Assembly: GCF_000353285.1 (NCBI RefSeq)
Contig: NZ_KB731324.1
Location: forward strand, 4,482,577-4,546,576
Length of the DNA stretch: 64,000 bases
Direction: 5' to 3'
Source: Leptolyngbya boryana PCC 6306
GTDB lineage: Bacteria; Cyanobacteriota; Cyanobacteriia; Leptolyngbyales; Leptolyngbyaceae
Shown: piece by piece, positions 1-64,000 of the stretch
How the letters are laid out: each line of letters opens with the position of its first letter
Position numbering within the stretch: position 1 is the stretch's first letter
The notes under the pieces: model-generated
Database searches by the model: none
What the model was told of the DNA's origin: nothing
What the model saw: the letters and a program-made list of their open reading frames with translations, nothing else
Translations under genes and position numbers: made by a program

Positions 1-543
1 CGCTAACAATCCTATGGCAAGTCGGCTCATTTGCTTTTCTAGACGGCGTGCTGTGTCAGGAAACTGATGACGAATTGCCATGCCGATCGCTGTCGGTAGC
101 AGTGTGATCAGAAAAATTTGCAGCATGGTCTGCCCAATCGGTAGAGCGATTGCCGCACTTTGCCCTAGGAAATATTGCAGCGCCAGATTTGTAAAAATCG
201 GAATCGTAAACACAGTAGCGATGCTACTCAGCGCTGTGAGCGTTACTGACAGAGCAACATCGCCCTTTGCCAGATAAGTTATGAGATTAGAAGAAGGACC
301 ACCCGGACATACTGCTAGAACAATCAGACCAACCGCGATCGCGGGCTGCATGGGCACAACCAACGTGATCAGTATCCCAATCAGCGGCAGCAGCAATAGC
401 TGGCAGATCGTGCCCACCGCAACTGCTTTGGGATCACGAGTAATTCGTTTAAAGTCTTCTGCAACCAGACTTAACCCCATACCCAACATCACAATTGCCA
501 GAGCCAGCGGCAGTAAAACAGAGGTGAAGATGTTGCTCTGCAT
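1..543 (-). CDS. Bile acid:sodium symporter (BASS) family transporter, C-terminus cut by window edge
   Basis: The reading frame starts at the ATG complementary to 541-543 and stays open to base 1, so 181 residues are visible of a family that usually runs near 300. The visible part is a chain of hydrophobic segments. It includes the conserved turn AVCPGGPSSNLITYLAKGD, typical of BASS/SBF sodium-coupled carriers of organic anions in the inner membrane. The real start is clear because the next upstream bases are non-coding. The gene is divergent from the VWA gene, with about 200 bp between them. The substrate cannot be told: cyanobacterial members include bicarbonate (SbtA is unrelated), pyruvate-like and unknown carriers. 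Family call is firm, substrate open. Confidence 0.85.
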   Translation of the reverse strand, partial: MQSNIFTSVLLPLALAIVMLGMGLSLVAEDFKRITRDPKAVAVGTICQLLLLPLIGILITLVVPMQPAIAVGLIVLAVCPGGPSSNLITYLAKGDVALSVTLTALSSIATVFTIPIFTNLALQYFLGQSAAIALPIGQTMLQIFLITLLPTAIGMAIRHQFPDTARRLEKQMSRLAIGLLA

Positions 544-748
544 CGTTATTAGACATTGATTTTGATTTGCACAGGTATCATACAAGAATATGTTCAGAGT
601 TTCGGTATGCTCTGCTCACACTCCCTGCACCCGTCAGACAAACTCGAACCAATCAATTTGAATCGTTCGGCAATCCGAATGCGGAGAGAGCATAAGCTAA
701 GCTGTAGTTGTTGAGCAAGTCAAAGTTCTCCAAAGTGGAGTTGTTATC

Positions 749-2002
749 ATGCAGGTCGGTTTGAACTGTGCGCTGAGTGATGTCCATATTGATGCTGCTC
801 AAGCAAGTAGTCAGCGTCAGATGGCAATCTCGATCGAAGCCATCCCCCAAGCGTCGCCTCGTGAGACTCCGCTCAATCTCTGTCTGGTTCTCGATCAGAG
901 TGGATCGATGGCAGGTCGATCGCTGCAAACTGTTCAACAAGCCGCCGCTAGGCTCATCGATCGCTTATCCCCAGGAGATCGACTCTCGATCGTCACGTTC
1001 AATCACAAAGCCAAAGTTCTCCTCCCCAATCAAATCGTTGAGGATCCAGAGCCGTTAAAACTTGCCTTAAACCGTCTGGAAGCGTCGGGCGGCACTGCGA
1101 TCGACGAAGGGATTCGACTCGGAATAGAAGAAGTCGCAAAAGGGAAAAAGAATGCCGTTTCACAAATGTTTCTCTTGACGGACGGAGAGAATGAACACGG
1201 CAGTAACGATCGCTGTCTCAAACTCGCTCAAGTCGCGACCGGATACGGTCTGTCGATTAATTCACTCGGATTCGGAAGTGCTTGGAATCAAGACGTTTTA
1301 GAAAAAATCGCCGATGCGGGTGGTGGGGCACTTTCTTATATTCAAGAACCTGAGCAAGCGGTGACAGAGTTTGGGCGATTGTTCGATCGCATTCAATCGA
1401 TCGGCTTAACGAATGCCTTTTTACGCATTGTTTTATCGCCAGGAGTTCGCCTCGCAGACTTTAAGCCTGTCGCCCAAGTTGCACCCGAAACCGTCGAATT
1501 ACTTGTGCAGCATGAAGATAACTTAGTCGGCGCGCGCTTAGGCGATTTGATGGTCGGCTCACCTCGCGTGATTTTGGCGAATGTTTACCTGACGCAGTTG
1601 CCGGAAGGGAAAAATACGATCGCCGAAATTCAAGTGAAATATGATGATCCAACTTCAGGTGAATTAGCACTAGCCTCTGAGACCTTCCCGGTTGAAATTA
1701 CAGCTCAAACTCAATACCAACCCGCACCAAACTCAGACGTTCAGCAGCATATTCTCGCTCTCGCAAAATATCGACAAACCCAAATCGCCGAAACCAAATT
1801 GCAGCAAGGTGATCGACAAGGAGCCGTAACAATGCTGCAAACAGCCGCACAAACTGCTTTGCAAATGGGAGATCGCAATGCGGCAACTGTTTTACAAACT
1901 AATGCAACTCAACTGAGTTTAGGAGAAGACTTATCGGAAGTCGATCGTAAAAAAACTCGACTCGTTTCTAAAACTATTTTGCAGGCGGGAGATTCTGAGT
2001 AG
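749..2002 (+). CDS. VWA (von Willebrand factor A) domain protein
   Basis: A 417-residue protein with a complete metal-ion-dependent adhesion site. DQSGSM supplies Asp49, Ser51 and Ser53, SGGTAI supplies Thr116, and LLTDGE supplies Asp145. The VWA fold covers about residues 42-215. A beta-rich middle follows, then a helical Gln/Ala-rich C-terminal part (about 325-417) that resembles a TPR-like or VWA-associated helical region. No signal peptide or membrane segment is visible, so it is probably cytosolic. VWA proteins of this kind are protein-interaction scaffolds; nothing nearby names a partner. Its last 29 bases overlap the end of the convergent gene on the other strand. Confidence 0.85.
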   Translation: MQVGLNCALSDVHIDAAQASSQRQMAISIEAIPQASPRETPLNLCLVLDQSGSMAGRSLQTVQQAAARLIDRLSPGDRLSIVTFNHKAKVLLPNQIVEDPEPLKLALNRLEASGGTAIDEGIRLGIEEVAKGKKNAVSQMFLLTDGENEHGSNDRCLKLAQVATGYGLSINSLGFGSAWNQDVLEKIADAGGGALSYIQEPEQAVTEFGRLFDRIQSIGLTNAFLRIVLSPGVRLADFKPVAQVAPETVELLVQHEDNLVGARLGDLMVGSPRVILANVYLTQLPEGKNTIAEIQVKYDDPTSGELALASETFPVEITAQTQYQPAPNSDVQQHILALAKYRQTQIAETKLQQGDRQGAVTMLQTAAQTALQMGDRNAATVLQTNATQLSLGEDLSEVDRKKTRLVSKTILQAGDSE

Positions 2003-2426
2003 GCGTACCGAATTCAACCGTCGGCAGCGCACAAATCTTTTTCGTCATCTGTGGATCAGAATAGCGATCGGTTTTCCAAGTTGCAGGAGAGCCGACTCCG
2101 TTGGTATACGTGATCTGATTGGTTTTGCAATTCACATCTGCATAGAGAAACTGAAACACGCCACTGCACGCTGTCCCGCTATTTTTTCCCATCGTCTGCA
2201 CAACGATCAGTTGACGAATATTTTTATCTGGCTGATTGGGGCGTTCCTGACGTGCCACGATAAATTCTGGATCTGTATAAAATTCGCAACCATCCCGCGT
2301 CTGCCGCATCAGCAGACTATATTTGCTCATCACGAAATTAAACGTTTCAACATCAGGAAGTGCTGCCATTGCTGAACTCTGACCCAAAATGGCAAGAGCA
2401 AGTGTCATAGTGATTAAGCGCTGCAT
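1974..2426 (-). CDS. Secreted hypothetical protein
   Basis: I do not recognise this family. From the ATG at 2426 the product has 150 residues and begins with a clear Sec signal peptide (MQRLITMTLALAILG, then SSAMA/ALPD as a likely cleavage site). An in-frame Met seven codons earlier would put charged residues before the signal and is less likely. The mature part carries four Cys residues (CEF, ACS, NCK, ICA), suggesting disulfides in a periplasmic or exported protein. It is convergent with the VWA gene and overlaps it by 29 bp at the 3' ends. Confidence 0.7.
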   Translation of the reverse strand: MQRLITMTLALAILGQSSAMAALPDVETFNFVMSKYSLLMRQTRDGCEFYTDPEFIVARQERPNQPDKNIRQLIVVQTMGKNSGTACSGVFQFLYADVNCKTNQITYTNGVGSPATWKTDRYSDPQMTKKICALPTVEFGTPTQNLPPAK

Positions 2427-2556
2427 ACAGACCTCATCCGAATACAAATGGCTTGAATGATTTTGGCAGATTCAGTTCCCTAGGTTGATCAAAAAAATAT
2501 CGATCCCACAATACCCTTTACAATGGTTGAATGTAGAATCCCACAGAAATTAAACC

Positions 2557-3243
2557 GTGAATAGCGTCCGTACTGTTTCCGATACTAAGCGATCGTTTTA
2601 TAGTCTTCACACCCGTCCGGTGAATTCGATTTTCCGCCGAGTCGTGGAAGAATTGATGGTCGAAATGCACCTACTGGCTGTGAATACTGATTTTCGTTAC
2701 GACCCGTTTTATGCATTGGGTGTCGTGACAACTTTCGATCGCTTTATGCAAGGGTATCGCCCTGAAGCCGATAAAGAGTCAATTTTTACGGCATTATGCA
2801 AAGCATTAGAGGCAGATCCACAGCAATATCGCACTGATGCTCAGCGATTAATTGCGACAGCCTCCAGTGCAGCTTGGGATTCAATGCTGATTCCAGATAA
2901 GGCGAATGACTATCGAGAGGCGTTACAAGCAGTCGCATCGAATCCAAAATTCAAGTACAGCCGCCTTTTTGCCGTGGGTCTATACACAATTTTGGAAGCG
3001 TCCAGCCCTGATGTGGTCAAAGACACCGCAAAGCTGAACGAGACGTTTAAGCAAATTTGCCAAGCATTGAATATTTCCGAAGAGAAAATTCAGAAAGATT
3101 TGGAACTGTATCGCAGCAATCTTGAGAAAATGAATCAGATGCAAGTTGTGATTGCAGAAGCTTTAGCTGCCGATCGTAAAAAACGAGAAGAGCGTGAGCA
3201 AGCCCAAGCAAAACCGAAAGATGAAGCAACGTCTGAATCATAA
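2557..3243 (+). CDS. thf1: Thylakoid formation protein Thf1/Psb29
   Basis: A 228-residue protein matching the Thf1/Psb29 family along its length: RTVSDTKRSFYSLHTRPVN at the N-terminus, then FDRFMQGY and a mostly helical body. A highly charged Lys/Glu/Gln coiled-coil tail is usual for the family. Known role: FtsH-linked maintenance and repair of photosystem II and thylakoid biogenesis. The start is a GTG at 2557; no in-frame ATG lies upstream close by, and this start places the conserved N-terminus correctly. A rho-independent terminator follows at 3264-3293. Confidence 0.95.
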   Translation: MNSVRTVSDTKRSFYSLHTRPVNSIFRRVVEELMVEMHLLAVNTDFRYDPFYALGVVTTFDRFMQGYRPEADKESIFTALCKALEADPQQYRTDAQRLIATASSAAWDSMLIPDKANDYREALQAVASNPKFKYSRLFAVGLYTILEASSPDVVKDTAKLNETFKQICQALNISEEKIQKDLELYRSNLEKMNQMQVVIAEALAADRKKREEREQAQAKPKDEATSES

Positions 3244-3263
3244 GGCGATCGCAAATGCAGAAT

Positions 3264-3293
3264 GGGGAGAGTAGAAAGCGCTCCCCGTTTTTT
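3264..3293 (+). terminator. Rho-independent terminator after thf1
   Basis: GGGGAG (3264-3269) pairs with CTCCCC (3281-3286) across an 11-nt loop and is followed by six T (3288-3293). It separates thf1 from cynS, so cynS likely has its own promoter in the roughly 70 bp that remain. Confidence 0.8.
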
Positions 3294-3360
3294 GTATCGT
3301 TTGTAACAACGCAGCGGGATCAAACTCGACTACAAGTAGAACGGTATCGAGTTTGATTGC

Positions 3361-3804
3361 ATGATGACTATTCCAGAAATTTCACAGAAACTGTTCGCCG
3401 CGAAAAAAGCAAAAGGATTGAGCTTTGCAGATCTCGAATCTGTGCTTGGACGCGATGAAGTTTGGATCGCAGCGTTGTTTTATCGACAAGCGAGTGCATC
3501 TGAAGAAGAAGCAACCAAATTATTAGAAGCATTAGGCTTAAGCCTGGATCTTGTGCCTGAATTAGTAAGCTCCACGGTGAAAGGATTAGGGCCGATCGTG
3601 CCGACAGATCCTTTGGTCTATCGGTTCTATGAAATCATGCAGGTGTATGGAATGCCGATGAAAGAGGTTATCCATGAGAAATTTGGCGACGGCATCATGA
3701 GCGCGATCGACTTCACGCTTGATATTGAGAAAGTTGAAGATCCAAAAGGCGATCGCGTCCTCGTCACAATGAATGGAAAATTCCTCCCTTATAAGAAGTG
3801 GTAG
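3361..3804 (+). CDS. cynS: Cyanate hydratase (cyanase)
   Basis: Catalyses bicarbonate-dependent breakdown of cyanate to CO2 and ammonia (via carbamate), feeding nitrogen and carbon assimilation. The length (147 aa) fits the family. The catalytic trio is visible: Arg88 and Glu91 in YRFYE and Ser114 in IMSAIDF, offset by 8 from the E. coli Arg96/Glu99/Ser122. The N-terminal helical DNA-binding-like domain and the C-terminal dimer domain are both complete. Translation may begin at the first or second of two adjacent ATGs (3361 or 3364). In many cyanobacteria cynS follows the cynABD cyanate transporter; here it stands alone between thf1 and a CDF transporter. No convincing NtcA box was found upstream. 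Confidence 0.96.
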
Positions 3805-3886
3805 ATTTTTCGGACAATCCTCGGAAACTCATCTACACTAATCACAGTCAGAGATCCCTGACTCTTTGTGTTAGTTGAGAGAGCCG

Positions 3887-4549
3887 ATGCACCCGCACGA
3901 TTGTTCCTGTCCTGTCCACGATCCGCAAACCAAACAGCGTCAACTTCTCACCGCTCTCATTCTGGTGGGAAGTTTCGCTGTTGCGGAATGTACGATCGGG
4001 CTATCAAGTCATAGTCTTGCATTAGTGGCTGAAGCAGGACATTTAGTTTCTGATTGCTTTGCTTTGTTGCTGGCATTGCTCGCCACTCGCATCGCTCAAT
4101 CTCCGATGCAATGGGGCTGGATTGGAGAGAACACCGTTGCGATTAAACCGAGCCGATCGCCTGAAACTTGGGCTGCTTTACTCAATGGCTTGGGACTAGT
4201 TGCCGTCACGATTTGGATTATTTGGGAAGCGATCGAGCGATTTCAAACGGCTACACCAGAGATTTCCAGCATTCCAATGTTACTGACTGCGATCGTGGGA
4301 TTAGTTGTCAACGGAATTAACATTGCAGTGCTACATCAAGGCAGCGAATTCGATTTGAATTTGCGGGCTGCTTTCCTGCATGTGGTCGCAGATGCGTTGG
4401 GAGCAATTGGAGTGATTATCGCAGCGATCGCGGTTGCTGCATTCCATTGGATGTGGGCAGATGGCGCGATTAGTTTAGCGATCGCAGTTTTAATTCTAGG
4501 CTCAACCATTCCACTGATTCGCCAGAGCATTCAAGAGCTACGACGCTAA
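3887..4549 (+). CDS. Cation diffusion facilitator (CDF) family metal transporter, short form
   Basis: A 220-residue membrane protein with about six hydrophobic segments. It has an N-terminal metal-binding-looking tail (HPHDCSCPVHD) and the paired family motifs EAGHLVSD in TM2 and HVVADALGA in TM5, whose His/Asp residues form the transport metal site. It lacks the long C-terminal cytoplasmic domain seen in many CDFs. Likely function is efflux of zinc or a similar divalent cation driven by proton exchange. I chose the ATG at 3887 over a TTG four codons upstream. It ends 4 bp from the convergent Uma2 gene. Confidence 0.85.
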   Translation: MHPHDCSCPVHDPQTKQRQLLTALILVGSFAVAECTIGLSSHSLALVAEAGHLVSDCFALLLALLATRIAQSPMQWGWIGENTVAIKPSRSPETWAALLNGLGLVAVTIWIIWEAIERFQTATPEISSIPMLLTAIVGLVVNGINIAVLHQGSEFDLNLRAAFLHVVADALGAIGVIIAAIAVAAFHWMWADGAISLAIAVLILGSTIPLIRQSIQELRR

Positions 4550-4553
4550 TTTC

Positions 4554-5132
4554 CTAAATCCCTTTTCTCAATTCATTGACAGCAGTCTGCATATCCGTTT
4601 CTGCTATCAAAACGCATCGACTGAGAAGTTGAATATCCAAATCTTCTAACCCTGGAATCAAACTGCTTTGAATCGCTTGATATCCATTGTCAGATAAGCG
4701 ATACAGCTTAAATACACCATCTTCCCAAAACCAGACTTCTAGCACTCCTAGAGCTTGATACTTCAACAATTTAGACTCACTACCAGAAGTGAAAATAATC
4801 TCGATCGCGAGATCTGGAATCGGTTTTCTAGACCCAAAACAATAGCTTTCATCTGCTTCTGCCGCAGCTTCAGGCGGTTTTTTCTGAGTAAAACTTCCTG
4901 TAGGAAGAAACCAGACTCCTTTGTCCAAGCAGTAAAGCCCTAGCAGAAAAGCAATGATTCCCGAAAAAACTTTGTGGTCTTGTCCAGGCATCCGTAATTC
5001 AATGGTTCCTTGATAAAAACTCAACCGTCTTTTCACCTCAGAGAAAAGACGATCCATTTGCTCAAAATCTTGCCAACTTTTGTTATGAAGCAGGATTACA
5101 GAATCCTGAGAATGAGTCTGTGCAGTAGGCAT
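4554..5132 (-). CDS. Uma2 family (DUF820) putative endonuclease
   Basis: A 192-residue member of the Uma2/DUF820 group, which has a PD-(D/E)XK nuclease fold and is hugely expanded in cyanobacteria. The active-site pattern is visible as IPDLAIEIIFTSGSESKLLKYQ (Asp, Glu, Lys) followed by the family hallmark GVLEVWFWED. Function is not established; association with mobile DNA is common. The start ATG is complementary to 5130-5132. A hairpin at 5190-5213 lies just upstream. Confidence 0.85.
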   Translation of the reverse strand: MPTAQTHSQDSVILLHNKSWQDFEQMDRLFSEVKRRLSFYQGTIELRMPGQDHKVFSGIIAFLLGLYCLDKGVWFLPTGSFTQKKPPEAAAEADESYCFGSRKPIPDLAIEIIFTSGSESKLLKYQALGVLEVWFWEDGVFKLYRLSDNGYQAIQSSLIPGLEDLDIQLLSRCVLIAETDMQTAVNELRKGI

Positions 5133-5187
5133 GACTAGAAATTGAATGCTTGGTCTAATTCTAGGTCAATTCAAATCATCCAGCAGC

Positions 5188-5215
5188 AATTAGAGCTTGC
5201 TTGCTAGCTCTAAAT
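5188..5215. other. Hairpin between Uma2 gene and the rnb 3' fragment
   Basis: TTAGAGCT (5190-5197) and AGCTCTAA (5206-5213) are perfect inverted repeats with an 8-nt loop; pairing extends outward with one bulged base. There is no T-run, so it may be a processed 3' end of the leftward TA or rnb transcript or simply a stable leader element for the Uma2 gene. Confidence 0.45.
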
Positions 5216-5238
5216 TGTAGCAATGTAAATGCTCACAA

Positions 5239-5352
5239 TTAGCCTGCAACCTGCTGAGCTTCTTGTGAAGTTACTTCTTGGAATCGGATTTCATCGCGAC
5301 GTGGATCAACTAAGCTCACTTTCAAGCGCAATTGATCACCGGGGCGAATCGA
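5239..5352 (-). repeat. Detached second copy of the rnb 3' end
   Basis: This 114-bp stretch matches 5881-5994, the last 38 codons (including stop) of rnb, with 7 mismatches (about 94% identity). All seven fall at third codon positions and are synonymous, so the encoded 37 residues and TAA stop are identical. It has no upstream coding part and begins 5 bp beyond the stop of the BrnA gene. See the finding on integration at rnb. Confidence 0.93.
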
Positions 5353-5357
5353 GCCGC

Positions 5358-5594
5358 TTATGCCTCTGACTCGGATGATCTACTCACTTGGCGCTGAGCA
5401 ACTTGCATCAATAGCCGTAAAGCATTATTGACATCTTCTTCGGTTGGGAAAGCTTGTGCAACATCAGGAGCTAGGAGAACTAAATTGGTTCCTTTTCGAT
5501 ATCGTTCAATATATTTCCCTCGGACTCCTTCTCCAAGTTGAGAAAAGTCATACTCAGAGCGTAATTCATCTTCCATCTCATTCTCCTTGCTCAT
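5358..5594 (-). CDS. BrnA-type antitoxin of a BrnT/BrnA module
   Basis: A 78-residue acidic protein starting at the ATG complementary to 5592-5594, preceded at good spacing by an AGGAGG ribosome-binding site. Residues such as YDFSQLGEGVRGKYIERY and NLVLLAPDVAQAFPTEEDV match the antitoxins that commonly follow BrnT in cyanobacteria, with a C-terminal ribbon-helix-helix-like dimer/DNA-binding part. Its start overlaps the end of the BrnT frame by 17 bp, the usual coupled arrangement. The toxin upstream is broken, so this is an antitoxin without a working partner. It ends 5 bp before the duplicated rnb 3' fragment. Confidence 0.8.
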   Translation of the reverse strand: MSKENEMEDELRSEYDFSQLGEGVRGKYIERYRKGTNLVLLAPDVAQAFPTEEDVNNALRLLMQVAQRQVSRSSESEA

Positions 5595-5853
5595 AGAACC
5601 TCCTTTCTGAACGAGTGGCTTTTCGGGCGCTGATAATTCGGATTTTTTCGTCTCGGTCAGTATGAGCAACGACTAGCAGTTCTCCATATTGAGACATCCC
5701 AATGATAACGTAGCGACTTTCTCCGATCGAATGATCTGGATCTGGGAAGGTGAAAGACAGCGCATCATCAAATACCGTCGCGGCTACTTCAAAGGGGATG
5801 CCATGTTTTCTATAGTTTGATTCCGCTTTCTCTGGGTTCTACTCAAACTCCAT
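5578..5853 (-). pseudogene. BrnT toxin, inactivated by an in-frame amber codon
   Basis: Read leftward from the ATG at 5853, the frame gives MEFE-stop-NPEKAESNYRKHGIPFEVA, then a normal BrnT core (VFDDALSF, GESRYVIIGMS, IRIISARKATRSERRFYE) ending at TGA 5578-5580. BrnT proteins normally read FEWDP here, so the Trp-Asp pair has become TAG-Asn. The remaining 86 codons are intact, implying recent inactivation. The next in-frame Met is about halfway along the protein, so restart would lose much of the RNase fold. BrnT is a ribonuclease toxin held by BrnA. A sequencing error at one base would also explain the stop. Confidence 0.85.
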
Positions 5854-5880
5854 CGGAATTGCACCCACCGTAACCTTTAA

Positions 5881-5994
5881 TTAACCTGCAACCTGCTGAG
5901 CTTCTTGTGAGGTTACTTCTTGGAATCGGATTTCATCCCGGCGTGGATCAACTAAGCTGACTTTCAAGCGCAACTGATCACCAGGGCGAATCGA
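5881..5994 (-). repeat. In-gene copy of the 114-bp rnb 3'-end repeat
   Basis: Partner of 5239-5352, in direct orientation 642 bp apart. The intervening 528 bp is almost entirely the BrnT/BrnA cassette. Confidence 0.93.
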
Positions 5995-7902
5995 TCGTTG
6001 TTGAAACACCATTGGTAATTCTAAACCTAGCTCTTCTAGCAACACTAATCCTAAGCCTTCATGCTCTCGCAACCAGCGCAGCATCAGAGCATCCCAAACC
6101 TCATCTGAATGTCGGCGGAGATACTCCAAACTCCAGTAGCGATTGGTATGTCGCTCCACAAAGACTGCTTCTTGAACGGCTAAGCCAATATTGATCATCA
6201 ATTCTTTGACTTCTTCTTCAGAGAAGGGCAGTACATCGCCCCGCAAATGCGCCTTGATCTGAAAATGCGCGAGTAAATCGCTATAACGGCGAATGGGAGA
6301 AGTGACTTGTGTATACGTATCTAATCCCAAACTCGCATGACGCGCAGGCGTAATCGTCAATTCGCTCCGAGGCATACAGCGCCGAATCGCACACGATCGC
6401 ACAGGTCCCGCTGGAAGCTGCAATAATTCCTCATCTGAAGGAAGCTCTGGTTGAGGCTGTCCCCGAAACGGTAAGGGCAAACTGTGAGTCTGAGCATAGC
6501 GCGCCGCCACTTCACCCGCCAAAATCATCATTTCAGCGACCAATTGCCGAGACATCGAATCGTCTAGCACCTCGATCGTCACTTCTCCATCATTTTTGAC
6601 TTTGATCGAAGACTCCGGCATGTGAATACTAATCGCGCCTTGAGTCTGCCGCCATGCTGTGCGCTGCTTTGCCCACTTGGCTAATCCTTCGATTTCCGGT
6701 TCGCCCTGCACGTTTAAATGCAGCATTTCATCGACATCATCATAGGTCAGACGATACGTCGATCGAATCGAACTCGCATGAATACTGTAGTCTTCGATCG
6801 CACCCTCTGCGGTCAGGGTCACTGCAAAACTCAACGCACAGCAAATGACACCCGGATTCAAGCTCATCGGACCCGTCGCCAACTCCGACGGAAACATCGG
6901 AATCATGCCCGTTGGCAAATAAATCGTTGTAATCCGCTTGCGCGCATCGAGGTCTAACTCATCCCCCGGCACTACCCACCGAGTCGGGTCAGCAATATGA
7001 ATCCAAATGCGCTCTCGCCCATCAGGTAACACTTCTAGACTTAAACCATCGTCGATCTCTTTTGTGCTTTCATCGTCGATCGTATAAACCTTTAAGTGTG
7101 TCAAATCAAGACGATTGACATCTAAATCTTCAGGTGGGGATTCCAAACGGTGGTGCGCCACTTCCAAAACCTTCTGAGAAAATTGCATCGGAACCTGTGC
7201 GCGCCGTAGAAACAAGTTCTCGTGAGGACTCCAAATTCTCAGGTCAACGAGAAGTTGAAAGGCGGCGGGAGAGGTTTCAGGACGCTTCAGAGCAGACATC
7301 AGTTCGAGTGCGCTAGCCCGATTGGGAGTTTCTTCGCTGACTGCAAATCGCTCTAACGCATCTAAACGAGGTCGATCGCTGGCTTGCCATTCGACCGTTT
7401 CCCCGTCCAAGGCGAATCGGACTCGCTCTAAGAAACTCTGCCATTCGCGTTGGCGTTGAGCTTCCATCTCGATCTGATGCTTTAATTCTGCCACTTGATT
7501 CGCAGAACGTGGCTCATAGCGATCGCCCTTCTGCTTAAAGTAAAGCTTATCTTCTGAAAGTAAGTAGTGAGCAGCGTAACACATCGCTGCACTTTTGTCG
7601 GAAAACAGCAGTATTGCCATTTCCTCAGGGTTAGTGCTGTCTCCGGTTTCGATAAGAATTTCCCAAGCAACCTCTAGGCTTGAAGGGTCGAGATAAGGCT
7701 GCGTCTCTTTGAGAAAACTAGGGATATCCGTCGGTTTAAAACTTTGGTTGGCGACTTCGTAGGTGATTTGTCGCGGGTGAAGCGTATGATTCTGAGAACG
7801 ATCGTCAATTACGATCCAGTGCTTTTTGCCTTCTGGACGCTCGGCAACAGCGAGACGACGCTCACCATTGACGCGAAATTCGACTAAGGTTCCCTTCTCC
7901 AT
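5881..7902 (-). CDS. rnb: RNase II/RNase R family exoribonuclease
   Basis: A 673-residue 3'-5' exoribonuclease for mRNA turnover. The N-terminal region is cyanobacterial and variable. The RNB catalytic domain spans about residues 263-600 with YTIDDESTKEIDDGLSLE (acidic metal ligands around Asp276-Asp285), and LGLDTYTQVTSPIRRYSDLLAH near its end. An S1-like C-terminal segment ends in the 37 residues that are duplicated at 5239-5352. It follows rpmG and rpsR on the same strand, a conserved cyanobacterial order, with a terminator-like hairpin between rpsR and rnb that may reduce read-through. The start ATG is complementary to 7900-7902. Confidence 0.93.
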   Translation of the reverse strand: MEKGTLVEFRVNGERRLAVAERPEGKKHWIVIDDRSQNHTLHPRQITYEVANQSFKPTDIPSFLKETQPYLDPSSLEVAWEILIETGDSTNPEEMAILLFSDKSAAMCYAAHYLLSEDKLYFKQKGDRYEPRSANQVAELKHQIEMEAQRQREWQSFLERVRFALDGETVEWQASDRPRLDALERFAVSEETPNRASALELMSALKRPETSPAAFQLLVDLRIWSPHENLFLRRAQVPMQFSQKVLEVAHHRLESPPEDLDVNRLDLTHLKVYTIDDESTKEIDDGLSLEVLPDGRERIWIHIADPTRWVVPGDELDLDARKRITTIYLPTGMIPMFPSELATGPMSLNPGVICCALSFAVTLTAEGAIEDYSIHASSIRSTYRLTYDDVDEMLHLNVQGEPEIEGLAKWAKQRTAWRQTQGAISIHMPESSIKVKNDGEVTIEVLDDSMSRQLVAEMMILAGEVAARYAQTHSLPLPFRGQPQPELPSDEELLQLPAGPVRSCAIRRCMPRSELTITPARHASLGLDTYTQVTSPIRRYSDLLAHFQIKAHLRGDVLPFSEEEVKELMINIGLAVQEAVFVERHTNRYWSLEYLRRHSDEVWDALMLRWLREHEGLGLVLLEELGLELPMVFQQRSIRPGDQLRLKVSLVDPRRDEIRFQEVTSQEAQQVAG

Positions 7903-7933
7903 TGAAATCTGTGGGGTGTAACTAGGGTGATCA

Positions 7934-7992
7934 CAAAAGATGGGGAAACGGGGAGCAAGAATCGCGGTGGCACTTCTCCCTATCTCCCCATC
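7934..7992 (-). terminator. Terminator or attenuator between rpsR and rnb
   Basis: GATGGGGA (7939-7946) and TCCCCATC (7985-7992) form a strong stem, helped by inner GGGGAG/CTCCC pairing. On the leftward transcript the stem is followed by UCUUUUG. This would partly stop transcription from rpmG-rpsR before rnb. Confidence 0.55.
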
Positions 7993-8009
7993 TCCCTAAA
8001 ACAATTCTT

Positions 8010-8225
8010 TTAGCCTTCTGCGTTGACGAAGGGCAGTAATGCAATCACACGGGCGCGCTTGATCGCAACGGTCAAATCCCGTTGTTGTTTTGCAGTGAGT
8101 CCTGTGATTCGACGGGGCAAGATTTTGCCGCGTTCGGTGATGAATTTGCGCAGGAGATCGACATCTTTGTAATCGATCGGATCACCTGGTTTGATTGGAG
8201 AAATTCGACGACGGAAATAGCTCAT
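8010..8225 (-). CDS. rpsR: 30S ribosomal protein S18
   Basis: A 71-residue basic protein with the S18 signature: [22 protein letters not shown] followed by [18 protein letters not shown]. It binds the 30S platform beside S6. It lies 86 bp downstream of rpmG on the same strand, the usual pairing in cyanobacteria and plastids. Confidence 0.97.
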
Positions 8226-8311
8226 GGAAGTATGTTTGGTAAAAGGTCATTGGGCGGCAGTTATCACTGCGGGCAAAAACTTACCAGCTTTTGCTGACAA
8301 CCGAGATTCGG

Positions 8312-8506
8312 TTATTTGATCTCTTTATGAGCCGTATGCTTGTTGCAGTGCGTACAGAACTTCTTCAGTTCTAAACGAGCTGTGGTGTTACGACGATTCT
8401 TGGAGGTGGTGTATCGAGAAACACCAGGAGAACGCTTTGCCGGATTCGTCCGACATTCGGTACATTCCAGCGTAATGATTAGTCTTACGCCTTTATTCTT
8501 TGCCAT
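8312..8506 (-). CDS. rpmG: 50S ribosomal protein L33 (four-cysteine, zinc-binding form)
   Basis: A 64-residue protein from the ATG at 8506 ([18 protein letters not shown]). Two CxxC pairs (CTEC and CTHC) mark the zinc-ribbon type of L33. In-frame codons upstream of this Met do not look like L33 and are taken as leader. First gene of the rpmG-rpsR-rnb group. Confidence 0.97.
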
Positions 8507-8682
8507 GATTTTTGCACTGACGAGAACGATAAATGTGTCAAGACACGAAGATCTATTATTCCACATCTACAGGGGTTTGGACGGAAAAATTTGGGATTTC
8601 AATTCTGGAATCGAGTTACGAAAAGTGCGATCGTAATTTCTGAGGAGATTTTAAGATGGCAATATTAGTTTTGCTTGATTGA

Positions 8683-9135
8683 ATGACAAGAATCTATCTG
8701 GATACAAGTGCCTACAATCGCCCTTTCGATGATCAAACTCAACCGAAAATTTTCCTTGAACTTCAAGCAGTCGTAATCATTCTACAAATGGTTGAAGCTG
8801 GAATCGTTGAGTTAGTTACATCCTCTGTGTTGGAGTATGAAAATCGCCGAAATTCAGATCTGCTCCGGCAAGAAGCGATGACTCGATATCTTCAGCTTGC
8901 TGAAATCCGACAAGAAGTGAATGAGGCAATCCAGCAGCGAGCAGAACAACTAGGACATAATGGAGTGAAAGCGATCGATGCACTTCATGTGGCAGGTGCT
9001 GAGACGGCAAATAGCGATTATTTCATTACTTGCGATAAGCGATTGATTAATCGTTGCCAAGCTCTGACGATGAGAGTTGTCAACCCAGCGGATTTTGTAT
9101 TGGAGATGAGCAGCAATGATTCAAGTGAAGAATGA
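8683..9135 (+). CDS. PIN-domain protein (VapC-like ribonuclease)
   Basis: A 150-residue PIN domain. It opens with IYLDTSAYNRPFDD (first catalytic Asp), has a central acidic helix, and ends with KAIDALHVA and ITCDKRLINR (further conserved Asp residues). PIN toxins are Mg-dependent RNases. Unusually for VapBC, the small partner gene lies downstream and overlaps by 20 bp. This toxin-first pair is common in cyanobacteria and its role as a true toxin is unproven. Confidence 0.82.
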   Translation: MTRIYLDTSAYNRPFDDQTQPKIFLELQAVVIILQMVEAGIVELVTSSVLEYENRRNSDLLRQEAMTRYLQLAEIRQEVNEAIQQRAEQLGHNGVKAIDALHVAGAETANSDYFITCDKRLINRCQALTMRVVNPADFVLEMSSNDSSEE

Positions 9136-9331
9136 ACAACAAGTTCTTCAGCAGGGGTTACAGATCCTCTTAGCGAATATGGAACCCTCAGAAGTCGCGA
9201 AGTTCTGGGCAGCTTGCCATCTGGGAAATGGTGATTATCTTAAGACGAAAGATGTGCTTTTTGATCAGGAATCTGTTGCGAGTCTATATGGAAAAGTTCT
9301 GGATTTTCAAGAATCGAACCGCAAAAAATGA
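9116..9331 (+). CDS. Small partner of the PIN protein, putative antitoxin
   Basis: A 71-residue protein that overlaps the PIN gene by 20 bp, so the two are translationally coupled. It is not a recognised DNA-binding fold by eye; it has a helical N-terminus (QVLQQGLQILLANM) and ends in a basic tail. The genetic coupling suggests it is the cognate antitoxin or co-factor, which is inference. A bidirectional terminator follows at 9360. Confidence 0.65.
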   Translation: MIQVKNEQQVLQQGLQILLANMEPSEVAKFWAACHLGNGDYLKTKDVLFDQESVASLYGKVLDFQESNRKK

Positions 9332-9359
9332 AGTTGCCATAACGCTTCTTCTTAAAAAT

Positions 9360-9392
9360 CGAGGTTCCTAATTTCTACAACTAGGAACCTCG
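9360..9392. terminator. Bidirectional terminator between PIN pair and dxs
   Basis: CGAGGTTCCTA (9360-9370) and TAGGAACCTCG (9382-9392) form a perfect 11-bp stem with an 11-nt loop, sitting exactly between two convergent genes. An A-rich stretch lies on the left side, serving the leftward transcript. Confidence 0.8.
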
Positions 9393-9399
9393 ATCGTAT

Positions 9400-11292
9400 C
9401 TAAATCGCTGCTACAGAGGGCTGTTTCGCAAACGATTTCAGAATTCGTTCTGCCATTTGAGGGGGAGTTAAACCTAACTCCGCTTTAGACTGATCCGGAG
9501 TCGCATGATCGACCAGAATATCCGGCACACCAATCCGCGTCACAGGTACAATCACCTCAGCATCCATTAAGGATTCGAGAACCGCAGACCCAAATCCGCC
9601 TTGCAGACAGCCTTCTTCCAGCGTCACGACTCGCCCAATTTTTTGAGCCAATGGCAGGATCAACTCTTCATCGAGCGGCTTCGCAAACCGAGCATTCACT
9701 ACAGTTGCTTCGATGCCATGCTCGCTGAGAATTTCAGCCGTTTGCATTGCGGGATAGACCATCGAGCCATATCCAAGCAGCAGCAAATCATCCCCTTGAC
9801 GGAGAATTTCAGCCTTACCGATCGGTAATTCTTCCCAACCTTCTTCCATCAACGGCACACCATAACCATTGCCGCGCGGATAACGCATCGCGATCGGTCC
9901 CTGCGTGTGATTGATTCCCGTAACAATCATGCGCTGCAATTCGGCTTCATCTTTCGGAGCCATCAGCACCATGTTGGGAATCGATCGCAGATAGGCGATG
10001 TCATACATGCCTTGATGTGTCGGTCCATCTGAGCCAACAATTCCGGCACGATCCATACAGAAGAACACAGGAACGTTCTGGATACAGACATCATGCACGA
10101 TCTGGTCGTAAGCGCGTTGCAAGAAGGTGGAATAGATCGTCGCGACTGGACGCATTCCTTCACACGCGAGACCTGCTGCCAAAGTGACAGCATGTTGTTC
10201 GGCAATACCAACATCGATATACTGCTTGGGCACTCGTTTTTGGAAAATATCCAATCCGGTTCCCGTTGCCATCGCTGCAGTGATGCCGAGAATGCGAGGA
10301 TCGTTTTCAGCCAACGTGCTCAGGGTTTCGCCAAACACTTTCGAGTAGCTCGGAGGTTTGGGCTTGCTCGAAGGAATCGCTTTACCGGTTGCCAGATTAA
10401 ATGGCGTTTGGGCATGGTAGCCGACTTGATCTTGTTCGGCGATCGCATATCCTTTTCCCTTTACGGTTGCCACATGCACCAGCACGGGACCAGTTTGTTT
10501 ATGCGCTTCTTTAAAGGTTGCGATCAATTCCTCTAAGTTATGTCCATCGACTGGACCCATATAAGTAAAGCCAAGTTCTTCAAACACGGCTCCGACTTTG
10601 GGCACTGCCAGTCGCTTCATGCCTTCTTTGAGTCGCGACAACTCTGGAGAAAATGGCATGTTCTTCATTTGTTCCTCAATGTTGTCAGTGAGGAATTGGA
10701 CAGGCGGGCTGAGCCGCATTTTATTCAAATAGCGGGGAATTGCACCAACGTTGGGCGAAATCGACATTTCGTTATCATTGAGCACCACCAGAAGATTTGT
10801 TTTGGGCAAATGTCCTGCATGGTTGATCGCTTCGAGTGCCATACCGCCAGTGAGCGCACCGTCACCGATCACAGCAACAGTTTTGTAATTTTCACCTTTG
10901 GCATCGCGAGCCAGCGCCATGCCTAATGCAGCAGAGATGCTGGTGGAAGCGTGACCTGCGCCAAAATGATCGAATTTGCTTTCACAGCGTTTTAGATAGC
11001 CTGCAACGCCGTCTTTTTGCCGCAACGTATCGAAATTCGCATAACGACCCGTAATCAGTTTGTGCGGGTACGCTTGATGTCCGACATCCCAGATCACTTT
11101 GTCGCGATCGAGATCTAGGGTTTGATAGAGGGCGAGGGTTAGTTCGACAACACCCAATCCGGGACCGAGGTGCCCCCCGATCGCTGCGACCGTTTGTAAG
11201 TGCTTTTCGCGAATTTGACGTGCAATTTGCTGAAGCTGAAAAATCGACAAACCGTGCAACTGGTTTGGGTGGGTCAATTCACTCAAATGCAT
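9400..11292 (-). CDS. dxs: 1-deoxy-D-xylulose-5-phosphate synthase
   Basis: First enzyme of the MEP isoprenoid pathway, joining pyruvate and glyceraldehyde 3-phosphate with thiamine diphosphate; it supplies carotenoids, phytol and quinones. Length (630 aa) is typical. The TPP motif [18 protein letters not shown] is present with [15 protein letters not shown] after it. The central transketolase-like domain has [17 protein letters not shown] and [16 protein letters not shown]. The start ATG is complementary to 11290-11292. It is divergent from the FkbM gene and shares a 5' region that contains a long inverted repeat. Confidence 0.97.
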
Positions 11293-11384
11293 ACCGGGGT
11301 ATCCTTCGGATGACGTGATGTGAGCGGTAGAGGAACTCTACCTCTTATCACTCTAGTCCATCGGGGGTAATGATTCAGAGTACT

Positions 11385-11467
11385 TGTATGCAATTTGCAA
11401 CGTTTTCTCTTAACGAAAAGTTAGGGAACCAATGGGGAATCCTGGGAAAGACGTTGCATTGCATACA
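11385..11467 (+). repeat. Long inverted repeat in the FkbM leader
   Basis: The arm at 11385-11403 (TGTATGCAATTTGCAACGT) is the reverse complement of 11451-11467 apart from a 2-nt insertion (TT). The loop is 47 nt. The right arm ends 3 bases before the ATG at 11471, so the folded RNA would sit directly on the ribosome site. Confidence 0.75.
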
Positions 11468-11470
11468 GTT

Positions 11471-12478
11471 ATGACTTCTCAAACCCTTCGTCTGAAGAAG
11501 GCAGTGAAAACAATTCCAGGTTTGAATTATCTTGCCTCTGTTCTTAAGTATGACGGGATGGGGGGATGGGTGTTTCAACGCCCAATTTTGCAGTGGATCT
11601 GTGATCCGACTTTGAGACAGCAGCTACCTGGTTTGTATCGCTTCTTTGGAGTCTATTGCCAATGGTTCTTTGACCTCACAGGAGCCGGATATCTACGAGG
11701 AGGACATCTCCTTTTTCCAATGGTTGCCAAATTCTCGAACCAGCAGTATCTCAAACTTCAACTTCCAGAATTTACAGTCTTTCTTGATGCGAAAGATTGG
11801 CGAATGTTTGCGGTGGTGCATGAATTAATGAGCCATAAGGCAGATACTAAGATTCTGTCGCGCTACTTGAGTGCAGGAGATACCTTTTTGGATGTCGGGG
11901 CAAATCACGGCAGTTTCTCGATCGTAGCGAGTCAATTAGTCGCGACTCAAGGCAAAGTGATTGCGATCGAGCCGCAGCCAAAACTGGCAAAAGCGATCGA
12001 ACTTTCACTGTCTGAAAATCGCTTCTCGCCTTTTCAGGTGCATCAAATTGCTGTTGGAGATACAGAAGGCGAAGTGGAGTTGATGATTCCGAAAGATACA
12101 TCCGGTGCAGCAGGATTGTATCAAGAACATTCGGGCACTCAGGACTATGAGAAAGTGACTGTGCCCATGAAGCCGTTTGATGCTCTAGATTGGCAGAGTC
12201 TTCCGGGCAGAGTGGTGATGAAGCTGGATGTGGAAGGCTGTGAATATCGTTTTCTCAACGGCGCGAGAAAGATGATTGCCGCACGAAAGCCGATTCTGAT
12301 TATGGAAATCAATCCTGACACATTAAAAGCAGCCAGAACACCCGCAGCAGAAATGAAACAACTTTTGCGCGAATTGGGCTACGTGCAGTATGCAGAGATG
12401 CGATCGCTCGATCAAGTTTTGCCGATCGAGCAATTAGATGCTGGAACTTGGCGCAATATTGTGCTGTTTGCAAATTGA
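11471..12478 (+). CDS. FkbM family SAM-dependent methyltransferase
   Basis: A 335-residue protein with the class I methyltransferase core: DVGANHGSFSIVA (SAM-binding motif I), VIAIEPQPKLAKAIELS (acidic end of strand 2), and MKLDVEGCEYRFLNGA, the FkbM-family signature. FkbM enzymes methylate sugars, polyketides or other small molecules; the substrate here is unknown. The N-terminal 120 residues are an extension without a clear motif. I prefer the ATG at 11471, since the alternative ATG at 11432 lies inside the loop of the leader inverted repeat and would code through its right arm. A second hairpin follows the stop. Confidence 0.82.
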   Translation: MTSQTLRLKKAVKTIPGLNYLASVLKYDGMGGWVFQRPILQWICDPTLRQQLPGLYRFFGVYCQWFFDLTGAGYLRGGHLLFPMVAKFSNQQYLKLQLPEFTVFLDAKDWRMFAVVHELMSHKADTKILSRYLSAGDTFLDVGANHGSFSIVASQLVATQGKVIAIEPQPKLAKAIELSLSENRFSPFQVHQIAVGDTEGEVELMIPKDTSGAAGLYQEHSGTQDYEKVTVPMKPFDALDWQSLPGRVVMKLDVEGCEYRFLNGARKMIAARKPILIMEINPDTLKAARTPAAEMKQLLRELGYVQYAEMRSLDQVLPIEQLDAGTWRNIVLFAN

Positions 12479-12486
12479 CCGTTTTA

Positions 12487-12519
12487 TCATGGGTGAAACG
12501 CAACGATTTTCACCCATGA
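12487..12519 (+). repeat. Perfect 12-bp hairpin over the start of the amidohydrolase gene
   Basis: TCATGGGTGAAA (12487-12498) and TTTCACCCATGA (12508-12519) are perfect inverted repeats with a 9-nt loop. Each arm contains one candidate ATG start (12489 and 12516), so the structure would mask both. No T-run follows, which argues against simple termination. Confidence 0.8.
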
Positions 12520-13688
12520 AAGACCGCATTAAAGATCTCGCCCTTTCACTTGCGCCTCGCCTCATTGAAATCCGTCGCCATTTGCATAGTCATCCAGAGC
12601 TAAGTGGACAAGAACAGCAAACCGCAGTGTATGTCGCTGGGGTTTTGTCGTCTTGTGGATTGCATGTAAAAGAAGCGATCGGGAAAGTTGGAGTCATCGG
12701 TGAGCTTTCGGGCGGGGATGATCCGCGACTGCTAGCGATTCGCACCGATATGGATGCATTACCGATTCAAGAGCGCACCGGACTCGAATTTGCGTCTCGA
12801 CAGCCCGGAATTATGCATGCGTGTGGTCATGATGTACATACGACTGTGGGGCTTGGAACGGCGATGGTATTATCGCAACTAGGTGTTTCTCTTCCAGGAA
12901 AGGTTCGATTTCTATTTCAGCCTGCGGAGGAAATTGCTCAAGGCGCGCAGTGGATGGTTCAGGATGGCGCGATGAACGATGTGAATGCGATCTTATCGGT
13001 GCATGTGTTTCCCAGTATTCCAGCTGGAAAGATTGGTATTCGATATGGTGCATTGACAGCGGCAGCGGATGATCTGGAGTTGACAATTATTGGCGAGTCG
13101 GGACATGGGGCGCGTCCGCATGAGGCGATCGATGCAATTTGGATTGCGTCGCAGGTGATTACGGCGTTGCAGCAGGCGATTAGTCGGACTCAGAATCCGT
13201 TGCGCCCGGTGGTGTTGACGATCGGGAAAATTAGCGGCGGACGTGCGCCGAATGTGATCGCGGATCAGGTGACGATGATGGGCACTGTGCGATCGCTGCA
13301 TCCTGAGACAAATGACGCGCTCCCGACTTGGATTGAGAATATTGTGTCGAGTGTCTGTCAGACTTACGGGGCAAAGTATGAGATGAACTATCGACGCGGT
13401 ACGCCTTCGGTACAGAATGATGCGAAATTGACGAATTTGTTAGAGTCGGCGGCGCGTGAGGTTTGGGGAAGTGAAAGCATTCAGATTATTCCAGAGCCTT
13501 CCTTAGGTGCAGAAGATTTTTCGTGCTATTTGCAATATGCGCCGGGGAGTATGTTCCGTTTAGGCGTTGGATTTGCGGACAAGAAAAATTATCCGTTGCA
13601 TCATCCGCAGTTTGAGGTCGATGAAAGTGCGATCGTGACGGGAGTTGTGACGATGGCGTGTGCTGCATACCAGTATTGGCATCAGTAA
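12489..13688 (+). CDS. M20D family amidohydrolase (IAA-amino-acid hydrolase/hippurate hydrolase type)
   Basis: A roughly 400-residue metallopeptidase-fold enzyme that cleaves N-acyl amino acids. Metal ligands are visible in HACGHDVHT, the Glu pair in QPAEEIAQGAQWM, the His in LSVHVFPSIPAG and the late His in NYPLHHPQFEVDE; the dimerisation insert lies at about residues 190-300. Translation could begin at 12489 or at 12516 (MKDRIKDLA); the conserved part begins with the second. It follows the FkbM gene by 10-40 bp and may share its transcript. Substrate cannot be assigned. Confidence 0.88.
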   Translation: MGETQRFSPMKDRIKDLALSLAPRLIEIRRHLHSHPELSGQEQQTAVYVAGVLSSCGLHVKEAIGKVGVIGELSGGDDPRLLAIRTDMDALPIQERTGLEFASRQPGIMHACGHDVHTTVGLGTAMVLSQLGVSLPGKVRFLFQPAEEIAQGAQWMVQDGAMNDVNAILSVHVFPSIPAGKIGIRYGALTAAADDLELTIIGESGHGARPHEAIDAIWIASQVITALQQAISRTQNPLRPVVLTIGKISGGRAPNVIADQVTMMGTVRSLHPETNDALPTWIENIVSSVCQTYGAKYEMNYRRGTPSVQNDAKLTNLLESAAREVWGSESIQIIPEPSLGAEDFSCYLQYAPGSMFRLGVGFADKKNYPLHHPQFEVDESAIVTGVVTMACAAYQYWHQ

Positions 13689-13763
13689 GGTTCTTTCTTG
13701 TGAGAGAAGCGCGATTGTAACGCGATCGCGAATACTGAAACGAGTTGATTTTAGGAGTATCTA

Positions 13764-14018
13764 ATGGCTTCTTCCACTCGGCTGACTGGATTAGATTTAG
13801 TAGATTGTGCCAGAGCGAATGCGAAACAAGGAATCGAAGAGGCTGCAATGCTCTGTGGATATGGTTCGGATTTGAACGGGTTTCGCTCAGAACTGAAGCA
13901 GGCTTGCGACCATATGCGGATCGAGTTTCATGAGTTGAGCGATTTGATCAAAGGGGAATCGATTTCAGTGGGATTAGATGGAGTGACTGTGGAGCCAGAT
14001 TCGTCAGGCGAATTGTAA
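13764..14018 (+). CDS. Small hypothetical protein, faintly AbrB-like
   Basis: An 84-residue acidic protein with its own AGGAG ribosome site 6-8 bases before the ATG. The stretch from LTGLDLVDCA to MLCGYGSD has the spacing LTG-x-(E/D)L ... A-x-x-CGY seen at the start of cyanobacterial cyAbrB regulators, but the rest does not match and the similarity is by eye only. No membrane segment. Treat as hypothetical. Confidence 0.6.
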   Translation: MASSTRLTGLDLVDCARANAKQGIEEAAMLCGYGSDLNGFRSELKQACDHMRIEFHELSDLIKGESISVGLDGVTVEPDSSGEL

Positions 14019-14095
14019 TTCTGTGATTCCAAGATCGCGAGATTTGGAAAGTGTAATCCAGTTGTGAGCGAGCAAATCAAAGGCGCAAATCCTGA

Positions 14096-14548
14096 TTACG
14101 ATGAAAGCGTCAAATTTTTGATCGTAACGACTCTCAGTTCTGTGACTCGCTCTAAAGCTGTATCGTTGGTCAGAAATACATCACATCCAGCGACGATCGC
14201 GGTTGAGATTTGGAGAGCATCAGGCAGTTTCAGATTGTATTTCACTCGAATTTCTGCGGTTTTGCATCCGACTGCCGTATCACTGGGTTGAAAAAAGGTG
14301 TTGGTTCCAGAAACAATCACGGCTGTGAAATCTTGCTGGAGTTTCTGTAAGCCCTGACGTGTAGGAAGGATTAAGCACTCTGCTAGTGTGATTGGCGAAG
14401 TTACTGCTTGAAAAGTTCCGTTTTGTATTTCTTGGAAAATGGGTTGAACGATCGCAAAATACTGAGCATTTCGCTCAATGTAGTAGATGACTGGAGCAGT
14501 ATCTAAGAAAATCTTAGTTGCTGCTAAAAAAGCTTGCTCAAATTGCAT
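14096..14548 (-). CDS. PIN-domain toxin, VapC-like
   Basis: From the ATG at 14548 the product has 150 residues: IFLDTAPVIYYIE carries the first catalytic Asp, TLAECLI the conserved Glu, KLPDALQIST and FLTNDTALER the remaining Asp residues. It is a Mg-dependent RNase fold. Codons upstream of 14548 overlap the antitoxin in another frame and are not part of it. It begins 2 bp after the antitoxin stop, a standard VapBC operon. Confidence 0.88.
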   Translation of the reverse strand: MQFEQAFLAATKIFLDTAPVIYYIERNAQYFAIVQPIFQEIQNGTFQAVTSPITLAECLILPTRQGLQKLQQDFTAVIVSGTNTFFQPSDTAVGCKTAEIRVKYNLKLPDALQISTAIVAGCDVFLTNDTALERVTELRVVTIKNLTLSS

Positions 14549-14550
14549 GA

Positions 14551-14781
14551 CTATCCTCGAAGCATTTCTTCGCGATCGTCCCATTCTTCGCGAATCTGAT
14601 TCACCCAATCTTGAGCATCTTGACCTTTGAGAAGGTTTGGAGCAATTCCTTCTAGATCTTGCCAAGATTTCTTCGGTTGAGTTTGATTTTCCATGTGTTG
14701 AATGTGTTCAATCAGTTGCAATCGCTCTTCGGGTGCGAGTTGAGCAATCTCACTCAAAACTTGCTGGAGTAGAGGACTCAT
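14551..14781 (-). CDS. VapB-like antitoxin
   Basis: A 76-residue acidic protein with a helical N-terminus (LAPEERLQLIEHI) of the type found in DUF2281-like or addiction-module proteins, and an acidic Trp-rich tail (DWVNQIREEWDD) likely to wrap the PIN toxin. Located directly upstream of that toxin. Confidence 0.75.
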   Translation of the reverse strand: MSPLLQQVLSEIAQLAPEERLQLIEHIQHMENQTQPKKSWQDLEGIAPNLLKGQDAQDWVNQIREEWDDREEMLRG

Positions 14782-14908
14782 GATACTTCTGAAGTAGGGT
14801 TGGCTTAATTGTACTCTGGAAAATTCGGCGATCTCGTTTCAGGTCAGAAGGACGATCGCTAGGGCGGATCTCTCTGAGACGATCGCTGCTATGACTTCCC
14901 ATCCAAAA

Positions 14909-17821
14909 TCATTTCGCAGTTCGCTCTGCTTCCCAACGTTCTTCTAAATGCTGTTCACATTGGCTCTGCTCGGTTCTCTGCTTGGGGTCGTCGAGGATGT
15001 AGGGTTTGAGGCGTTGGCAGGCGCGTCGCAGAAGAGAATCGAGGTTGAGATCAACGCGGTAGATGTTGACGATCGATGGTTGGGAATCGGGGAGTGGTGC
15101 GCCGAAATAAGAGGGATTTTGGACGATCGCGATCGTTTGCCAATCTGGACTGAATGCGGGCGATCCTCCCTCAAACTGTCCGACTTGATTGCCGTCTTTG
15201 TCCCAGAGCTTGGTGCTGTCATCGTTCCCGATTGTGGCAATCCGCATTCCATCTGGGCTGAACGCTACACTCCTAACGCTGCCCTGATTGCTGTTGATTG
15301 TAGTAATCAGTTTGCCGTCTTTGTCCCACAGTTTGACGCTGCTATCGTTCCCGACTGTGGCAATCCGCGTTCCATCTGGGCTGAACGACACACTCCACAC
15401 TCTACCTTGATTGCTGTTGATCGTAGTAATCAGTTTGCCGTCTTTGTCCCACAGTTTGGTGTTGCCATCGTTTCCGACTGTGGCAATCCGCGTTCCATCC
15501 GGGCTGAACGCTACACTCCTAACGCTGCCCTGATTGCTGTTGATCGTAGTAATCAGTTTGCCGTCTTTGTCCCACAGTTTGACGCTGCCATCGTTCCCGA
15601 CTATGGCAATCCGTGTTCCATCGGGGCTGAGCGCCATACTCCTAACGCCGCTTTGATTGCTGTTGATCGTAGTAATCAGTTTGCCGTCTTTGTCCCAGAG
15701 TGTAGTACTGCCATCGTTCCCGATTATGGCAATCCGTGTTCCATCCGGGCTGAACGACACACTCTCAACGCCGCCTTGATTGCTGTTGATTGTAGTAATC
15801 GGTTTGCCGTCTTTGTCCCACAGTTTGATGCTGCCAGCATCTCCGCCGATGGCAATCCGCGTTCCATCGGGACTGAACGACACACTCCCAATGCTGCCTT
15901 GATGGCTGTTGATCGTAGTAATCAACTTGCCGTCTTTGTCCCACAGTTTGATGCTGCCAGCATCTCCGCCGATGGCAATCCGCGTTCCATCAGGACTGAA
16001 CGACACACTCCCAATGCTGCCTTGATGGCTGTTGATCGTAGTAATCGGTTTGCCGTCTTTGTCCCACAGTTTGGTGCTGCCAGCATCTCCACCGATGGCA
16101 ATCCGCGTTCCCTCGGGACTGAACGCCACACTCCAAACGCTGCCCTGATGGCTGTTGATCGTAGTAATCAACTTGCCGTCTTTGTCCCACAGTTTGACGC
16201 TGCCAGCGTCTCCGCCTGTGGCAATCCGTGTTCCATCCGGGCTGAACGCTACACTTCTAACGCTGCCCTGATTGCCGTTGATTGTAGTAATCAACTTGCC
16301 GTCTTTGCTCCACAGTTTGATGCTGCCAGCGTCTCCGCCTGTGGCAATCCGTGTTCCATCCGGGCTGAACGCTACACTTCTAACGCTGCCCTGATTGCCG
16401 TTGATTGTAGTAATCAACTTGCCGTCTTTGTTCCACAGTTTGATGCTGCCAGCGTCTCCGCCCGCGGCAATCCGTGTTCCATCCGGGCTGAACGCTACAC
16501 TTCTAACGCTGCCTTGATTGCCGTTGATTGTAGTAATCAACTTGCCGTCTTTGTTCCACAGTTTGATGCTGCCAGCGTCTCCGCCTGTGGCAATCCGCGC
16601 TCCATCGGGACTGAATGCCACACTCAAAACGCTGCCCTGATTGCTGTTGATTGTAGTAATCAACTTGCCGTCTTTGTCCCCCAGTTTGGTGCTGCCATCG
16701 TTCCCGCCTGCGGCAATCCGCGTTCCATCGGAACTGAACGCTACACTCCAAACGATGTCTTGATTACTGTTGATCGTAGTAATCGGTTTGCCGTCTTTGT
16801 CCCACAGCTTGATGCTGCCATCGTTCCCACCTGTGGCAATCCGCGTTCCATCGGGACTGAACGACACACTCCTAACGATGCCTTGATTGCTTGGAATCTT
16901 TGTTTCTCGAATCTTTTCTAAACCAGATTGAAGTACTAAGAACGGGGAAATCGCAGGATACTGATCCAGTGATTTCCCCGCCGTCCACTTTCGCAATTCA
17001 AAGCCTGCCTGCATCGCCAGCCGCAATCCATCCGCTTGATCCGTATCAAATCGCCTCAGCGCCAAAGCTCCCACTCGTTCAATCCGAGTTCCCGCTTTTG
17101 CTTCCTCTGTTGTTCTCCATGCCAAGCCTGCCGCGATCGCTGATCCCACCAGCGTCAGTGCCAACACTCCAGACCCAATCTGCACTAATCGCTTTGCCCG
17201 TTGTCCCGCCTGAAGCAAAATCGTCGCGGCTTCCTCACTTGCATGACTAGCGCTGATGTATTCCCGCTGAAGTTCCGTTGGCTTCGGTTCTTCTTGTTCT
17301 GCTGCCGTCAGCCAAGTTTGCGCCCGTTGCAAATCATCGCCCCGCAGCACAAAACTCGGATTACGTCCCTCACGCTCCCATTCGATCGCTCGTTGCAAAA
17401 TCCGCGTATGCGATCGCACATGCTCCAAATCCGTCTCGATCGCACGAATCAATTCTGCAAACGTCACCTCAAACGGGTCTTGCTCCCGCAAAAACAGCCA
17501 ATTTAACTTCCCCAGTGCCGGATGCACCTGAGCAACATTCTCCACATCACGACAAACCAAAGGAACCAAGCGTTTGTTATGCTTCACCGCGTGGTCGATC
17601 TCGTCACGACAAATTTCTGATGTGACCGAATCCGGTGAGATCACAAACACAAACGTATTTGTCCCTTCGATGCCTCGCTCGATCGCGCTCCACCATTCCT
17701 CAGTTTTTTCGATCGAATCCCAATCGACCCAAGTTTCCTGATTCTGCGATCGCAGCGCATCATACAATTTTTGAACAAACGATTTATCTTTCCGGGAGTA
17801 AGAGATAAAAACATCACTCAT
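14909..17821 (-). CDS. TIR domain - transmembrane - 14x WD40 repeat protein
   Basis: A 970-residue protein. Residues 1-130 are a TIR domain (DVFISYSRKDKSFVQ, WVDWDSIEKTEEWWSAIERGI, FVFVISPDSVTSEIC), including Glu residues in the region where NAD-cleaving TIRs keep their catalytic Glu. A helical linker (about 130-210) leads to one hydrophobic segment (IGSGVLALTLVGSAIAAGLAW, near 214-235). Residues 311-884 are exactly fourteen 41-residue WD40 blades, enough for two seven-bladed propellers; residues 885-970 are a charged tail ending in a Glu/Arg-rich helix. No NB-ARC or other NTPase domain is present. The TIR would face the cytosol. A defence or stress sensor is a guess from architecture. Confidence 0.9.
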   Translation of the reverse strand: MSDVFISYSRKDKSFVQKLYDALRSQNQETWVDWDSIEKTEEWWSAIERGIEGTNTFVFVISPDSVTSEICRDEIDHAVKHNKRLVPLVCRDVENVAQVHPALGKLNWLFLREQDPFEVTFAELIRAIETDLEHVRSHTRILQRAIEWEREGRNPSFVLRGDDLQRAQTWLTAAEQEEPKPTELQREYISASHASEEAATILLQAGQRAKRLVQIGSGVLALTLVGSAIAAGLAWRTTEEAKAGTRIERVGALALRRFDTDQADGLRLAMQAGFELRKWTAGKSLDQYPAISPFLVLQSGLEKIRETKIPSNQGIVRSVSFSPDGTRIATGGNDGSIKLWDKDGKPITTINSNQDIVWSVAFSSDGTRIAAGGNDGSTKLGDKDGKLITTINSNQGSVLSVAFSPDGARIATGGDAGSIKLWNKDGKLITTINGNQGSVRSVAFSPDGTRIAAGGDAGSIKLWNKDGKLITTINGNQGSVRSVAFSPDGTRIATGGDAGSIKLWSKDGKLITTINGNQGSVRSVAFSPDGTRIATGGDAGSVKLWDKDGKLITTINSHQGSVWSVAFSPEGTRIAIGGDAGSTKLWDKDGKPITTINSHQGSIGSVSFSPDGTRIAIGGDAGSIKLWDKDGKLITTINSHQGSIGSVSFSPDGTRIAIGGDAGSIKLWDKDGKPITTINSNQGGVESVSFSPDGTRIAIIGNDGSTTLWDKDGKLITTINSNQSGVRSMALSPDGTRIAIVGNDGSVKLWDKDGKLITTINSNQGSVRSVAFSPDGTRIATVGNDGNTKLWDKDGKLITTINSNQGRVWSVSFSPDGTRIATVGNDSSVKLWDKDGKLITTINSNQGSVRSVAFSPDGMRIATIGNDDSTKLWDKDGNQVGQFEGGSPAFSPDWQTIAIVQNPSYFGAPLPDSQPSIVNIYRVDLNLDSLLRRACQRLKPYILDDPKQRTEQSQCEQHLEERWEAERTAK
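15170..16891 (-). repeat. Fourteen tandem 123-bp repeats encoding WD40 blades
   Basis: Fourteen in-phase units of 41 codons, each beginning near (S/G)NQGSVRSVAFSPDG and ending KLITTIN. Units 3-6 and 8-9 are almost identical at the DNA level, showing recent expansion or gene conversion. In unit 2 the blade Trp is replaced by Gly (KLGDKDG). Because every unit keeps the same codons, the opposite strand also stays open for about 650 codons; I treat that as a by-product. Confidence 0.93.
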
Positions 17822-17933
17822 AGGATTCAGTGGAGGCTTTTCATTCCTTCATCAGAATACAAAGTCAATGCGTAGATTTCCAGAGATTAAATGTATCGTT
17901 AGAAACAATTGCGATCGCCAACGAACTCAAGAC

Positions 17934-18827
17934 TTAAACCCCAAAACTAATGTGATTTTCCTGATAAGAAGGCGGTTCAACGTGAATGATCACCCGCACC
18001 GGACTATAACGCTCCATCAGTTTTGCTTCCACGTCTTCTGTAATCTGATGGGCAGTCTCAACCTCATTCGTGTCCACAACCAAGTGCATTTCGATAAACG
18101 TCTGTCGCCCAACCACACCCCGCGAAGCAATATCGTGACAGTTCAACACGCCCGGAACCGACATCGCGATCGCATGAATGGCTTCAGGCGCGATCGCAAT
18201 TTCATCGACTAACCACGGCAAATTCTGCTTCAGGACTGACCAGCCACTTCGGAAAACGAGAATCGCGACTGGAAATGCTAGGACTACATCTAACCATTGC
18301 CAGTTGAATACCCAAATTCCAATCAGCCCTCCTAGCACACTGATCGTCACCCAAACGTCACTCATCGTATGTTGAGCGTCGGCAATCAGAATGGGACTAT
18401 TTACCCGGAGTCCTTCTCGTCGTTCGTAGAACGTGACAAATAGGTTCACACCTAGCACCAGCAATAACAACCACAATTCCGTACCAGAGATCGCCACAAT
18501 ATGGTTTTTTCCAATGCGCTCGATCGCACTTTGCACGATTTCAAAACAGGCAATGCCTAGAAACGCAGCGACTCCTAAAGCTCCGATCGCTTCATATTTC
18601 TGATGACCATAGGGGTGATCGCGATCGGGCAAAGGCGAAGAAAACCGACTTGAAGCTAATCCCAAAATGTTACTCGCACTATCCGTTAGGCTATGCAGTG
18701 CATCAGCAAGTAAACTCAGCGAACCTGTTAGCCAACCGACCACTGCCTTGAGCAGCAAAACAAAGAGATTTAAGAATAAAGTGATCAATAAAACTTTGCG
18801 AACTGTCGATCGATTATCGAAAAGCAT
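17934..18827 (-). CDS. Cation diffusion facilitator family transporter
   Basis: A 297-residue CDF protein with six membrane segments, followed from about residue 205 by the cytoplasmic dimerisation domain. Metal-site motifs: LADALHSLTD in TM2, DRDHPYGHQKYE in the following loop (a hallmark of the Fe/Zn-type CDFs), and IADAQHTMSD in TM5. Likely exports zinc, iron or manganese by proton antiport. It is on the same strand as the TIR-WD40 gene and 112 bp upstream of it. It is distinct from the shorter CDF at 3887, which lacks the C-terminal domain. Confidence 0.92.
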   Translation of the reverse strand: MLFDNRSTVRKVLLITLFLNLFVLLLKAVVGWLTGSLSLLADALHSLTDSASNILGLASSRFSSPLPDRDHPYGHQKYEAIGALGVAAFLGIACFEIVQSAIERIGKNHIVAISGTELWLLLLVLGVNLFVTFYERREGLRVNSPILIADAQHTMSDVWVTISVLGGLIGIWVFNWQWLDVVLAFPVAILVFRSGWSVLKQNLPWLVDEIAIAPEAIHAIAMSVPGVLNCHDIASRGVVGRQTFIEMHLVVDTNEVETAHQITEDVEAKLMERYSPVRVIIHVEPPSYQENHISFGV

Positions 18828-19045
18828 ATCGGTTTAATATTGCTACGATTTTTAGTGTAGATCTGACGCTCAAAAAAAGCTCGAAAGCTTTAGAAATAAG
18901 TGCTTTTATCTATTCATAATCTGATTGTTTTCTTACAAGAATTCTCAATATCAAACTGTAATCATGCCATTTCTCGATTAATTGCAAATTTGATTAGTGT
19001 ACTTGTTGTAAAAAATTGTCAGATAATTGAAAACGACGCATCAAA

Positions 19046-19393
19046 ATGAAAATGTCTCAACTTACGTTAAACCTTGATACTGGCTCAGTCATGTTTCAGT
19101 TCACGCCTGAAGCTGCACAAGAATTAAAATCCACATTAAACGAATTAATGGGACGGCTGAAAAATACGGCAACTAAAACAACACCAGGCAGTAAAACCGC
19201 ACCCCAACCGTCGATGGAATATCGCTACACTGGAGATGTCTTTTTAGAGCTTTTCTGCAATCCCAATATTTGGGCATCTCCGTTTGCTGCTAGAGTGCTC
19301 GTGACCTTGCGAGACGATCGAATTCGACTCAACACCGAAGCCGAACTGAGCCGCCTGATTGAGGATGTCAACCAATTTATCGAACAGCAATGA
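19046..19393 (+). CDS. Conserved-looking hypothetical protein coupled to the photolyase gene
   Basis: A 115-residue soluble protein with no family I can name. It has an N-terminal beta hairpin-like stretch (LTLNLDTGSVMFQFTPEAA), a Thr/Lys/Pro linker and a C-terminal part (DVFLELFCNPNI, AARVLVTLRDDRI). Its TGA overlaps the photolyase ATG by 4 bp (ATGA), so the two are translationally coupled. Start may be 19046 or the ATG two codons later. Confidence 0.7.
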   Translation: MKMSQLTLNLDTGSVMFQFTPEAAQELKSTLNELMGRLKNTATKTTPGSKTAPQPSMEYRYTGDVFLELFCNPNIWASPFAARVLVTLRDDRIRLNTEAELSRLIEDVNQFIEQQ

Positions 19394-21042
19394 ATCGGAC
19401 GATCGTTTGGTTTCGCCGGGATTTACGTATCAGTGATCATGCACCTTTGCATCGTGCAATCTCACGAGGTGCTGTAATTCCGGTGTTTATCTTCGATCGT
19501 GCGCTTTTACATCATCCTGAAACCGGATCAGCGCGAGTCGCATTTATGCTCGATTGTTTACGATCGCTCGATGAGGATTTGCGCGATCGCGGTGGACGCT
19601 TAATTCTCAGATTCGGTGATCCGGTTGAACTCTTGCCCGATCTGATTCGCGAAACTGGAGCAGATGGAATCTATGCATATGTCGATTACGAACGCATCTA
19701 TGGCAGAGTTCGAGATGCCCGATTAAATCAAGCGTTAGTAGAACAAGGTCTAAAAATTCGCTGGTTCGAGCCAAGCGGAGCCGCATCAGAATTGATGGAC
19801 TATCGCGACTATCGGAAATTGTGGTATCGAGACATGAGTGCAGACATGCTCTCGACTCCGTTGAATATTCCGACTCCTGAGGATATTGCCAGCGAACCCA
19901 TTCCGAAACTGACTGATTTGGGTTTAGTTCCCGATGGTAAGTTAATCCCGCCTGCGGGAACGAGTGCCGCTCGCGATATCTTGGGGCAATTTTTGAATGA
20001 AAAGCTCGATCGCTATTATTGGCAACTTTCGTATCCCGGTGCAGAAGTCACGTCTGGATTAAGTCCACATATCAAATTTGGAGCAATTTCGATTCGAGAA
20101 TGTTATCAAACTGCACAACACATTTTGAAATATACAAGCGATCAGAGAATTGAACGAAGTTGTAAACAGTTTATTTCACGCTTGCGTTGGGGAAGTGGAT
20201 TTGCTCAACGATTTCGATATTTGCCGCAGTTAGAACTGCGATCGCTTTATTCCATTTTTGATCAAGACGGATGGGAATTCGATGAAACCCTCTACGAAGC
20301 TTGGAAAACAGGACAAACCGGATTCCCCATCATTGATGCGGCTGCAAGATGTTTACAAGCAACAGGCGGCTGGATGTCGTTAAATTTTCGATCGCGGGCG
20401 CTGTATTCTAGCTTTCTTAGCAATTTGATGAACCACGACTGGCGTTATGGGGCGCTGCATTTCATGCGGCATTTAATCGATGGAGATTGTCCGATCGATC
20501 ATTATCAATGGGCAATGCAAGCCGGAGTGACGCATTGTTTAGATAAAAGTTGGACTCGTATCTATAATCCCGAACAGGCAGCCGTCGATCGCTGTGATCC
20601 CGACGGTGCATTTATCAAAAAATGGGTTCCAGAACTGGCAAAAATTCCGGCGGTTCAACTCGGCTTACCGCCACGAGTGCAAGGCTACCCTCAGCCAATT
20701 TTGAACTATCGAGAAGCGCGGGCACGTCGCGTTCAACAACTCGAAGAACAGCGATCGAGTTTTCGGCAACAATCCGATATTTTGCCGCATTTAGCTCGTA
20801 TGCCGAAATCAGTTTTGCCATTTGGAAGCGATCGATTTGAAAGTGAGATTCAATGGGCGCAAAAATCTTCTCCTTCTCTCTTTCCGGCAGCATTGGATTT
20901 AGATCAGTTAGATATTGAGCGATCAACGTGGTTGCGATCGTGGTTAGTTGCCCATGTCGAATTCAAACCGCAAAAAACCACGTCTCGTCGAAAAAAATCT
21001 CAGCCTGATCCGAACGTGATTCAACTGAGCTTGCTTGAATAG
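19390..21042 (+). CDS. phr: Deoxyribodipyrimidine photolyase/cryptochrome family protein
   Basis: A 550-residue flavoprotein of the photolyase/cryptochrome superfamily. The N-terminal antenna-binding Rossmann domain begins TIVWFRRDLRISDHAPL. The C-terminal FAD domain (about 210-460) contains RLRWGSGFAQRF, TGFPIIDAAARCL, WMSLNFRSRA, NLMNHDWRYGA and the DGDCPIDHYQWAMQAG ... RIYNPEQA block that contacts FAD and substrate. It repairs UV cyclobutane dimers if a true photolyase; sequence alone cannot exclude a cryptochrome role. The Lys/Arg-rich tail is longer than usual. Coupled to the 115-residue gene just upstream. Confidence 0.9.
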   Translation: MNRTIVWFRRDLRISDHAPLHRAISRGAVIPVFIFDRALLHHPETGSARVAFMLDCLRSLDEDLRDRGGRLILRFGDPVELLPDLIRETGADGIYAYVDYERIYGRVRDARLNQALVEQGLKIRWFEPSGAASELMDYRDYRKLWYRDMSADMLSTPLNIPTPEDIASEPIPKLTDLGLVPDGKLIPPAGTSAARDILGQFLNEKLDRYYWQLSYPGAEVTSGLSPHIKFGAISIRECYQTAQHILKYTSDQRIERSCKQFISRLRWGSGFAQRFRYLPQLELRSLYSIFDQDGWEFDETLYEAWKTGQTGFPIIDAAARCLQATGGWMSLNFRSRALYSSFLSNLMNHDWRYGALHFMRHLIDGDCPIDHYQWAMQAGVTHCLDKSWTRIYNPEQAAVDRCDPDGAFIKKWVPELAKIPAVQLGLPPRVQGYPQPILNYREARARRVQQLEEQRSSFRQQSDILPHLARMPKSVLPFGSDRFESEIQWAQKSSPSLFPAALDLDQLDIERSTWLRSWLVAHVEFKPQKTTSRRKKSQPDPNVIQLSLLE

Positions 21043-21184
21043 TCGTCCCGTTTTCTCAAGTTCTACACTGAAGATCGACACCCAATTCAGATTTTCGATC
21101 GCTACCGCTTGAATCGATGACCGCAAAGCCGCAAAATCTTGTAAAGCTGACTACCTACATCCACACAGGAACTTAAACCCGAAC

Positions 21185-23779
21185 ATGCTTGAATCTTACC
21201 GCCAACACGTTGCAGAACGCGCCGCTTTAGGAATTCCGCCTTTACCCCTGAGTCCGCAACAAACATCGGAACTGTGCGAACTCCTGAAAACTCCGCCCGC
21301 AGGCGAAGAAGAATTTCTCCTCTCGCTGTTGCGCGATCGCGTTCCCCCTGGAGTCGATCAAGCCGCTTATGTCAAAGCTGGATTTTTAAGCGCGATCGCC
21401 AAAGGTGAAGCTACCAGCCCGCTCATTTCCCCCAAAGATGCCGTCGAACTGCTCGGCACAATGATGGGCGGCTATAACGTGCATTCGCTAATCGACCTGC
21501 TCAAGTCTGACAATTCCGAAATCGCAGAAACCGCAACCGCAGCATTGAGCAAAACGCTGCTCGTGTATGATGCCTTCCACGATGTCCAAGAATTAGCGGA
21601 AAGTGGCAATTCTTATGCCCAACAAGTCATGAATGCTTGGGCAAATGCAGACTGGTTTACCAGCCGCGCTCCCTTGCCTGACTCGATTACAGTAACCGTT
21701 TTCAAAGTTCCAGGTGAGACCAATACCGATGATTTGTCTCCTGCAACTCACGCTACTACTCGCCCAGACATTCCACTCCATGCCTTGGCAATGCTGGAAA
21801 CGCGGCAACCGGGATCGCTGGAAGTCATCGAAGATTTGAAGAAAAAAGGGCATCCCCTCGCGTATGTCGGCGATGTTGTCGGCACAGGATCATCGCGGAA
21901 ATCAGCGATTAATTCCGTGTTGTGGCATATCGGGCAAGATATTCCCTTTGTGCCGAATAAGCGATCAGGCGGATATGTTCTCGGCGGTAAAATTGCTCCG
22001 ATTTTCTTCAATACAGCAGAAGATTCGGGTGCTTTACCGATCGAATGTGATGTCACCCAACTGAACACAGGCGATGTGATCACGATCTATCCCTACAAAG
22101 GCGAGATCACCAATGAATCGGGTGCAGTCATTTCAACTTTCGCACTTAAACCCGACACGATTCTGGATGAAGTGCGCGCAGGCGGTAGAATCCCTCTTCT
22201 GATCGGACGCACTTTAACGGATAAAACTCGCACGACATTAGGACTTGCGCCGAGTGATTTATTCGTCCGTCCGCAAATGCCTGCTGACACCGGAAAAGGC
22301 TTTACCCTGGCTCAGAAAATGGTCGGAAAAGCCTGCGGCTTACCCGGTGTGCGTCCTGGAACTTCTTGTGAACCGATCATGACCACCGTGGGATCGCAAG
22401 ATACGACAGGCCCCATGACTCGCGATGAATTAAAAGAACTCGCTTGTCTCGGTTTCAGCGCGGATTTGGTCATGCAAAGTTTCTGTCACACTGCAGCTTA
22501 TCCCAAGCCTGTCGATCTCAAAACTCATCACGAGCTTCCCGACTTCATCAATTCTCGCGGCGGGGTTTCTCTGCGTCCAGGAGATGGCATTATTCACTCT
22601 TGGCTAAACCGGATGCTGCTTCCTGACACGGTTGGAACCGGGGGCGATTCGCATACTCGTTTCCCCCTCGGAATCTCATTCCCTGCCGGATCAGGTCTAG
22701 TTGCTTTTGCTGCTGCTTTGGGTGCGATGCCGCTCGACATGCCTGAATCTGTGTTAGTTCGCTTCAAAGGAAAGTTGCAGCCTGGTGTAACCTTGCGCGA
22801 TGTGGTGAATGCGATTCCTTATGTAGCAATGCAGCAAGGAAAGCTCACCGTTTCTAAAGAGAACAAGATCAATGTCTACTCTGGCAAGATTATCGAAATG
22901 GAAGGCTTGCCTGATTTGCAGCTAGAGCAAGCGTTTGAGCTGACCGATGCAACGGCTGAACGATCGGCGGCGGGATGTACGATCGCGCTTTCGATCGAAA
23001 CGGTTTCTGAATACCTACGATCGAACGTTGCATTGCTGAAAAACATGGTGGCTCGTGGGTATGGCGATGCGCGTACCATTCTTCGCCGCGTTCGCAAGAT
23101 GGAAGAATGGCTCGCAAATCCCCATCTCCTGCAAGCTGATGCTGATGCTGAATATGCAGACATCATTGAAGTCGATTTGGATCAACTCAAAGAACCGATC
23201 GTGGCTGCTCCTAACGATCCTGACAACATCAAACTCATGTCGGAATGTGCAGGCGATCCGATTCAAGAGGTCTTCATTGGCTCTTGTATGACGAATATCG
23301 GGCATTACCGCGCTGCTGCGAAAATTCTCGAAGGTGCAGGCGTTGCCAAAGCGAAGCTCTGGATTGCTCCTCCAACTCGGATGGATGAACAACAACTTCG
23401 AGCCGAAGGCATTTATGACATTTTCGTTGCGGCTGGAGCACGGACTGAAGTTCCAGGCTGTTCGCTCTGTATGGGGAACCAAGCGCGAGTCGATGACGGT
23501 GTAACCGTGTTCTCGACTTCCACTCGGAACTTCAACAACCGCATGGGCAAAGGCGCACAAGTCTATCTTGGCTCTGCTGAACTTGCGGCAGTCTGTGCGT
23601 TGCTCGGTAAGATTCCGACGATTCAGGAATACATGGAAGTCGTGACGACGAAGATCGACCCGTTTGCGGCTGATCTATATCGGTACTTGAACTTCGATCG
23701 CATTGCTGGATTTGAGGATGAAGGTCGCGTCCTCTCGAAAGAGGAAGAAGCCAAATTGGTTTCTGCGATCGCATCTTAG
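21185..23779 (+). CDS. acnB: Aconitate hydratase B
   Basis: Citrate/isocitrate isomerase of the TCA cycle, 864 residues, the normal AcnB length. The N-terminal HEAT-like helical domain (1-160) is followed by the swivel domain ([23 protein letters not shown]) and the Fe-S core ([43 protein letters not shown]). The cluster cysteines are in [10 protein letters not shown] and PGCSLCMGN. Followed by a strong terminator. Confidence 0.97.
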
Positions 23780-23814
23780 ATTCAGTCTGAATCGATACTG
23801 TTGAGTCATTTTGC

Positions 23815-23849
23815 TAGAGACGCGACTGATCGCGTCTCTACAGTTTTTT
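23815..23849 (+). terminator. Rho-independent terminator of acnB built from a GTAGAGACG-type palindrome
   Basis: TAGAGACGCGA (23815-23825) and TCGCGTCTCTA (23830-23840) form a perfect 11-bp stem with loop CTGA, followed by CAG and six T (23844-23849). The same core reappears at 31008-31036. Confidence 0.85.
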
Positions 23850-24323
23850 ATGATGAAAATTGCATTCTGGCTGATTCCAGCAGAACCCGATCGCACAATT
23901 TATCAATCTCTCATTCAAGATTTCGCTGCTCGATACAACGCTCCAATCTTTGCGCCGCATGTCACACTGCATAGTTGCAAAGTTGAGACATTCATCACTT
24001 TTCAAACTGATATCGATATTGTTCTAGAAGTCGATCAAATTTCATACTCGGATTCATTTACAAAATCATTATTTATTCAGTTCTTTTCAAATCCACAATT
24101 AGATCATCTGAGCGAATCATTTCGTCAAAACTTTGAGTCGCCTTTCATTCTGAATCCACATCTCAGTTTGATTTATGCCAATCTACCGGAATCTGAAAAG
24201 CGATCGCTAATCCCCAAAATTCCTTTCAATCCATCGATTCGGTTTGATCAAATTCGTGCGATCGAATTGCCTCCATCGATTCAAACCCGCGCCGATGTCG
24301 AAAAATTTAGACCCATTGAGTAA
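23850..24323 (+). CDS. 2H phosphoesterase-like protein (cyclic phosphodiesterase/2'-5' RNA ligase type)
   Basis: From the ATG at 23850 the product has 157 residues. Two HxTL/HxSL motifs, HVTLHSC and HLSLIYA, are the catalytic pair of the 2H superfamily, in the arrangement of plant and yeast cyclic nucleotide phosphodiesterases that open ADP-ribose 1'',2''-cyclic phosphate or 2',3'-cyclic ends. Start choice: the codons before 23850 run through the acnB terminator. Substrate is not determinable. Confidence 0.82.
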   Translation: MMKIAFWLIPAEPDRTIYQSLIQDFAARYNAPIFAPHVTLHSCKVETFITFQTDIDIVLEVDQISYSDSFTKSLFIQFFSNPQLDHLSESFRQNFESPFILNPHLSLIYANLPESEKRSLIPKIPFNPSIRFDQIRAIELPPSIQTRADVEKFRPIE

Positions 24324-24412
24324 ACCCCGCAACAATCGTTACGGGGTTCGTGCTCGAGCAATTGAACGTCAATCAAATCAGAGACGTTCTCAAGAGAACG
24401 CCTCAACTGAAT

Positions 24413-25399
24413 CTACACGCGGCGGCGTGCAGTGTCATCATCCACGATCGGGCGACCTTGAGTATTAACATCCAATTCTTCGCGACGAATTTCTTCTTCG
24501 CTGTTCACGATGTCTTGGTCTACCACTTTCTTCACGCGAACTTCTTCACGCACAAACGCTTCTTTCTGAATGTCTGGCGTTTCTTCATACACTTCCATGC
24601 GAGCTACTTCACCTTCATGAAATGCTGCTTCGCCCGGAACCGCTGAAGTATTCGTCGGGGTAACGCGCTCCACTACAACGCGCTCTTTCTCAAGCGGCAC
24701 ATCGACGCGAGCCGTTTCCGTCTCAATATGCTTGCCGACAGTCACTTCGCCTGCTTTCATCCGACGCTTGTTCGCAATCAGACGTTCTTCATACAACCGA
24801 ATGCGATCGTCATGCTGATCCATGTTGTACAAGTCGCGATCCATATCGTAGCGATAGGAATCCCGGTCATAGGTTGCAGGAGTTGCACCCATCGACGAAC
24901 CTGTGTAAGCTGTTCCTTCAGCTTCTAGAGCTGCCGAGCTTTCCAGCGGGCTAGAACCCATTGCGGTTGCCGTCGAACCCATCATCGATGCATCTGTTGT
25001 AGTTGTCCCTGCTGCTGTACCCAAACCTGCACCAGTTGCAGAATAATCACCCGATCGATAGACACCCCGAACCCGTTCTTCGTCGTTGTAATCGATCTTC
25101 ATTTCATCGGTAAATTCAGGCAGTTGCTCAACTTGTTCCTTAGTCAAGCCGGGTGCATAAACGCGATGAGCATTGTAATCAATTTGCGCGCGTCCGATCG
25201 GAAGCAATACTTTCTTGCCAAAAATCCACGCACCAGTGCTAATGACAAGGTAGCGGAACTTTCCATCTTCATCAACTAGAGCATCATTCACCGAACCAAT
25301 TTTGTCATCTCCACTATAGAGATCCAAATCTTTGATATCGTTGCCATCAAAGTGGTTCCGGTAATCTGGATCAAAGTCTTTAATTCTGTATAAAACCAT
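24413..25399 (-). CDS. PRC-barrel and DUF2382 domain protein
   Basis: From the ATG at 25399, which has an AAGGAG ribosome site at good distance, the product has 328 residues. The N-terminal PRC-barrel (about 1-95) includes IKDLDLYSGDDKIGSVNDALVDEDG. A Gly/Thr/Ser/Ala-rich linker follows. The C-terminal DUF2382 (YsnF/AvaK) domain is about residues 195-325 (LYEERLIANKRRMKAGEV and repeated EVRVKKVV-like strands). Such proteins accumulate in cyanobacterial akinetes and under stress; molecular function is unknown. No membrane segment. Confidence 0.9.
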   Translation of the reverse strand: MVLYRIKDFDPDYRNHFDGNDIKDLDLYSGDDKIGSVNDALVDEDGKFRYLVISTGAWIFGKKVLLPIGRAQIDYNAHRVYAPGLTKEQVEQLPEFTDEMKIDYNDEERVRGVYRSGDYSATGAGLGTAAGTTTTDASMMGSTATAMGSSPLESSAALEAEGTAYTGSSMGATPATYDRDSYRYDMDRDLYNMDQHDDRIRLYEERLIANKRRMKAGEVTVGKHIETETARVDVPLEKERVVVERVTPTNTSAVPGEAAFHEGEVARMEVYEETPDIQKEAFVREEVRVKKVVDQDIVNSEEEIRREELDVNTQGRPIVDDDTARRRV

Positions 25400-25558
25400 T
25401 GTTGATATCTCCTTTCTGAACATGTTTTTTAGCTTAAGAGTTTCAATTTTTTCCTTCGTCCTTCTAATGACCGAACTGACTCTTCCTAATGAGTGAAATC
25501 GGCTAGAATGATATTTTTTGAAATTAGAAAATTTGCGTTATTTTTTGCTGAATTTGTA

Positions 25559-26221
25559 ATGGAAGATCAAGCCTGGTTGAACTTACTTGAAAAAGAGCGA
25601 TCGATTAGTATTATTCGCGCCCCAAATTTCCAAATGGGGCTACAAATGGCAAAAACTGCAATCTCAGGGGGAATGAGATTAATCGAAATTTCTTGGAATA
25701 CAGATGCCTCGACTGAATTAGTTTCTCAATTGCGATCGATGTTTCCTGATTGCACAATTGGGGTTGGCACAATTCTCGCTGCATCTGATTTAAAGAATGC
25801 GATCGCCGCAGGGGCACAGTTCGCATTCATGCCTCATACAGACTTTGATTTAATTGCGATCGCCAAACGTCAAGAGATCCCGATTATTCCGGGTGCATTC
25901 ACGCCGACTGAGATTATGACTGCCTGGAATGCAAAAGCGAGCTGTGTCAAAGTTTTTCCAATTCCCTCGGTCAGTTATCTCAAAGCAGTGCGAGCGCCGC
26001 TCGGACATATTCCGATGATCCCCACAGGAGGCGTGACGATCGAGAATGCAAAATCTTTGATTCAAGCTGGTGCGATCGCGGTTGGGATCGGAGGAAACTT
26101 ATTTCCAAAAATCGCGATCGAAACCGGAAAATGGGAGACGATTCAACAGCAAATTAAACTGCTACTGAAAGATTTACAATCTGAGAACGATTTAGGAATA
26201 AATTCATGCAACGAAAGTTAA
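25559..26221 (+). CDS. eda: KDPG/KHG aldolase (Entner-Doudoroff)
   Basis: Class I aldolase splitting 2-keto-3-deoxy-6-phosphogluconate to pyruvate and glyceraldehyde 3-phosphate; 220 residues from the ATG at 25559 (MEDQAWLNLL), with an upstream in-frame ATG at 25493 possible but poorly conserved-looking. Family motifs: RLIEISWNTD (catalytic Glu), TIGVGTIL, PGAFTPTEI, SCVKVFP (Schiff-base Lys) and IPTGGVTIENA (phosphate site). In cyanobacteria this supports the glucose Entner-Doudoroff route or proline/glyoxylate metabolism. Its end overlaps the LprI-like gene by 16 bp. Confidence 0.92.
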   Translation: MEDQAWLNLLEKERSISIIRAPNFQMGLQMAKTAISGGMRLIEISWNTDASTELVSQLRSMFPDCTIGVGTILAASDLKNAIAAGAQFAFMPHTDFDLIAIAKRQEIPIIPGAFTPTEIMTAWNAKASCVKVFPIPSVSYLKAVRAPLGHIPMIPTGGVTIENAKSLIQAGAIAVGIGGNLFPKIAIETGKWETIQQQIKLLLKDLQSENDLGINSCNES

Positions 26222-26637
26222 TTGCTCTAGTAATGATTGGGGTAATGAGTGCGATTTCTCAGCATGCAACAGCTCAAAATAAACCTACCCCCTCAGAGAA
26301 TTTACCAAGAAACATTCGAGTAGATTGTAAGAATCAGCAAACGCAATTTGATATGAATTTTTGCGCGAATCAGCAAGCAAGAGCTGCCGATCGCAAACTC
26401 AATCAGGCGTATCAAACATTAATCCGCAGCTACAAAGGAAGCCGTCGCGAATCGCAATTGGTCGCAGCACAACAAGCCTGGATTAAGTTCCGAGATACAA
26501 ATTGTACATTCACGAGTGCCGCGTATGAGGGTGGCTCAATTCAGCCGATGGTTTATTCCAATTGCATTGAGAAAATGACCAACGATCGAACTAAGCAACT
26601 CGAAGACTTTGCGAAGAATCGAGAAGGCGTATTCTAA
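26206..26637 (+). CDS. Secreted LprI-like (DUF1311) protein
   Basis: A 143-residue exported protein: signal peptide MQRKLIALVMIGVMSAIS ending near HATAQ. The mature part shows the LprI/DUF1311 pattern: DCKNQQTQFDMNFC, ADRKLNQAYQTL, AQQAWIKFRDTNC and four Cys residues likely forming two disulfides. The domain is named after a lysozyme inhibitor of mycobacteria; role here is unknown. Overlaps the end of the aldolase gene by 16 bp and is probably co-translated. Confidence 0.88.
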   Translation: MQRKLIALVMIGVMSAISQHATAQNKPTPSENLPRNIRVDCKNQQTQFDMNFCANQQARAADRKLNQAYQTLIRSYKGSRRESQLVAAQQAWIKFRDTNCTFTSAAYEGGSIQPMVYSNCIEKMTNDRTKQLEDFAKNREGVF

Positions 26638-26654
26638 CGAGAGCTTGGGCACAA

Positions 26655-26690
26655 AAAAGAGGCATCACGATGAATGATGCCTTTTCTATT
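26655..26690. terminator. Bidirectional terminator
   Basis: GGCATCA (26661-26667) and TGATGCC (26675-26681) form a 7-bp stem with a 7-nt loop. AAAAAAGA lies on the left and TTTTCT on the right, so it can stop both the rightward eda/LprI transcript and the leftward DUF4383 gene. Confidence 0.8.
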
Positions 26691-26706
26691 TCAAATCAAT
26701 GGATTT

Positions 26707-27195
26707 TTAGGCGTTCGGCGATTCCATTTTGGCGAGTTCAGCAGGCTTCACAAAACCAAAATAAGCGGCTGCAATTCCAGTCAGTAAATTGAACCAAACA
26801 TTGTTACCGTAAATGGGCATTAAACCAAAAGTCGTATTCGTAATCGGCAAAATTCCGAGAATTGCGATCGCAATATAAGAAACTGCAAATCCCTGATTAA
26901 ACACTAACGAACCACTAAAACTCGTTGCGGCTGCAATCCCTAACAATCCAACGACAATATGAACCGCATTATGGACAAAATTGGTCGGAAAAATGCCAAA
27001 GAGATGTCCATATCCATCTGGTGAAATTAATCGCGGCACAACAGCACCCGTCACAGGTGCATCACCTGGAAGTGACATAAAACCTGGAACAAATCCAGCA
27101 ATTCCAATGAACAAGAAAGTAATTCCAAGGATTAATGCACAAAGCCGTTGGGCATCAATCAATTTCTTAAACATCAAAGCAGAAGACTCTTGCAT
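26707..27195 (-). CDS. DUF4383 family membrane protein
   Basis: A 162-residue integral membrane protein with four hydrophobic helices and the DUF4383 features GHLFGIFPTNFVHNAVHIVVG and the NTTFGLMPIYGNNVWFN loop. Function unknown. The start may be 27195 or the ATG seven codons in (MFKKLIDAQR). Confidence 0.85.
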   Translation of the reverse strand: MQESSALMFKKLIDAQRLCALILGITFLFIGIAGFVPGFMSLPGDAPVTGAVVPRLISPDGYGHLFGIFPTNFVHNAVHIVVGLLGIAAATSFSGSLVFNQGFAVSYIAIAILGILPITNTTFGLMPIYGNNVWFNLLTGIAAAYFGFVKPAELAKMESPNA

Positions 27196-27402
27196 ACTAA
27201 AACCTCAGTTATTAAAAACTTTCAGCAAAAATCAATTTGGCTAATCCTGAGTTTCTCAATCTTTTCAAGAAACCATGAGCCAGATTCATTTGCTGCCTAC
27301 TTCTCTATTCAACTCGGCTTTAGCAATCAGAACTCTACCTAAAGGTGTTATCCCGTTGAATTATTTTGTTTGTCTTTTAGTGCAACATCAATCTAACCAA
27401 CA

Positions 27403-28098
27403 CTAAGCTGATTCACCCGGCGCATTCTCCGCTTCCTCCAGCTTCTGTCCAAGTTTCGGCTCTGTTCCAGCGATCAATCGCTCAATATTCGATCGATGTC
27501 GCCAAATCACATATCCGCCACCCGCGATCGCAAATAGCACATACGGCAATGGCTGAGCAAAGAGAATCATCGACACAATCACCGAAACTGCACCCAGAAT
27601 CGAGCTAATCGACACAATCCTCGTGATGGCGATCGTTAACCCAAACACCCCAAGCGTTGCTAATCCCACTACCCAATTCATTGCCAGCAAAATCCCTAAA
27701 CTGGTGGCAACTGACTTGCCCCCTGTGAATCCTAGCCAGATTGATTTGCTATGCCCAATTAAAGCTGCCAGACCTGCCAACGTCACCATCACAGGCTGCC
27801 AAAGATTAAAATCTAACCCCACAAGCTTCGAGAAGTAGAGCCAACCCGGAAGCGTAGTAAATGCATAGTTCACGGCTGCAATCGCTAATGCGCCTTTGGC
27901 AACATCAACAGCCAACACCACGATCGCGGGAACTTTCCCAAGCGTGCGGAGCACATTCGTTGCGCCTGTTGAGCCTGAGCCTTCCTGCCGAATATCAATG
28001 CCTTTTAGTAAGCGTCCAGCCAGATAGCCGGTCGGAATCGAGCCTAAGAGGTAGGCAACAATCAGCAGCAAAGCATTGTTAATAAACCAGGGAAGCAT
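27403..28098 (-). CDS. plsY: Acyl-phosphate:glycerol-3-phosphate acyltransferase PlsY
   Basis: First acylation step of phospholipid synthesis, in the inner membrane. From the ATG at 28098 the protein has 231 residues with several membrane helices and the three PlsY motifs: GSIPTGYLAGRLLKGIDIRQEGSGSTGATNVLRTLG (acyl site region), IGHSKSIWLGFTGGKSVATSLG, and IWRHRSNIERLIAGTEPK (G3P binding). Codons before 28098 do not look like PlsY. It is the last gene of a leftward cluster DUF3119-DUF3086-plsY that recurs in cyanobacteria. Confidence 0.95.
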   Translation of the reverse strand: MLPWFINNALLLIVAYLLGSIPTGYLAGRLLKGIDIRQEGSGSTGATNVLRTLGKVPAIVVLAVDVAKGALAIAAVNYAFTTLPGWLYFSKLVGLDFNLWQPVMVTLAGLAALIGHSKSIWLGFTGGKSVATSLGILLAMNWVVGLATLGVFGLTIAITRIVSISSILGAVSVIVSMILFAQPLPYVLFAIAGGGYVIWRHRSNIERLIAGTEPKLGQKLEEAENAPGESA

Positions 28099-28232
28099 AG
28101 GTAATGAGACCAGTAGAATAATGACAGACTGCGCTTCGACTCCACAAACGCCCGTCTTTCGGTTTTGCTCAACATCCAAAATTGAGATCCTACGTGGGTT
28201 GAGCGGAGCCAAAGCTCAAACCCCACGAGCGA

Positions 28233-29288
28233 TTAGAAATAAGATTGCTGTTGAATCATTTGCTGAGGACTCGGTGCAAACGCAAGCAGCAGCGGAAACT
28301 GCAACAAAGCAAGACTAATACTTTCTTCTGTTTCATCTACCACGATCAGCGGCAAAAAGCCATCCTTCTCTAATCGTTCTGCTTTTAGCGCCAACTGTTC
28401 TGGAGCTTCAAACAAAGTAATGCCGCGATCGCTGCCAAAATCGCTGCGGGTCACTCCCAAACAATCCTGCAATCCGCGTCGCCATTCTCCCAACCGTTCC
28501 GGCGAGTTTGCCAGAATCAGCGTTCTCACACGATCGCGATGGAGCTTATACAAAATCGAAATTGTCGCCGACGCGATCAAAATATTCTGCAAGCGCGATC
28601 CCATCGTTCGCACCGCCCCCCGTCCGCCTTGATCAAAAAACCACGTGGAGACTCGCTCTGCATGAACTGGCTCAAACGTCCGACGTAACTTCCACACCGG
28701 ACCGTAATAATCGGGCTGATTGCGAAACTGATCAATCACATTGCGAATCTCACGTGCTTGATCTTGAAACTTCGATTCCGCAAACTTCGGAGCCGCGATC
28801 GCACTCGGTTCTTCGACCACAGGTTGAGTCGGTGCAACCACCTGAGGTTCTTGAAATTTCGGTAACTCCAACCGCTCAGCAGCGATCGCCAAATCCTGCA
28901 AACTTCCGACCAAATAATCCTTAAAACTCTGCACCCGAATTGCGATTTCCTGAGAAGTCCCGGCAAAACTGGTTTTCATCTCATTGCGAATCCGTTCTTG
29001 TCGGCGTTCGAGTTGTTCGATCGACAATTGCAAAGCCTGTCTGCGTTGCTCCAACTCCGATAAATTCTGCTGAACCACCTGAGCAAGACTATTTTGCGTC
29101 GCAACTACCTGAGCTTGAAGCTGATCACGAGTCGTCGTGAGATCCGCGATCTCCTGCTGGATCGCTTGTTCGCGCTGTATCAGATCAGCAATCCGCTCCC
29201 GCTCAGGCAGCTTCAACTCAGGCAACACCGCTCCTGTCTCATCCGAGGAGGCATTCTCATCTGCAATTGGCAACTCATCAGAATTCAT
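28233..29288 (-). CDS. DUF3086 domain protein
   Basis: A 351-residue cyanobacterial protein. An acidic N-terminus leads to a long coiled coil (about 30-110, Gln/Glu/Leu heptads). A C-terminal globular half follows, with DYYGPVWKLRRTFEPVHAERV and GGRGAVRTMGSRLQN, typical of DUF3086. No membrane helix. It lies between DUF3119 and plsY, hinting at a role linked to the membrane or lipid synthesis; unproven. Confidence 0.9.
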   Translation of the reverse strand: MNSDELPIADENASSDETGAVLPELKLPERERIADLIQREQAIQQEIADLTTTRDQLQAQVVATQNSLAQVVQQNLSELEQRRQALQLSIEQLERRQERIRNEMKTSFAGTSQEIAIRVQSFKDYLVGSLQDLAIAAERLELPKFQEPQVVAPTQPVVEEPSAIAAPKFAESKFQDQAREIRNVIDQFRNQPDYYGPVWKLRRTFEPVHAERVSTWFFDQGGRGAVRTMGSRLQNILIASATISILYKLHRDRVRTLILANSPERLGEWRRGLQDCLGVTRSDFGSDRGITLFEAPEQLALKAERLEKDGFLPLIVVDETEESISLALLQFPLLLAFAPSPQQMIQQQSYF

Positions 29289-29307
29289 AAATTACACTCA
29301 ACAAAAA

Positions 29308-29697
29308 TCAGGCTTTGGGAAAATGCTGCTCTAGACAGATCCGTAACATTTTAGGGTCAAAAATGATCGGTAGAAAATGAATACTTTTAACTTCTCTAAA
29401 GTAGAAGAGAATCGGCACAGGCGACCAGAAGATTTCCCAGTTTTGCCATTCCCGATACGGAAAGCGCCGAATCAACGTTTCCCCTCGATAGACATCTAAA
29501 TCTGTCGGCGTAAACTTCAGCCGCAGCAGAACCGTCTGAATCAGCAAAAATACTCCAAATAGCGCAATCCCTGCACTGACCCAGATTTGGATCAAGACTA
29601 ACGGGATGGCAGCCCCAATTAAAACGATCGGAATCACATAGCTTGGAGCAAGTTCTACAGTTTGATCAGCAGTGTCGATCGCGGCAGGGTTCGTCAT
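29308..29697 (-). CDS. DUF3119 family membrane protein
   Basis: A 129-residue protein with two adjacent hydrophobic segments (VIPIVLIGAAIPLVLIQ and AGIALFGVFLLIQTV) followed by a PH-like beta-rich part (RFPYREWQNWEIFWSPVPILFYF, IHFLPIIFDPKMLR). It matches the DUF3119 family found beside DUF3086 and plsY in cyanobacteria. It starts the cluster; the gap to DUF3086 is 19 bp. Confidence 0.88.
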   Translation of the reverse strand: MTNPAAIDTADQTVELAPSYVIPIVLIGAAIPLVLIQIWVSAGIALFGVFLLIQTVLLRLKFTPTDLDVYRGETLIRRFPYREWQNWEIFWSPVPILFYFREVKSIHFLPIIFDPKMLRICLEQHFPKA

Positions 29698-29814
29698 GGC
29701 AATTCTTCAGGTCAAATTTCTCTACCATCTTACGATCGCAGCGACCCACCGACCCAAATCCTGACGGTCTAAGGTACGATCGGGCTTAAAGTCTAACTAC
29801 AAAGGGTTTGCTAC

Positions 29815-30024
29815 ATGTTTCTGACCGAACTTTCACCGCTCGTCCAAGAGTTTACCCAACAGCCGCTCGCCTTCATGGGGGGACTGTTTACCGGATTCCT
29901 CAAATTGAGCCTGACCGAGGAACCCGTCCGAAGCTGGCTCAATCAACAAACAGGTTCAACCACCTACACGACAAACGGACATAGCCCCAACGGGAACGCC
30001 CCGAAATCAATCACGATCGAATAG
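29815..30024 (+). CDS. Small hypothetical protein
   Basis: A 69-residue protein, divergent from DUF3119. The first 45 residues look structured (FTQQPLAFMGGLFTGFLKL, EEPVRSWLNQ); the tail is polar and likely flexible. The pattern is that of small conserved cyanobacterial proteins but I cannot name a family. A perfect 24-bp palindrome follows at 30039. Confidence 0.65.
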   Translation: MFLTELSPLVQEFTQQPLAFMGGLFTGFLKLSLTEEPVRSWLNQQTGSTTYTTNGHSPNGNAPKSITIE

Positions 30025-30353
30025 TTCACCTCAGCTTAGGCAATTCTCAATTGAGAATTGCCAGCTCAATTGCTTGTACTTCTAAGTAATAGAAGAAAAC
30101 AGACGTTCTATCAATCGAAAGTAAACAAATTTCTAAATCTAATTAATAGAATTTCAGGATTCCATAATATCTATAAAAAGAACCAAGTAAAGTCTACAAA
30201 AGGGTAGAGCTGAGAGTCTAGATGTCCTATATTTTTCATGGTAGAATTCAATTTATAAGGGTGCATGATCTGTAGCATCAAAACAGATTTAGTTCTGAGT
30301 CTTAATAGATTTCTAGCTCATGGTTTTCATCCAGCGATGGTTGGAGTTCTTGT
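30025..30353. other. 329-bp gap with a perfect 24-bp palindrome
   Basis: GGCAATTCTCAA/TTGAGAATTGCC at 30039-30062 is perfectly symmetric and lies 15 bp after the preceding stop; it may end that transcript or act as a protein-binding site. The rest is A/T-rich leader and promoter sequence for the secreted protein at 30354; no RNA gene recognised. Confidence 0.6.
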
Positions 30354-30986
30354 ATGAAACTAACAAAATTATCTCGCCCCCAAATGTTTTTCTGTGCAGG
30401 GTTACTAAGCCTTGCAGTGCCCGCAGTTGCTCAAGCATCTCCCTTCACGAGCAATTCAGATCAAACCATCTATACGATCGCTCAAGCCTCCGCTGGCACA
30501 TTTCAAACGCATAAAAGTCCATTAGGATTTCGATTTGATTTTCCAACTACTTACAACTTGGATACTTCTCAAGAATCGAAAGGAACAATCGTACTTCGGA
30601 GTACGGTAGAAGCTCCCACAGCAGTCGGAAGTGATGAACCTGCACCTGTCGATAGTAATGTGCAATCTCAATCTTCCCCAGGAGACAAAATTATCGTCGC
30701 CGAATTTTCTAATCCTAAACGTTTATCTGCACAGCAGTGGGCAGAACAAAACCGAGATAAATCCTTTTTTGATGGGCGACAAAGTGACTATCGAGCTTAC
30801 AGTTTCGCGGGTCAGCCTGCAATTTCCTACTCCTGGTGTGGCACCAATAACTGCGGAGATAGCGTAATTGTGCCAAGCCGCGATCGCACAAAAGTATTTG
30901 TTCTCAGTGCGCTCTATGAATATCCCGGCAATGCTGTACGCTGGGACTTCAAAAATATGATCGGACGATTCCGCCTGACTCAATAG
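30354..30986 (+). CDS. Secreted hypothetical protein
   Basis: A 210-residue protein with a signal peptide (MKLTKLSRPQMFFCAGLLSL, cleavage near VAQA/SPF). A Ser/Thr-rich stretch is followed by a globular domain starting FQTHKSPLGFRFDFPTTYNL, with a likely disulfide in SWCGTNNCGD. The domain resembles the PsbP-like or 'LpqN/lipoprotein' fold only in general pattern, so I leave it unassigned. Followed by a hairpin terminator at 31008. Confidence 0.75.
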   Translation: MKLTKLSRPQMFFCAGLLSLAVPAVAQASPFTSNSDQTIYTIAQASAGTFQTHKSPLGFRFDFPTTYNLDTSQESKGTIVLRSTVEAPTAVGSDEPAPVDSNVQSQSSPGDKIIVAEFSNPKRLSAQQWAEQNRDKSFFDGRQSDYRAYSFAGQPAISYSWCGTNNCGDSVIVPSRDRTKVFVLSALYEYPGNAVRWDFKNMIGRFRLTQ

Positions 30987-31007
30987 CTTGCGTGTTCCTT
31001 CAAACTC

Positions 31008-31036
31008 ATAGAGACGAGTCGGCGACCCGTCTCTAT
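31008..31036. terminator. Palindromic hairpin between convergent genes
   Basis: ATAGAGACG-A-GTCG and CGAC-C-CGTCTCTAT pair with one internal mismatch around a single central base. The outer core GAGACG/CGTCTC is the same as in the acnB terminator at 23815, so both belong to one short palindrome family. No T-run. Confidence 0.65.
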
Positions 31037-31084
31037 CAGCGTGTTGAATTTACTGAATCCCTAGCTCGCTAGACAGTAGAAATC

Positions 31085-31921
31085 TCACAACCGAATTGTT
31101 TCTCCGACCTTCATTACCTGCAATCGACTGCCCACTCTTTGCTGCTTCAATTCTGCGGCAAAAGCAGCAGGTGTCCCAGTCAAAGCTGGAAATGTACCGA
31201 AATGCATTGGGATCACTCGATCGGGTTTGACATAGCCGACGGCTGTTGCAGCTCGTTGCGGTCCCATTGTGAACCGATCTCCAATACACGCCAACATCAG
31301 CGTCACTTTGCGAAACCGCGGAATCAACGCCATATCCGCAAAGACATCCGTATCACCCGTGTGATAAATCGTAGGACCATTTTGTACAGTCACCAAAAAG
31401 CCCCCTGGATTTCCTGCATACTTTGCGGGACTGCCATCAGAAGCGATCACCGAACTGTGAATCGCGGGAATAAAGGCAACCTTGACCTCATTATTCAGCA
31501 ATGAGATTTCGCCGCCAAAATTTCCTTGAGTGTCCAAGGTCACGAGATTTTTTGGATAGCCTGATTCGACTAATGCCTGTCCTAAATCGGCAGTACTGAC
31601 GAGAGGAGCATTCGTCTTTTTCGCGATCGTCATTGCATCGCCGACGTGATCGAAATGTCCATGCGTCACTAAAATCAAATCGGCACGATTCAGAGTCGCT
31701 AAGTCAGTCTTGCCGTTGGGATTCACGGGATTCGTAATCCAAGGATCAATCAAAATGACTTTTCCAGTCGGCGTTGTCAGCTTAAACGCGGATTGTCCAT
31801 ACCAGTGCAATTGGGTTTGTGCGGCTGTAGGGGCACTCCATCCCTGAACAATTGTGCAGAGAATCAGAATTGCAGTCAAACTCACCGGAGCAAGCCATTT
31901 TAGAAATCGTTTGAAGTTCAT
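31085..31921 (-). CDS. Exported metallo-beta-lactamase-fold hydrolase (UlaG/UPF0173-like)
   Basis: A 278-residue protein with an N-terminal hydrophobic signal (MNFKRFLKWLAPVSLTAILILCTIV). The metallo-beta-lactamase fold shows LVTHGHFDHVGDA (HxHxDH metal ligands), IPAIHSS, YHTGDTDVFADM (bridging Asp) and PMHFGTFPALTG (late His). The arrangement is that of the UlaG/UPF0173 group of metal-dependent hydrolases, normally cytoplasmic, so the signal peptide is notable. Substrate unknown. Confidence 0.88.
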   Translation of the reverse strand: MNFKRFLKWLAPVSLTAILILCTIVQGWSAPTAAQTQLHWYGQSAFKLTTPTGKVILIDPWITNPVNPNGKTDLATLNRADLILVTHGHFDHVGDAMTIAKKTNAPLVSTADLGQALVESGYPKNLVTLDTQGNFGGEISLLNNEVKVAFIPAIHSSVIASDGSPAKYAGNPGGFLVTVQNGPTIYHTGDTDVFADMALIPRFRKVTLMLACIGDRFTMGPQRAATAVGYVKPDRVIPMHFGTFPALTGTPAAFAAELKQQRVGSRLQVMKVGETIRL

Positions 31922-32216
31922 AACTGAAAAGATTGCGTCAAAATACGGAGCGCGCCTATCGATGAATCATGAGGAGTTGCGCGCTGAATCTCCGACGCTA
32001 TTATGCTGGCTGAATTTGCGTGATCGCATATTGACCCCATAATTTCTTAATCAATTCTCTGGCGATTTTTCCGATAAATTTGCCAAACTTTACGGTTGAC
32101 AAAAGAACAAGATCTTTGATCATTTCATCGAACAAGATATAATTAGACTCATCACCCCCTGAAACGTTATGTCTGCGATCTGAAGTTGGTAACTGTGCAG
32201 TTTGCGGAGTTGAGGA

Positions 32217-32504
32217 ATGAATCGAATGATCGAAAAGTGGTTAACGATCGCTGCACTTGCAGGATGGGTCGCATCGATCGCAGGCTTAGTCGGATTGGCA
32301 ATTCGAGCAACGGATCCACCAGCGGTGTCCCGTGCTGCTCAGTCAGCGAATGTAAGAGTTCAGAAGGCAGATAGACTTCTATTCGCTTCACCGCGATCTC
32401 AGTCTAATTCTGTTGCAGCAACCGTCCCCGTCGATACCTCAAAAGGATATTGGCAGCACTCATTGAAACCGCGATCGCAACCTCAATCGTTGGTCAATAA
32501 ATAA
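32217..32504 (+). CDS. Small membrane-anchored hypothetical protein
   Basis: A 95-residue protein with one hydrophobic segment near the N-terminus (WLTIAALAGWVASIAGLVGLAI), then a Ser/Gln/Arg-rich tail. No family recognised. A 295-bp gap lies before it. Coding nature is plausible from codon use and the membrane anchor but not certain. Confidence 0.5.
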   Translation: MNRMIEKWLTIAALAGWVASIAGLVGLAIRATDPPAVSRAAQSANVRVQKADRLLFASPRSQSNSVAATVPVDTSKGYWQHSLKPRSQPQSLVNK

Positions 32505-32620
32505 CTTCTCGCCCTTCAGATCCTTCCTAACGCACATCTTTTTCCGGTGCGCAAGCAATCTAAGTTGAGTTAGTGCCGATTGATCGTTCCCCATAAAAAC
32601 TGCTCAACATCAGGAACAAT

Positions 32621-34309
32621 CTAATCAATGCTTCGCCCGCGAACCGTCTGCGATCGTCGGGGAGCCGCAACGGGTGCAAGCTCAATCTTACGTTCCTGAA
32701 GCCGATGCCCTTCAAAATGCTTCTGCCAGAGTTCTGGTGCATTCAACGTCTCACCGCCATGCTTTGTCAAACGCTGCCGCACCTTACATAGCACTGGCGT
32801 ATTCACGCAAGCCCCAGAAATAATGATCTGTCCCTTGGTCAAAGCAGGCAGTTCTTTCAGCAAATCCCGTCCTGCTGCTTCAACTCCATACTTTAGACTC
32901 TCTTGATCCACCGGATTCACAATGCGCATCAAAAACTGACTCATACATTGAGACAGGACATCCGCATCTAACTTCCCTGGACGTTGCGTAATTAATCCCA
33001 TTCCTAAGCCAAACTTCCGCCCTTCGCTCAAAATTGTCCGAATCACTGACTTACAGCGAGAGGGTTCATGAGCAGGGGCAAAACGATGCGCCTCTTCAAC
33101 CAGAATAAACACGGGGTAGGGCAAGTAATTCTCATCTTGCGGTGAAATGAGTTCTTTCTGAGTACTCATCCGTGCATGATTGACTTGCCGCAGCACTGCC
33201 GCACAAATCACTTGCTGTTCTTCTTGACTGATTTCGTTCATTTGCAGGACGGTCACTTGTCCCGGTTCAAATAGTTCTTTTGGGCTAACCGTGTGTTCCA
33301 CATTATGAAAATAGTCCGATCGCTCAATCTTCTCCAATTTCCATTCCAAAGCTGGAGCAGATGATCCCGTCTTTTCATTGCCATCGTCATCGACCTGCAC
33401 ATCGGCTTCTCGAACGGCTGCGATTAGATCTTGAATACCCCAACGATAATCTCCTTTGCGATGTCGCAGCAAAATCCGAAAGGCTTTGCTCAACATAGCT
33501 TGTTGACGATCGCTCATTTCCGGCAGTAATGCCAAAATATCGTAGTAATCTAGCGAAGACACTCGAATCCTCACTTCTTCCGGTGTCATCACTTTCACTT
33601 TGGGAGCATAGCCATCTGCTGATTTAAATGCTGGATGCCCCCGCATATCTGTCAGCGTTCCATACTCTCCATGCGGATCAAAAATTAAAACCGCCGCTCG
33701 ATTGTGGGGAAGGAGCAACTCTTCTACCAGAACTCCAGCCGTATAGGATTTCCCTGAGCCAGTTCCCGCCAGAATCGCCATATGGGTACTAACTAATTCT
33801 TTGACATCTAATGCGATCGGCACAGAGCCGACTTCTCTCAACAAAAGTGAGCCAATATGAGCTGATCCCACCGACTGAGGCTGACGACGATTTAAGATCT
33901 CCCTGAGCATCTCGTCACTTGCCAACACTACTTTTGCGCCTGGATCTGGACTTTTTCGCGGATTCATAAATCCCAGCGACGGATCGAAATAACCGATCAC
34001 ATCCACTGCAACTTCATAGATCTCCGGATGCTCGTACGTAAATCCGACAAGAGCCGCGATCGCTTCTGGACTAATCTCAGTGTCCGCAAAAATGCGATCA
34101 GGTAAGTGATCAATGAGTCTTCGATCCGAGATCTTACCGAGGATTTTACGGAGAAGCCCAGCTTCATAAACTTCATAATAGACATACTCGCCAATTCGCA
34201 CATGGCGGTTATCAGACGTAATGAAAACATACTGATTGCCGTTTTCACCCGGTCCCTTTACCGTACCGACAACGCTGATTGGATTGGCAGTTCCAGGCTC
34301 TAAATTCAT
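32621..34309 (-). CDS. HerA-like ATP-binding protein (DUF87)
   Basis: A 562-residue FtsK/HerA-superfamily ATPase. An N-terminal HAS-barrel (ISVVGTVKGPGENGNQYVF) precedes the P-loop AGTGSGKSYTAG, Walker B AVLIFDPHGEYG, the sensor region VFILVEEAHRFAPA and the arginine-finger area ILSEGRKFGLGMGLITQRPGKLD. HerA hexamers translocate DNA; in bacteria they pair with nucleases in repair or defence. No NurA, SIR2 or DUF4297 partner is adjacent, so this looks like the stand-alone cyanobacterial form. I use the ATG at 34309 rather than a TTG three codons upstream. Confidence 0.9.
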   Translation of the reverse strand: MNLEPGTANPISVVGTVKGPGENGNQYVFITSDNRHVRIGEYVYYEVYEAGLLRKILGKISDRRLIDHLPDRIFADTEISPEAIAALVGFTYEHPEIYEVAVDVIGYFDPSLGFMNPRKSPDPGAKVVLASDEMLREILNRRQPQSVGSAHIGSLLLREVGSVPIALDVKELVSTHMAILAGTGSGKSYTAGVLVEELLLPHNRAAVLIFDPHGEYGTLTDMRGHPAFKSADGYAPKVKVMTPEEVRIRVSSLDYYDILALLPEMSDRQQAMLSKAFRILLRHRKGDYRWGIQDLIAAVREADVQVDDDGNEKTGSSAPALEWKLEKIERSDYFHNVEHTVSPKELFEPGQVTVLQMNEISQEEQQVICAAVLRQVNHARMSTQKELISPQDENYLPYPVFILVEEAHRFAPAHEPSRCKSVIRTILSEGRKFGLGMGLITQRPGKLDADVLSQCMSQFLMRIVNPVDQESLKYGVEAAGRDLLKELPALTKGQIIISGACVNTPVLCKVRQRLTKHGGETLNAPELWQKHFEGHRLQERKIELAPVAAPRRSQTVRGRSID

Positions 34310-34682
34310 AAGATCCAAGGCGAATTATCGTGGAATAGAGAGGCAGTGCAAGCTTCGTTCAAGTGTACTATGTCTAAGAAAAAAAGGTGTGAAATCCTTT
34401 GAATTGCTTTATAGAGCGCAACTTCACATCGTCTTCATGTGGAAATGCATAAATTTTTGAGAATTTAGTCAATCAAGAACAGCAATCGAGGGAAATTACG
34501 GATACTTTCAAAGCGTTAAGACGCTAATCTGAAAGCGATGGTCTAACGAAATGCAAGATAGGTAAAATCTTACCTAGTTTATTTTTCGTATACAGAGCCA
34601 TGCGCTTCCCGTAACGGATTCCGAAAGAGATTTGTGATGGGAGATTCCTGAAAAAGTAATGCAACGATAGGCATGTAGCAGG
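34310..34682. other. 373-bp divergent gap with small hairpins
   Basis: Lies between the HerA gene and the GAF kinase. TAGGTAA (34559-34565) and TTACCTA (34570-34576) form a 7-bp hairpin followed by GTTTATTTTT, which could attenuate transcription of the kinase. AGCGT/ACGCT at 34512-34525 is a second weak hairpin. No gene seen. Confidence 0.5.
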
Positions 34683-36734
34683 ATGCAAGCAAAAGTTTCG
34701 CGATCGAGACCGACAGAATCTCAGGAAGTTGTGGGGCGAGTCATGGATGTTGTCAACACTACAAGAGAAGAAGCCCTTCGGATCGAAACTGATCGACTAA
34801 CTTCTTTGTCTACCCATCCGGTTGAAACTGTGCCGCATTCCAGCCCTCTCGTTTCTAGTTTGGCAAGTGTCGGACGCAAGATTACTACAGCTCTCGCTCA
34901 CGCCACTCAGAGCGAAACAGTTCTTGTGGAAATTGCAGCGTTGCTAGGAGAAGCTTATGGGGTTCAAGCTTGTATCATTTCAAATCAGGGTGAACCTTAT
35001 TCCAAGTCATTGACTGCTTGGTTTGCCAAGACGCACCTTAGCGCCAACCAACAGGGCGAAATTCTGGCAAACTATGGCATGATTCAGGCTGCGACGCTGG
35101 AACGTTCCAGCTTATTTGTCTCCGATTTGAACCTTAGCGAAATTAACAGCATATCGAAAGCGCTGCCAATTCGAGGCGTACTCAGCTTACCAACTCAATT
35201 TCAGGGACACATCAACGGTGTGATCAGCTTGCTGACAGCACAGGCGCATCGCTGGTCAGACTTGGAAATCGAAACGTTGACTCAAGTTGTTGATCACATT
35301 GCGATTGCACTCACCCAACTCACCCTTCAGCGCAAAGTCGCAAAACAGTCGCAATCGCAAGCGCTATTGCGAGAAGTCTCGATCGCGATTCAGAACTCAG
35401 TCGATGTGCCTCAAATCCAAGTCATGGTACTAGAGGGACTAGCTCGTACCCTTGAAATCGATCGAGCCTTTGTCCTGCGCACCAAGTTTTGGGATCCACG
35501 GCATAGCTTGCGGGCAAAGAGCGATCGAGTTCCGAAAGCGCGCGTGATGATTGACAGCGAGTGGAACCGTGACCCAATTGAGGTCGATGAGTCAGAAACG
35601 CCGCTCAGCCAGTCTTTCTGGATTACAGACTGCGCGGTTTGCCAGAGTGCATTTCTGAGTCCAGCTAAATTCTTTGCCTTCAGCAATTCAGGTAAGTTTC
35701 CCAGTAACCTAGAAACTGCGCCAATTTTTGATGCTGAGAAAATGCCTGCACTGTTACTAGTTCCTTTAGAAAGCAAGAATCGCCTGTTAGGATTTATCGC
35801 TCTTCAACAAAAAGAACCCCGCGCCTGGCAACCCGAAGAAGTCGAACTCGTCGAACTTGTCAGCGCTCAAATCAGCACTGCAATTATTCAAACCGAAACG
35901 CTGCGACAAGTTGAATCTCTTGTTGAGGAAAGAACAGCGCAACTTCAGCAAAGTCTAGAACTGCAAGCCAAACTCTACGAGATCACCCGCAAACAAATCG
36001 AGAAACTGCGGGAAATGAATCAGCGAATGGATGAGTTTCTCAGCACACTTAGCCATGAACTGCGCACGCCGCTCACAAGCATGATGTTAGCCATTCGGAT
36101 GTTGCAGCAAGCAAATCTTTCTCCTGATCGCCGTCAGCAATATCTCAACATCTTGGAGCAGCAATGTGCTCAAGAAACGAATCTGATTAACGATCTACTT
36201 GCCCTTCAAGAGTTAGAAACGAAACAAGTTGCGTTCCAGCTTCAACAAGTGGATGTGAAGGAATTGATGGCTGACTTATCGAATTCCTTTAACCAGCGGT
36301 GGTCATCGAAGGGCTTAACGCTCGAACTTGAACTTCCAAAACGCTTGCCCCTTCTCAATACTGATTTAACTAGCTTCAATCGAATCTTGCTAGAACTGCT
36401 AACTAATGCGGGTAAATATGCTGATCCGAATAGCATGGTTTACTTACAGGTGGTGCCTCAGCCTGGACAGCAAATGAAATTCTCAATCTCAAACATTGGA
36501 TCAGCGATTTCCGAGGAAGAATTACCCCATATCTTTGATAAGTTCCGGCGTTGCCAAGGAATGACGCAAAATGCAGTTCCTGGAACTGGACTCGGTTTGG
36601 CACTGGTTAAAAGTTTAGTTCAGCATCTCAATGGCACGATCGAGGCAACGAGTACGGAGATGGAAGGAACTCAGTCTTACGAGACTTGCTTTACGATAAC
36701 CTTACCGCAGAACTTGGAAATCGTAGAGGTTTGA
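34683..36734 (+). CDS. GAF-domain sensor histidine kinase
   Basis: A 683-residue cytosolic kinase with no membrane segment. First GAF-like domain about residues 65-215 and second about 230-405 (ending LVPLESKNRLLGFIALQQKEPRAW). A coiled coil follows (405-450), then HisKA with phospho-acceptor His458 in STLSHELRTPLTS, and HATPase_c with LLTNAGKYA (N-box), the DKFRRC region and GTGLGLALVKSL (G-box). No chromophore-binding Cys of the phytochrome or CBCR type was obvious in the GAFs. No response regulator is adjacent. Confidence 0.92.
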   Translation: MQAKVSRSRPTESQEVVGRVMDVVNTTREEALRIETDRLTSLSTHPVETVPHSSPLVSSLASVGRKITTALAHATQSETVLVEIAALLGEAYGVQACIISNQGEPYSKSLTAWFAKTHLSANQQGEILANYGMIQAATLERSSLFVSDLNLSEINSISKALPIRGVLSLPTQFQGHINGVISLLTAQAHRWSDLEIETLTQVVDHIAIALTQLTLQRKVAKQSQSQALLREVSIAIQNSVDVPQIQVMVLEGLARTLEIDRAFVLRTKFWDPRHSLRAKSDRVPKARVMIDSEWNRDPIEVDESETPLSQSFWITDCAVCQSAFLSPAKFFAFSNSGKFPSNLETAPIFDAEKMPALLLVPLESKNRLLGFIALQQKEPRAWQPEEVELVELVSAQISTAIIQTETLRQVESLVEERTAQLQQSLELQAKLYEITRKQIEKLREMNQRMDEFLSTLSHELRTPLTSMMLAIRMLQQANLSPDRRQQYLNILEQQCAQETNLINDLLALQELETKQVAFQLQQVDVKELMADLSNSFNQRWSSKGLTLELELPKRLPLLNTDLTSFNRILLELLTNAGKYADPNSMVYLQVVPQPGQQMKFSISNIGSAISEEELPHIFDKFRRCQGMTQNAVPGTGLGLALVKSLVQHLNGTIEATSTEMEGTQSYETCFTITLPQNLEIVEV

Positions 36735-37114
36735 GTCAGGAGAACTCCATCAGAAACTCAATTAGATCTGTGATGTCATTTAGGTTTTGACTTTGCCTAA
36801 CTGATAGAAAAACTGAAATTGTGTGTTGATCTGAGCCAATATGTAGAGGCGATTCAATCCTAATGATCTCGCTCTTGGTTCAAAATTTGAGCGGTTGTAG
36901 GAAGAAGCCAGCAATTTTCGATCGCTCCGTACGGCTACGTTTCTCGACGGGTATGCTAAGTTTGGCACTCCGCAAGAAATGCAATGAATGACGAACCAAG
37001 AGGGATTTTGTCAAGATTTCTAGCAGTGTCGAATTTTCCCAATGATATTCGTGCAGGAATCTTCTGCTTCTGGAGCAGTTCTTCAACCCTCCAGCGCTAT
37101 AATAATTTGAAGTT
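36735..37114. other. 380-bp gap before the ABC1 kinase gene
   Basis: No convincing gene on either strand. TATAAT at 37098-37103, 11 bp before the ATG at 37115, resembles a -10 box but would give a very short leader. Otherwise unremarkable. Confidence 0.4.
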
Positions 37115-38791
37115 ATGTTACAAACTACAGCCCCTAAACCTCTACGCTGGCAACGGCAACTCTCTTCTCCACTGGCTCGGCAGGTGGATATTTCTGTGTC
37201 GGCTGCCAAATTGACGTTTTATTTGTGGTGGGATCGTCAGATCGCAAGGCAGTCTGCTCATCACCGAAATCGCCGTGCTCAGTGGTTAGTCGGAACGCTG
37301 TTAGATTTAGGACCAACATTTATCAAAATTGGGCAATCGCTCTCGACTCGAGCTGATTTGCTGCCTTTGGAGTATGTCAAAGCATTGGGACAACTTCAAG
37401 ATCGAGTCCCAGAATTTGATTCGAGCCAAGCGATCGCCATTATTGAATCTGAACTAGGCTATCCGCTGCATGTCTTGTATCGAGAATTTGATTCGACTCC
37501 GATCGCAGCTGCTAGCTTAGGACAGGTGCATCGTGCTCGGCTGCATACGGGCGAGGAAGTTGTGGTGAAAGTACAACGTCCGGGGTTAGAGCAACTCTTT
37601 GCGATGGATTTTCAGATTGTAGGTCGGCTCGTGCGTTGGATTGATCGCATTGTTCCAACCGCAAGACACTACGATATTTTGGCGATTCATGAGGAATTTT
37701 CTGAGATTTTGAATCGTGAGATTGATTATGTGCAAGAAGCGATGAATGCCGATCGCTTTCGACATAATTTTGCTGATCACGATCTCATTGTCGTTCCGAA
37801 AATTTATCCTAAGTACACGACGAAGCGTGTGCTGACGATGGAATATGTGCCAGGAATCAAGGTCAACGATCGGCAAGGGTTACTTGCGATCGGGATTGAT
37901 CCTCGTGAGATTAATCATTTAGGAATTTGTTCGTATCTCAAGCAACTGCTCCAAGATGGCTTTTTTCAAGCTGATCCCCATCCTGGAAATATGGCAGTGA
38001 GCCACGATGGAAAGCTAATCTTTTACGATTTTGGCATGATGGCAGAAGTGCAGCCGATCAACCGCAATCAGATGGTTCAGACTTTCTTTGCAGTATTGAA
38101 GAAAGATACCGATCAAGTCGTGCAAACGCTGGTGGATATGGGTTTGGTTGAGCCGATGGCAGACATGACCCCCGTGAAGCGAATTGTGGGCGTGTTGGTT
38201 GAACGATTTGCGGATAAGCCTGTTGAGATTCAAGCCTTTAAGAGCGTTAGAAATGAACTCTATGCTGTGTTTGAGCAGCAACCGTTCCGATTGCCTGCGC
38301 GGATGACTTTTATTATTAAAGCCTTGACGACGTTGGACGGAGTTGCGCGCGATCTTGACCCGAACTATAACTTGTTAGCGGCAGCGAAACCATTTGTGAA
38401 GAGTTTGGCGACAATTCCTGCGAAGCAAGGTGGGCTGGGAGAATTGGCGCGGCAGGCGAAGGGATATTTGGCGTATCGCATGACGAAGCCGAATCCCACT
38501 CAGACTGCGATCGAGCGATTAGAAGCCCGCTTAGAGCAAGGAGAATTACAAATTCAGGTGCGCTCGATCGAGCAAGAACGCGCCTTGAAAAAGCTCAATC
38601 TTTCGCTGAGAGCGTTGCTTTACGCCTGTATTTCAGGATTCGCAGCACTAACTGGAGCGATTTTGCTCGTCGGGAAAGTGAGCGGTTCAATGTTTGCTTT
38701 TGCGATCGCAGCAATTGCAGGCTTATTTTTAGTCAAAGCATTGATTGGGTTGAAAATGCGTGACCGTATCGATCGCATGATTGATAATTAA
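37115..38791 (+). CDS. ABC1/UbiB (AarF) family atypical kinase
   Basis: A 558-residue member of the UbiB/ABC1/ADCK family, linked to quinone and prenyl-lipid metabolism in thylakoids and plastids. The family KxGQ motif is present as FIKIGQSLSTRADLLP (Lys71, Gln74). The Ala-rich loop AAASLGQVHRARL replaces the normal P-loop, and the catalytic segments are QADPHPGNMAV and LIFYDFGMMAEV. Two hydrophobic segments close to the C-terminus (YACISGFAALTGAILLVG, MFAFAIAAIAGLFLVKALIG) anchor it in the membrane. Substrate unknown. Confidence 0.94.
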   Translation: MLQTTAPKPLRWQRQLSSPLARQVDISVSAAKLTFYLWWDRQIARQSAHHRNRRAQWLVGTLLDLGPTFIKIGQSLSTRADLLPLEYVKALGQLQDRVPEFDSSQAIAIIESELGYPLHVLYREFDSTPIAAASLGQVHRARLHTGEEVVVKVQRPGLEQLFAMDFQIVGRLVRWIDRIVPTARHYDILAIHEEFSEILNREIDYVQEAMNADRFRHNFADHDLIVVPKIYPKYTTKRVLTMEYVPGIKVNDRQGLLAIGIDPREINHLGICSYLKQLLQDGFFQADPHPGNMAVSHDGKLIFYDFGMMAEVQPINRNQMVQTFFAVLKKDTDQVVQTLVDMGLVEPMADMTPVKRIVGVLVERFADKPVEIQAFKSVRNELYAVFEQQPFRLPARMTFIIKALTTLDGVARDLDPNYNLLAAAKPFVKSLATIPAKQGGLGELARQAKGYLAYRMTKPNPTQTAIERLEARLEQGELQIQVRSIEQERALKKLNLSLRALLYACISGFAALTGAILLVGKVSGSMFAFAIAAIAGLFLVKALIGLKMRDRIDRMIDN

Positions 38792-38859
38792 ATCGAGCAG
38801 AAACCGCGCAAAAGGTGTAGAAAGGATAGAATCACTTTCTAAATGATGCGCGATCGGCT

Positions 38860-40644
38860 ATGAAATTTTCCGCTCTTACAGGTTTTTGGCGGTTTTGGGC
38901 AGTGGCAATGGCAGCATTTTGCCTGATATTGGGCATTACGGCTTGCAATCCGCAGGGCTACAAAACACAAGCAGCAAAAGTTCCTCAGCTTGTCGATACG
39001 ACCCTGAGCGATCCCAAATCATTTAACTATGCGTTGATTAACGAAGATCCAAATGTCGCGGGATTCTTGTATGTGGGATTAATCACAGAAAACGCATTGA
39101 CCAATGAGCTTGAGCCAGAACTTGCAGAGAAATGGGAACTTTCGCCAGATAAGAAGAAAGTAACATTTACCCTGCGCGAAAACTTGAAATGGTCAGATGG
39201 TGTGCCGCTGACAGTCGATGACGTTGTGTTCACGTTCCGGGATATTTTTCTGAATCCTAAAGTGCCAACGGATATTCAAGATGTCCTGCGAATTGGTAAA
39301 GGACGGGCATTTCCAACCGTGCGAAAAATCGACGATCGCCGAGTTGAGTTCACCACACCTGAACCGTTTGCTCCCTTTTTGAGAGTGACAGGCGGATTGG
39401 CAATTTTGCCCAAACATGCGCTTGAAGAAACAATTCGCAAGACTGGCTCAGACGGCAATCCGCTCTTTTTCTCAACTTGGGGAACGGATACCGATCCGAG
39501 GAAAGTGATTTGCAACGGACCTTATACGCTCGACCAATATTTTGCGACACAGCGGATCATTTTCAAACGTAACCCGAACTATTGGAGAAAAGATGAGCAA
39601 GGCAATCAGAAGCCTTACATCGAGCGGATTGTTTGGAGTGTGATTGAAAACCAGAATACTGAGCTTCTTCAATTTCGATCAGGTGGAGTCGATATCTCTG
39701 AACCGATTCGGGCTGAAGATTATCCCATTCTCAAAAAAGAAGAAAAACGAGGTGATTTCACAGCGTATATTGGCGGCACTCGTCCGATTACGACTTTTAT
39801 GGCGTTTAACTTAAATCAAGGACGGCGAAACGGAAAACCTGTCGTTGATCCCGTGAAATCAAAGTGGTTTAACAATCCAAAATTCCGTCAGGCAGTCGCA
39901 TATGCTATCGATCGAGAACGGATGAACACGAATATCTTCCGAGGCTTGGGAGTCTTGATCAATTCGCAAATTTTGGAGACTAGCCCCTATTATCTCAAGC
40001 CCGAAGAAGGCTTAAAAGTTTACCAGTACGACCAAAACAAATCAAAAGAACTGCTGAAAGAAGCTGGGTTTAAGCTCAACGATCGCGGACAACTTGCTGA
40101 CCCAGACGGGAATGTCGTGCGTTTTACGCTGATGACGAATGCGGGGAATGTGGTGCGTGAGTCGATGGTGGCGCAAATTAAGCAGGATTTGAGCCAGTTG
40201 GGGATTCAAGTTGATATTAATCCGATTAACTTTGGAGTGTTGTTGGATAAGTTAGATAACACTCAAGAATGGGAATCGTATCTACTGGCAATGGGCGGAA
40301 GTAAAGAGCCAAATAGTGGAGCAAACGTTTGGTTGCCGGAAAGTCGATCGCATAGTTTTAATCAATCGAGTGCACCTGGAAAACCGCCGCTTGAAGGTCG
40401 GGTTGTTGCAGATTGGGAAGCGGAAATTGGGCGATTATATGTCGAAGGTGCTCAAGAATTAGATGAAGCAAAACGGAAGGAAATTTACGGAAAGATTCAG
40501 AAAATTTCACAAGAATATTTGCCTTGGATTCCACTTGTGAATGCGCGTGTGATGGCTGTGGTTCGCAATCGGATTAAAGGAGTGAATTATCCTGAAAGTG
40601 GCGGTGCACTTTGGAATTTGACTGACCTGAGAATTGAGGATTAG
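38860..40644 (+). CDS. ABC transporter solute-binding lipoprotein, family 5 (DppA/NikA type), copy 1
   Basis: A 594-residue lipoprotein: signal peptide with lipobox ITAC near residue 29 (mature end CNPQGYKTQ). The family-5 fold shows LAEKWELSPDKKKVTFTLRENLKWSDGVPLTVDDVVFTF, the classic SBP_bac_5 signature, and FRQAVAYAIDRERM. Members bind peptides, nickel or glutathione-like solutes outside the membrane. No permease or ATPase gene is adjacent, so it must use transporters encoded elsewhere. It is followed at once by a paralogue of identical length and then larB. Confidence 0.93.
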   Translation: MKFSALTGFWRFWAVAMAAFCLILGITACNPQGYKTQAAKVPQLVDTTLSDPKSFNYALINEDPNVAGFLYVGLITENALTNELEPELAEKWELSPDKKKVTFTLRENLKWSDGVPLTVDDVVFTFRDIFLNPKVPTDIQDVLRIGKGRAFPTVRKIDDRRVEFTTPEPFAPFLRVTGGLAILPKHALEETIRKTGSDGNPLFFSTWGTDTDPRKVICNGPYTLDQYFATQRIIFKRNPNYWRKDEQGNQKPYIERIVWSVIENQNTELLQFRSGGVDISEPIRAEDYPILKKEEKRGDFTAYIGGTRPITTFMAFNLNQGRRNGKPVVDPVKSKWFNNPKFRQAVAYAIDRERMNTNIFRGLGVLINSQILETSPYYLKPEEGLKVYQYDQNKSKELLKEAGFKLNDRGQLADPDGNVVRFTLMTNAGNVVRESMVAQIKQDLSQLGIQVDINPINFGVLLDKLDNTQEWESYLLAMGGSKEPNSGANVWLPESRSHSFNQSSAPGKPPLEGRVVADWEAEIGRLYVEGAQELDEAKRKEIYGKIQKISQEYLPWIPLVNARVMAVVRNRIKGVNYPESGGALWNLTDLRIED

Positions 40645-40646
40645 TG

Positions 40647-42428
40647 ATGAAAAAGGTCAGAATCCAGATTGGAGTGTGTTTGACGATCGCACTTCTCTTT
40701 TTGTCGAGTTGTAATCCTCATCGATATAGAACGGTTGCTGCACAAGTTCCTCAGTTAGTCTTAGCGAGTCCAACTGATCCCAAAACGTTTAACTACGCCA
40801 ATAATCAAACTTTCCCATCTGTTTTTCCTTTCATTTATGAAGGGTTAACAAGAGAGAATGGTTTAACAGGAGAGTATGAACCTGCATTAGCTGAATCTTG
40901 GAAATTCTCGCCTGACAATAAGCGAGTCGTTTTTACTTTAAGACCCAACTTGAAGTGGTCAGATGGAAAACCTCTGACGGCAGATGATATCGTTTTTACT
41001 TATCGAGATATTGTTTTTAATCCATTAATTCCAACGGATCAGAAAGAGAGTATTCAGATTGGGGTGAAAAAGGTTTTTCCAGAAATTCGGAAAATCAACG
41101 ATCGCCAAGTTGAATTCATCTTGCCTGAACCCTTCGCGCCTCTTATTGCTGCGACTGCTGCACCTGAGGGCATTATGATTTTGCCGAAACATGCCTTAGC
41201 AGAAGCAATAAATTCAAAACTACCGGATGGAAATCCCAAATTTATTTCGACTTGGGGAACGGACACTGATCCGAAAAAGATTATTACGAATGGGGCGTAT
41301 GTCATTGATAGCTATAGCCCAAGCCAGCGATTAGTTTTAAAGCGAAATCCGTATTACTGGCGAAAAGATAAAGACGGCAAGCAATTGCCTTATATCGATC
41401 GCATTGTTTGGCAATTTATCGAGAATTTAGATACGCAATTGCTGAGATTTCGCTCTGGCGATTTGGATGTGATGGGTGATACTCGACCTTTACGATCGGA
41501 GTATTTTTCATTATTAAAGCGAGAAGAAAAACGCGGAAATTTCCAGGTCTTAAATGGCGGCCCTTGGTCAGGTGTTTTGTATCTTACTTTTAATCTTAGT
41601 AAGGCAAAAGATAAAAATGGCAAGCCCTTTGTTGATCCGGTTAAATCGCGTTGGTTTAATACGCTTGAATTTCGGAAAGCTGTCGCTTATGCAATTAATC
41701 GCGATCGCATTAACACTAATCTATTCCGAGGTTTAGGAGTCGTCCAAAATTCGCCGATTTCGGTGCAAAGCCCATTCACTCTCAAGGAAGGTTTAAAAGC
41801 CTACAATTACGATCCGAATCAATCAAAAAACTTGCTAAAGAAAGCTGGATTCAAATATAACGATCGCGGTCAGCTCTTTGACTCAGATGGCAATCGAGTT
41901 CGCTTTACTTTACTCACCAACTCGAATAATTTAACTCGTGTTGCAATCGGCGCTCAAATTCGGCAAGATTTAGCTGCAATTGGAATTCAAGTTGACTATA
42001 ATCCGCTGAATTTTAACGTTTTGATCGATAAAATCAATGGAGCAAGAGATTGGGATGCTCACATTATCGGATTTACGGGCGGAACCGAGCCACATGGACT
42101 AGCAAATCTGTGGATGACCAGTGGGGGATCGCATTCATTTAATTTGAGCCAGCAAGTTGGACAGCCGAAAATCCAAGGATATGTAGCAAATGAGTGGGAG
42201 AAAGAAATCGATCGCTTATTTATCCAAGGTGCTCAAGAACTGAATCCAGAGAAACGCAAAAAAATCTATGGTGAGTTTCAGAAGCTTGTTCAAGAACAGC
42301 TTCCTGTGATCCACTTAGTCAATGACTCTGCAATCATGGCAGTCAGAAATCGAGTTCAAGGATTGAAGTATTCTGGTTTACCCAGTTGGGGACTTTGGAA
42401 CATTCAAGAACTTAAAATCAAAGAGTAG
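40647..42428 (+). CDS. ABC transporter solute-binding lipoprotein, family 5, copy 2
   Basis: A 593-residue paralogue of the preceding gene; by eye about half of the residues match throughout, without indels of note, so the pair arose by an old tandem duplication. Signal peptide ends in lipobox LSSC with the same mature start (CNPHRYRTV). The ATG at 40647 is 2 bp after the TAG of copy 1; a GTG at 40644 overlaps that stop. Conserved KWSDGKPLTADDIVFTY and FRKAVAYAINRDRI. It is directly upstream of larB (10 bp gap), so all three genes are probably one transcript. Confidence 0.93.
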   Translation: MKKVRIQIGVCLTIALLFLSSCNPHRYRTVAAQVPQLVLASPTDPKTFNYANNQTFPSVFPFIYEGLTRENGLTGEYEPALAESWKFSPDNKRVVFTLRPNLKWSDGKPLTADDIVFTYRDIVFNPLIPTDQKESIQIGVKKVFPEIRKINDRQVEFILPEPFAPLIAATAAPEGIMILPKHALAEAINSKLPDGNPKFISTWGTDTDPKKIITNGAYVIDSYSPSQRLVLKRNPYYWRKDKDGKQLPYIDRIVWQFIENLDTQLLRFRSGDLDVMGDTRPLRSEYFSLLKREEKRGNFQVLNGGPWSGVLYLTFNLSKAKDKNGKPFVDPVKSRWFNTLEFRKAVAYAINRDRINTNLFRGLGVVQNSPISVQSPFTLKEGLKAYNYDPNQSKNLLKKAGFKYNDRGQLFDSDGNRVRFTLLTNSNNLTRVAIGAQIRQDLAAIGIQVDYNPLNFNVLIDKINGARDWDAHIIGFTGGTEPHGLANLWMTSGGSHSFNLSQQVGQPKIQGYVANEWEKEIDRLFIQGAQELNPEKRKKIYGEFQKLVQEQLPVIHLVNDSAIMAVRNRVQGLKYSGLPSWGLWNIQELKIKE

Positions 42429-42438
42429 TACCCTTCAC

Positions 42439-43206
42439 ATGACCCATCCCGAAGCACTAAAAGCACTGTTAGATGATGTATCTCAAGGCAAACTGAGTTC
42501 AGAAGATGCATTGAGCAAGCTGAGATATCTCACTTATGAGCCAGTTGGAGGTTTTGCTAATATTGACCATCATCGATCGCTGAGAACGGGTTTCCCGGAA
42601 GTCATTTGGAGTCCGGGTAAAACGCCCGAGCAGATTGCTCAAATCATGGAAACAATGCGAGATAAAGCGACAGTCGTCATGGCAACTCGGATGGAGCCTG
42701 AAGTGTATGCTTGGGTGAAAGAAATGGTTCCAGATGCCCTTTACTATGCGACTGCTAAGATTTGCGCGTTAGGCAGTCCAAAAGCTCCGATTTATCCAGG
42801 TACAATTGGGATTCTTTCAGCAGGCACAGCAGATCTTCCTGTTGCCGAAGAAGCAGCCATTACTGCTGAACTCTGTGGATTTCGGGTGAATCGACTTTGG
42901 GATGTCGGCGTTGCTGGAATTCATCGCTTGCTAAGTAATGTGCATGTGTTGACTCAGGCAGATGTGCTAATTGTCGTCGCAGGCATGGAAGGAGCATTGC
43001 CGAGTGTAGTAGCTGGTCTGTCAGATTGTGCGATCGTCGCTGTTCCCACCAGTATCGGATATGGAGCCAGTTTTAATGGACTATCCGCATTGCTCACGAT
43101 GTTGAATTCTTGTGCGACTGGAATTGGGGTCGTCAATATTGACAACGGATTTGGAGCCGCCATGTTAGCAGGTCAGATTTTGAGAACAGCTAGTAAATTG
43201 AAGTAA
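42439..43206 (+). CDS. larB: Nickel pincer cofactor biosynthesis protein LarB
   Basis: A 255-residue protein with an N-terminal helical part and a PurE-like carboxylase C-terminal domain (GTIGILSAGTADLPVAEEAA, GVAGIHRLLSNVH, VVAGMEGALPSVVAGL, VPTSIGYGASFNGL). LarB carboxylates and hydrolyses nicotinic acid adenine dinucleotide, the first step to the nickel-pincer nucleotide of lactate racemase-like enzymes. Cys225 in LNSCATGIG matches the region of the covalent nucleophile described for LarB. No larC or larE is in the window. Followed by a terminator, so it closes the operon with the two solute-binding proteins. Confidence 0.93.
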   Translation: MTHPEALKALLDDVSQGKLSSEDALSKLRYLTYEPVGGFANIDHHRSLRTGFPEVIWSPGKTPEQIAQIMETMRDKATVVMATRMEPEVYAWVKEMVPDALYYATAKICALGSPKAPIYPGTIGILSAGTADLPVAEEAAITAELCGFRVNRLWDVGVAGIHRLLSNVHVLTQADVLIVVAGMEGALPSVVAGLSDCAIVAVPTSIGYGASFNGLSALLTMLNSCATGIGVVNIDNGFGAAMLAGQILRTASKLK

Positions 43207-43224
43207 AACTAGCAGTGTGGAGCG

Positions 43225-43256
43225 AGAAGTCAGAATTTTACAAAACTCCGACTTCT
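43225..43256. terminator. Terminator between larB and the flavoprotein gene
   Basis: AGAAGTCAGAATTTT (43225-43239) pairs with AAAACTCCGACTTCT (43242-43256) with two mismatches and a 2-nt loop. The stem base contains A/T tracts; it lies between convergent genes and could serve both. Confidence 0.7.
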
Positions 43257-43269
43257 GAACAATCATCAC

Positions 43270-44487
43270 CTAGCTATTGAACGCTGGAAAGAAGTTTGAT
43301 CCCACCGATTTTTTCAATCGCCGCATCGCCCGCCCTGCCATATCCGTAAATAGTAAATCGCCACACAAAAGCTGAGTAGCATAGCGTGTACTTTTCTCAT
43401 ACTTCACGCCGTACTTATAGCAAACTCCCGTCCACTGGTAAAACACCCGCGCTAAATTCAAAGCTGCATCAAAATTTGCTGCAAACTCGGCGTGAATGCG
43501 ATCGGTATATTCATCTGCTGCTTGATCAATAATGCTTTGAGCTGCGATCGCACCACTCTTCACCGCATGGAGAATTCCATCGCCAAACAATGGATTGATC
43601 AATCCCGCTGCATCCCCGACTAGTAAAATCCGTCCTTCATGTAATGGCTCTTTCCCACTCCACGTCGGCAACGGATGAGCGTGAAATTTCAAAGCTGAAC
43701 GATCGTATTTCAATCCCAACGCATCCATATATTCCAGAATCGTCTTCTGCAACTGCGCGGGTAAATCGCGATCGCGTCTCGCATCCTGATTATCTGGACG
43801 AAACACACCTGCTCCAATATTCAAATGATCAGCTTTCGGAAAAATCCAGGCATATCCGCGTTTCACCGCACCATATTCTAAATGAGCAATATCGGGACGT
43901 AAATCTGCATGACCATCGCCCCATTGATGTGGATGCTCAATCTCCATTGCTAACGCGATCGCTTTGCGCTTTCTCAACTGAGTCGCCTTTGCAACCACTC
44001 CATTCGCGCCATCGGCTCCAATCACATATTGCGCCTTTGCTGTAAATTCCGATCCTGTCTTAATCCCCTGTGCTCGGACAATCACGCCATCAGGTTCAGG
44101 TTCAAGCGATCGGAGCGCAATTCCATCTCGCAACTCGGCTCCAAACTGGCTCGCTCTTTGAGCCAGAGCATTGTCGAAAATGGGTCGTTGAACCATCCAG
44201 AGCGATAAGCGCTCATCGGTCGATCGCGGATTCATCGCAACAAGATAGGGATTTTCAAACTTCCAGGTATGCCGCATCTGGGTAACATCTGACTCGACAA
44301 ACGCCTCTGGAGCTAAATCTTGTAACTGAGACTGCATCACCATCGGCATCCCGCCACCGCACGTCTTATGACGAGGCAAAAACTGTTTTTCCAGTAGAGC
44401 TACAGTGAATCCAGCTTGGGCAAGTTGAGCAGCAGCGATCGAGCCAGAGGGGCCTGCACCGATAACAACGACATCGTAGGTTTGCAT
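43270..44487 (-). CDS. Geranylgeranyl reductase family FAD-dependent oxidoreductase (ChlP-like)
   Basis: From the ATG at 44487 the product has 405 residues. It shows the dinucleotide-binding motif YDVVVIGAGPSGSIAAAQLA, the family motif RHKTCGGGMP, and the late FAD motif ILLVGDAAGLINPLFGDGILHA. The family includes ChlP, which saturates geranylgeranyl to phytyl for chlorophyll and tocopherol, and archaeal lipid reductases. The sequence is not close enough by eye to the canonical ChlP to claim that role; cyanobacteria usually carry several paralogues. Confidence 0.88.
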   Translation of the reverse strand: MQTYDVVVIGAGPSGSIAAAQLAQAGFTVALLEKQFLPRHKTCGGGMPMVMQSQLQDLAPEAFVESDVTQMRHTWKFENPYLVAMNPRSTDERLSLWMVQRPIFDNALAQRASQFGAELRDGIALRSLEPEPDGVIVRAQGIKTGSEFTAKAQYVIGADGANGVVAKATQLRKRKAIALAMEIEHPHQWGDGHADLRPDIAHLEYGAVKRGYAWIFPKADHLNIGAGVFRPDNQDARRDRDLPAQLQKTILEYMDALGLKYDRSALKFHAHPLPTWSGKEPLHEGRILLVGDAAGLINPLFGDGILHAVKSGAIAAQSIIDQAADEYTDRIHAEFAANFDAALNLARVFYQWTGVCYKYGVKYEKSTRYATQLLCGDLLFTDMAGRAMRRLKKSVGSNFFPAFNS

Positions 44488-44519
44488 GAGCGATCTAGAA
44501 AATTGCACCTACTAGACTA

Positions 44520-44843
44520 TCACCGTAAAAGCTGGCTCAGCACTGAATCCATGCCCTGCACTTCTAGTAAAACCTGTTGCTTTTCACGCTCACCATAGGC
44601 ATCCCAGTTATTTCGCAAATTAATGCCTAATGAGTACCGTTGTCTAGAACAACAAATAATCACCGAAATTCCGCGATCGAGCAATCTTGAGCCTAAGTCA
44701 TACGCTTGATCTCGACGCTGCGCACTAAAGCTATGAAACTGGCAAAACAACTCACCTTGATAGCTAATTCCATCACAGAGTTGATCGTGAAACCAAAACT
44801 TAAAAAATCGACAATCGGATTCATTTGCGAGTAGCAGGTTCAT
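44520..44843 (-). CDS. Hypothetical protein upstream of the flavoprotein
   Basis: A 107-residue soluble protein (MNLLLANESDCRFFKFWF, GISVIICCSRQRYSLGIN, LREKQ-like end) rich in Cys and aromatic residues. No known family recognised. It is on the same strand as the flavoprotein gene and 32 bp before it, so likely co-transcribed. Confidence 0.6.
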   Translation of the reverse strand: MNLLLANESDCRFFKFWFHDQLCDGISYQGELFCQFHSFSAQRRDQAYDLGSRLLDRGISVIICCSRQRYSLGINLRNNWDAYGEREKQQVLLEVQGMDSVLSQLLR

Positions 44844-45426
44844 GCAAAATAATAGATCAGCCCAATCATTAAATACTTCAAAGGAAAATTCAGAGTTTCC
44901 GGTTCATTGTGCCAGTTTTAGAACATATAAATGTATCTTTTCAATCCAATTGGCGCAGTCAGTGCACCCCCATTTCTTAGGGTATTGAATGTCAAACTCA
45001 GGTTGATTCAGTTCTTATTCTTAATACTATTTAATAAAGTCGGGCAACCTATCTATCCTAAGACAGACGAAATATGCAGTTTGTCGCGAAGACATCAAAA
45101 AACAGCCTCAGCGATAAAGTTTAAGTAATTTCCACAGTTTCTCTGAAGGAAGGGATCAGACTGTCATAAGGGATCTGGCATTTTCGGCATAAAATTCGCT
45201 AAAATCAGCTTTAATTGCCGTGTTTTTACGAGGGTGCTCGGAATTTTGAATTCATGCTTATACGGGGAGCATCGTCACAATTACGGAGCAGGATCGTAAT
45301 TTCAGATGTCAGTGAGCATCAAAGCGAGTACACCCCCAAAAACGTTCCCATTCGACTGCAATGCAAAACTGCAATGATTCCATCATCAGATCTCAATCGA
45401 CTCAGCCGCCAGATCGGGGAACCTTC
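44844..45426. other. 583-bp divergent intergenic region
   Basis: The longest gap in the window. Two short open stretches on the + strand (44931-45128 and 45215-45430) have poor composition and no ribosome site, so I do not call them. Probably holds the promoter of the 45-53 kb signalling genes. No hairpin stronger than background was noticed. Confidence 0.5.
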
Positions 45427-46524
45427 ATGAAAATTTTGGTGATTGAAGACGAAAAAGATGTTCGGCTGAACATTCTAGAAATTCTTGCCTCTGGGGGCTT
45501 TGACTCCCTGAATGCCGATAATGGTATGACCGGAATTCAATTGGCAAAGGAGCGATCGCCCGATTTGATTCTCTGCGATATCAAAATGCCTGATTTTGAC
45601 GGCTACAACGTTTTAGAAGCATTGCGTCAAGATCCAAGCACAGCAATGATTCCGTTTATTTTTCTGACTGCCAAAGCCGATAAAGCCGATATGCGACAGG
45701 GGATGAATTTGGGCGCGGATGACTACTTAACCAAACCCTTTCGCCGGGTGGAATTATTAGAGACGATCGCTGCTCGTCTGAAACGGCATAGCGCCCAACT
45801 TGAGATTCAGAGAAAGGTCGATGAACTGCAATCCATCAATAGTCAGAAAAACGATCTGCTCAACACGATTACGCACGATCTGCGCGCACCACTCACGACA
45901 ATTAAAGTGGCGCTGCAATTAATGGATGCGATGCCGGACAATCGGCGGCAATATATCGATATTGCGCTGAATGCGTGCGATCAAGGCGATGAATTGATCC
46001 AAAACTTATTAGATTTGTATCAACTGGAATCTGGAGAAGCGTTAGCTCCACCCGAACCGCTCAATTTAAGAGAGCTTTTGCGGAAAACAACAGATGCGTT
46101 TCAAGTCAGAACTCGGGATTGTCAACAACTTCTCAAGGTGAATCTTCCCGAAACCTTGCCTGTGATTGTGGCAGATGGAGTCAGTTTGCGCCGAATTCTC
46201 GTTGAGCTGTTAAATAATGCCTGCAAATATACACAAAGTGGAGGTGAAATCTGCCTCAAAGTTCGCGAAGGATTGAGTGAAAATCAGACTCCACTTTTGC
46301 AATTTACGATCGCCAATCAATCCGAAATTCCGACAAAAAACTTGCCGCATATTTTTGACAAATTTTATCGAGTTCCGGGCAGCGATCGCTGGCAAAAAGG
46401 CGGCACAGGTCTAGGACTTGCCCTCGTCAAAAAGCTCGTTGAACAGCTTCAAGGCAGTATTATTGTAAAAAGCCAGACTGGGTGGACTACTTTTGTCATC
46501 GAACTGCCTTATGAAACTCTTTAA
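45427..46524 (+). CDS. Receiver domain - histidine kinase hybrid protein
   Basis: From the ATG at 45427 (MKILVIEDEKDVRLN) the product has 365 residues. An N-terminal receiver domain has phospho-acceptor Asp51 (LILCDIKMPDFDG) and Lys103 (LTKPF). A short coiled coil follows, then HisKA with His150 in NTITHDLRAPLTTIK and HATPase_c (LLNNACKYTQSG, GGTGLGLALVKKLVEQ). The receiver-first layout means it is driven by another kinase and passes phosphate on. First gene of the signalling island. Confidence 0.93.
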   Translation: MKILVIEDEKDVRLNILEILASGGFDSLNADNGMTGIQLAKERSPDLILCDIKMPDFDGYNVLEALRQDPSTAMIPFIFLTAKADKADMRQGMNLGADDYLTKPFRRVELLETIAARLKRHSAQLEIQRKVDELQSINSQKNDLLNTITHDLRAPLTTIKVALQLMDAMPDNRRQYIDIALNACDQGDELIQNLLDLYQLESGEALAPPEPLNLRELLRKTTDAFQVRTRDCQQLLKVNLPETLPVIVADGVSLRRILVELLNNACKYTQSGGEICLKVREGLSENQTPLLQFTIANQSEIPTKNLPHIFDKFYRVPGSDRWQKGGTGLGLALVKKLVEQLQGSIIVKSQTGWTTFVIELPYETL

Positions 46525-46618
46525 ATGAACTTCAGCAAGTCTCCATGAAGTTCGATCAAAATTTGAGTAAAGATTTTAGAGGCAAAGATTTATTCACCCC
46601 TGAATTCGAGCGTGAGTC

Positions 46619-49600
46619 ATGCGAGAAACTGACCAGATCCAGTTACAACAGCGCAATGCGGAACTCGAAGTACTCGTCGCCGAACTGCGATCGCAACTTC
46701 AATCCCAATCTGTGCAAGAACTGACGAAAACCCCCAAAGCAATCGCTCCTTCAGTGTCGAGCGTGGAGGCGGAATTTGATCTGGATACCGTGCGATCGCT
46801 GCGCTATCAAATCACCAAGCTCGAACATAAGATCGAACAACTTCAAGCTGAAGTCAGTCGTCGCCGTCGTGAGCAAGAAAGCCTCAGAACGAGCGAACAA
46901 CGCTATCGATCCGTCGTAGAAGCGATGCATGAAGCTGTGATGATGCTCAATGCAGAAGGACTCATCGAAACTTGTAATGCCAGTACTGAGAAAATTTTGG
47001 AATGTGCGATCGATGAATTGATCGATCGCAATATTTTGGAGTTGGGCTGGGAAGCGATCCATGAAGATGGTTCTGCATTTGATCTCGAAACTTTTCCGGG
47101 TCTGATCACGGCAAAAACGGGGATTCCCTGCTCAGAAGTCATTCTGGGTCTCTGCAAACCTGAGAAACAGGTAACTTGGATTTCGATCAATTCTCAGCCG
47201 CTGTTTCAGCCTGGACAAGTTTTACCCTACGCGGTCGTTGTTTCTTTTTCAGATATTAGTCTGCGCCGCTGGATCGAAGAGGAGCGGCATCAACTGTTAG
47301 CCCGTGAGCAAACTGCCCGTGCTGAAGCAGAATTAGCCCGTGAACAGATTAACCGGGTTTTGCAGAGCATTACCGATGGATTTGTCGCGCTCGATCGCTC
47401 TGCTCGTTTTACCTATGTCAATCACGCTGCCGCACAGATCTTAGGGAAGCCTGCCCGAGATTTGCTCGGCAAAGTGCTTTGGCAGGAGTTTCCCGACTTT
47501 GCAGAAACGAGTTTTGGGCAACTCTATCGACGTGCGATGGCAGAAGGTGTCCCCCTCGAAATTGTCGATTACTATATCCCCTGTCAGGGCTGGTATTCAA
47601 TGCGCGCCTATCCTGCTAAGTCTGGCGTGTCTTTATTTTTCCGCAATATGACCGATTCGGTCGAAACCGCAAGAGAGCGCGACCAAGCTCAGCAAGCGCT
47701 CAGATGTGCCTTACAGCGGTTATCCTTCCATGTGGATAATTCACCGTTTGCTGTCATTGAATGGGATCAAAATTTACGGATCACTCGCTGGTCACGCGAA
47801 GCCGAAGCCTTACTCGGATGGGATGCGTCTGAAGTGATTGGCAAACAGTTTGGAAGTTGGGAATTAGTCGTACCAGAGGATTTAGGCACGGTTGATCGCG
47901 CGATCGCGCAACTTCTCAACGGGCAGACGACTCGCAATGTTTGTACCAGCCGCAATGTCTCGAAAGATGGCTCGATCGTGCCCTGTGAATGGTATAACTC
48001 CGTCCTGTTTGATAGCTCAGGTGAGCTAATTTCAGTCTTGTCGCTGATTTTGAATGTGCGAGAGCGACAGCAAGTCGAAGATGAACGCAAAGCTGCGGCT
48101 GCGGAACTGCGAGAAAGTGAAGAACGATTCCGGCAGTTAGCTGAGAACATTGAACAGATCTTCTGGATGTACGATGTCGAGCAACGCAAGCTGATTTACA
48201 TCAGTCCAGGATGTCAGCAAGTTTTGGGGTATGACAGTCAAAGCTGTTATGAGAAACCGTTAAGTTTTTGGCTCAATCGGGGGCTACCAGAAGATATCCC
48301 CCATCTGATGAAAGTCAGTCGGCAAGCACTCAGAGGCAAATCCGCAGAGGCAACATTTCAGTTCCAGCGCCCCGATCAAGAAAAGCGCTGGTTACTCGCA
48401 CGTGCCTTTCCCGTGCGCAATCAGCAAGGCAAAGTCTATCGCATAGCGGGAATTGCAGAAGATATTACCGAAGCTAAGCATCGAGAAGCAGAGCGCCAAG
48501 CTCAAGAGCAGCGATTGTTACTTTTAGAGTCTGTCGTCTTAAATGCAAATGATGCGATCGTGATTACTGAAGCAGAACCCGTGGAGCCACCAGGTCCGAG
48601 AATTGTCTTTGTGAATGATGCCTTCACGCGCATGATGGGCTACGAGAAGCATGAGGTGATTGGCAAGACCCCTCGGATTTTGCAAGGTCCGAAAACGAAT
48701 TGGACAGTCTTGAAGAATCTGCGATCCGCTTTAAAGAACTGGCAGCCTGTGATTACCGAACTGATCAACTATCACAAAGACGGGTCTGAAGTGTGGATCG
48801 AACTGAGTATTTTCCCAGTCACCGACCAAACCGGACATTACACTTATTGGGTCGGCTTGCAGCGTGAAATTACCCACCGCAAACAAGCTGAGATTGAAAT
48901 GCGAAAAGCATTAGAAAAAGAACGCGAGCTAAGCGAACTGAAATCAAACTTTGTCACCACTGTTTCGCATGAGTTTCGTACGCCCTTGAGTACGATTCTT
49001 TCTTCGGCAGACATGCTGGAGTTTTATGCGGGAAATTGTTCGATCGATAAACAACTTGAACATATCCAGCGCATTCAAGCGGCATCTTTGAACATGAAAG
49101 ACCTTCTCAGTGACATTCTGATGCTGGAGCGGGCTGATGCCAAGAAAGTCAAGTTTGAACCGGCTCCACTCAATATTTTGTCTTTTTGCGAGAACCTGAT
49201 CGATGAAATGCGATTGAATGATCAAGCTCAGCACCAGATTAGGTTTGAACCGGAAGCGGATGTGTCAGAAATTCGCGGCTACATGGATGCGAAATTGATG
49301 CGGCAAATTTTTACCAATCTGCTTTCTAATGCGTTGAAATACTCTCCGGCTGAGTCCACCATCACATTCCGAATCCGACAAGATCAGACCCACGTTTACT
49401 TTGAAGTGCAAGATCAAGGCATTGGAATCCCGGAAAGTGATCAAGTGCGGCTCTTTGAAGCATTTCATCGAGCTACGAATGTCGGAATGATTTCTGGAAA
49501 TGGATTAGGACTGGCGATCGTCAAACAATCAGTTGAAATTCATCAAGGGCAGATTCAATTAACGAGTCATGAAAATCAAGGAACAATGGTTCAAGTGATG

Positions 49601-49639
49601 TTGCCTCTGCGCCCTCAAGATACGGAAATTTTAGACTGA
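46619..49639 (+). CDS. Multi-PAS sensor histidine kinase
   Basis: A 1006-residue soluble kinase. An N-terminal coiled coil (about 1-95) is followed by about five PAS/PAC units: roughly 95-215, 240-350, 365-485, 500-625 and 635-765 (the last contains NDAFTRMMGYEKHEVIGKTPRILQG, a LOV-like sequence but without the NCRFLQ cysteine motif). HisKA follows, with His784 in TTVSHEFRTPLSTI, then HATPase_c (LLSNALKYSP, GNGLGLAIVKQS). Its TGA overlaps the ATG of the next gene by one base. Confidence 0.92.
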   Translation: MRETDQIQLQQRNAELEVLVAELRSQLQSQSVQELTKTPKAIAPSVSSVEAEFDLDTVRSLRYQITKLEHKIEQLQAEVSRRRREQESLRTSEQRYRSVVEAMHEAVMMLNAEGLIETCNASTEKILECAIDELIDRNILELGWEAIHEDGSAFDLETFPGLITAKTGIPCSEVILGLCKPEKQVTWISINSQPLFQPGQVLPYAVVVSFSDISLRRWIEEERHQLLAREQTARAEAELAREQINRVLQSITDGFVALDRSARFTYVNHAAAQILGKPARDLLGKVLWQEFPDFAETSFGQLYRRAMAEGVPLEIVDYYIPCQGWYSMRAYPAKSGVSLFFRNMTDSVETARERDQAQQALRCALQRLSFHVDNSPFAVIEWDQNLRITRWSREAEALLGWDASEVIGKQFGSWELVVPEDLGTVDRAIAQLLNGQTTRNVCTSRNVSKDGSIVPCEWYNSVLFDSSGELISVLSLILNVRERQQVEDERKAAAAELRESEERFRQLAENIEQIFWMYDVEQRKLIYISPGCQQVLGYDSQSCYEKPLSFWLNRGLPEDIPHLMKVSRQALRGKSAEATFQFQRPDQEKRWLLARAFPVRNQQGKVYRIAGIAEDITEAKHREAERQAQEQRLLLLESVVLNANDAIVITEAEPVEPPGPRIVFVNDAFTRMMGYEKHEVIGKTPRILQGPKTNWTVLKNLRSALKNWQPVITELINYHKDGSEVWIELSIFPVTDQTGHYTYWVGLQREITHRKQAEIEMRKALEKERELSELKSNFVTTVSHEFRTPLSTILSSADMLEFYAGNCSIDKQLEHIQRIQAASLNMKDLLSDILMLERADAKKVKFEPAPLNILSFCENLIDEMRLNDQAQHQIRFEPEADVSEIRGYMDAKLMRQIFTNLLSNALKYSPAESTITFRIRQDQTHVYFEVQDQGIGIPESDQVRLFEAFHRATNVGMISGNGLGLAIVKQSVEIHQGQIQLTSHENQGTMVQVMLPLRPQDTEILD

Positions 49640-50118
49640 TGGTGAAATGGTTGATATTTGCGATCGCAGGATTAGGCATCGCTGGGCTAGGCAAGATCGG
49701 TGAGATGACGATTGAGACAATGGGCAGCCTCGTTCACTTTAACTGTCGCCCAACCGCAAACCGTGTGATCTGTGAATTAACGCATGAACCTTTAATCGGT
49801 TCATTAAAAACAATTGAGTTTGAGAAGCAAGAGTTAAAGATGACCACCATCCAGCAAGGACGGCGCTCTACAGATCAACGGTTAGCAATCGTTTTACAAT
49901 CCGGTGCAGTGATTCCTCTCACTCACAATTGGTCAACCAGCAACAATCAGCAATTGTTGCAGCAACGGGATTTGCTCGATCGCTTTATTGCCGACACAAC
50001 TGCAAAGACGCTGAATATTCGGACACACCGACCTGGACAGCTTTGGGTCATTTTAGCGAGTTTGCTAGCAGGCATGGGAGGATGCGTTGCGATCGCGCTT
50101 AAACTCTCCAAAGGGTGA
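49639..50118 (+). CDS. Small two-helix membrane protein coupled to the PAS kinase
   Basis: A 159-residue protein with a hydrophobic segment at each end (LIFAIAGLGIAGLGKIG and LWVILASLLAGMGGCVAIAL). The region between, about 100 residues, holds CRPTANRVICELTHEPLIG and likely faces one side of the membrane. The start overlaps the kinase stop (TGATG), so the proteins are made together. No family recognised; a membrane partner or accessory of the soluble kinase is an inference from coupling. Confidence 0.75.
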   Translation: MVKWLIFAIAGLGIAGLGKIGEMTIETMGSLVHFNCRPTANRVICELTHEPLIGSLKTIEFEKQELKMTTIQQGRRSTDQRLAIVLQSGAVIPLTHNWSTSNNQQLLQQRDLLDRFIADTTAKTLNIRTHRPGQLWVILASLLAGMGGCVAIALKLSKG

Positions 50119-50359
50119 TTCTTCTAGTGAGATCGTTTGCCCCACAAGCCAGATTCCGGGAAAACGCGATGGCTAGAAATTAGGGCGGCGGGAGGATTCC
50201 ATCCCGTCTGGAATTGTGTCAATTTAGAAAGGATTGGTTCAAGAAATTCACTCTGTCATCAATACTTGTAGAGATCTTGTTTAGCGCCTTCACCTTGAGG
50301 GCTATGGGGATCTCAACTTAGCGAATTGACAAATTCATCGGCATTTACGCTCAATCCCC

Positions 50360-51190
50360 ATGCTGTCACAGTCGCCTACCCTCGAAGATATTGAAGTTCA
50401 ACTGCTGTTTGATGGCATTTATCGCTACTACGGCTATGATTTTCGCAACTATGCCTCTTCATCTCGGAGACGAAGAGTGCAAAATTTTATGCAGTCTGAA
50501 AGAATCGAGACAATCTCAGCATTACAGGAAAAAGTCTTGCACGATCGCGCCACGCTCGATCGCTTCTTGCTCAACTTGACCGTCAATGTCACCTCTATGT
50601 TTCGCGATCCGAGCTTCTTTCTGACCTTCAGAAACGTCGTCTTGCCTATGTTGCGCACTTATCCCTTTATTCGGATTTGGCACGCAGGCTGCTCAACCGG
50701 AGAAGAAGTGTATTCCATGGCAATTTTATTGCAAGAAGCAGGCATCTACCATCGCTGTCGGATCTACGCAACCGACACTAATGAGAAAGCATTGCAAGCT
50801 GCCAAGACTGGAATATTTTCACTGTCTGCAATGCAAGAATATACGCAGCAATATCTCAAAGCAGGAGGTAGCAAATCATTCTCTGAGTACTATACAGCCG
50901 CGTACGAAAATGCGATTTTTCGCGCTTCGCTGCGCGACAACATTGTCTTCTCGCAGCATAATCTTGTGACTGATGGATCATTCAATGAATTCAATGTAAT
51001 TTTGTGCCGCAATGTCTTGATTTACTTCGATCGTGTCTTACAAAATCGCGTGCATGAGCTGTTTTATCAAAGCCTCTGCCCTTTTGGCATTTTGGCATTA
51101 GGACGGCAAGAATCCCTCCGATTTACGGCGTATCACGATCGCTACGAACCCCTTTCAACCTCTGAGAAGCTTTATCGGAGGTTAGACTAA
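50360..51190 (+). CDS. cheR: CheR-type protein-glutamate methyltransferase
   Basis: A 276-residue CheR: N-terminal helical domain (FDGIYRYYGYDFRNYASSSRRRRVQNFM), SAM motif IWHAGCSTGEEVYSMAILL, then YATDTNEKALQAAKTGIFS and VILCRNVLIYFDRVLQNRV, all diagnostic. It transfers methyl groups from SAM to receptor glutamates. No chemoreceptor, CheA or CheW gene is in the window, so it belongs to a non-canonical CheBR-kinase module. Its stop overlaps the CheB start (TAATG). Confidence 0.94.
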   Translation: MLSQSPTLEDIEVQLLFDGIYRYYGYDFRNYASSSRRRRVQNFMQSERIETISALQEKVLHDRATLDRFLLNLTVNVTSMFRDPSFFLTFRNVVLPMLRTYPFIRIWHAGCSTGEEVYSMAILLQEAGIYHRCRIYATDTNEKALQAAKTGIFSLSAMQEYTQQYLKAGGSKSFSEYYTAAYENAIFRASLRDNIVFSQHNLVTDGSFNEFNVILCRNVLIYFDRVLQNRVHELFYQSLCPFGILALGRQESLRFTAYHDRYEPLSTSEKLYRRLD

Positions 51191-51750
51191 TGGCACCTGC
51201 TTTGGTGGCGATAGGTACTTCTCTAGGGGGATTATCCGCGCTGCGGACTATGTTAAAAGGGGTACCAGGATGTTTCACAGTGCCGATCGCCATCGTACAG
51301 CATCGGGATCAAGGATCGACAGACATGCTCAGCCGGATTTTACAGCAGGAAAGCGCGTTGACCATTTTGGAAGTGGAGGACAAAGAGCCGATTCGCCCTG
51401 GATTCGTTTACCTAGCTCCGCCGAATTACCATCTTCTTGCTGAACCTGAGTATTTTTCGCTTTCAATTGATCCCCCCGTTGCTTTTGCAAGACCTTCGAT
51501 CGATGTCTTGTTCGAGTCCGCAGCAAAGGTTTACGCTCAGTCGGTCATCGGGATCATCTTGACGGGTGCAAATCAAGATGGTTCAGAAGGTCTGGCTCAG
51601 ATTAAAGCGCAAGGCGGCACGACCATCGTGCAAGATCCTCGTACTGCTGAATGCCCGATTATGCCGGAAGCCGCAATTGCTAAAAGCGCTGTTGATTATG
51701 TTCTCCCGTTGCATCAGATTCCATCTATGCTGGTTACTCTCTGCTCCTAA
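51190..51750 (+). CDS. cheB: CheB-type methylesterase domain protein (no receiver)
   Basis: A 186-residue stand-alone CheB catalytic domain. The triad is visible: Ser11 in IGTSLGGLSAL, His38 in IVQHRDQGS and Asp130 in LTGANQDGSEGL. It lacks the N-terminal receiver domain of enteric CheB, so it is not switched by phosphorylation directly. Translation is coupled to cheR; the next kinase starts 36 bp later. Confidence 0.94.
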   Translation: MAPALVAIGTSLGGLSALRTMLKGVPGCFTVPIAIVQHRDQGSTDMLSRILQQESALTILEVEDKEPIRPGFVYLAPPNYHLLAEPEYFSLSIDPPVAFARPSIDVLFESAAKVYAQSVIGIILTGANQDGSEGLAQIKAQGGTTIVQDPRTAECPIMPEAAIAKSAVDYVLPLHQIPSMLVTLCS

Positions 51751-51785
51751 CCTCACCCTACTCCCGCTGTTTTAGGATCGTGCCC

Positions 51786-53402
51786 ATGTCGTTGAACAAA
51801 CCCGTTAACATTCTTCTTGTCGATGACCAACCTGAAAACTTGCTGGCATTGGAAGCGGTCTTAGGCAAGCTCGGGGAGAATCTGATACAGGCATCCTCTG
51901 GAGAAGAAGCGCTGCGATGTCTGCTGAATCAAGATTTTGCGGTGATTCTGCTCGATGTCCAGATGCCCGGGATCGATGGGTTTGAAACGGCAAGTTTGAT
52001 TCGATCGAGAGCGAGATCGCAGCATACGCCAATTATCTTTCTGACGGCTTTTGATTCGAGTGATCACGGGATTTTTCGAGGCTATTCACTCGGTGCAGTG
52101 GACTATTTGATCAAGCCGATTAATTCCGACATTTTGGTTTCTAAAGTTGCAGTATTCGTCGATTTATTTAAGAAAACGGCAGCGGTTAAGCTACAAGCAG
52201 CGCAGCTTAAGGCAGTCAATGCTGAATTGCGGCGGAGTGAAGAACAGTTTCGCTCTCTATCAGCATCCTCGCCATCTGGAATTTTTGTGATTGATCCGAC
52301 GGGACAATGTACCTATACCAATCCCCGCTACGACGCGATTTGTGGCAGGTTGGCTGAGAATTGGTGTGAGTGTGTTCACTTAGAGGATCGCGATCGCGCG
52401 ATTTCTCAGTGGCAGGTCTATCTCGAACAGGGCGGAGAATTTTCCGAAGAATTTCGCCTACACACTCAAGATACGCGCGCGTTGTGGGTACAAGTGCGAT
52501 CGTGTCCGATGTTTTCCCAAACTGGTGAACCTCAAGGGTATGTTGGCACAATCGAGGACATTACAGAGCGCAAAGAAGCGGAAGCCACCCGTGCTCAAGT
52601 CATGCGCGAACAGCTCGCGCGCCAAGAAGCAGAAGTCGCCAATCGCATGAAAGATGAGTTTTTGGCGGTGCTTTCTCATGAGTTGAGAACGCCGCTCAAT
52701 TCGATGTTGGGCTGGGTACGGTTACTGCGATCGAAACAGTACGACCAGAAAATGATCGATCGCGCCTTAGAAACGATCGAACGCAATGCGGAAACTCAGG
52801 CGCAGTTAGTTGAAGATATTTTAGACGTGTCGAAGATTATTCGCGGCAAGCTGCGGCTGAATTATCGGGCGGTGCATCCGATTGCTGTGATTCAAGCTGC
52901 GATCGATGCCGTCCGTCCTCAAATCGAGGCAAAATCGATTTTACTCGAAACAGAGTTTGAACCCGATTTACCGAGCCTTTGGGGAGATTCGACCCGATTG
53001 CAGCAGATTATCTGGAATTTGCTCACAAATGCGGTGAAATTTACGCCATCCGAGGGACAAATTACCATTCGTCTCACGTTGGATGATGCGAACATGGCGA
53101 AAATTGCTGTGATGGATACGGGCATGGGGATTGAGTCAGAATTTTTGCCGCATGTGTTCGATCGCTTTCGCCAAGCAGACAGTACTACGACTCGATCGCA
53201 TAATGGGCTAGGCTTAGGGCTCGCGATCGTGCGACATTTGGTCGAAATGCATGGAGGAACGATCGCAGCGGATAGTCCAGGAGCAGGATTAGGAGCGACG
53301 TTCACGGTGCGATTGCCGCTCTTGAATTCGAGCGAGTTGCAGGATAAATTGCCAGGGGACTCTCTGATGTCAGTAGACACTGCTCAGAAAGTGATCTGGT
53401 AA
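51786..53402 (+). CDS. Receiver - PAS - histidine kinase hybrid protein
   Basis: From the ATG at 51786 the product has 538 residues. The receiver domain has Asp57 (ILLDVQMPGIDGF) and LIKPINSDIL. A coiled coil and a PAS/PAC domain follow (about 145-265, ending GYVGTIEDITERKEAEATR), then HisKA with His298 in VLSHELRTPLNSML and HATPase_c (LLTNAVKFTPSEG, NGLGLGLAIVRHLVEMHGG). It closes the CheR-CheB-kinase triplet, a gene order seen in other bacteria that links methyl-transfer enzymes to PAS kinases rather than to flagella. Confidence 0.92.
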   Translation: MSLNKPVNILLVDDQPENLLALEAVLGKLGENLIQASSGEEALRCLLNQDFAVILLDVQMPGIDGFETASLIRSRARSQHTPIIFLTAFDSSDHGIFRGYSLGAVDYLIKPINSDILVSKVAVFVDLFKKTAAVKLQAAQLKAVNAELRRSEEQFRSLSASSPSGIFVIDPTGQCTYTNPRYDAICGRLAENWCECVHLEDRDRAISQWQVYLEQGGEFSEEFRLHTQDTRALWVQVRSCPMFSQTGEPQGYVGTIEDITERKEAEATRAQVMREQLARQEAEVANRMKDEFLAVLSHELRTPLNSMLGWVRLLRSKQYDQKMIDRALETIERNAETQAQLVEDILDVSKIIRGKLRLNYRAVHPIAVIQAAIDAVRPQIEAKSILLETEFEPDLPSLWGDSTRLQQIIWNLLTNAVKFTPSEGQITIRLTLDDANMAKIAVMDTGMGIESEFLPHVFDRFRQADSTTTRSHNGLGLGLAIVRHLVEMHGGTIAADSPGAGLGATFTVRLPLLNSSELQDKLPGDSLMSVDTAQKVIW

Positions 53403-53737
53403 GCTGAGCCGTTAATTTCACTTTGCTAGTCAACGGCATTCATTTTGCGAAGTGGGGAGATGGGGAGCCGCAACTAAGTCGGGAAAATGAATTGGAAGAT
53501 TGTCGCTCTCGTTTGCGTCCCGCCCTAAACTGGAAGTCCGGGCTAACTGTGCGAAGTGGGTTGAAACCCACTGAAGAAAGTGTTTTCATGGGCTGTCAGT
53601 CCCAGAGCGGATTTCGCACAGCTAGTCCCGAATTCATGCCGGAGGGGTGAGCAACGAAGCGAAAGAATGTGCCGAACTGATGTTGAATGACGCCCATCTC
53701 CCTATCAGGATGAATTGCGGTGAACGACTACCTTAAT
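53403..53737. other. 335-bp gap holding an intergenic repeat
   Basis: No gene seen. Most of the gap is the palindromic repeat at 53530-53646, described separately. Confidence 0.6.
53530..53646 (-). repeat. Palindromic intergenic repeat, copy A
   Basis: GGGCTAACTGTGCGAA (53540-53555) faces TTCGCACAGCTAGTCCC (53613-53629) as an imperfect inverted repeat, with an inner AGTGGGTT/AACCCACT hairpin. The whole unit aligns with 63172-63298 in the opposite orientation (shared blocks GGGCTAAC-GTGCGAAGT, ACTGAAGA, GGCTGT-AGTCCC, CCCGAATTCAT). Confidence 0.8.
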
Positions 53738-54400
53738 CTAAACGTAGCCATGCTCCGCCAAAAAATCCATCGAAACGCGATCGGGCACTTCTGCTCCCGG
53801 TTTCTCACCCCGCAAAAACCGCTCTACATATTTTCCTAAAATATCGCCTTCTAAATTCACCCAATCCCCAGGCTTCAGTTCACACAAATTCGTTGCAGCA
53901 TAAGTGTGAGGAATGACTGCAACGGTAAACCAGGAACCATCCGGCGCACAATTTGCCACAGTCAAACTAATGCCATTGACGGAAATACTCCCTTTCGGCA
54001 AAATGTAGCGAGCAACTTGATCACTCTCCGTATTGAAGCGCATCTCCCAAGACGTCGCAGACTCAGCCGCAGAATGAAACGTTCCTACCCCATCCACATG
54101 CCCTGTGACAAAATGCCCGCCTAATTTACTGCCGACCCGCAGCGAAGTTTCCAAATTCACCGATTTTGCACTATCTGCCGCGCGTCCGAGAGTTGTACGA
54201 TTCACCGTTTCCGGAGAAACATCTGCGACAAACCCATCATCGAGAATCTCCGTAACGGTCAAACAAACTCCATCCACTGCGACACTATCGCCGAGTTCTA
54301 AACCCTGCAAAATCACCGACATTGCAGACCCCGAAATTTTTACCTGTTCGGGATTGAGAACTGCTAAATGACCAACCGTTTGTACAAGTCCTGTAAACAC
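53738..54400 (-). CDS. ribE: Riboflavin synthase (alpha subunit)
   Basis: Dismutates two 6,7-dimethyl-8-ribityllumazine to riboflavin. 220 residues made of two similar lumazine-binding barrels, each with the pattern GDSVAVDGVCLTVTEI / GSISVNGISLTVANC; the N-terminus MFTGLVQTVG and the GGHFVTGHVDGVG segment are family marks. No FMN riboswitch was recognised upstream. The start ATG is complementary to 54398-54400. Confidence 0.95.
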   Translation of the reverse strand: MFTGLVQTVGHLAVLNPEQVKISGSAMSVILQGLELGDSVAVDGVCLTVTEILDDGFVADVSPETVNRTTLGRAADSAKSVNLETSLRVGSKLGGHFVTGHVDGVGTFHSAAESATSWEMRFNTESDQVARYILPKGSISVNGISLTVANCAPDGSWFTVAVIPHTYAATNLCELKPGDWVNLEGDILGKYVERFLRGEKPGAEVPDRVSMDFLAEHGYV

Positions 54401-54783
54401 AAAATTAAGTCCTTATTGACAATAAGATCCCGATCGTCCCCAATCTAATTCGCTGATGTAACGGGAGATTCAGAATTTTTTTGAATCCTATCTAGACATT
54501 CAAAGTCAGACGAATTACAGTCTAAAATCACAATAGAGAGTTTAGAGTGGTTTAGCGCTACTTTAATCTTTTCCTCAAGAAAATGATGAAATTTGGAAGT
54601 CCTCTTTTATTTTGTCAAATTCTGAAAGGGATGAATTAGGATCTGATCTAAGAACGCACCCGAATGCGATTTCTCGAACGCAATCCTGCTCCCGGAGCGC
54701 GATCGATTACGTCTCTTGAACGAAGTTCGTTTTAGACACTTCTCTATCCATTTCGTGATCTCTGGAGATCTAGAGGCTACACC
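54401..54783. other. 383-bp divergent gap
   Basis: Separates ribE and the bifunctional nuclease gene. GATTCA and TGAATC near 54468-54487 can form a small hairpin around a T-run. No gene or known RNA seen. Confidence 0.4.
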
Positions 54784-55290
54784 ATGATTGAAATGAAGGT
54801 TGCAGGCATTGCACTAGAAGCATCCACTCGAAGTCCGATCATTTTGTTAAAAGATGCAACCGATCGACGAGCGCTGCCAATCTATATTGGTCAAGACCAA
54901 GCAAAAGCAATTATTAGCGTTCTTGAAGGTCAGACCCATCCTCGTCCTCTGACTCACGACTTAATGGTCAATTTCTTAGAAGCCTGGGAAATAGAGGTCG
55001 AGAAAGTCATTATTCACTCATTGCAAGATAATACATTCTACGCGATTTTAGTGACGAAGCAGGGCGAAACCCGGCGCGAGATTGATTCTCGCCCCAGTGA
55101 TGCGATCGCAATCGCTCTGAGAACGAATAGCCCAATTTGGGTGATGGAAGAAGTCGTGGCAGATGCCTCGATTCCAGTCGATCGAGACGCAGACGAAGCA
55201 GAACGTCGCGCCTTTAGAGAATTTATCTCGAATCTCAGCCCGGATGAATTGATCCAACGAGGACGGTTTAGTAGTGGAGAAGCGCAGTAG
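54784..55290 (+). CDS. Bifunctional nuclease family protein (BFN, DUF151)
   Basis: A 168-residue member of the DUF151/BFN family: MIEMKVAGIALEASTRSPIILLKD, LPIYIGQDQAKAI, THDLMVNFLEAW and SRPSDAIAIALRTNSPIWV are conserved marks. Plant members were reported to have RNase and DNase activity; bacterial role unclear. The stop is 3 bp before the GTG of the aldo/keto reductase, so the two are likely one operon. Confidence 0.92.
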   Translation: MIEMKVAGIALEASTRSPIILLKDATDRRALPIYIGQDQAKAIISVLEGQTHPRPLTHDLMVNFLEAWEIEVEKVIIHSLQDNTFYAILVTKQGETRREIDSRPSDAIAIALRTNSPIWVMEEVVADASIPVDRDADEAERRAFREFISNLSPDELIQRGRFSSGEAQ

Positions 55291-55293
55291 CTC

Positions 55294-56391
55294 GTGGACG
55301 ATCGGCGATTCGGTAAAACTGGGCTTGCGTATTCGGTATTTTCGTTAGGAACAATGCGCTGTCTCTCTTCTGCGTCGGTGATGGAAGCAACCGTGCAAAA
55401 AGCGATCGAGCTTGGCATTAACCATATTGAAACTGCACGAGGCTATGGGAAAAGTGAAGAGTTTTTGGGAGCCGCATTGCAAGGTGCGCGCTCCCGCGTT
55501 TTTTTGACCACAAAGTTACCACCGAGTTTGGATGCTGATCAAACCGATCGCTGGATTGATGAGTCTTTAGAACGGCTGCAAGTTGATTTTGTCGATAGTT
55601 TAGCCATTCATGGGCTGAATACTTGGGAGCATTTGGAATGGGTGAAGGCAGACAATGGCTGCATGAAAGCCGTTCGAGATGCGATCGCTGACGGCAGAGT
55701 ACGGCATGTCGGATTCTCGACGCATGGCAGTTTAGATGTGATTTTGGCAGCGATCGCGACGGATTTCTTTGAGTTTGTGAATTTGCATTACTCGTTCTTT
55801 TTTCAACGAAATGCACCTGCGATCGAGCTTGCTGCTCAAAAAGATTTAGGGATTTTTATCATTTCGCCTGCTGACAAAGCGGGCATGTTACACACACCGC
55901 CGCAGAAGTTGACTCAGTTGTGTGCGCCGATGTCACCGCTAGAGATGAACTATCGATTTTTGTTGAGCGATCGACGAATTACGACGTTAAGTGTGGGTGC
56001 TGCAAATCCGAATGAATTGAATTTAGACTATCGAACTGGAGCATTGAGTGCAGAAGAACAGCAAGTCTTTGAACGATTGCGCGAAATTCGCGCGCCGGAA
56101 CAGTGCAGCCAGTGTTATGAATGTTTGCCTTGTCCAGAGGGCATCAATATTCCGGAAGTGCTGCGACTGAGAAATTTAGCAACGGCTTATGACATGCAGC
56201 AGTTTGGAGAGTACCGCTATCGGATGTTTGAGAATGCGGGGCATTGGTTTCCAGGGAATAAAGGCAATCGCTGTACAGATTGCGGAGACTGTCTGCCCAA
56301 ATGCCCAGAGAAGTTAGAGATTCCGAGATTGTTGAGAGAGACACACGATCGCTTAAATGGAAAAGCTGGACGGCGATTGTGGCAGGAATAA
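55294..56391 (+). CDS. Aldo/keto reductase with C-terminal 4Fe-4S domain
   Basis: A 365-residue fusion. The N-terminal TIM-barrel aldo/keto reductase (1-265) begins DDRRFGKTGLAYSVFSLGTM; the usual catalytic Asp-Tyr-Lys-His set appears as Glu (HIETARGYG), Tyr in the same motif, LTTKLPP and SLAIHGLN, so the Asp is Glu. The C-terminal part (about 265-345) has two ferredoxin-like clusters, CSQCYECLPCP and CTDCGDCLPKCP. It likely takes electrons from ferredoxin or passes them to the barrel. A GTG start at 55294 is 3 bp after the BFN stop. Confidence 0.9.
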   Translation: MDDRRFGKTGLAYSVFSLGTMRCLSSASVMEATVQKAIELGINHIETARGYGKSEEFLGAALQGARSRVFLTTKLPPSLDADQTDRWIDESLERLQVDFVDSLAIHGLNTWEHLEWVKADNGCMKAVRDAIADGRVRHVGFSTHGSLDVILAAIATDFFEFVNLHYSFFFQRNAPAIELAAQKDLGIFIISPADKAGMLHTPPQKLTQLCAPMSPLEMNYRFLLSDRRITTLSVGAANPNELNLDYRTGALSAEEQQVFERLREIRAPEQCSQCYECLPCPEGINIPEVLRLRNLATAYDMQQFGEYRYRMFENAGHWFPGNKGNRCTDCGDCLPKCPEKLEIPRLLRETHDRLNGKAGRRLWQE

Positions 56392-56888
56392 GTAAATCTG
56401 TATAAACTCCATAGGAATTTTCTGTATCAGAAACTACTTTTACAATCTTTCTGATGAAATTATTACGGTAATCTGACAGTAGTTCAGACACCTCGTTCAG
56501 AAAACCTTCCTATGAAATCCTTACTTGTAAAGAATATTAGTCAGGCAAGACGACGAGTGCGATCGCAAAATTTCAGGACGATGGGAAGCTCAATCTATCA
56601 GCCTGAATTTTCTTACTCTCAAATCTTCTTATCTTGGATGGGGAGCTTCTTAGGAATTGCAACACTCGCTTATTTATCTGTACATACTCAATATCCTTTA
56701 ATTGCGGCTCCGTTTGGTGCAACCGCTGTGCTTGCATTTGCTGTTCCGGATAGCCCGCTTGCCCAGCCCCGCAACCTGATTGGTGGTAATCTCATCGGCG
56801 CGATCGTCTGCATTACTTTGGTGGGTAGTGTTCTAGATATGTGGATATATGGCAGAATGAAAACGATGTGTTAGAGGGCTGAGTCGAG

Positions 56889-57176
56889 ATGGTCCTAGAA
56901 CCTGTTCAATGTCCCGATTGCCAGAGTGTGGATGTCGTTAAGCATGGTCGCAGTGCTGCTGGAAAACAACGGTATTGTTGCCGTAACTTAGAGTGTTCGA
57001 GACGATCATTTATCTTGAACTTTAGCTATCGAGGACGACTGCCTGAAGTCAAAGCGCAAATCAGCGACATGGCAATCAACGGCAGTGGTATTCGTGATAC
57101 CGCCAGAGTGTTGAAGATTAGCCCAACGACTGTGATTGAAACGCTGAAAAAAAGTCAAGTCAACTTGAACAAGTAA
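56889..57176 (+). CDS. insA: IS1-type InsA protein
   Basis: A 95-residue InsA: zinc-finger start (VQCPDCQSVDVVKHG and CCRNLECSRRSF) followed by a helix-turn-helix (INGSGIRDTARVLKISPTTV). In IS1 it binds the ends and represses, and is fused to InsB by -1 frameshifting. The slip site here is the A7 run at 57147-57153. Confidence 0.9.
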   Translation: MVLEPVQCPDCQSVDVVKHGRSAAGKQRYCCRNLECSRRSFILNFSYRGRLPEVKAQISDMAINGSGIRDTARVLKISPTTVIETLKKSQVNLNK

Positions 57177-57634
57177 ACATAAGTCTGCTCGAACAGCACC
57201 AACCGGATAACACTGCAGTCATGGTCGTCAGAGTCGAGGCGGCGGAGATGGACGAGATGTGGAGTTTTGTCGAGTCAAAGCAGCATCAACGATGGTTGTG
57301 GCACGCGATTGACCATCAAACTGGAAAAGTCCTTGCCTATGTGCTAGCCACCCATGAAGACTCAGCTCTTAAGCAACTTCAGCAACTGTTAGCTCCTTTT
57401 TCGATTCAACGGTTTTACACCGATAGTTGGGGAGCTTACTTGCGATTGCTAGATGAGCAGCACCATACGGTTGGCAAAGCCAACACACAGCGCATTGAGC
57501 GGAAACATCTAACTTTGAGAACTCGGATCAAGCGGCTTGCCAGAAAGACGATCTGTTTTTCCAAGACTGAGAAGATGCATGATACTGTGATTGGATTATT
57601 CATCAATCGTCATGAGTTCGGGCGAGCAGTATAA
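57152..57634 (+). CDS. insB: IS1-type InsB transposase part, expressed by -1 frameshift from InsA
   Basis: In the -1 frame relative to InsA, the sequence is open from the A7 run (57147-57153) to the stop at 57634, giving KSSQLEQVNIS... and then the DDE-type core: EMDEMWSFVESK (first Asp), FYTDSWGAYLRLL (second Asp), and QRIERKHLTLRTRIKRLARKT (third acidic residue with basic helix). A separate start at 57221 is possible but frameshift fusion is the known IS1 mode. Confidence 0.88.
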   Translation, partial: KSSQLEQVNISLLEQHQPDNTAVMVVRVEAAEMDEMWSFVESKQHQRWLWHAIDHQTGKVLAYVLATHEDSALKQLQQLLAPFSIQRFYTDSWGAYLRLLDEQHHTVGKANTQRIERKHLTLRTRIKRLARKTICFSKTEKMHDTVIGLFINRHEFGRAV

Positions 57635-57985
57635 CGTTATGCCCACACATCTAGAACACTACCACTTTGGTGTATGCCTTCGGCACAGCGCCTTGGGTGA
57701 TGGCACTTGCCGTTGCAACTGCAATTAAACTGATGCAGTTAACAAAAACGCTGCATCCTCCGGGAGGTGCTGTGGCGCTAGTTGGTGTGATGAGCGAGGC
57801 TTCATGGGATTTTTTGTTGACTCCCGTACTGACAGGCTCGATTGTCATTTTGCTCTGTACGATCGCATTCAATAATCTAGTTCCCGGAAGACCCTATCCT
57901 AAACACTGGCTTTGACCTTAGCTTTGTTGGGGCTTGAGAACTTTGGCTTTTCAAGTACAGTCGGAGTTCTCACCCCAAGCAATCC

Positions 57986-59311
57986 TCAACGCTGAAATCC
58001 TTTCGCTTTCTTCGCTGCTTTCTCCTTCGATTTTGTTTTACTAACCTCAGCTAGTGCTTCTTGAAATAGATTGTGCAAGTGAATCGGAACACTCGCTATA
58101 TCAGGCAACGTTGGTTCTAAAGGTTTACGATGCATCTGAAGTAAGGGATCTAAATCTCGCTCCAAGTTAAACGGCAGTCCCGTGTAGTCCTGCAATACTT
58201 TCTCTAACTGAGTCGGATACTGTTCAGCAAATCGATGCCACACAAACGCATTGATTTCAGCATCATTGAGATATTTCTGAACCAAGGCTTCCGCCCCTTT
58301 CACACTTTTCCAATCTTCTGCTTTTAGTAGCGCCTCAAATTGTGTGTAAGTGGTGAGCAATATCTGCCCCCATCGTGGATGAGCTAGAACTGTTACTTCT
58401 TCAGCTTTTTTCAAATCAGGTGGCAGTTCGACGTGCGGGGCTGCCATCTTAGCAGCCGTTTTGTTTTGTAGCATTTTGGCAGCCGATTCTGCATCTAATC
58501 CCATTGCTTCTGCCATTTCAGCAAGTTCTTCATCACTCACGCCTGCTTCTTGCGCAAGTTCTGTGATGGACTTGTCTTTATCGAGTCCAACTTCATCGAG
58601 TCGTCGCTGTGTGAGAAACTCTTGAAACTCAGAAATTTTCTTGCTCAGATGGTAGCCCGACAAGGTTATCTGTTCACTTCCAAAAAAGTCGAGAAAGTCC
58701 TGGTGATAGCGTTCTACTGACTTCCAAGCTTCTTCTAGTAACTCAGGTGCATCGCCGTAAAGATCAGATTTATAGTTTTGGCGAAAATTTCCGATCGCGA
58801 CTGCTAGCTTTGGCTTTCCGAGCTTTCCTAGCTGAGTAAACGGACTAAAAAACGTCCAGTACTCTTCCACAGGTGCAATGCGTGTTGTGAGCATTTCTCC
58901 GAGTTTGAGCCGCGACATTGCATTTTGCGTGTCTTCATCATTCGGCTTCACGATATATAGCTTAGTCGTGAGCCAATTCATTAATTTGAAACCATCCGGT
59001 AAGATTTCTTGAATTGCAAACAATCCTGAAAAGTTATGTTTCCAGTTCAAAACGAGTTGTCGATCGCTCGCTGACAATTCTGGCTCGCTTTCAACAAACA
59101 ATTCCAAGGGTGATTTCGTGCCAATCTGCCCATGACTCAGAAAGATATCGACAACCGTTTCTCGGTGTTTGCTATCTCGTGCTTGAGATTGCTCTAAGCG
59201 ATCGGCGACGAACTTTTCAAATGCAGTCGCTAACTCTCCTTCTGCGTCGTAAACAAAATCGGTCAGCGCTTGTTTGAGTTCTTTCGATCGCGCCAAAATT
59301 GCATCCACCAT
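57986..59311 (-). CDS. Large hypothetical protein
   Basis: A 441-residue soluble, mostly helical protein with no family I can name. Notable parts: N-terminal helix (MVDAILARSKELKQALTDFV), an acidic Ala/Glu/Met-rich stretch (EEAWKSVERYHQDFLDFFG to AEMAEAMGLDAESA), and a basic Lys/Ala tail (SKEKAAKKAKGFQR). The DEELAEMAEAMGLDA piece resembles a short helix-turn-helix-like or UBA-like segment, unproven. Gene is well formed and strongly coding. Confidence 0.8.
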   Translation of the reverse strand: MVDAILARSKELKQALTDFVYDAEGELATAFEKFVADRLEQSQARDSKHRETVVDIFLSHGQIGTKSPLELFVESEPELSASDRQLVLNWKHNFSGLFAIQEILPDGFKLMNWLTTKLYIVKPNDEDTQNAMSRLKLGEMLTTRIAPVEEYWTFFSPFTQLGKLGKPKLAVAIGNFRQNYKSDLYGDAPELLEEAWKSVERYHQDFLDFFGSEQITLSGYHLSKKISEFQEFLTQRRLDEVGLDKDKSITELAQEAGVSDEELAEMAEAMGLDAESAAKMLQNKTAAKMAAPHVELPPDLKKAEEVTVLAHPRWGQILLTTYTQFEALLKAEDWKSVKGAEALVQKYLNDAEINAFVWHRFAEQYPTQLEKVLQDYTGLPFNLERDLDPLLQMHRKPLEPTLPDIASVPIHLHNLFQEALAEVSKTKSKEKAAKKAKGFQR

Positions 59312-59381
59312 AAATTACCTCGATCGTCTTTGAACAGATTATCGTCTCGCTTGTAAATCCCGAAGCATCTTGCGATAGATC

Positions 59382-59765
59382 TTAAGCAAACAAATCGAGC
59401 GGCAAATGTCCGAATGTTTCGTTCACTCCGTCATCATAAGCAGACTGGCAAGAAATTAAAACGCCACGATGTTTGCCTACATAGGGTTCAATGTGCGATC
59501 GCCGTAAATTTGGATTGAACTTGATATAAACCTCACCTGCAATCTCTTGGATCTCTGGCATGTCGTAGCCGATTGCATTCACATACTGTGAAAGGGCTTG
59601 GAGTCCCTCTTGCGTGTTTCCTGCACAGACTCCAAAAATCTGATAGTCCGAAAGTTCTACAACTTGTGAAACCGCTTCTCGTAAGACAGAGTAATCGGTT
59701 GTTACAGTCTTCGGATCATTACAAATAAATTGCCGCAAAATAGTCTCAGCTTCCGATCGCGTCAT
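59382..59765 (-). CDS. DUF1824 family protein
   Basis: A 127-residue cyanobacterial protein with DUF1824 marks: IFGVCAGNTQEGLQALSQYV, GEVYIKFNPN and the C-terminal LISCQSAYDDGVNETFGHLPLDLF. Likely soluble and alpha/beta; function unknown. Upstream of the 441-residue gene by 70 bp on the opposite-reading order of the same strand. Confidence 0.85.
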   Translation of the reverse strand: MTRSEAETILRQFICNDPKTVTTDYSVLREAVSQVVELSDYQIFGVCAGNTQEGLQALSQYVNAIGYDMPEIQEIAGEVYIKFNPNLRRSHIEPYVGKHRGVLISCQSAYDDGVNETFGHLPLDLFA

Positions 59766-59943
59766 AATTTTTATTTTAGTTCTACTCTCTTAGAATACCG
59801 TCTCTACGATTCAGCTAAATGCAGTTCGACTGATTCAGAATCGACTATCCCGCAACCAGAAATCGTACAGTTTTCAGGTTGAATTTTCGTGTCGTGCGAT
59901 CGCGTTAAACTGAAATCATTCTGACGGGAAGTGCGATCGCAAA

Positions 59944-60267
59944 ATGGATGTTACCTTATTGATCAAATCACTAGAATCGGGGCAGTATGAAGCCTCTGTA
60001 CTTGAATTGCCTGCTTATCGAGTCGAAGCCGCATCGCGAGAATTAGCGATCGAAGCACTAAAAACGGCATTGCTTGATCACGTTAAGGATGCAGAAGCAT
60101 TTACCTGGCAGCTTCCGATTTATAATTCTGACGAAAATCCAGCTTGGCTAAACTTTGCAGGCATCTTTAAGGACAATGCCGACTTTGCTGAGATTGTAGA
60201 AGAAATTCAGGCGGCGAGAGAGAGTTGGGGGGATGAAGAAATGGATGAATCGGAATATTCACGCTGA
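59944..60267 (+). CDS. Putative antitoxin paired with the PIN protein
   Basis: A 107-residue acidic protein resembling HicB/RelB-like small proteins in its beginning (MDVTLLIKSLESGQYEASVLELPAYRVEAASRELAIEAL), with an acidic tail (AARESWGDEEMDESEYS). It ends 3 bp before the PIN toxin start, so antitoxin is the natural reading. Confidence 0.75.
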   Translation: MDVTLLIKSLESGQYEASVLELPAYRVEAASRELAIEALKTALLDHVKDAEAFTWQLPIYNSDENPAWLNFAGIFKDNADFAEIVEEIQAARESWGDEEMDESEYSR

Positions 60268-60270
60268 GTT

Positions 60271-60693
60271 ATGTTTATTCTCGATACGGATCATGTTTCT
60301 TTGTGGTTGCGAGATCATCCCCTGGTGAAGGTAAAGGTTGCAGAATCAGCGCACAACGTTTCCTTGACAATTATTACAGTGCAAGAACTATTCAATGGCT
60401 GGGTTGGGCGGCTCAACACCACGACTGATGCAGCACTGATGATCGAGCGATACGAAAATCTTTGGCAAACCGTTGACTTTGTTCGTCAATTCCCAGTTTT
60501 GAAGTTTGATGCAGCAGCAGATGCTTGCTACGTTAAAGTCCTACGTGAAAATGCACCCCTACGCAAGAAGCGTCTGCGTCAGGATTTGAGAATTGCTGCG
60601 ATCGCGCTTTCCCAAGATGCCACAGTCGTCACACGTAATCAGCGAGATTTCGGTCAAGTACCAGGATTAAGGATTGTTGATTGGTCACTTTAA
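60271..60693 (+). CDS. vapC: PIN-domain toxin, VapC type
   Basis: A 140-residue PIN domain close to VapC: FILDTDHVSLWL (first Asp), TIITVQELFNGWVG (Glu), RLRQDLRIAAIALS (Asp), ATVVTRNQRDFGQVPGL (last acidic). It is a Mg-dependent RNase, often a tRNA or rRNA cutter. Complete and apparently active; paired with the upstream antitoxin. Confidence 0.9.
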   Translation: MFILDTDHVSLWLRDHPLVKVKVAESAHNVSLTIITVQELFNGWVGRLNTTTDAALMIERYENLWQTVDFVRQFPVLKFDAAADACYVKVLRENAPLRKKRLRQDLRIAAIALSQDATVVTRNQRDFGQVPGLRIVDWSL

Positions 60694-60856
60694 TGTGCAA
60701 CTCTCACCGTATTTGTAAAACAGCGCATACATTCTGGTGCAAAGAAGTTATCCGAAAATATAATCTAAACTTCCGATCGCGTCATAGATTTCGTTTTAGC
60801 TCTGCAATCAACCGGAATACCGTTTAAATTAGTAGTACAAACTATCTAACTTCAAG

Positions 60857-63133
60857 ATGACAACCGAACCTGTAGTTTCAACGGTCTTAGAAATGCGCGA
60901 GAAGTTACTGCAAGAATTACGCAGTACACTTCGTCCTGGGCAACGAGAGATTGCAGATTGGAGCGAAGGTCGGTTGGCAGTTTCCGCCGTGCCAGGAGCC
61001 GGAAAATCGACCGGAATGGCAGTTGCAGCAGCAATGACGATCGCAAAATATCAACTGCATAGTCGGCGGCAGTTAGTCGTTGTCACCTTTACGCGATCCG
61101 CCGCTGCAAATATTAAATCTAAAATTCGAGCGCATCTGAAAACGCTCAGTTTGCCCCAAGGCGGTTTCGTCGTACATACCTTACATGGATTAGCGTGGTC
61201 GATCGCTCGAAGTGCTCCTGAGCGATCGAACTTGAATCCAGACGCAGTGCTGATTACTCCAACACAAGGCAGTCGCCTGATCCGAACCAGTGTTGAGCAA
61301 TGGATTGGTATGAATCCAACCTTGTATCAACGCTTGTTAGAGGGGCAGCAATTCGATGGAGAAGAGACAGAACGCTTGAGACGGCAATCTGTCTTGAGAA
61401 CTGAAGTTCTGCCTGCATTAGCTGAAACCGTAATTCGAGAAGCTAAGAGTTCGGGATTGGCACCTGAGGATTTGAGAAATCAAGTGACCTCGGATGAGTA
61501 TGACATTTTGGCGATCGCAGCAGGACTGTATGAGCAATATCAACTGCAATTACAGCAAAGAAATTTTATTGATTATGATGAAATGATTCTCGGCGCGTTG
61601 AGAGTCTTAGAGCATCCGAGTGTGCGATCGCGTTGGCAATCTCAAGTTTTTGCAGTGTTTGAAGATGAAGCTCAAGATTCTAGCCCGCTTCAGACTCAGT
61701 TACTAGAACTATTGGCGACTGATGCAGATTCCGATCAGCAGAATTTGATTCGAGTGGGTGATCCGAATCAAGCCATTAACTCAACCTTTACGCCTGCTGA
61801 TCCGGTTTTCTTTCGAGAATTCTGTCAGGCTTGTTCTTTAGAAAATCGACTTGCGGAAATGAATCAAGCAGGTCGCAGCAGTCGCATTATTCTTGAAGCG
61901 GCTAACTATGTTTTGAAATGGGTAAATCGAACTTATGCCAAAGAAGAAACTGCACCATTTCGATCGCAGATGATTCACCCTGTTGCTGCGAATGACCCAC
62001 AAGCAGATGCCAATCCCAATCCTGAAGGATTAGGCTTTGAGATTCACACGCCAGAAGATGTGCATCAAACTGTGGAATGGATTGGTAAGAGAGCGATCGC
62101 ACTATTCAACCAGTTTCCACACCGCACTGCTGCTGTGTTAGTGAGAACGAACGACCAAGGGCGATTTGTGGCGAGAGAACTCACACGCTGGTTTGATGAA
62201 AAGCTTGCCATCTTTGAGGTGGGAATGCGCGATCGTCAGTCGCATATTCCGGCTGAAATGCTCTCACTTTTGCAATTTCTCGATCGACCGCATTCACCGG
62301 ATAATCTCAAAGCAGCCTTATCAGTGTTTGTGCATCGTCGCATCATTCCCGCCCAAGATCTCAATGCGCTGATTGCTTTTCCTGAACAGTTTCTATATCC
62401 GGCTCCGCTTGATCCACCGCAATCTCCGCAAGTACAACAAGCTAGTCGGTTCTGTACTAGCTTGCTCCGAGCTAGATTAGAGCTACCGCTGTATCAACTC
62501 ATTTCGTTTTTAGCTTATACGCTGAACTATGAGCAAACCGAATTAGCAACCGCAGATAAGCTTGCAGAACGCATCATGCAGCAAACGCGGGAGAATTCGC
62601 TGACTGCTATTTTAGAAGTACTCGCAGAGATTGTGACTTCGGAGCGATTTGAGCCAGTCGAAGCAGAAGATGACGATCGCTATGTTCGTGCCAGTCAGAT
62701 TACTATCATCACAATGCACAAAGCAAAGGGGCTAGATTGGGACTATGTCTTTATGCCTTTTTTGCATGAGAATATGATTCCTGGATCGCTCTACATTCCT
62801 CCAGCAGCAAGGTTCTTGGGAGAGTATACTTTGCCGGAAGTTGCACGAGCACAAATTAGAGCGATCGTGCATCAAGAACCGATTCCTGATAATGATCAAG
62901 CTTGGGAACGTGCCGGATATCTGAAAACGGCTGAAGAGTTTCGACTGTTGTATGTTGCGATGACGCGAGCAAAACGATTGTTGTGGCTTTCCGCAGCAAA
63001 ACAGGCTCCGTTTAGTTGGAGCAAGCCAGAAAATTTAGACGATCGCGCACTTTGCCCAGTCATTCCAGCTTTAAAACAGCAATTTCCGCTTTCAGTCATT
63101 GGAGAAGCGGAAGAGGACGATGTAGAGTTTTAG
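60857..63133 (+). CDS. UvrD/Rep-type superfamily 1 DNA helicase
   Basis: A 758-residue SF1A helicase: Walker A SAVPGAGKSTGMA (Lys50), motif Ia VVTFTRSAAANIKSKI, Walker B/II FAVFEDEAQDSSPLQTQ, motif III LIRVGDPNQAINSTF, motif V ITIITMHKAKGLDWDYVF and VI LLYVAMTRAKRLLWLSAA. It unwinds DNA 3'-5' in repair or recombination. Domain layout is that of UvrD-like proteins but the N-terminus is unusual, lacking the canonical Q-motif just before residue 30. No nuclease domain at the end. The final gene before repeat B. Confidence 0.92.
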   Translation: MTTEPVVSTVLEMREKLLQELRSTLRPGQREIADWSEGRLAVSAVPGAGKSTGMAVAAAMTIAKYQLHSRRQLVVVTFTRSAAANIKSKIRAHLKTLSLPQGGFVVHTLHGLAWSIARSAPERSNLNPDAVLITPTQGSRLIRTSVEQWIGMNPTLYQRLLEGQQFDGEETERLRRQSVLRTEVLPALAETVIREAKSSGLAPEDLRNQVTSDEYDILAIAAGLYEQYQLQLQQRNFIDYDEMILGALRVLEHPSVRSRWQSQVFAVFEDEAQDSSPLQTQLLELLATDADSDQQNLIRVGDPNQAINSTFTPADPVFFREFCQACSLENRLAEMNQAGRSSRIILEAANYVLKWVNRTYAKEETAPFRSQMIHPVAANDPQADANPNPEGLGFEIHTPEDVHQTVEWIGKRAIALFNQFPHRTAAVLVRTNDQGRFVARELTRWFDEKLAIFEVGMRDRQSHIPAEMLSLLQFLDRPHSPDNLKAALSVFVHRRIIPAQDLNALIAFPEQFLYPAPLDPPQSPQVQQASRFCTSLLRARLELPLYQLISFLAYTLNYEQTELATADKLAERIMQQTRENSLTAILEVLAEIVTSERFEPVEAEDDDRYVRASQITIITMHKAKGLDWDYVFMPFLHENMIPGSLYIPPAARFLGEYTLPEVARAQIRAIVHQEPIPDNDQAWERAGYLKTAEEFRLLYVAMTRAKRLLWLSAAKQAPFSWSKPENLDDRALCPVIPALKQQFPLSVIGEAEEDDVEF

Positions 63134-63171
63134 AGGATGTTTTACAAAGTAATCGTTGAGACACACTCACC

Positions 63172-63298
63172 CGCCCCGGAATGAATTCGGGGCTAGTTGA
63201 ACAAAGTCCACTGAAGGGACTAACAGCCAACCAGAATGGGGTCTTCAGTCCCTTTAGTGGACTTCGCACCGTTAGCCCTGGGATTTCATTCCGGGGCG
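63172..63298 (+). repeat. Palindromic intergenic repeat, copy B
   Basis: A 127-bp unit with perfect 14-bp terminal inverted repeats (CGCCCCGGAATGAA at 63172-63185 and its complement at 63285-63298) and an inner 18-bp hairpin with one mismatch (63204-63221 with 63247-63264). It is inverted relative to copy A at 53530. Function unknown; could be a small non-autonomous element or a processed RNA. Confidence 0.88.
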
Positions 63299-63370
63299 AG
63301 CTAGAACGGAGCAAGGAAACAGTTAATACTTTTAAAACACCCTCTTAGACACACAACTGCACTTCTAGCT

Positions 63371-64000
63371 TCAAAGTTGCTTTTTTGCCCAGTCGCGTAG
63401 CACAGTTAAAGCCTGAGCTAGCCCGATCGTATCGCTCTGCTCTAAAAACTCTAAAATTCGCTTTCCAGGTAACGTCGGAAATAATCGACTATTCGCCGTC
63501 TCCACATAGCGATCGCCTTGAAGCTGAAAAATCTGCAAATTCCCTTTCAGCACATCATCCCCAACTGTAGTCAGATAAAACCACAGTTCCGGCACACCCA
63601 TCGAGGCATACATCGAAAAGCGATCGAGTTTGCCGATATTAATCGCAATTTCAACGGCCAAATCAGGAGGAGCCACACGACTCATATCCATTTCTGCTCG
63701 CTTCGTCAAGCGCACCTCGCTCAGCGAATAAGCGCCTTCCGGTTGAATCGCGCGACCCACCTCCGGAAGTGTCAGCAACACCGATCCAAGGGACTGAATT
63801 TTTAGATAGAGTTCATCTGCAATCACCAAAATCAGTGACTCGATCAAGCGATTACAGCGATCGTGTTCTTCAAGCGGGGTCATCATTTCCAGCTTGCCGC
63901 GATCGTAGGTCATCCGGGCGGTGCGCTCTGTCCCCAACTCCCCAAGCAATTCTTCAAATGCTTGCCAACTCACCCCCGATAGCGTCACTCTTTTTTCAGT
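63371..64000 (-). CDS. Uma2 family (DUF820) putative endonuclease, start beyond window
   Basis: About 209 codons are visible. The frame stays open past a GTG at 63988 to the window edge (…TEKRV), so the true start is probably outside. Uma2 marks: RMTYDRGKLEMMTP, PPDLAVEIAINIGKLDRFSMY (Asp, Glu, Lys) and GVPELWFYLTTV. It is a diverged paralogue of the gene at 4554. Confidence 0.85.
   Translation of the reverse strand, partial: TEKRVTLSGVSWQAFEELLGELGTERTARMTYDRGKLEMMTPLEEHDRCNRLIESLILVIADELYLKIQSLGSVLLTLPEVGRAIQPEGAYSLSEVRLTKRAEMDMSRVAPPDLAVEIAINIGKLDRFSMYASMGVPELWFYLTTVGDDVLKGNLQIFQLQGDRYVETANSRLFPTLPGKRILEFLEQSDTIGLAQALTVLRDWAKKQL

Follow-up and report, generated by a model that had tools for sequence, protein, structure and literature searches.

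The window analysed here is a 64,000-nucleotide stretch (G000:C1:4482577-4546576) of a 7.26-Mb genome. The genome belongs to a cyanobacterium, as a thylakoid-formation protein indicates, and probably to a Leptolyngbya. The rnb gene of the window (5881..7902, minus strand) encodes a complete exoribonuclease of the RNase II/R family, 673 aa in length, with an RNB domain (PF00773, E 7e-80). The 3' end of this gene is present twice: the last 37 codons and the stop codon inside the functional gene (5881..5994, minus strand; hereafter copy 2) recur downstream as an orphan second rnb end (5239..5352, minus strand; copy 1), which we read as the displaced native tail. The direct repeat as a whole (5237-5352 and 5879-5994) comprises 116 nt at 94% identity and is the longest direct repeat within positions 3000-9000. 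Its homology ends sharply, at the 38th codon from the gene end on one side and 2 nt beyond the stop codon on the other, and the first 11 nt are the same in both copies. The 27-nt spacer between the rnb stop and the brnT start (5854..5880, minus strand) is, past those 2 nt, unlike the sequence that follows copy 1.

The space between the copies is taken up by the frames of a brnT gene (5578..5853, minus strand; 91 codons and a stop) and an antitoxin-like brnA gene (5358..5594, minus strand), an open frame that starts at 5594 or 5576 and stops at 5358. A right-hand junction of 5 nt (5353..5357, minus strand) leads from the brnA stop to copy 1; a source for this filler was looked for among the sequences examined and none was found. 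The initial annotation was thus right that almost exactly one BrnT/BrnA cassette lies between the copies, since the flanks amount to only 27 nt and 5 nt. On the 3' side of copy 1 follow a Uma2-family gene (PF05685; 4554..5132, minus strand), which has no DNA match in the 1.5 kb 3' of rnb in seven relatives from the genus, and a thylakoid-formation gene, a cyanase gene and a cation-efflux gene (2557..4549, plus strand).

The cassette agrees with the BrnT/BrnA type II toxin-antitoxin systems in the Pfam match of its BrnT (PF04365, E 6.8e-27, when the frame is read with X at the stop) and in the order of brnT and brnA in the same direction. It differs from them in an in-frame TAG in brnT and in a BrnA that is recognised by neither Pfam nor NCBIfam (no match at E 0.01), so that brnA is named for its position and its likeness to the open reading frame that follows brnT elsewhere. 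The TAG is codon 5 (5839-5841), the next in-frame ATG is codon 52 (counted from 0), and position 5 is a tryptophan in all seven aligned homologues (of 30 family loci fetched). The toxin of the window is therefore probably inactive, a defect that the initial annotation had overlooked. A cassette with brnT stopped at codon 5 should no longer be addictive, and crossing-over from one repeat to the other could delete it. The C-terminus of BrnA after AQRQ is unlike that of the homologues compared, at the point where an attC site would begin. A second BrnT, more distant (51%) and without a stop, is encoded elsewhere in the genome. Comparison with plasmid and phage collections gave no DNA match in either, and a plasmid or phage carrier was rejected on these grounds.

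Synonymous divergence between two rnb tails

The coding part of the repeat (5239-5352 and 5881-5994) spans 114 nt, 37 sense codons and the stop codon, and is identical at 107 of them. The seven differences lie in codons 3, 6, 11, 17, 18, 27 and 36 (counted from 0), all at third positions and all synonymous, which bears out what had been claimed for the two tails from a first reading of the DNA. The same reading had argued from this pattern against a dead duplicate drifting after its formation, and the argument survives a simulation of duplication in situ in which copy 1 evolved freely and selection acted on copy 2 alone (omega 0.05, kappa 3; 20,000 runs): the complete lack of nonsynonymous codons among seven differences arose in 0.17% of the runs (P = 0.0017).

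The two tails were compared with the sister species (G004). At the seven differing sites, copy 1 has the sister's base five times, copy 2 once and neither copy once. Copy 2, which holds most of the derived synonymous states, also receives nearly all change in the tail under maximum likelihood (end branches 0 and 0.07). The concentration of change on the copy inside the gene is the opposite of what a decaying spare copy predicts. The initial annotation had also proposed to determine which species' rnb each copy groups with. The two copies pair together, being mutual nearest among the available sequences (seven differences, versus 11 and 15 to the sister), a result that goes part of the way towards contradicting an imported tail; support for the pairing is weak (80/58), and a tree that places copy 1 beside the sister is not rejected (p-AU 0.318). 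No mosaic break is visible along rnb in comparison with the sister, the last scanning window having 15 differences against a mean of 14.4. Taken alone, the rnb sequences suggest that selection was acting on either copy until a recent time, and they do not indicate where the copies came from.

Gene order behind rnb in related genomes

Among the 58 genomes, 55 have an rnb gene of nearly full length, one (G041) has it in two pieces, and two (G010 and G035) gave partial or paralogous matches only. The second rnb tail occurs in just one of the 58, namely the genome of the window. All seven genus relatives have a single tail (E <= 0.001) and no BrnT/BrnA genes beside rnb, and among the BrnT matches in the genus at E <= 1e-20 none adjoins rnb except the window's own. 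A search for rnb next to BrnT/BrnA elsewhere, as the initial annotation had proposed, found none: the rnb protein had no match in 109 other BrnT loci, and no genome was found with rnb followed by BrnT/BrnA and a single tail.

The comparison of empty sites that the initial annotation called for gave the predicted outcome in so far as all seven relatives have one tail and no cassette. It is a weak test at rnb because none of the seven shares the genes 3' of rnb with the window, and an exact empty site was not seen there. The end of rnb is a variable site. One downstream gene is common to G001 and G003, and a small gene pair is common to G006 and G007. In five of the seven relatives, two conserved genes, which we take to be a LON-like gene and rpsJ, lie further on from rnb, with a variable insert or almost nothing in between; neither of the two is near rnb in the window genome or in the sister species, where they are located elsewhere. 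The cyanase and cation-efflux genes are adjacent to each other in all seven relatives, away from rnb, and are preceded by the thylakoid gene in the five loci displayed. The joining of rnb, the Uma2-family gene and the cation-efflux gene is thus special to the window genome among the eight. The pair common to G006 and G007 stands directly after rnb (L058 and L055, respectively) and is different from BrnT/BrnA, presumably DUF2442/DUF4160-like.

Two-gene cassettes between repeated gene ends

One parallel is found in G003 (L079), in the order phosphoribosyltransferase gene, brnT, brnA and a second phosphoribosyltransferase tail of 60 codons and a stop. Here brnT lies 14 nt behind the host gene (PF00156), the far tail lies 26 nt after brnA, and the BrnT is 77% identical to that of the window. 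The two tails differ at 22 of 183 sites (19 synonymous and three nonsynonymous codons), and in a simulation of duplication in situ none of 5000 runs gave three or fewer nonsynonymous codons. Over 159 comparable nucleotides the tails differ from each other at 17, each of them from five other species at 17-20, and from the species of the window and its sister at 28-38. Copies that stand at the distance of separate species and differ mostly at synonymous sites look as if they had diverged before they met; nevertheless, a tree joining both tails is not rejected (p-AU 0.488; the tree is star-like). Those five species (G001, G002, G005, G006 and G007) have one such tail and no BrnT/BrnA beside the gene. 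A conserved neighbour follows 4 nt after the stop codon in G001, 669-889 nt on in G005-G007 and 615 nt beyond the far tail in G003; it was not found nearby in G002.

A different cargo is found at nadC. In G001 (L056), nadC (with QRPTase domains) is followed by a nucleotidyltransferase gene, a HepT gene, a second nadC tail and a further gene; we take the nucleotidyltransferase to be MntA-like and the further gene to be Uma2-like. The second tail is 95% identical over 102 nt, with five of 99 sites differing and with two synonymous and two nonsynonymous codons compared, a composition that fits target duplication in place as well. G007 and G005 represent empty sites, in which nadC directly joins the same downstream gene as in G001. 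G003 has the same join of nadC, nucleotidyltransferase and HepT but retains no more than some 20 nt of the far tail; as these are the start of the same tail, G001 and G003 share one insertion, and G003 was rejected as a clean donor of the cassette. In the fourth case, two copies of the end of a cation-efflux gene in G001 enclose a small gene together with one for an HNH endonuclease (L062:6794-7668), possibly a two-gene cassette. An exact empty site was seen only at the phosphoribosyltransferase and nadC loci.

The four cases (rnb, L079, L056 and L062) are alike in their joints. The cassette starts between -4 and +27 nt from the stop codon of the host gene, and the far tail starts between -5 and +26 nt from the last cassette stop. 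Right-hand joints this close to the cassette stop would not be expected if ends had been joined at random.

Other BrnT/BrnA loci in cyanobacteria end in attC-like sites, which were identified after brnA in six of the 67 loci in which brnA was located (87 tried), against 0.3 expected in shuffles. The examples are L219 (Nostoc sp. WHI), L226, L183, L184 and L186 (R and L boxes paired), with L216 doubtful. Cassettes of this family have probably also moved as integron cassettes.

We further surveyed loci for direct repeats of at least 60 nt and at least 79% identity, spaced 450-1400 nt apart and straddling an anchor gene. The loci were the best matches per genome, a subset of all matches; the BrnT family set (n = 30) consisted of the window locus and the best loci of the 28 genomes with matches among 42. 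Straddling repeats were found at 8/30 BrnT family loci, 6/80 named BrnT loci, 9/30 XisH loci and 1/25 HepT loci, compared with 0/30 response-regulator loci and 0/121 tiles, each 3.3 kb long and together drawn from 400 kb of the window chromosome, as controls. The BrnT, XisH and HepT sets include the locus that prompted each of them, and without it the counts are 7/29, 8/29 and 0/24. As its sole case is the prompting locus itself (P 0.14), the HepT set was rejected as an enriched one. A looser rule gave 8/30, 7/80, 10/30 and 1/25, respectively, with 0/30 and 3/121 in the controls, and the first version of the rule gave 7/30 for BrnT, 10/30 for XisH and 2/25 for HepT. No straddling pair was found at 29 rnb loci (143.6 kb). 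Seventeen other stretches (about 260 kb, mostly from relatives) yielded five pairs, the window's own and four in G001 and G003, three of which flank a gene pair; the background in relatives is accordingly not zero. The fourth (L059:2468-3034) is a gene end, presumably of tuf, repeated 468 nt downstream with no evident cargo in between.

Several of the surveyed repeats were rejected as target copies. In L199 and L206 it is the start of brnA that occurs twice. The repeats in L210 and L176 are of a palindromic, dispersed kind, dispersed repeats are also present in L158 and L156, and L213 seems to be the sequence of L083 again. All were kept in the counts given above; leaving out L199, L206, L210 and L213 lowers the named BrnT set from six to 2/80, and leaving out L176, L158 and L156 lowers the XisH set from nine to 6/30. 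Other coding repeats have mixed synonymous and nonsynonymous differences, namely four and six in L106, nine and six in L228, five and five in L083 (at a gene start) and four and one in L156. Straddling repeats are thus of more than one kind, and the purely or nearly purely synonymous class consists of rnb and the phosphoribosyltransferase. XisH/XisI pairs often lie between direct repeats of 60-170 nt (L063:1426-2409, L153, L156, L157, L159, L165, L171 and L180). A HicB/HicA pair lies between 83-nt direct repeats, 95% identical and 648 nt apart, in L100:709-1439.

Origin of the cassette and its flanking repeat

The explanation that we favour, as a probable one with considerable room for error, is that the BrnT/BrnA cassette was imported from a related strain together with a diverged rnb tail, by recombination that displaced the native tail. 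It draws on the synonymous pattern, the displaced tail and the relatives that have neither cassette nor second tail. In the donor strain, BrnT/BrnA would have lain directly behind rnb and would have been taken up along with the 3' end of the donor's rnb. Recombination, within the tail or ahead of it, would then have supplied the resident rnb with the incoming tail as its new end (copy 2) and left the gene whole, while the far end of the cassette would have become attached to the resident tail, at its start or close to it, leaving this tail as the orphan copy 1. We infer both this direction, with copy 1 native and copy 2 imported, and the existence of a donor. The route may have been homology-facilitated illegitimate recombination of DNA taken up by the cell, or a single crossover of a small circle consisting of tail and cassette. 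An imported tail had already been proposed in the initial annotation. The simulation, the sister's bases in copy 1, the seven relatives and the parallels at the phosphoribosyltransferase and nadC genes speak for the proposal, whereas no donor was found and the rnb copies are each other's nearest relatives. Further points that weigh against import are that the pairing of the two phosphoribosyltransferase tails is not rejected, that the differences at nadC, L106, L228 and L083 are mixed, that rnb has no visible mosaic break, and that the right-hand joints lie nearer the cassette stop than expected for random joining.

The strongest competitor, which we regard as unlikely but worth serious consideration, is insertion in place with a long target duplication, in which about 114 nt of rnb were copied and the copies, identical at first, later drifted. 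The passages cited here from PMC3874152 (see also PMC1643837 and PMC3031569) report target duplications on the scale of 100 bp where restriction-modification systems have inserted, and the layout and size of the rnb repeat match these. Duplication in place would also account for the mutual nearness of the rnb copies, for the nonsynonymous differences in nadC, L106, L228 and L083, as decay gives, and for the enrichment of straddling repeats at BrnT and XisH family loci. It is opposed by the lack of nonsynonymous changes among the seven in rnb and their small number among the 22 in the phosphoribosyltransferase, both rare or never reached in the simulations, by the accumulation of most rnb change on the copy still in the gene, and by the inter-species distance between the phosphoribosyltransferase copies.

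Synonymous-only divergence would arise without any import if the repeat were the remnant of a tandem duplication of the whole rnb gene, with both genes working until the BrnT/BrnA insertion or a deletion left only the end of the second. We consider this improbable: none of the seven genus relatives has a close second rnb, and the same event would have had to happen again at the phosphoribosyltransferase, cation-efflux and nadC genes, with some 30-60 codons left on each occasion. Still less credence is due to an integrase acting in trans at an attachment site within the end of rnb, on an element that brought its own tail. The gene end rebuilt to the stop codon and the 11 identical nucleotides at the start of the copies would suit such an element. 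However, only the brnT and brnA frames lie between the repeats and none of the nine scanned proteins around the site (2557-9331) is one; moreover, related BrnT/BrnA cassettes lie at differing places with no shared site discernible by eye, a second rnb tail is present in one of 58 genomes, and the plasmid and phage collections gave no DNA match. Least credible of all is that BrnT/BrnA entered the rnb end as an integron gene cassette and that the repeat is secondary, since the attC-like sites that end cassettes in other cyanobacteria have no equivalent detected in the window cassette or in L079, and we know of no case in which integron cassette insertion copies 114 nt of its target.

Integrase-bearing elements that insert at gene 3' ends supply a new gene end themselves and move the resident end to the far side. 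The rnb locus departs from them: its repeats enclose no integrase, a site common to the cassettes is not evident, the unit measures 642 nt, and the target genes in the parallel cases vary. In minimal mobile elements, variable cargo behind a conserved gene is moved by homologous recombination in the flank; in the present case, the flank is duplicated. Homology-facilitated illegitimate recombination has been described in naturally competent bacteria, as stated in the passage cited from PMC2884548, with reference to de Vries and Wackernagel (2002) and others. It resembles the import reading in that one side is anchored by homology and the other is joined without it, producing donor tail, cargo and resident tail in this order. 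At rnb such a history is deduced from sequence, and the right-hand joints are unexpectedly near the cassette stop codon.

The likeness to restriction-modification systems deserves separate treatment. Work on their long target duplications by Nobusato et al. (2000) and Furuta et al. (2010) is cited in PMC3874152, PMC1643837 and PMC3031569; in the passages concerned, the term refers to restriction-modification systems in PMC3874152 and PMC3031569 and appears as a reference-list item in PMC2654758. Common to those systems and the present loci are a small addiction-type pair with a direct copy of roughly 100 bp on either side and relatives in which the target is present once. In the genomes analysed here, the cargo is a toxin-antitoxin pair (at other loci XisH/XisI or a pair with HNH), the limit of the repeat is a gene's stop codon, and at two loci the divergence of the copies is wholly or mostly synonymous, as if it predated their meeting. 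As the cargo is BrnT/BrnA and not restriction-modification, the likeness is one of working and not of membership. A literature search for toxin-antitoxin pairs with target duplication and direct repeats in cyanobacteria found none.

As a way in which small toxin-antitoxin pairs of the chromosome could move in the absence of transposases, we put forward, tentatively and as a proposal more doubtful than the import at rnb itself, that many cyanobacterial two-gene cassettes, of addiction type or uncharacterised (BrnT/BrnA, nucleotidyltransferase/HepT, XisH/XisI and HNH pairs), may spread between species without a recombinase of their own, by means of the tail of a host gene. The tail would guide homologous recombination and repair the target, the resident tail would remain as a scar, and the repeats would permit loop-out and re-entry elsewhere. 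If this is true, a carried tail repairs its target while its synonymous sites record the source, so that the route can be read from genomes, and some 'long target duplications' would be imported copies that had already diverged, not copies made at insertion. Since a single genus contains sites of both kinds, empty and occupied, the proposal is directly testable in strain collections.

Two further features of the window lie on the opposite side of rnb or farther along. A PIN-domain gene overlapped by a small gene is located at 8683-9331; that the two form a toxin-antitoxin-like pair is a guess. At positions 15189-16891 a unit of 123 bp is repeated in tandem 13.8 times with 89% matches, an array that we presume to encode a repeat protein, probably of the WD40 kind.
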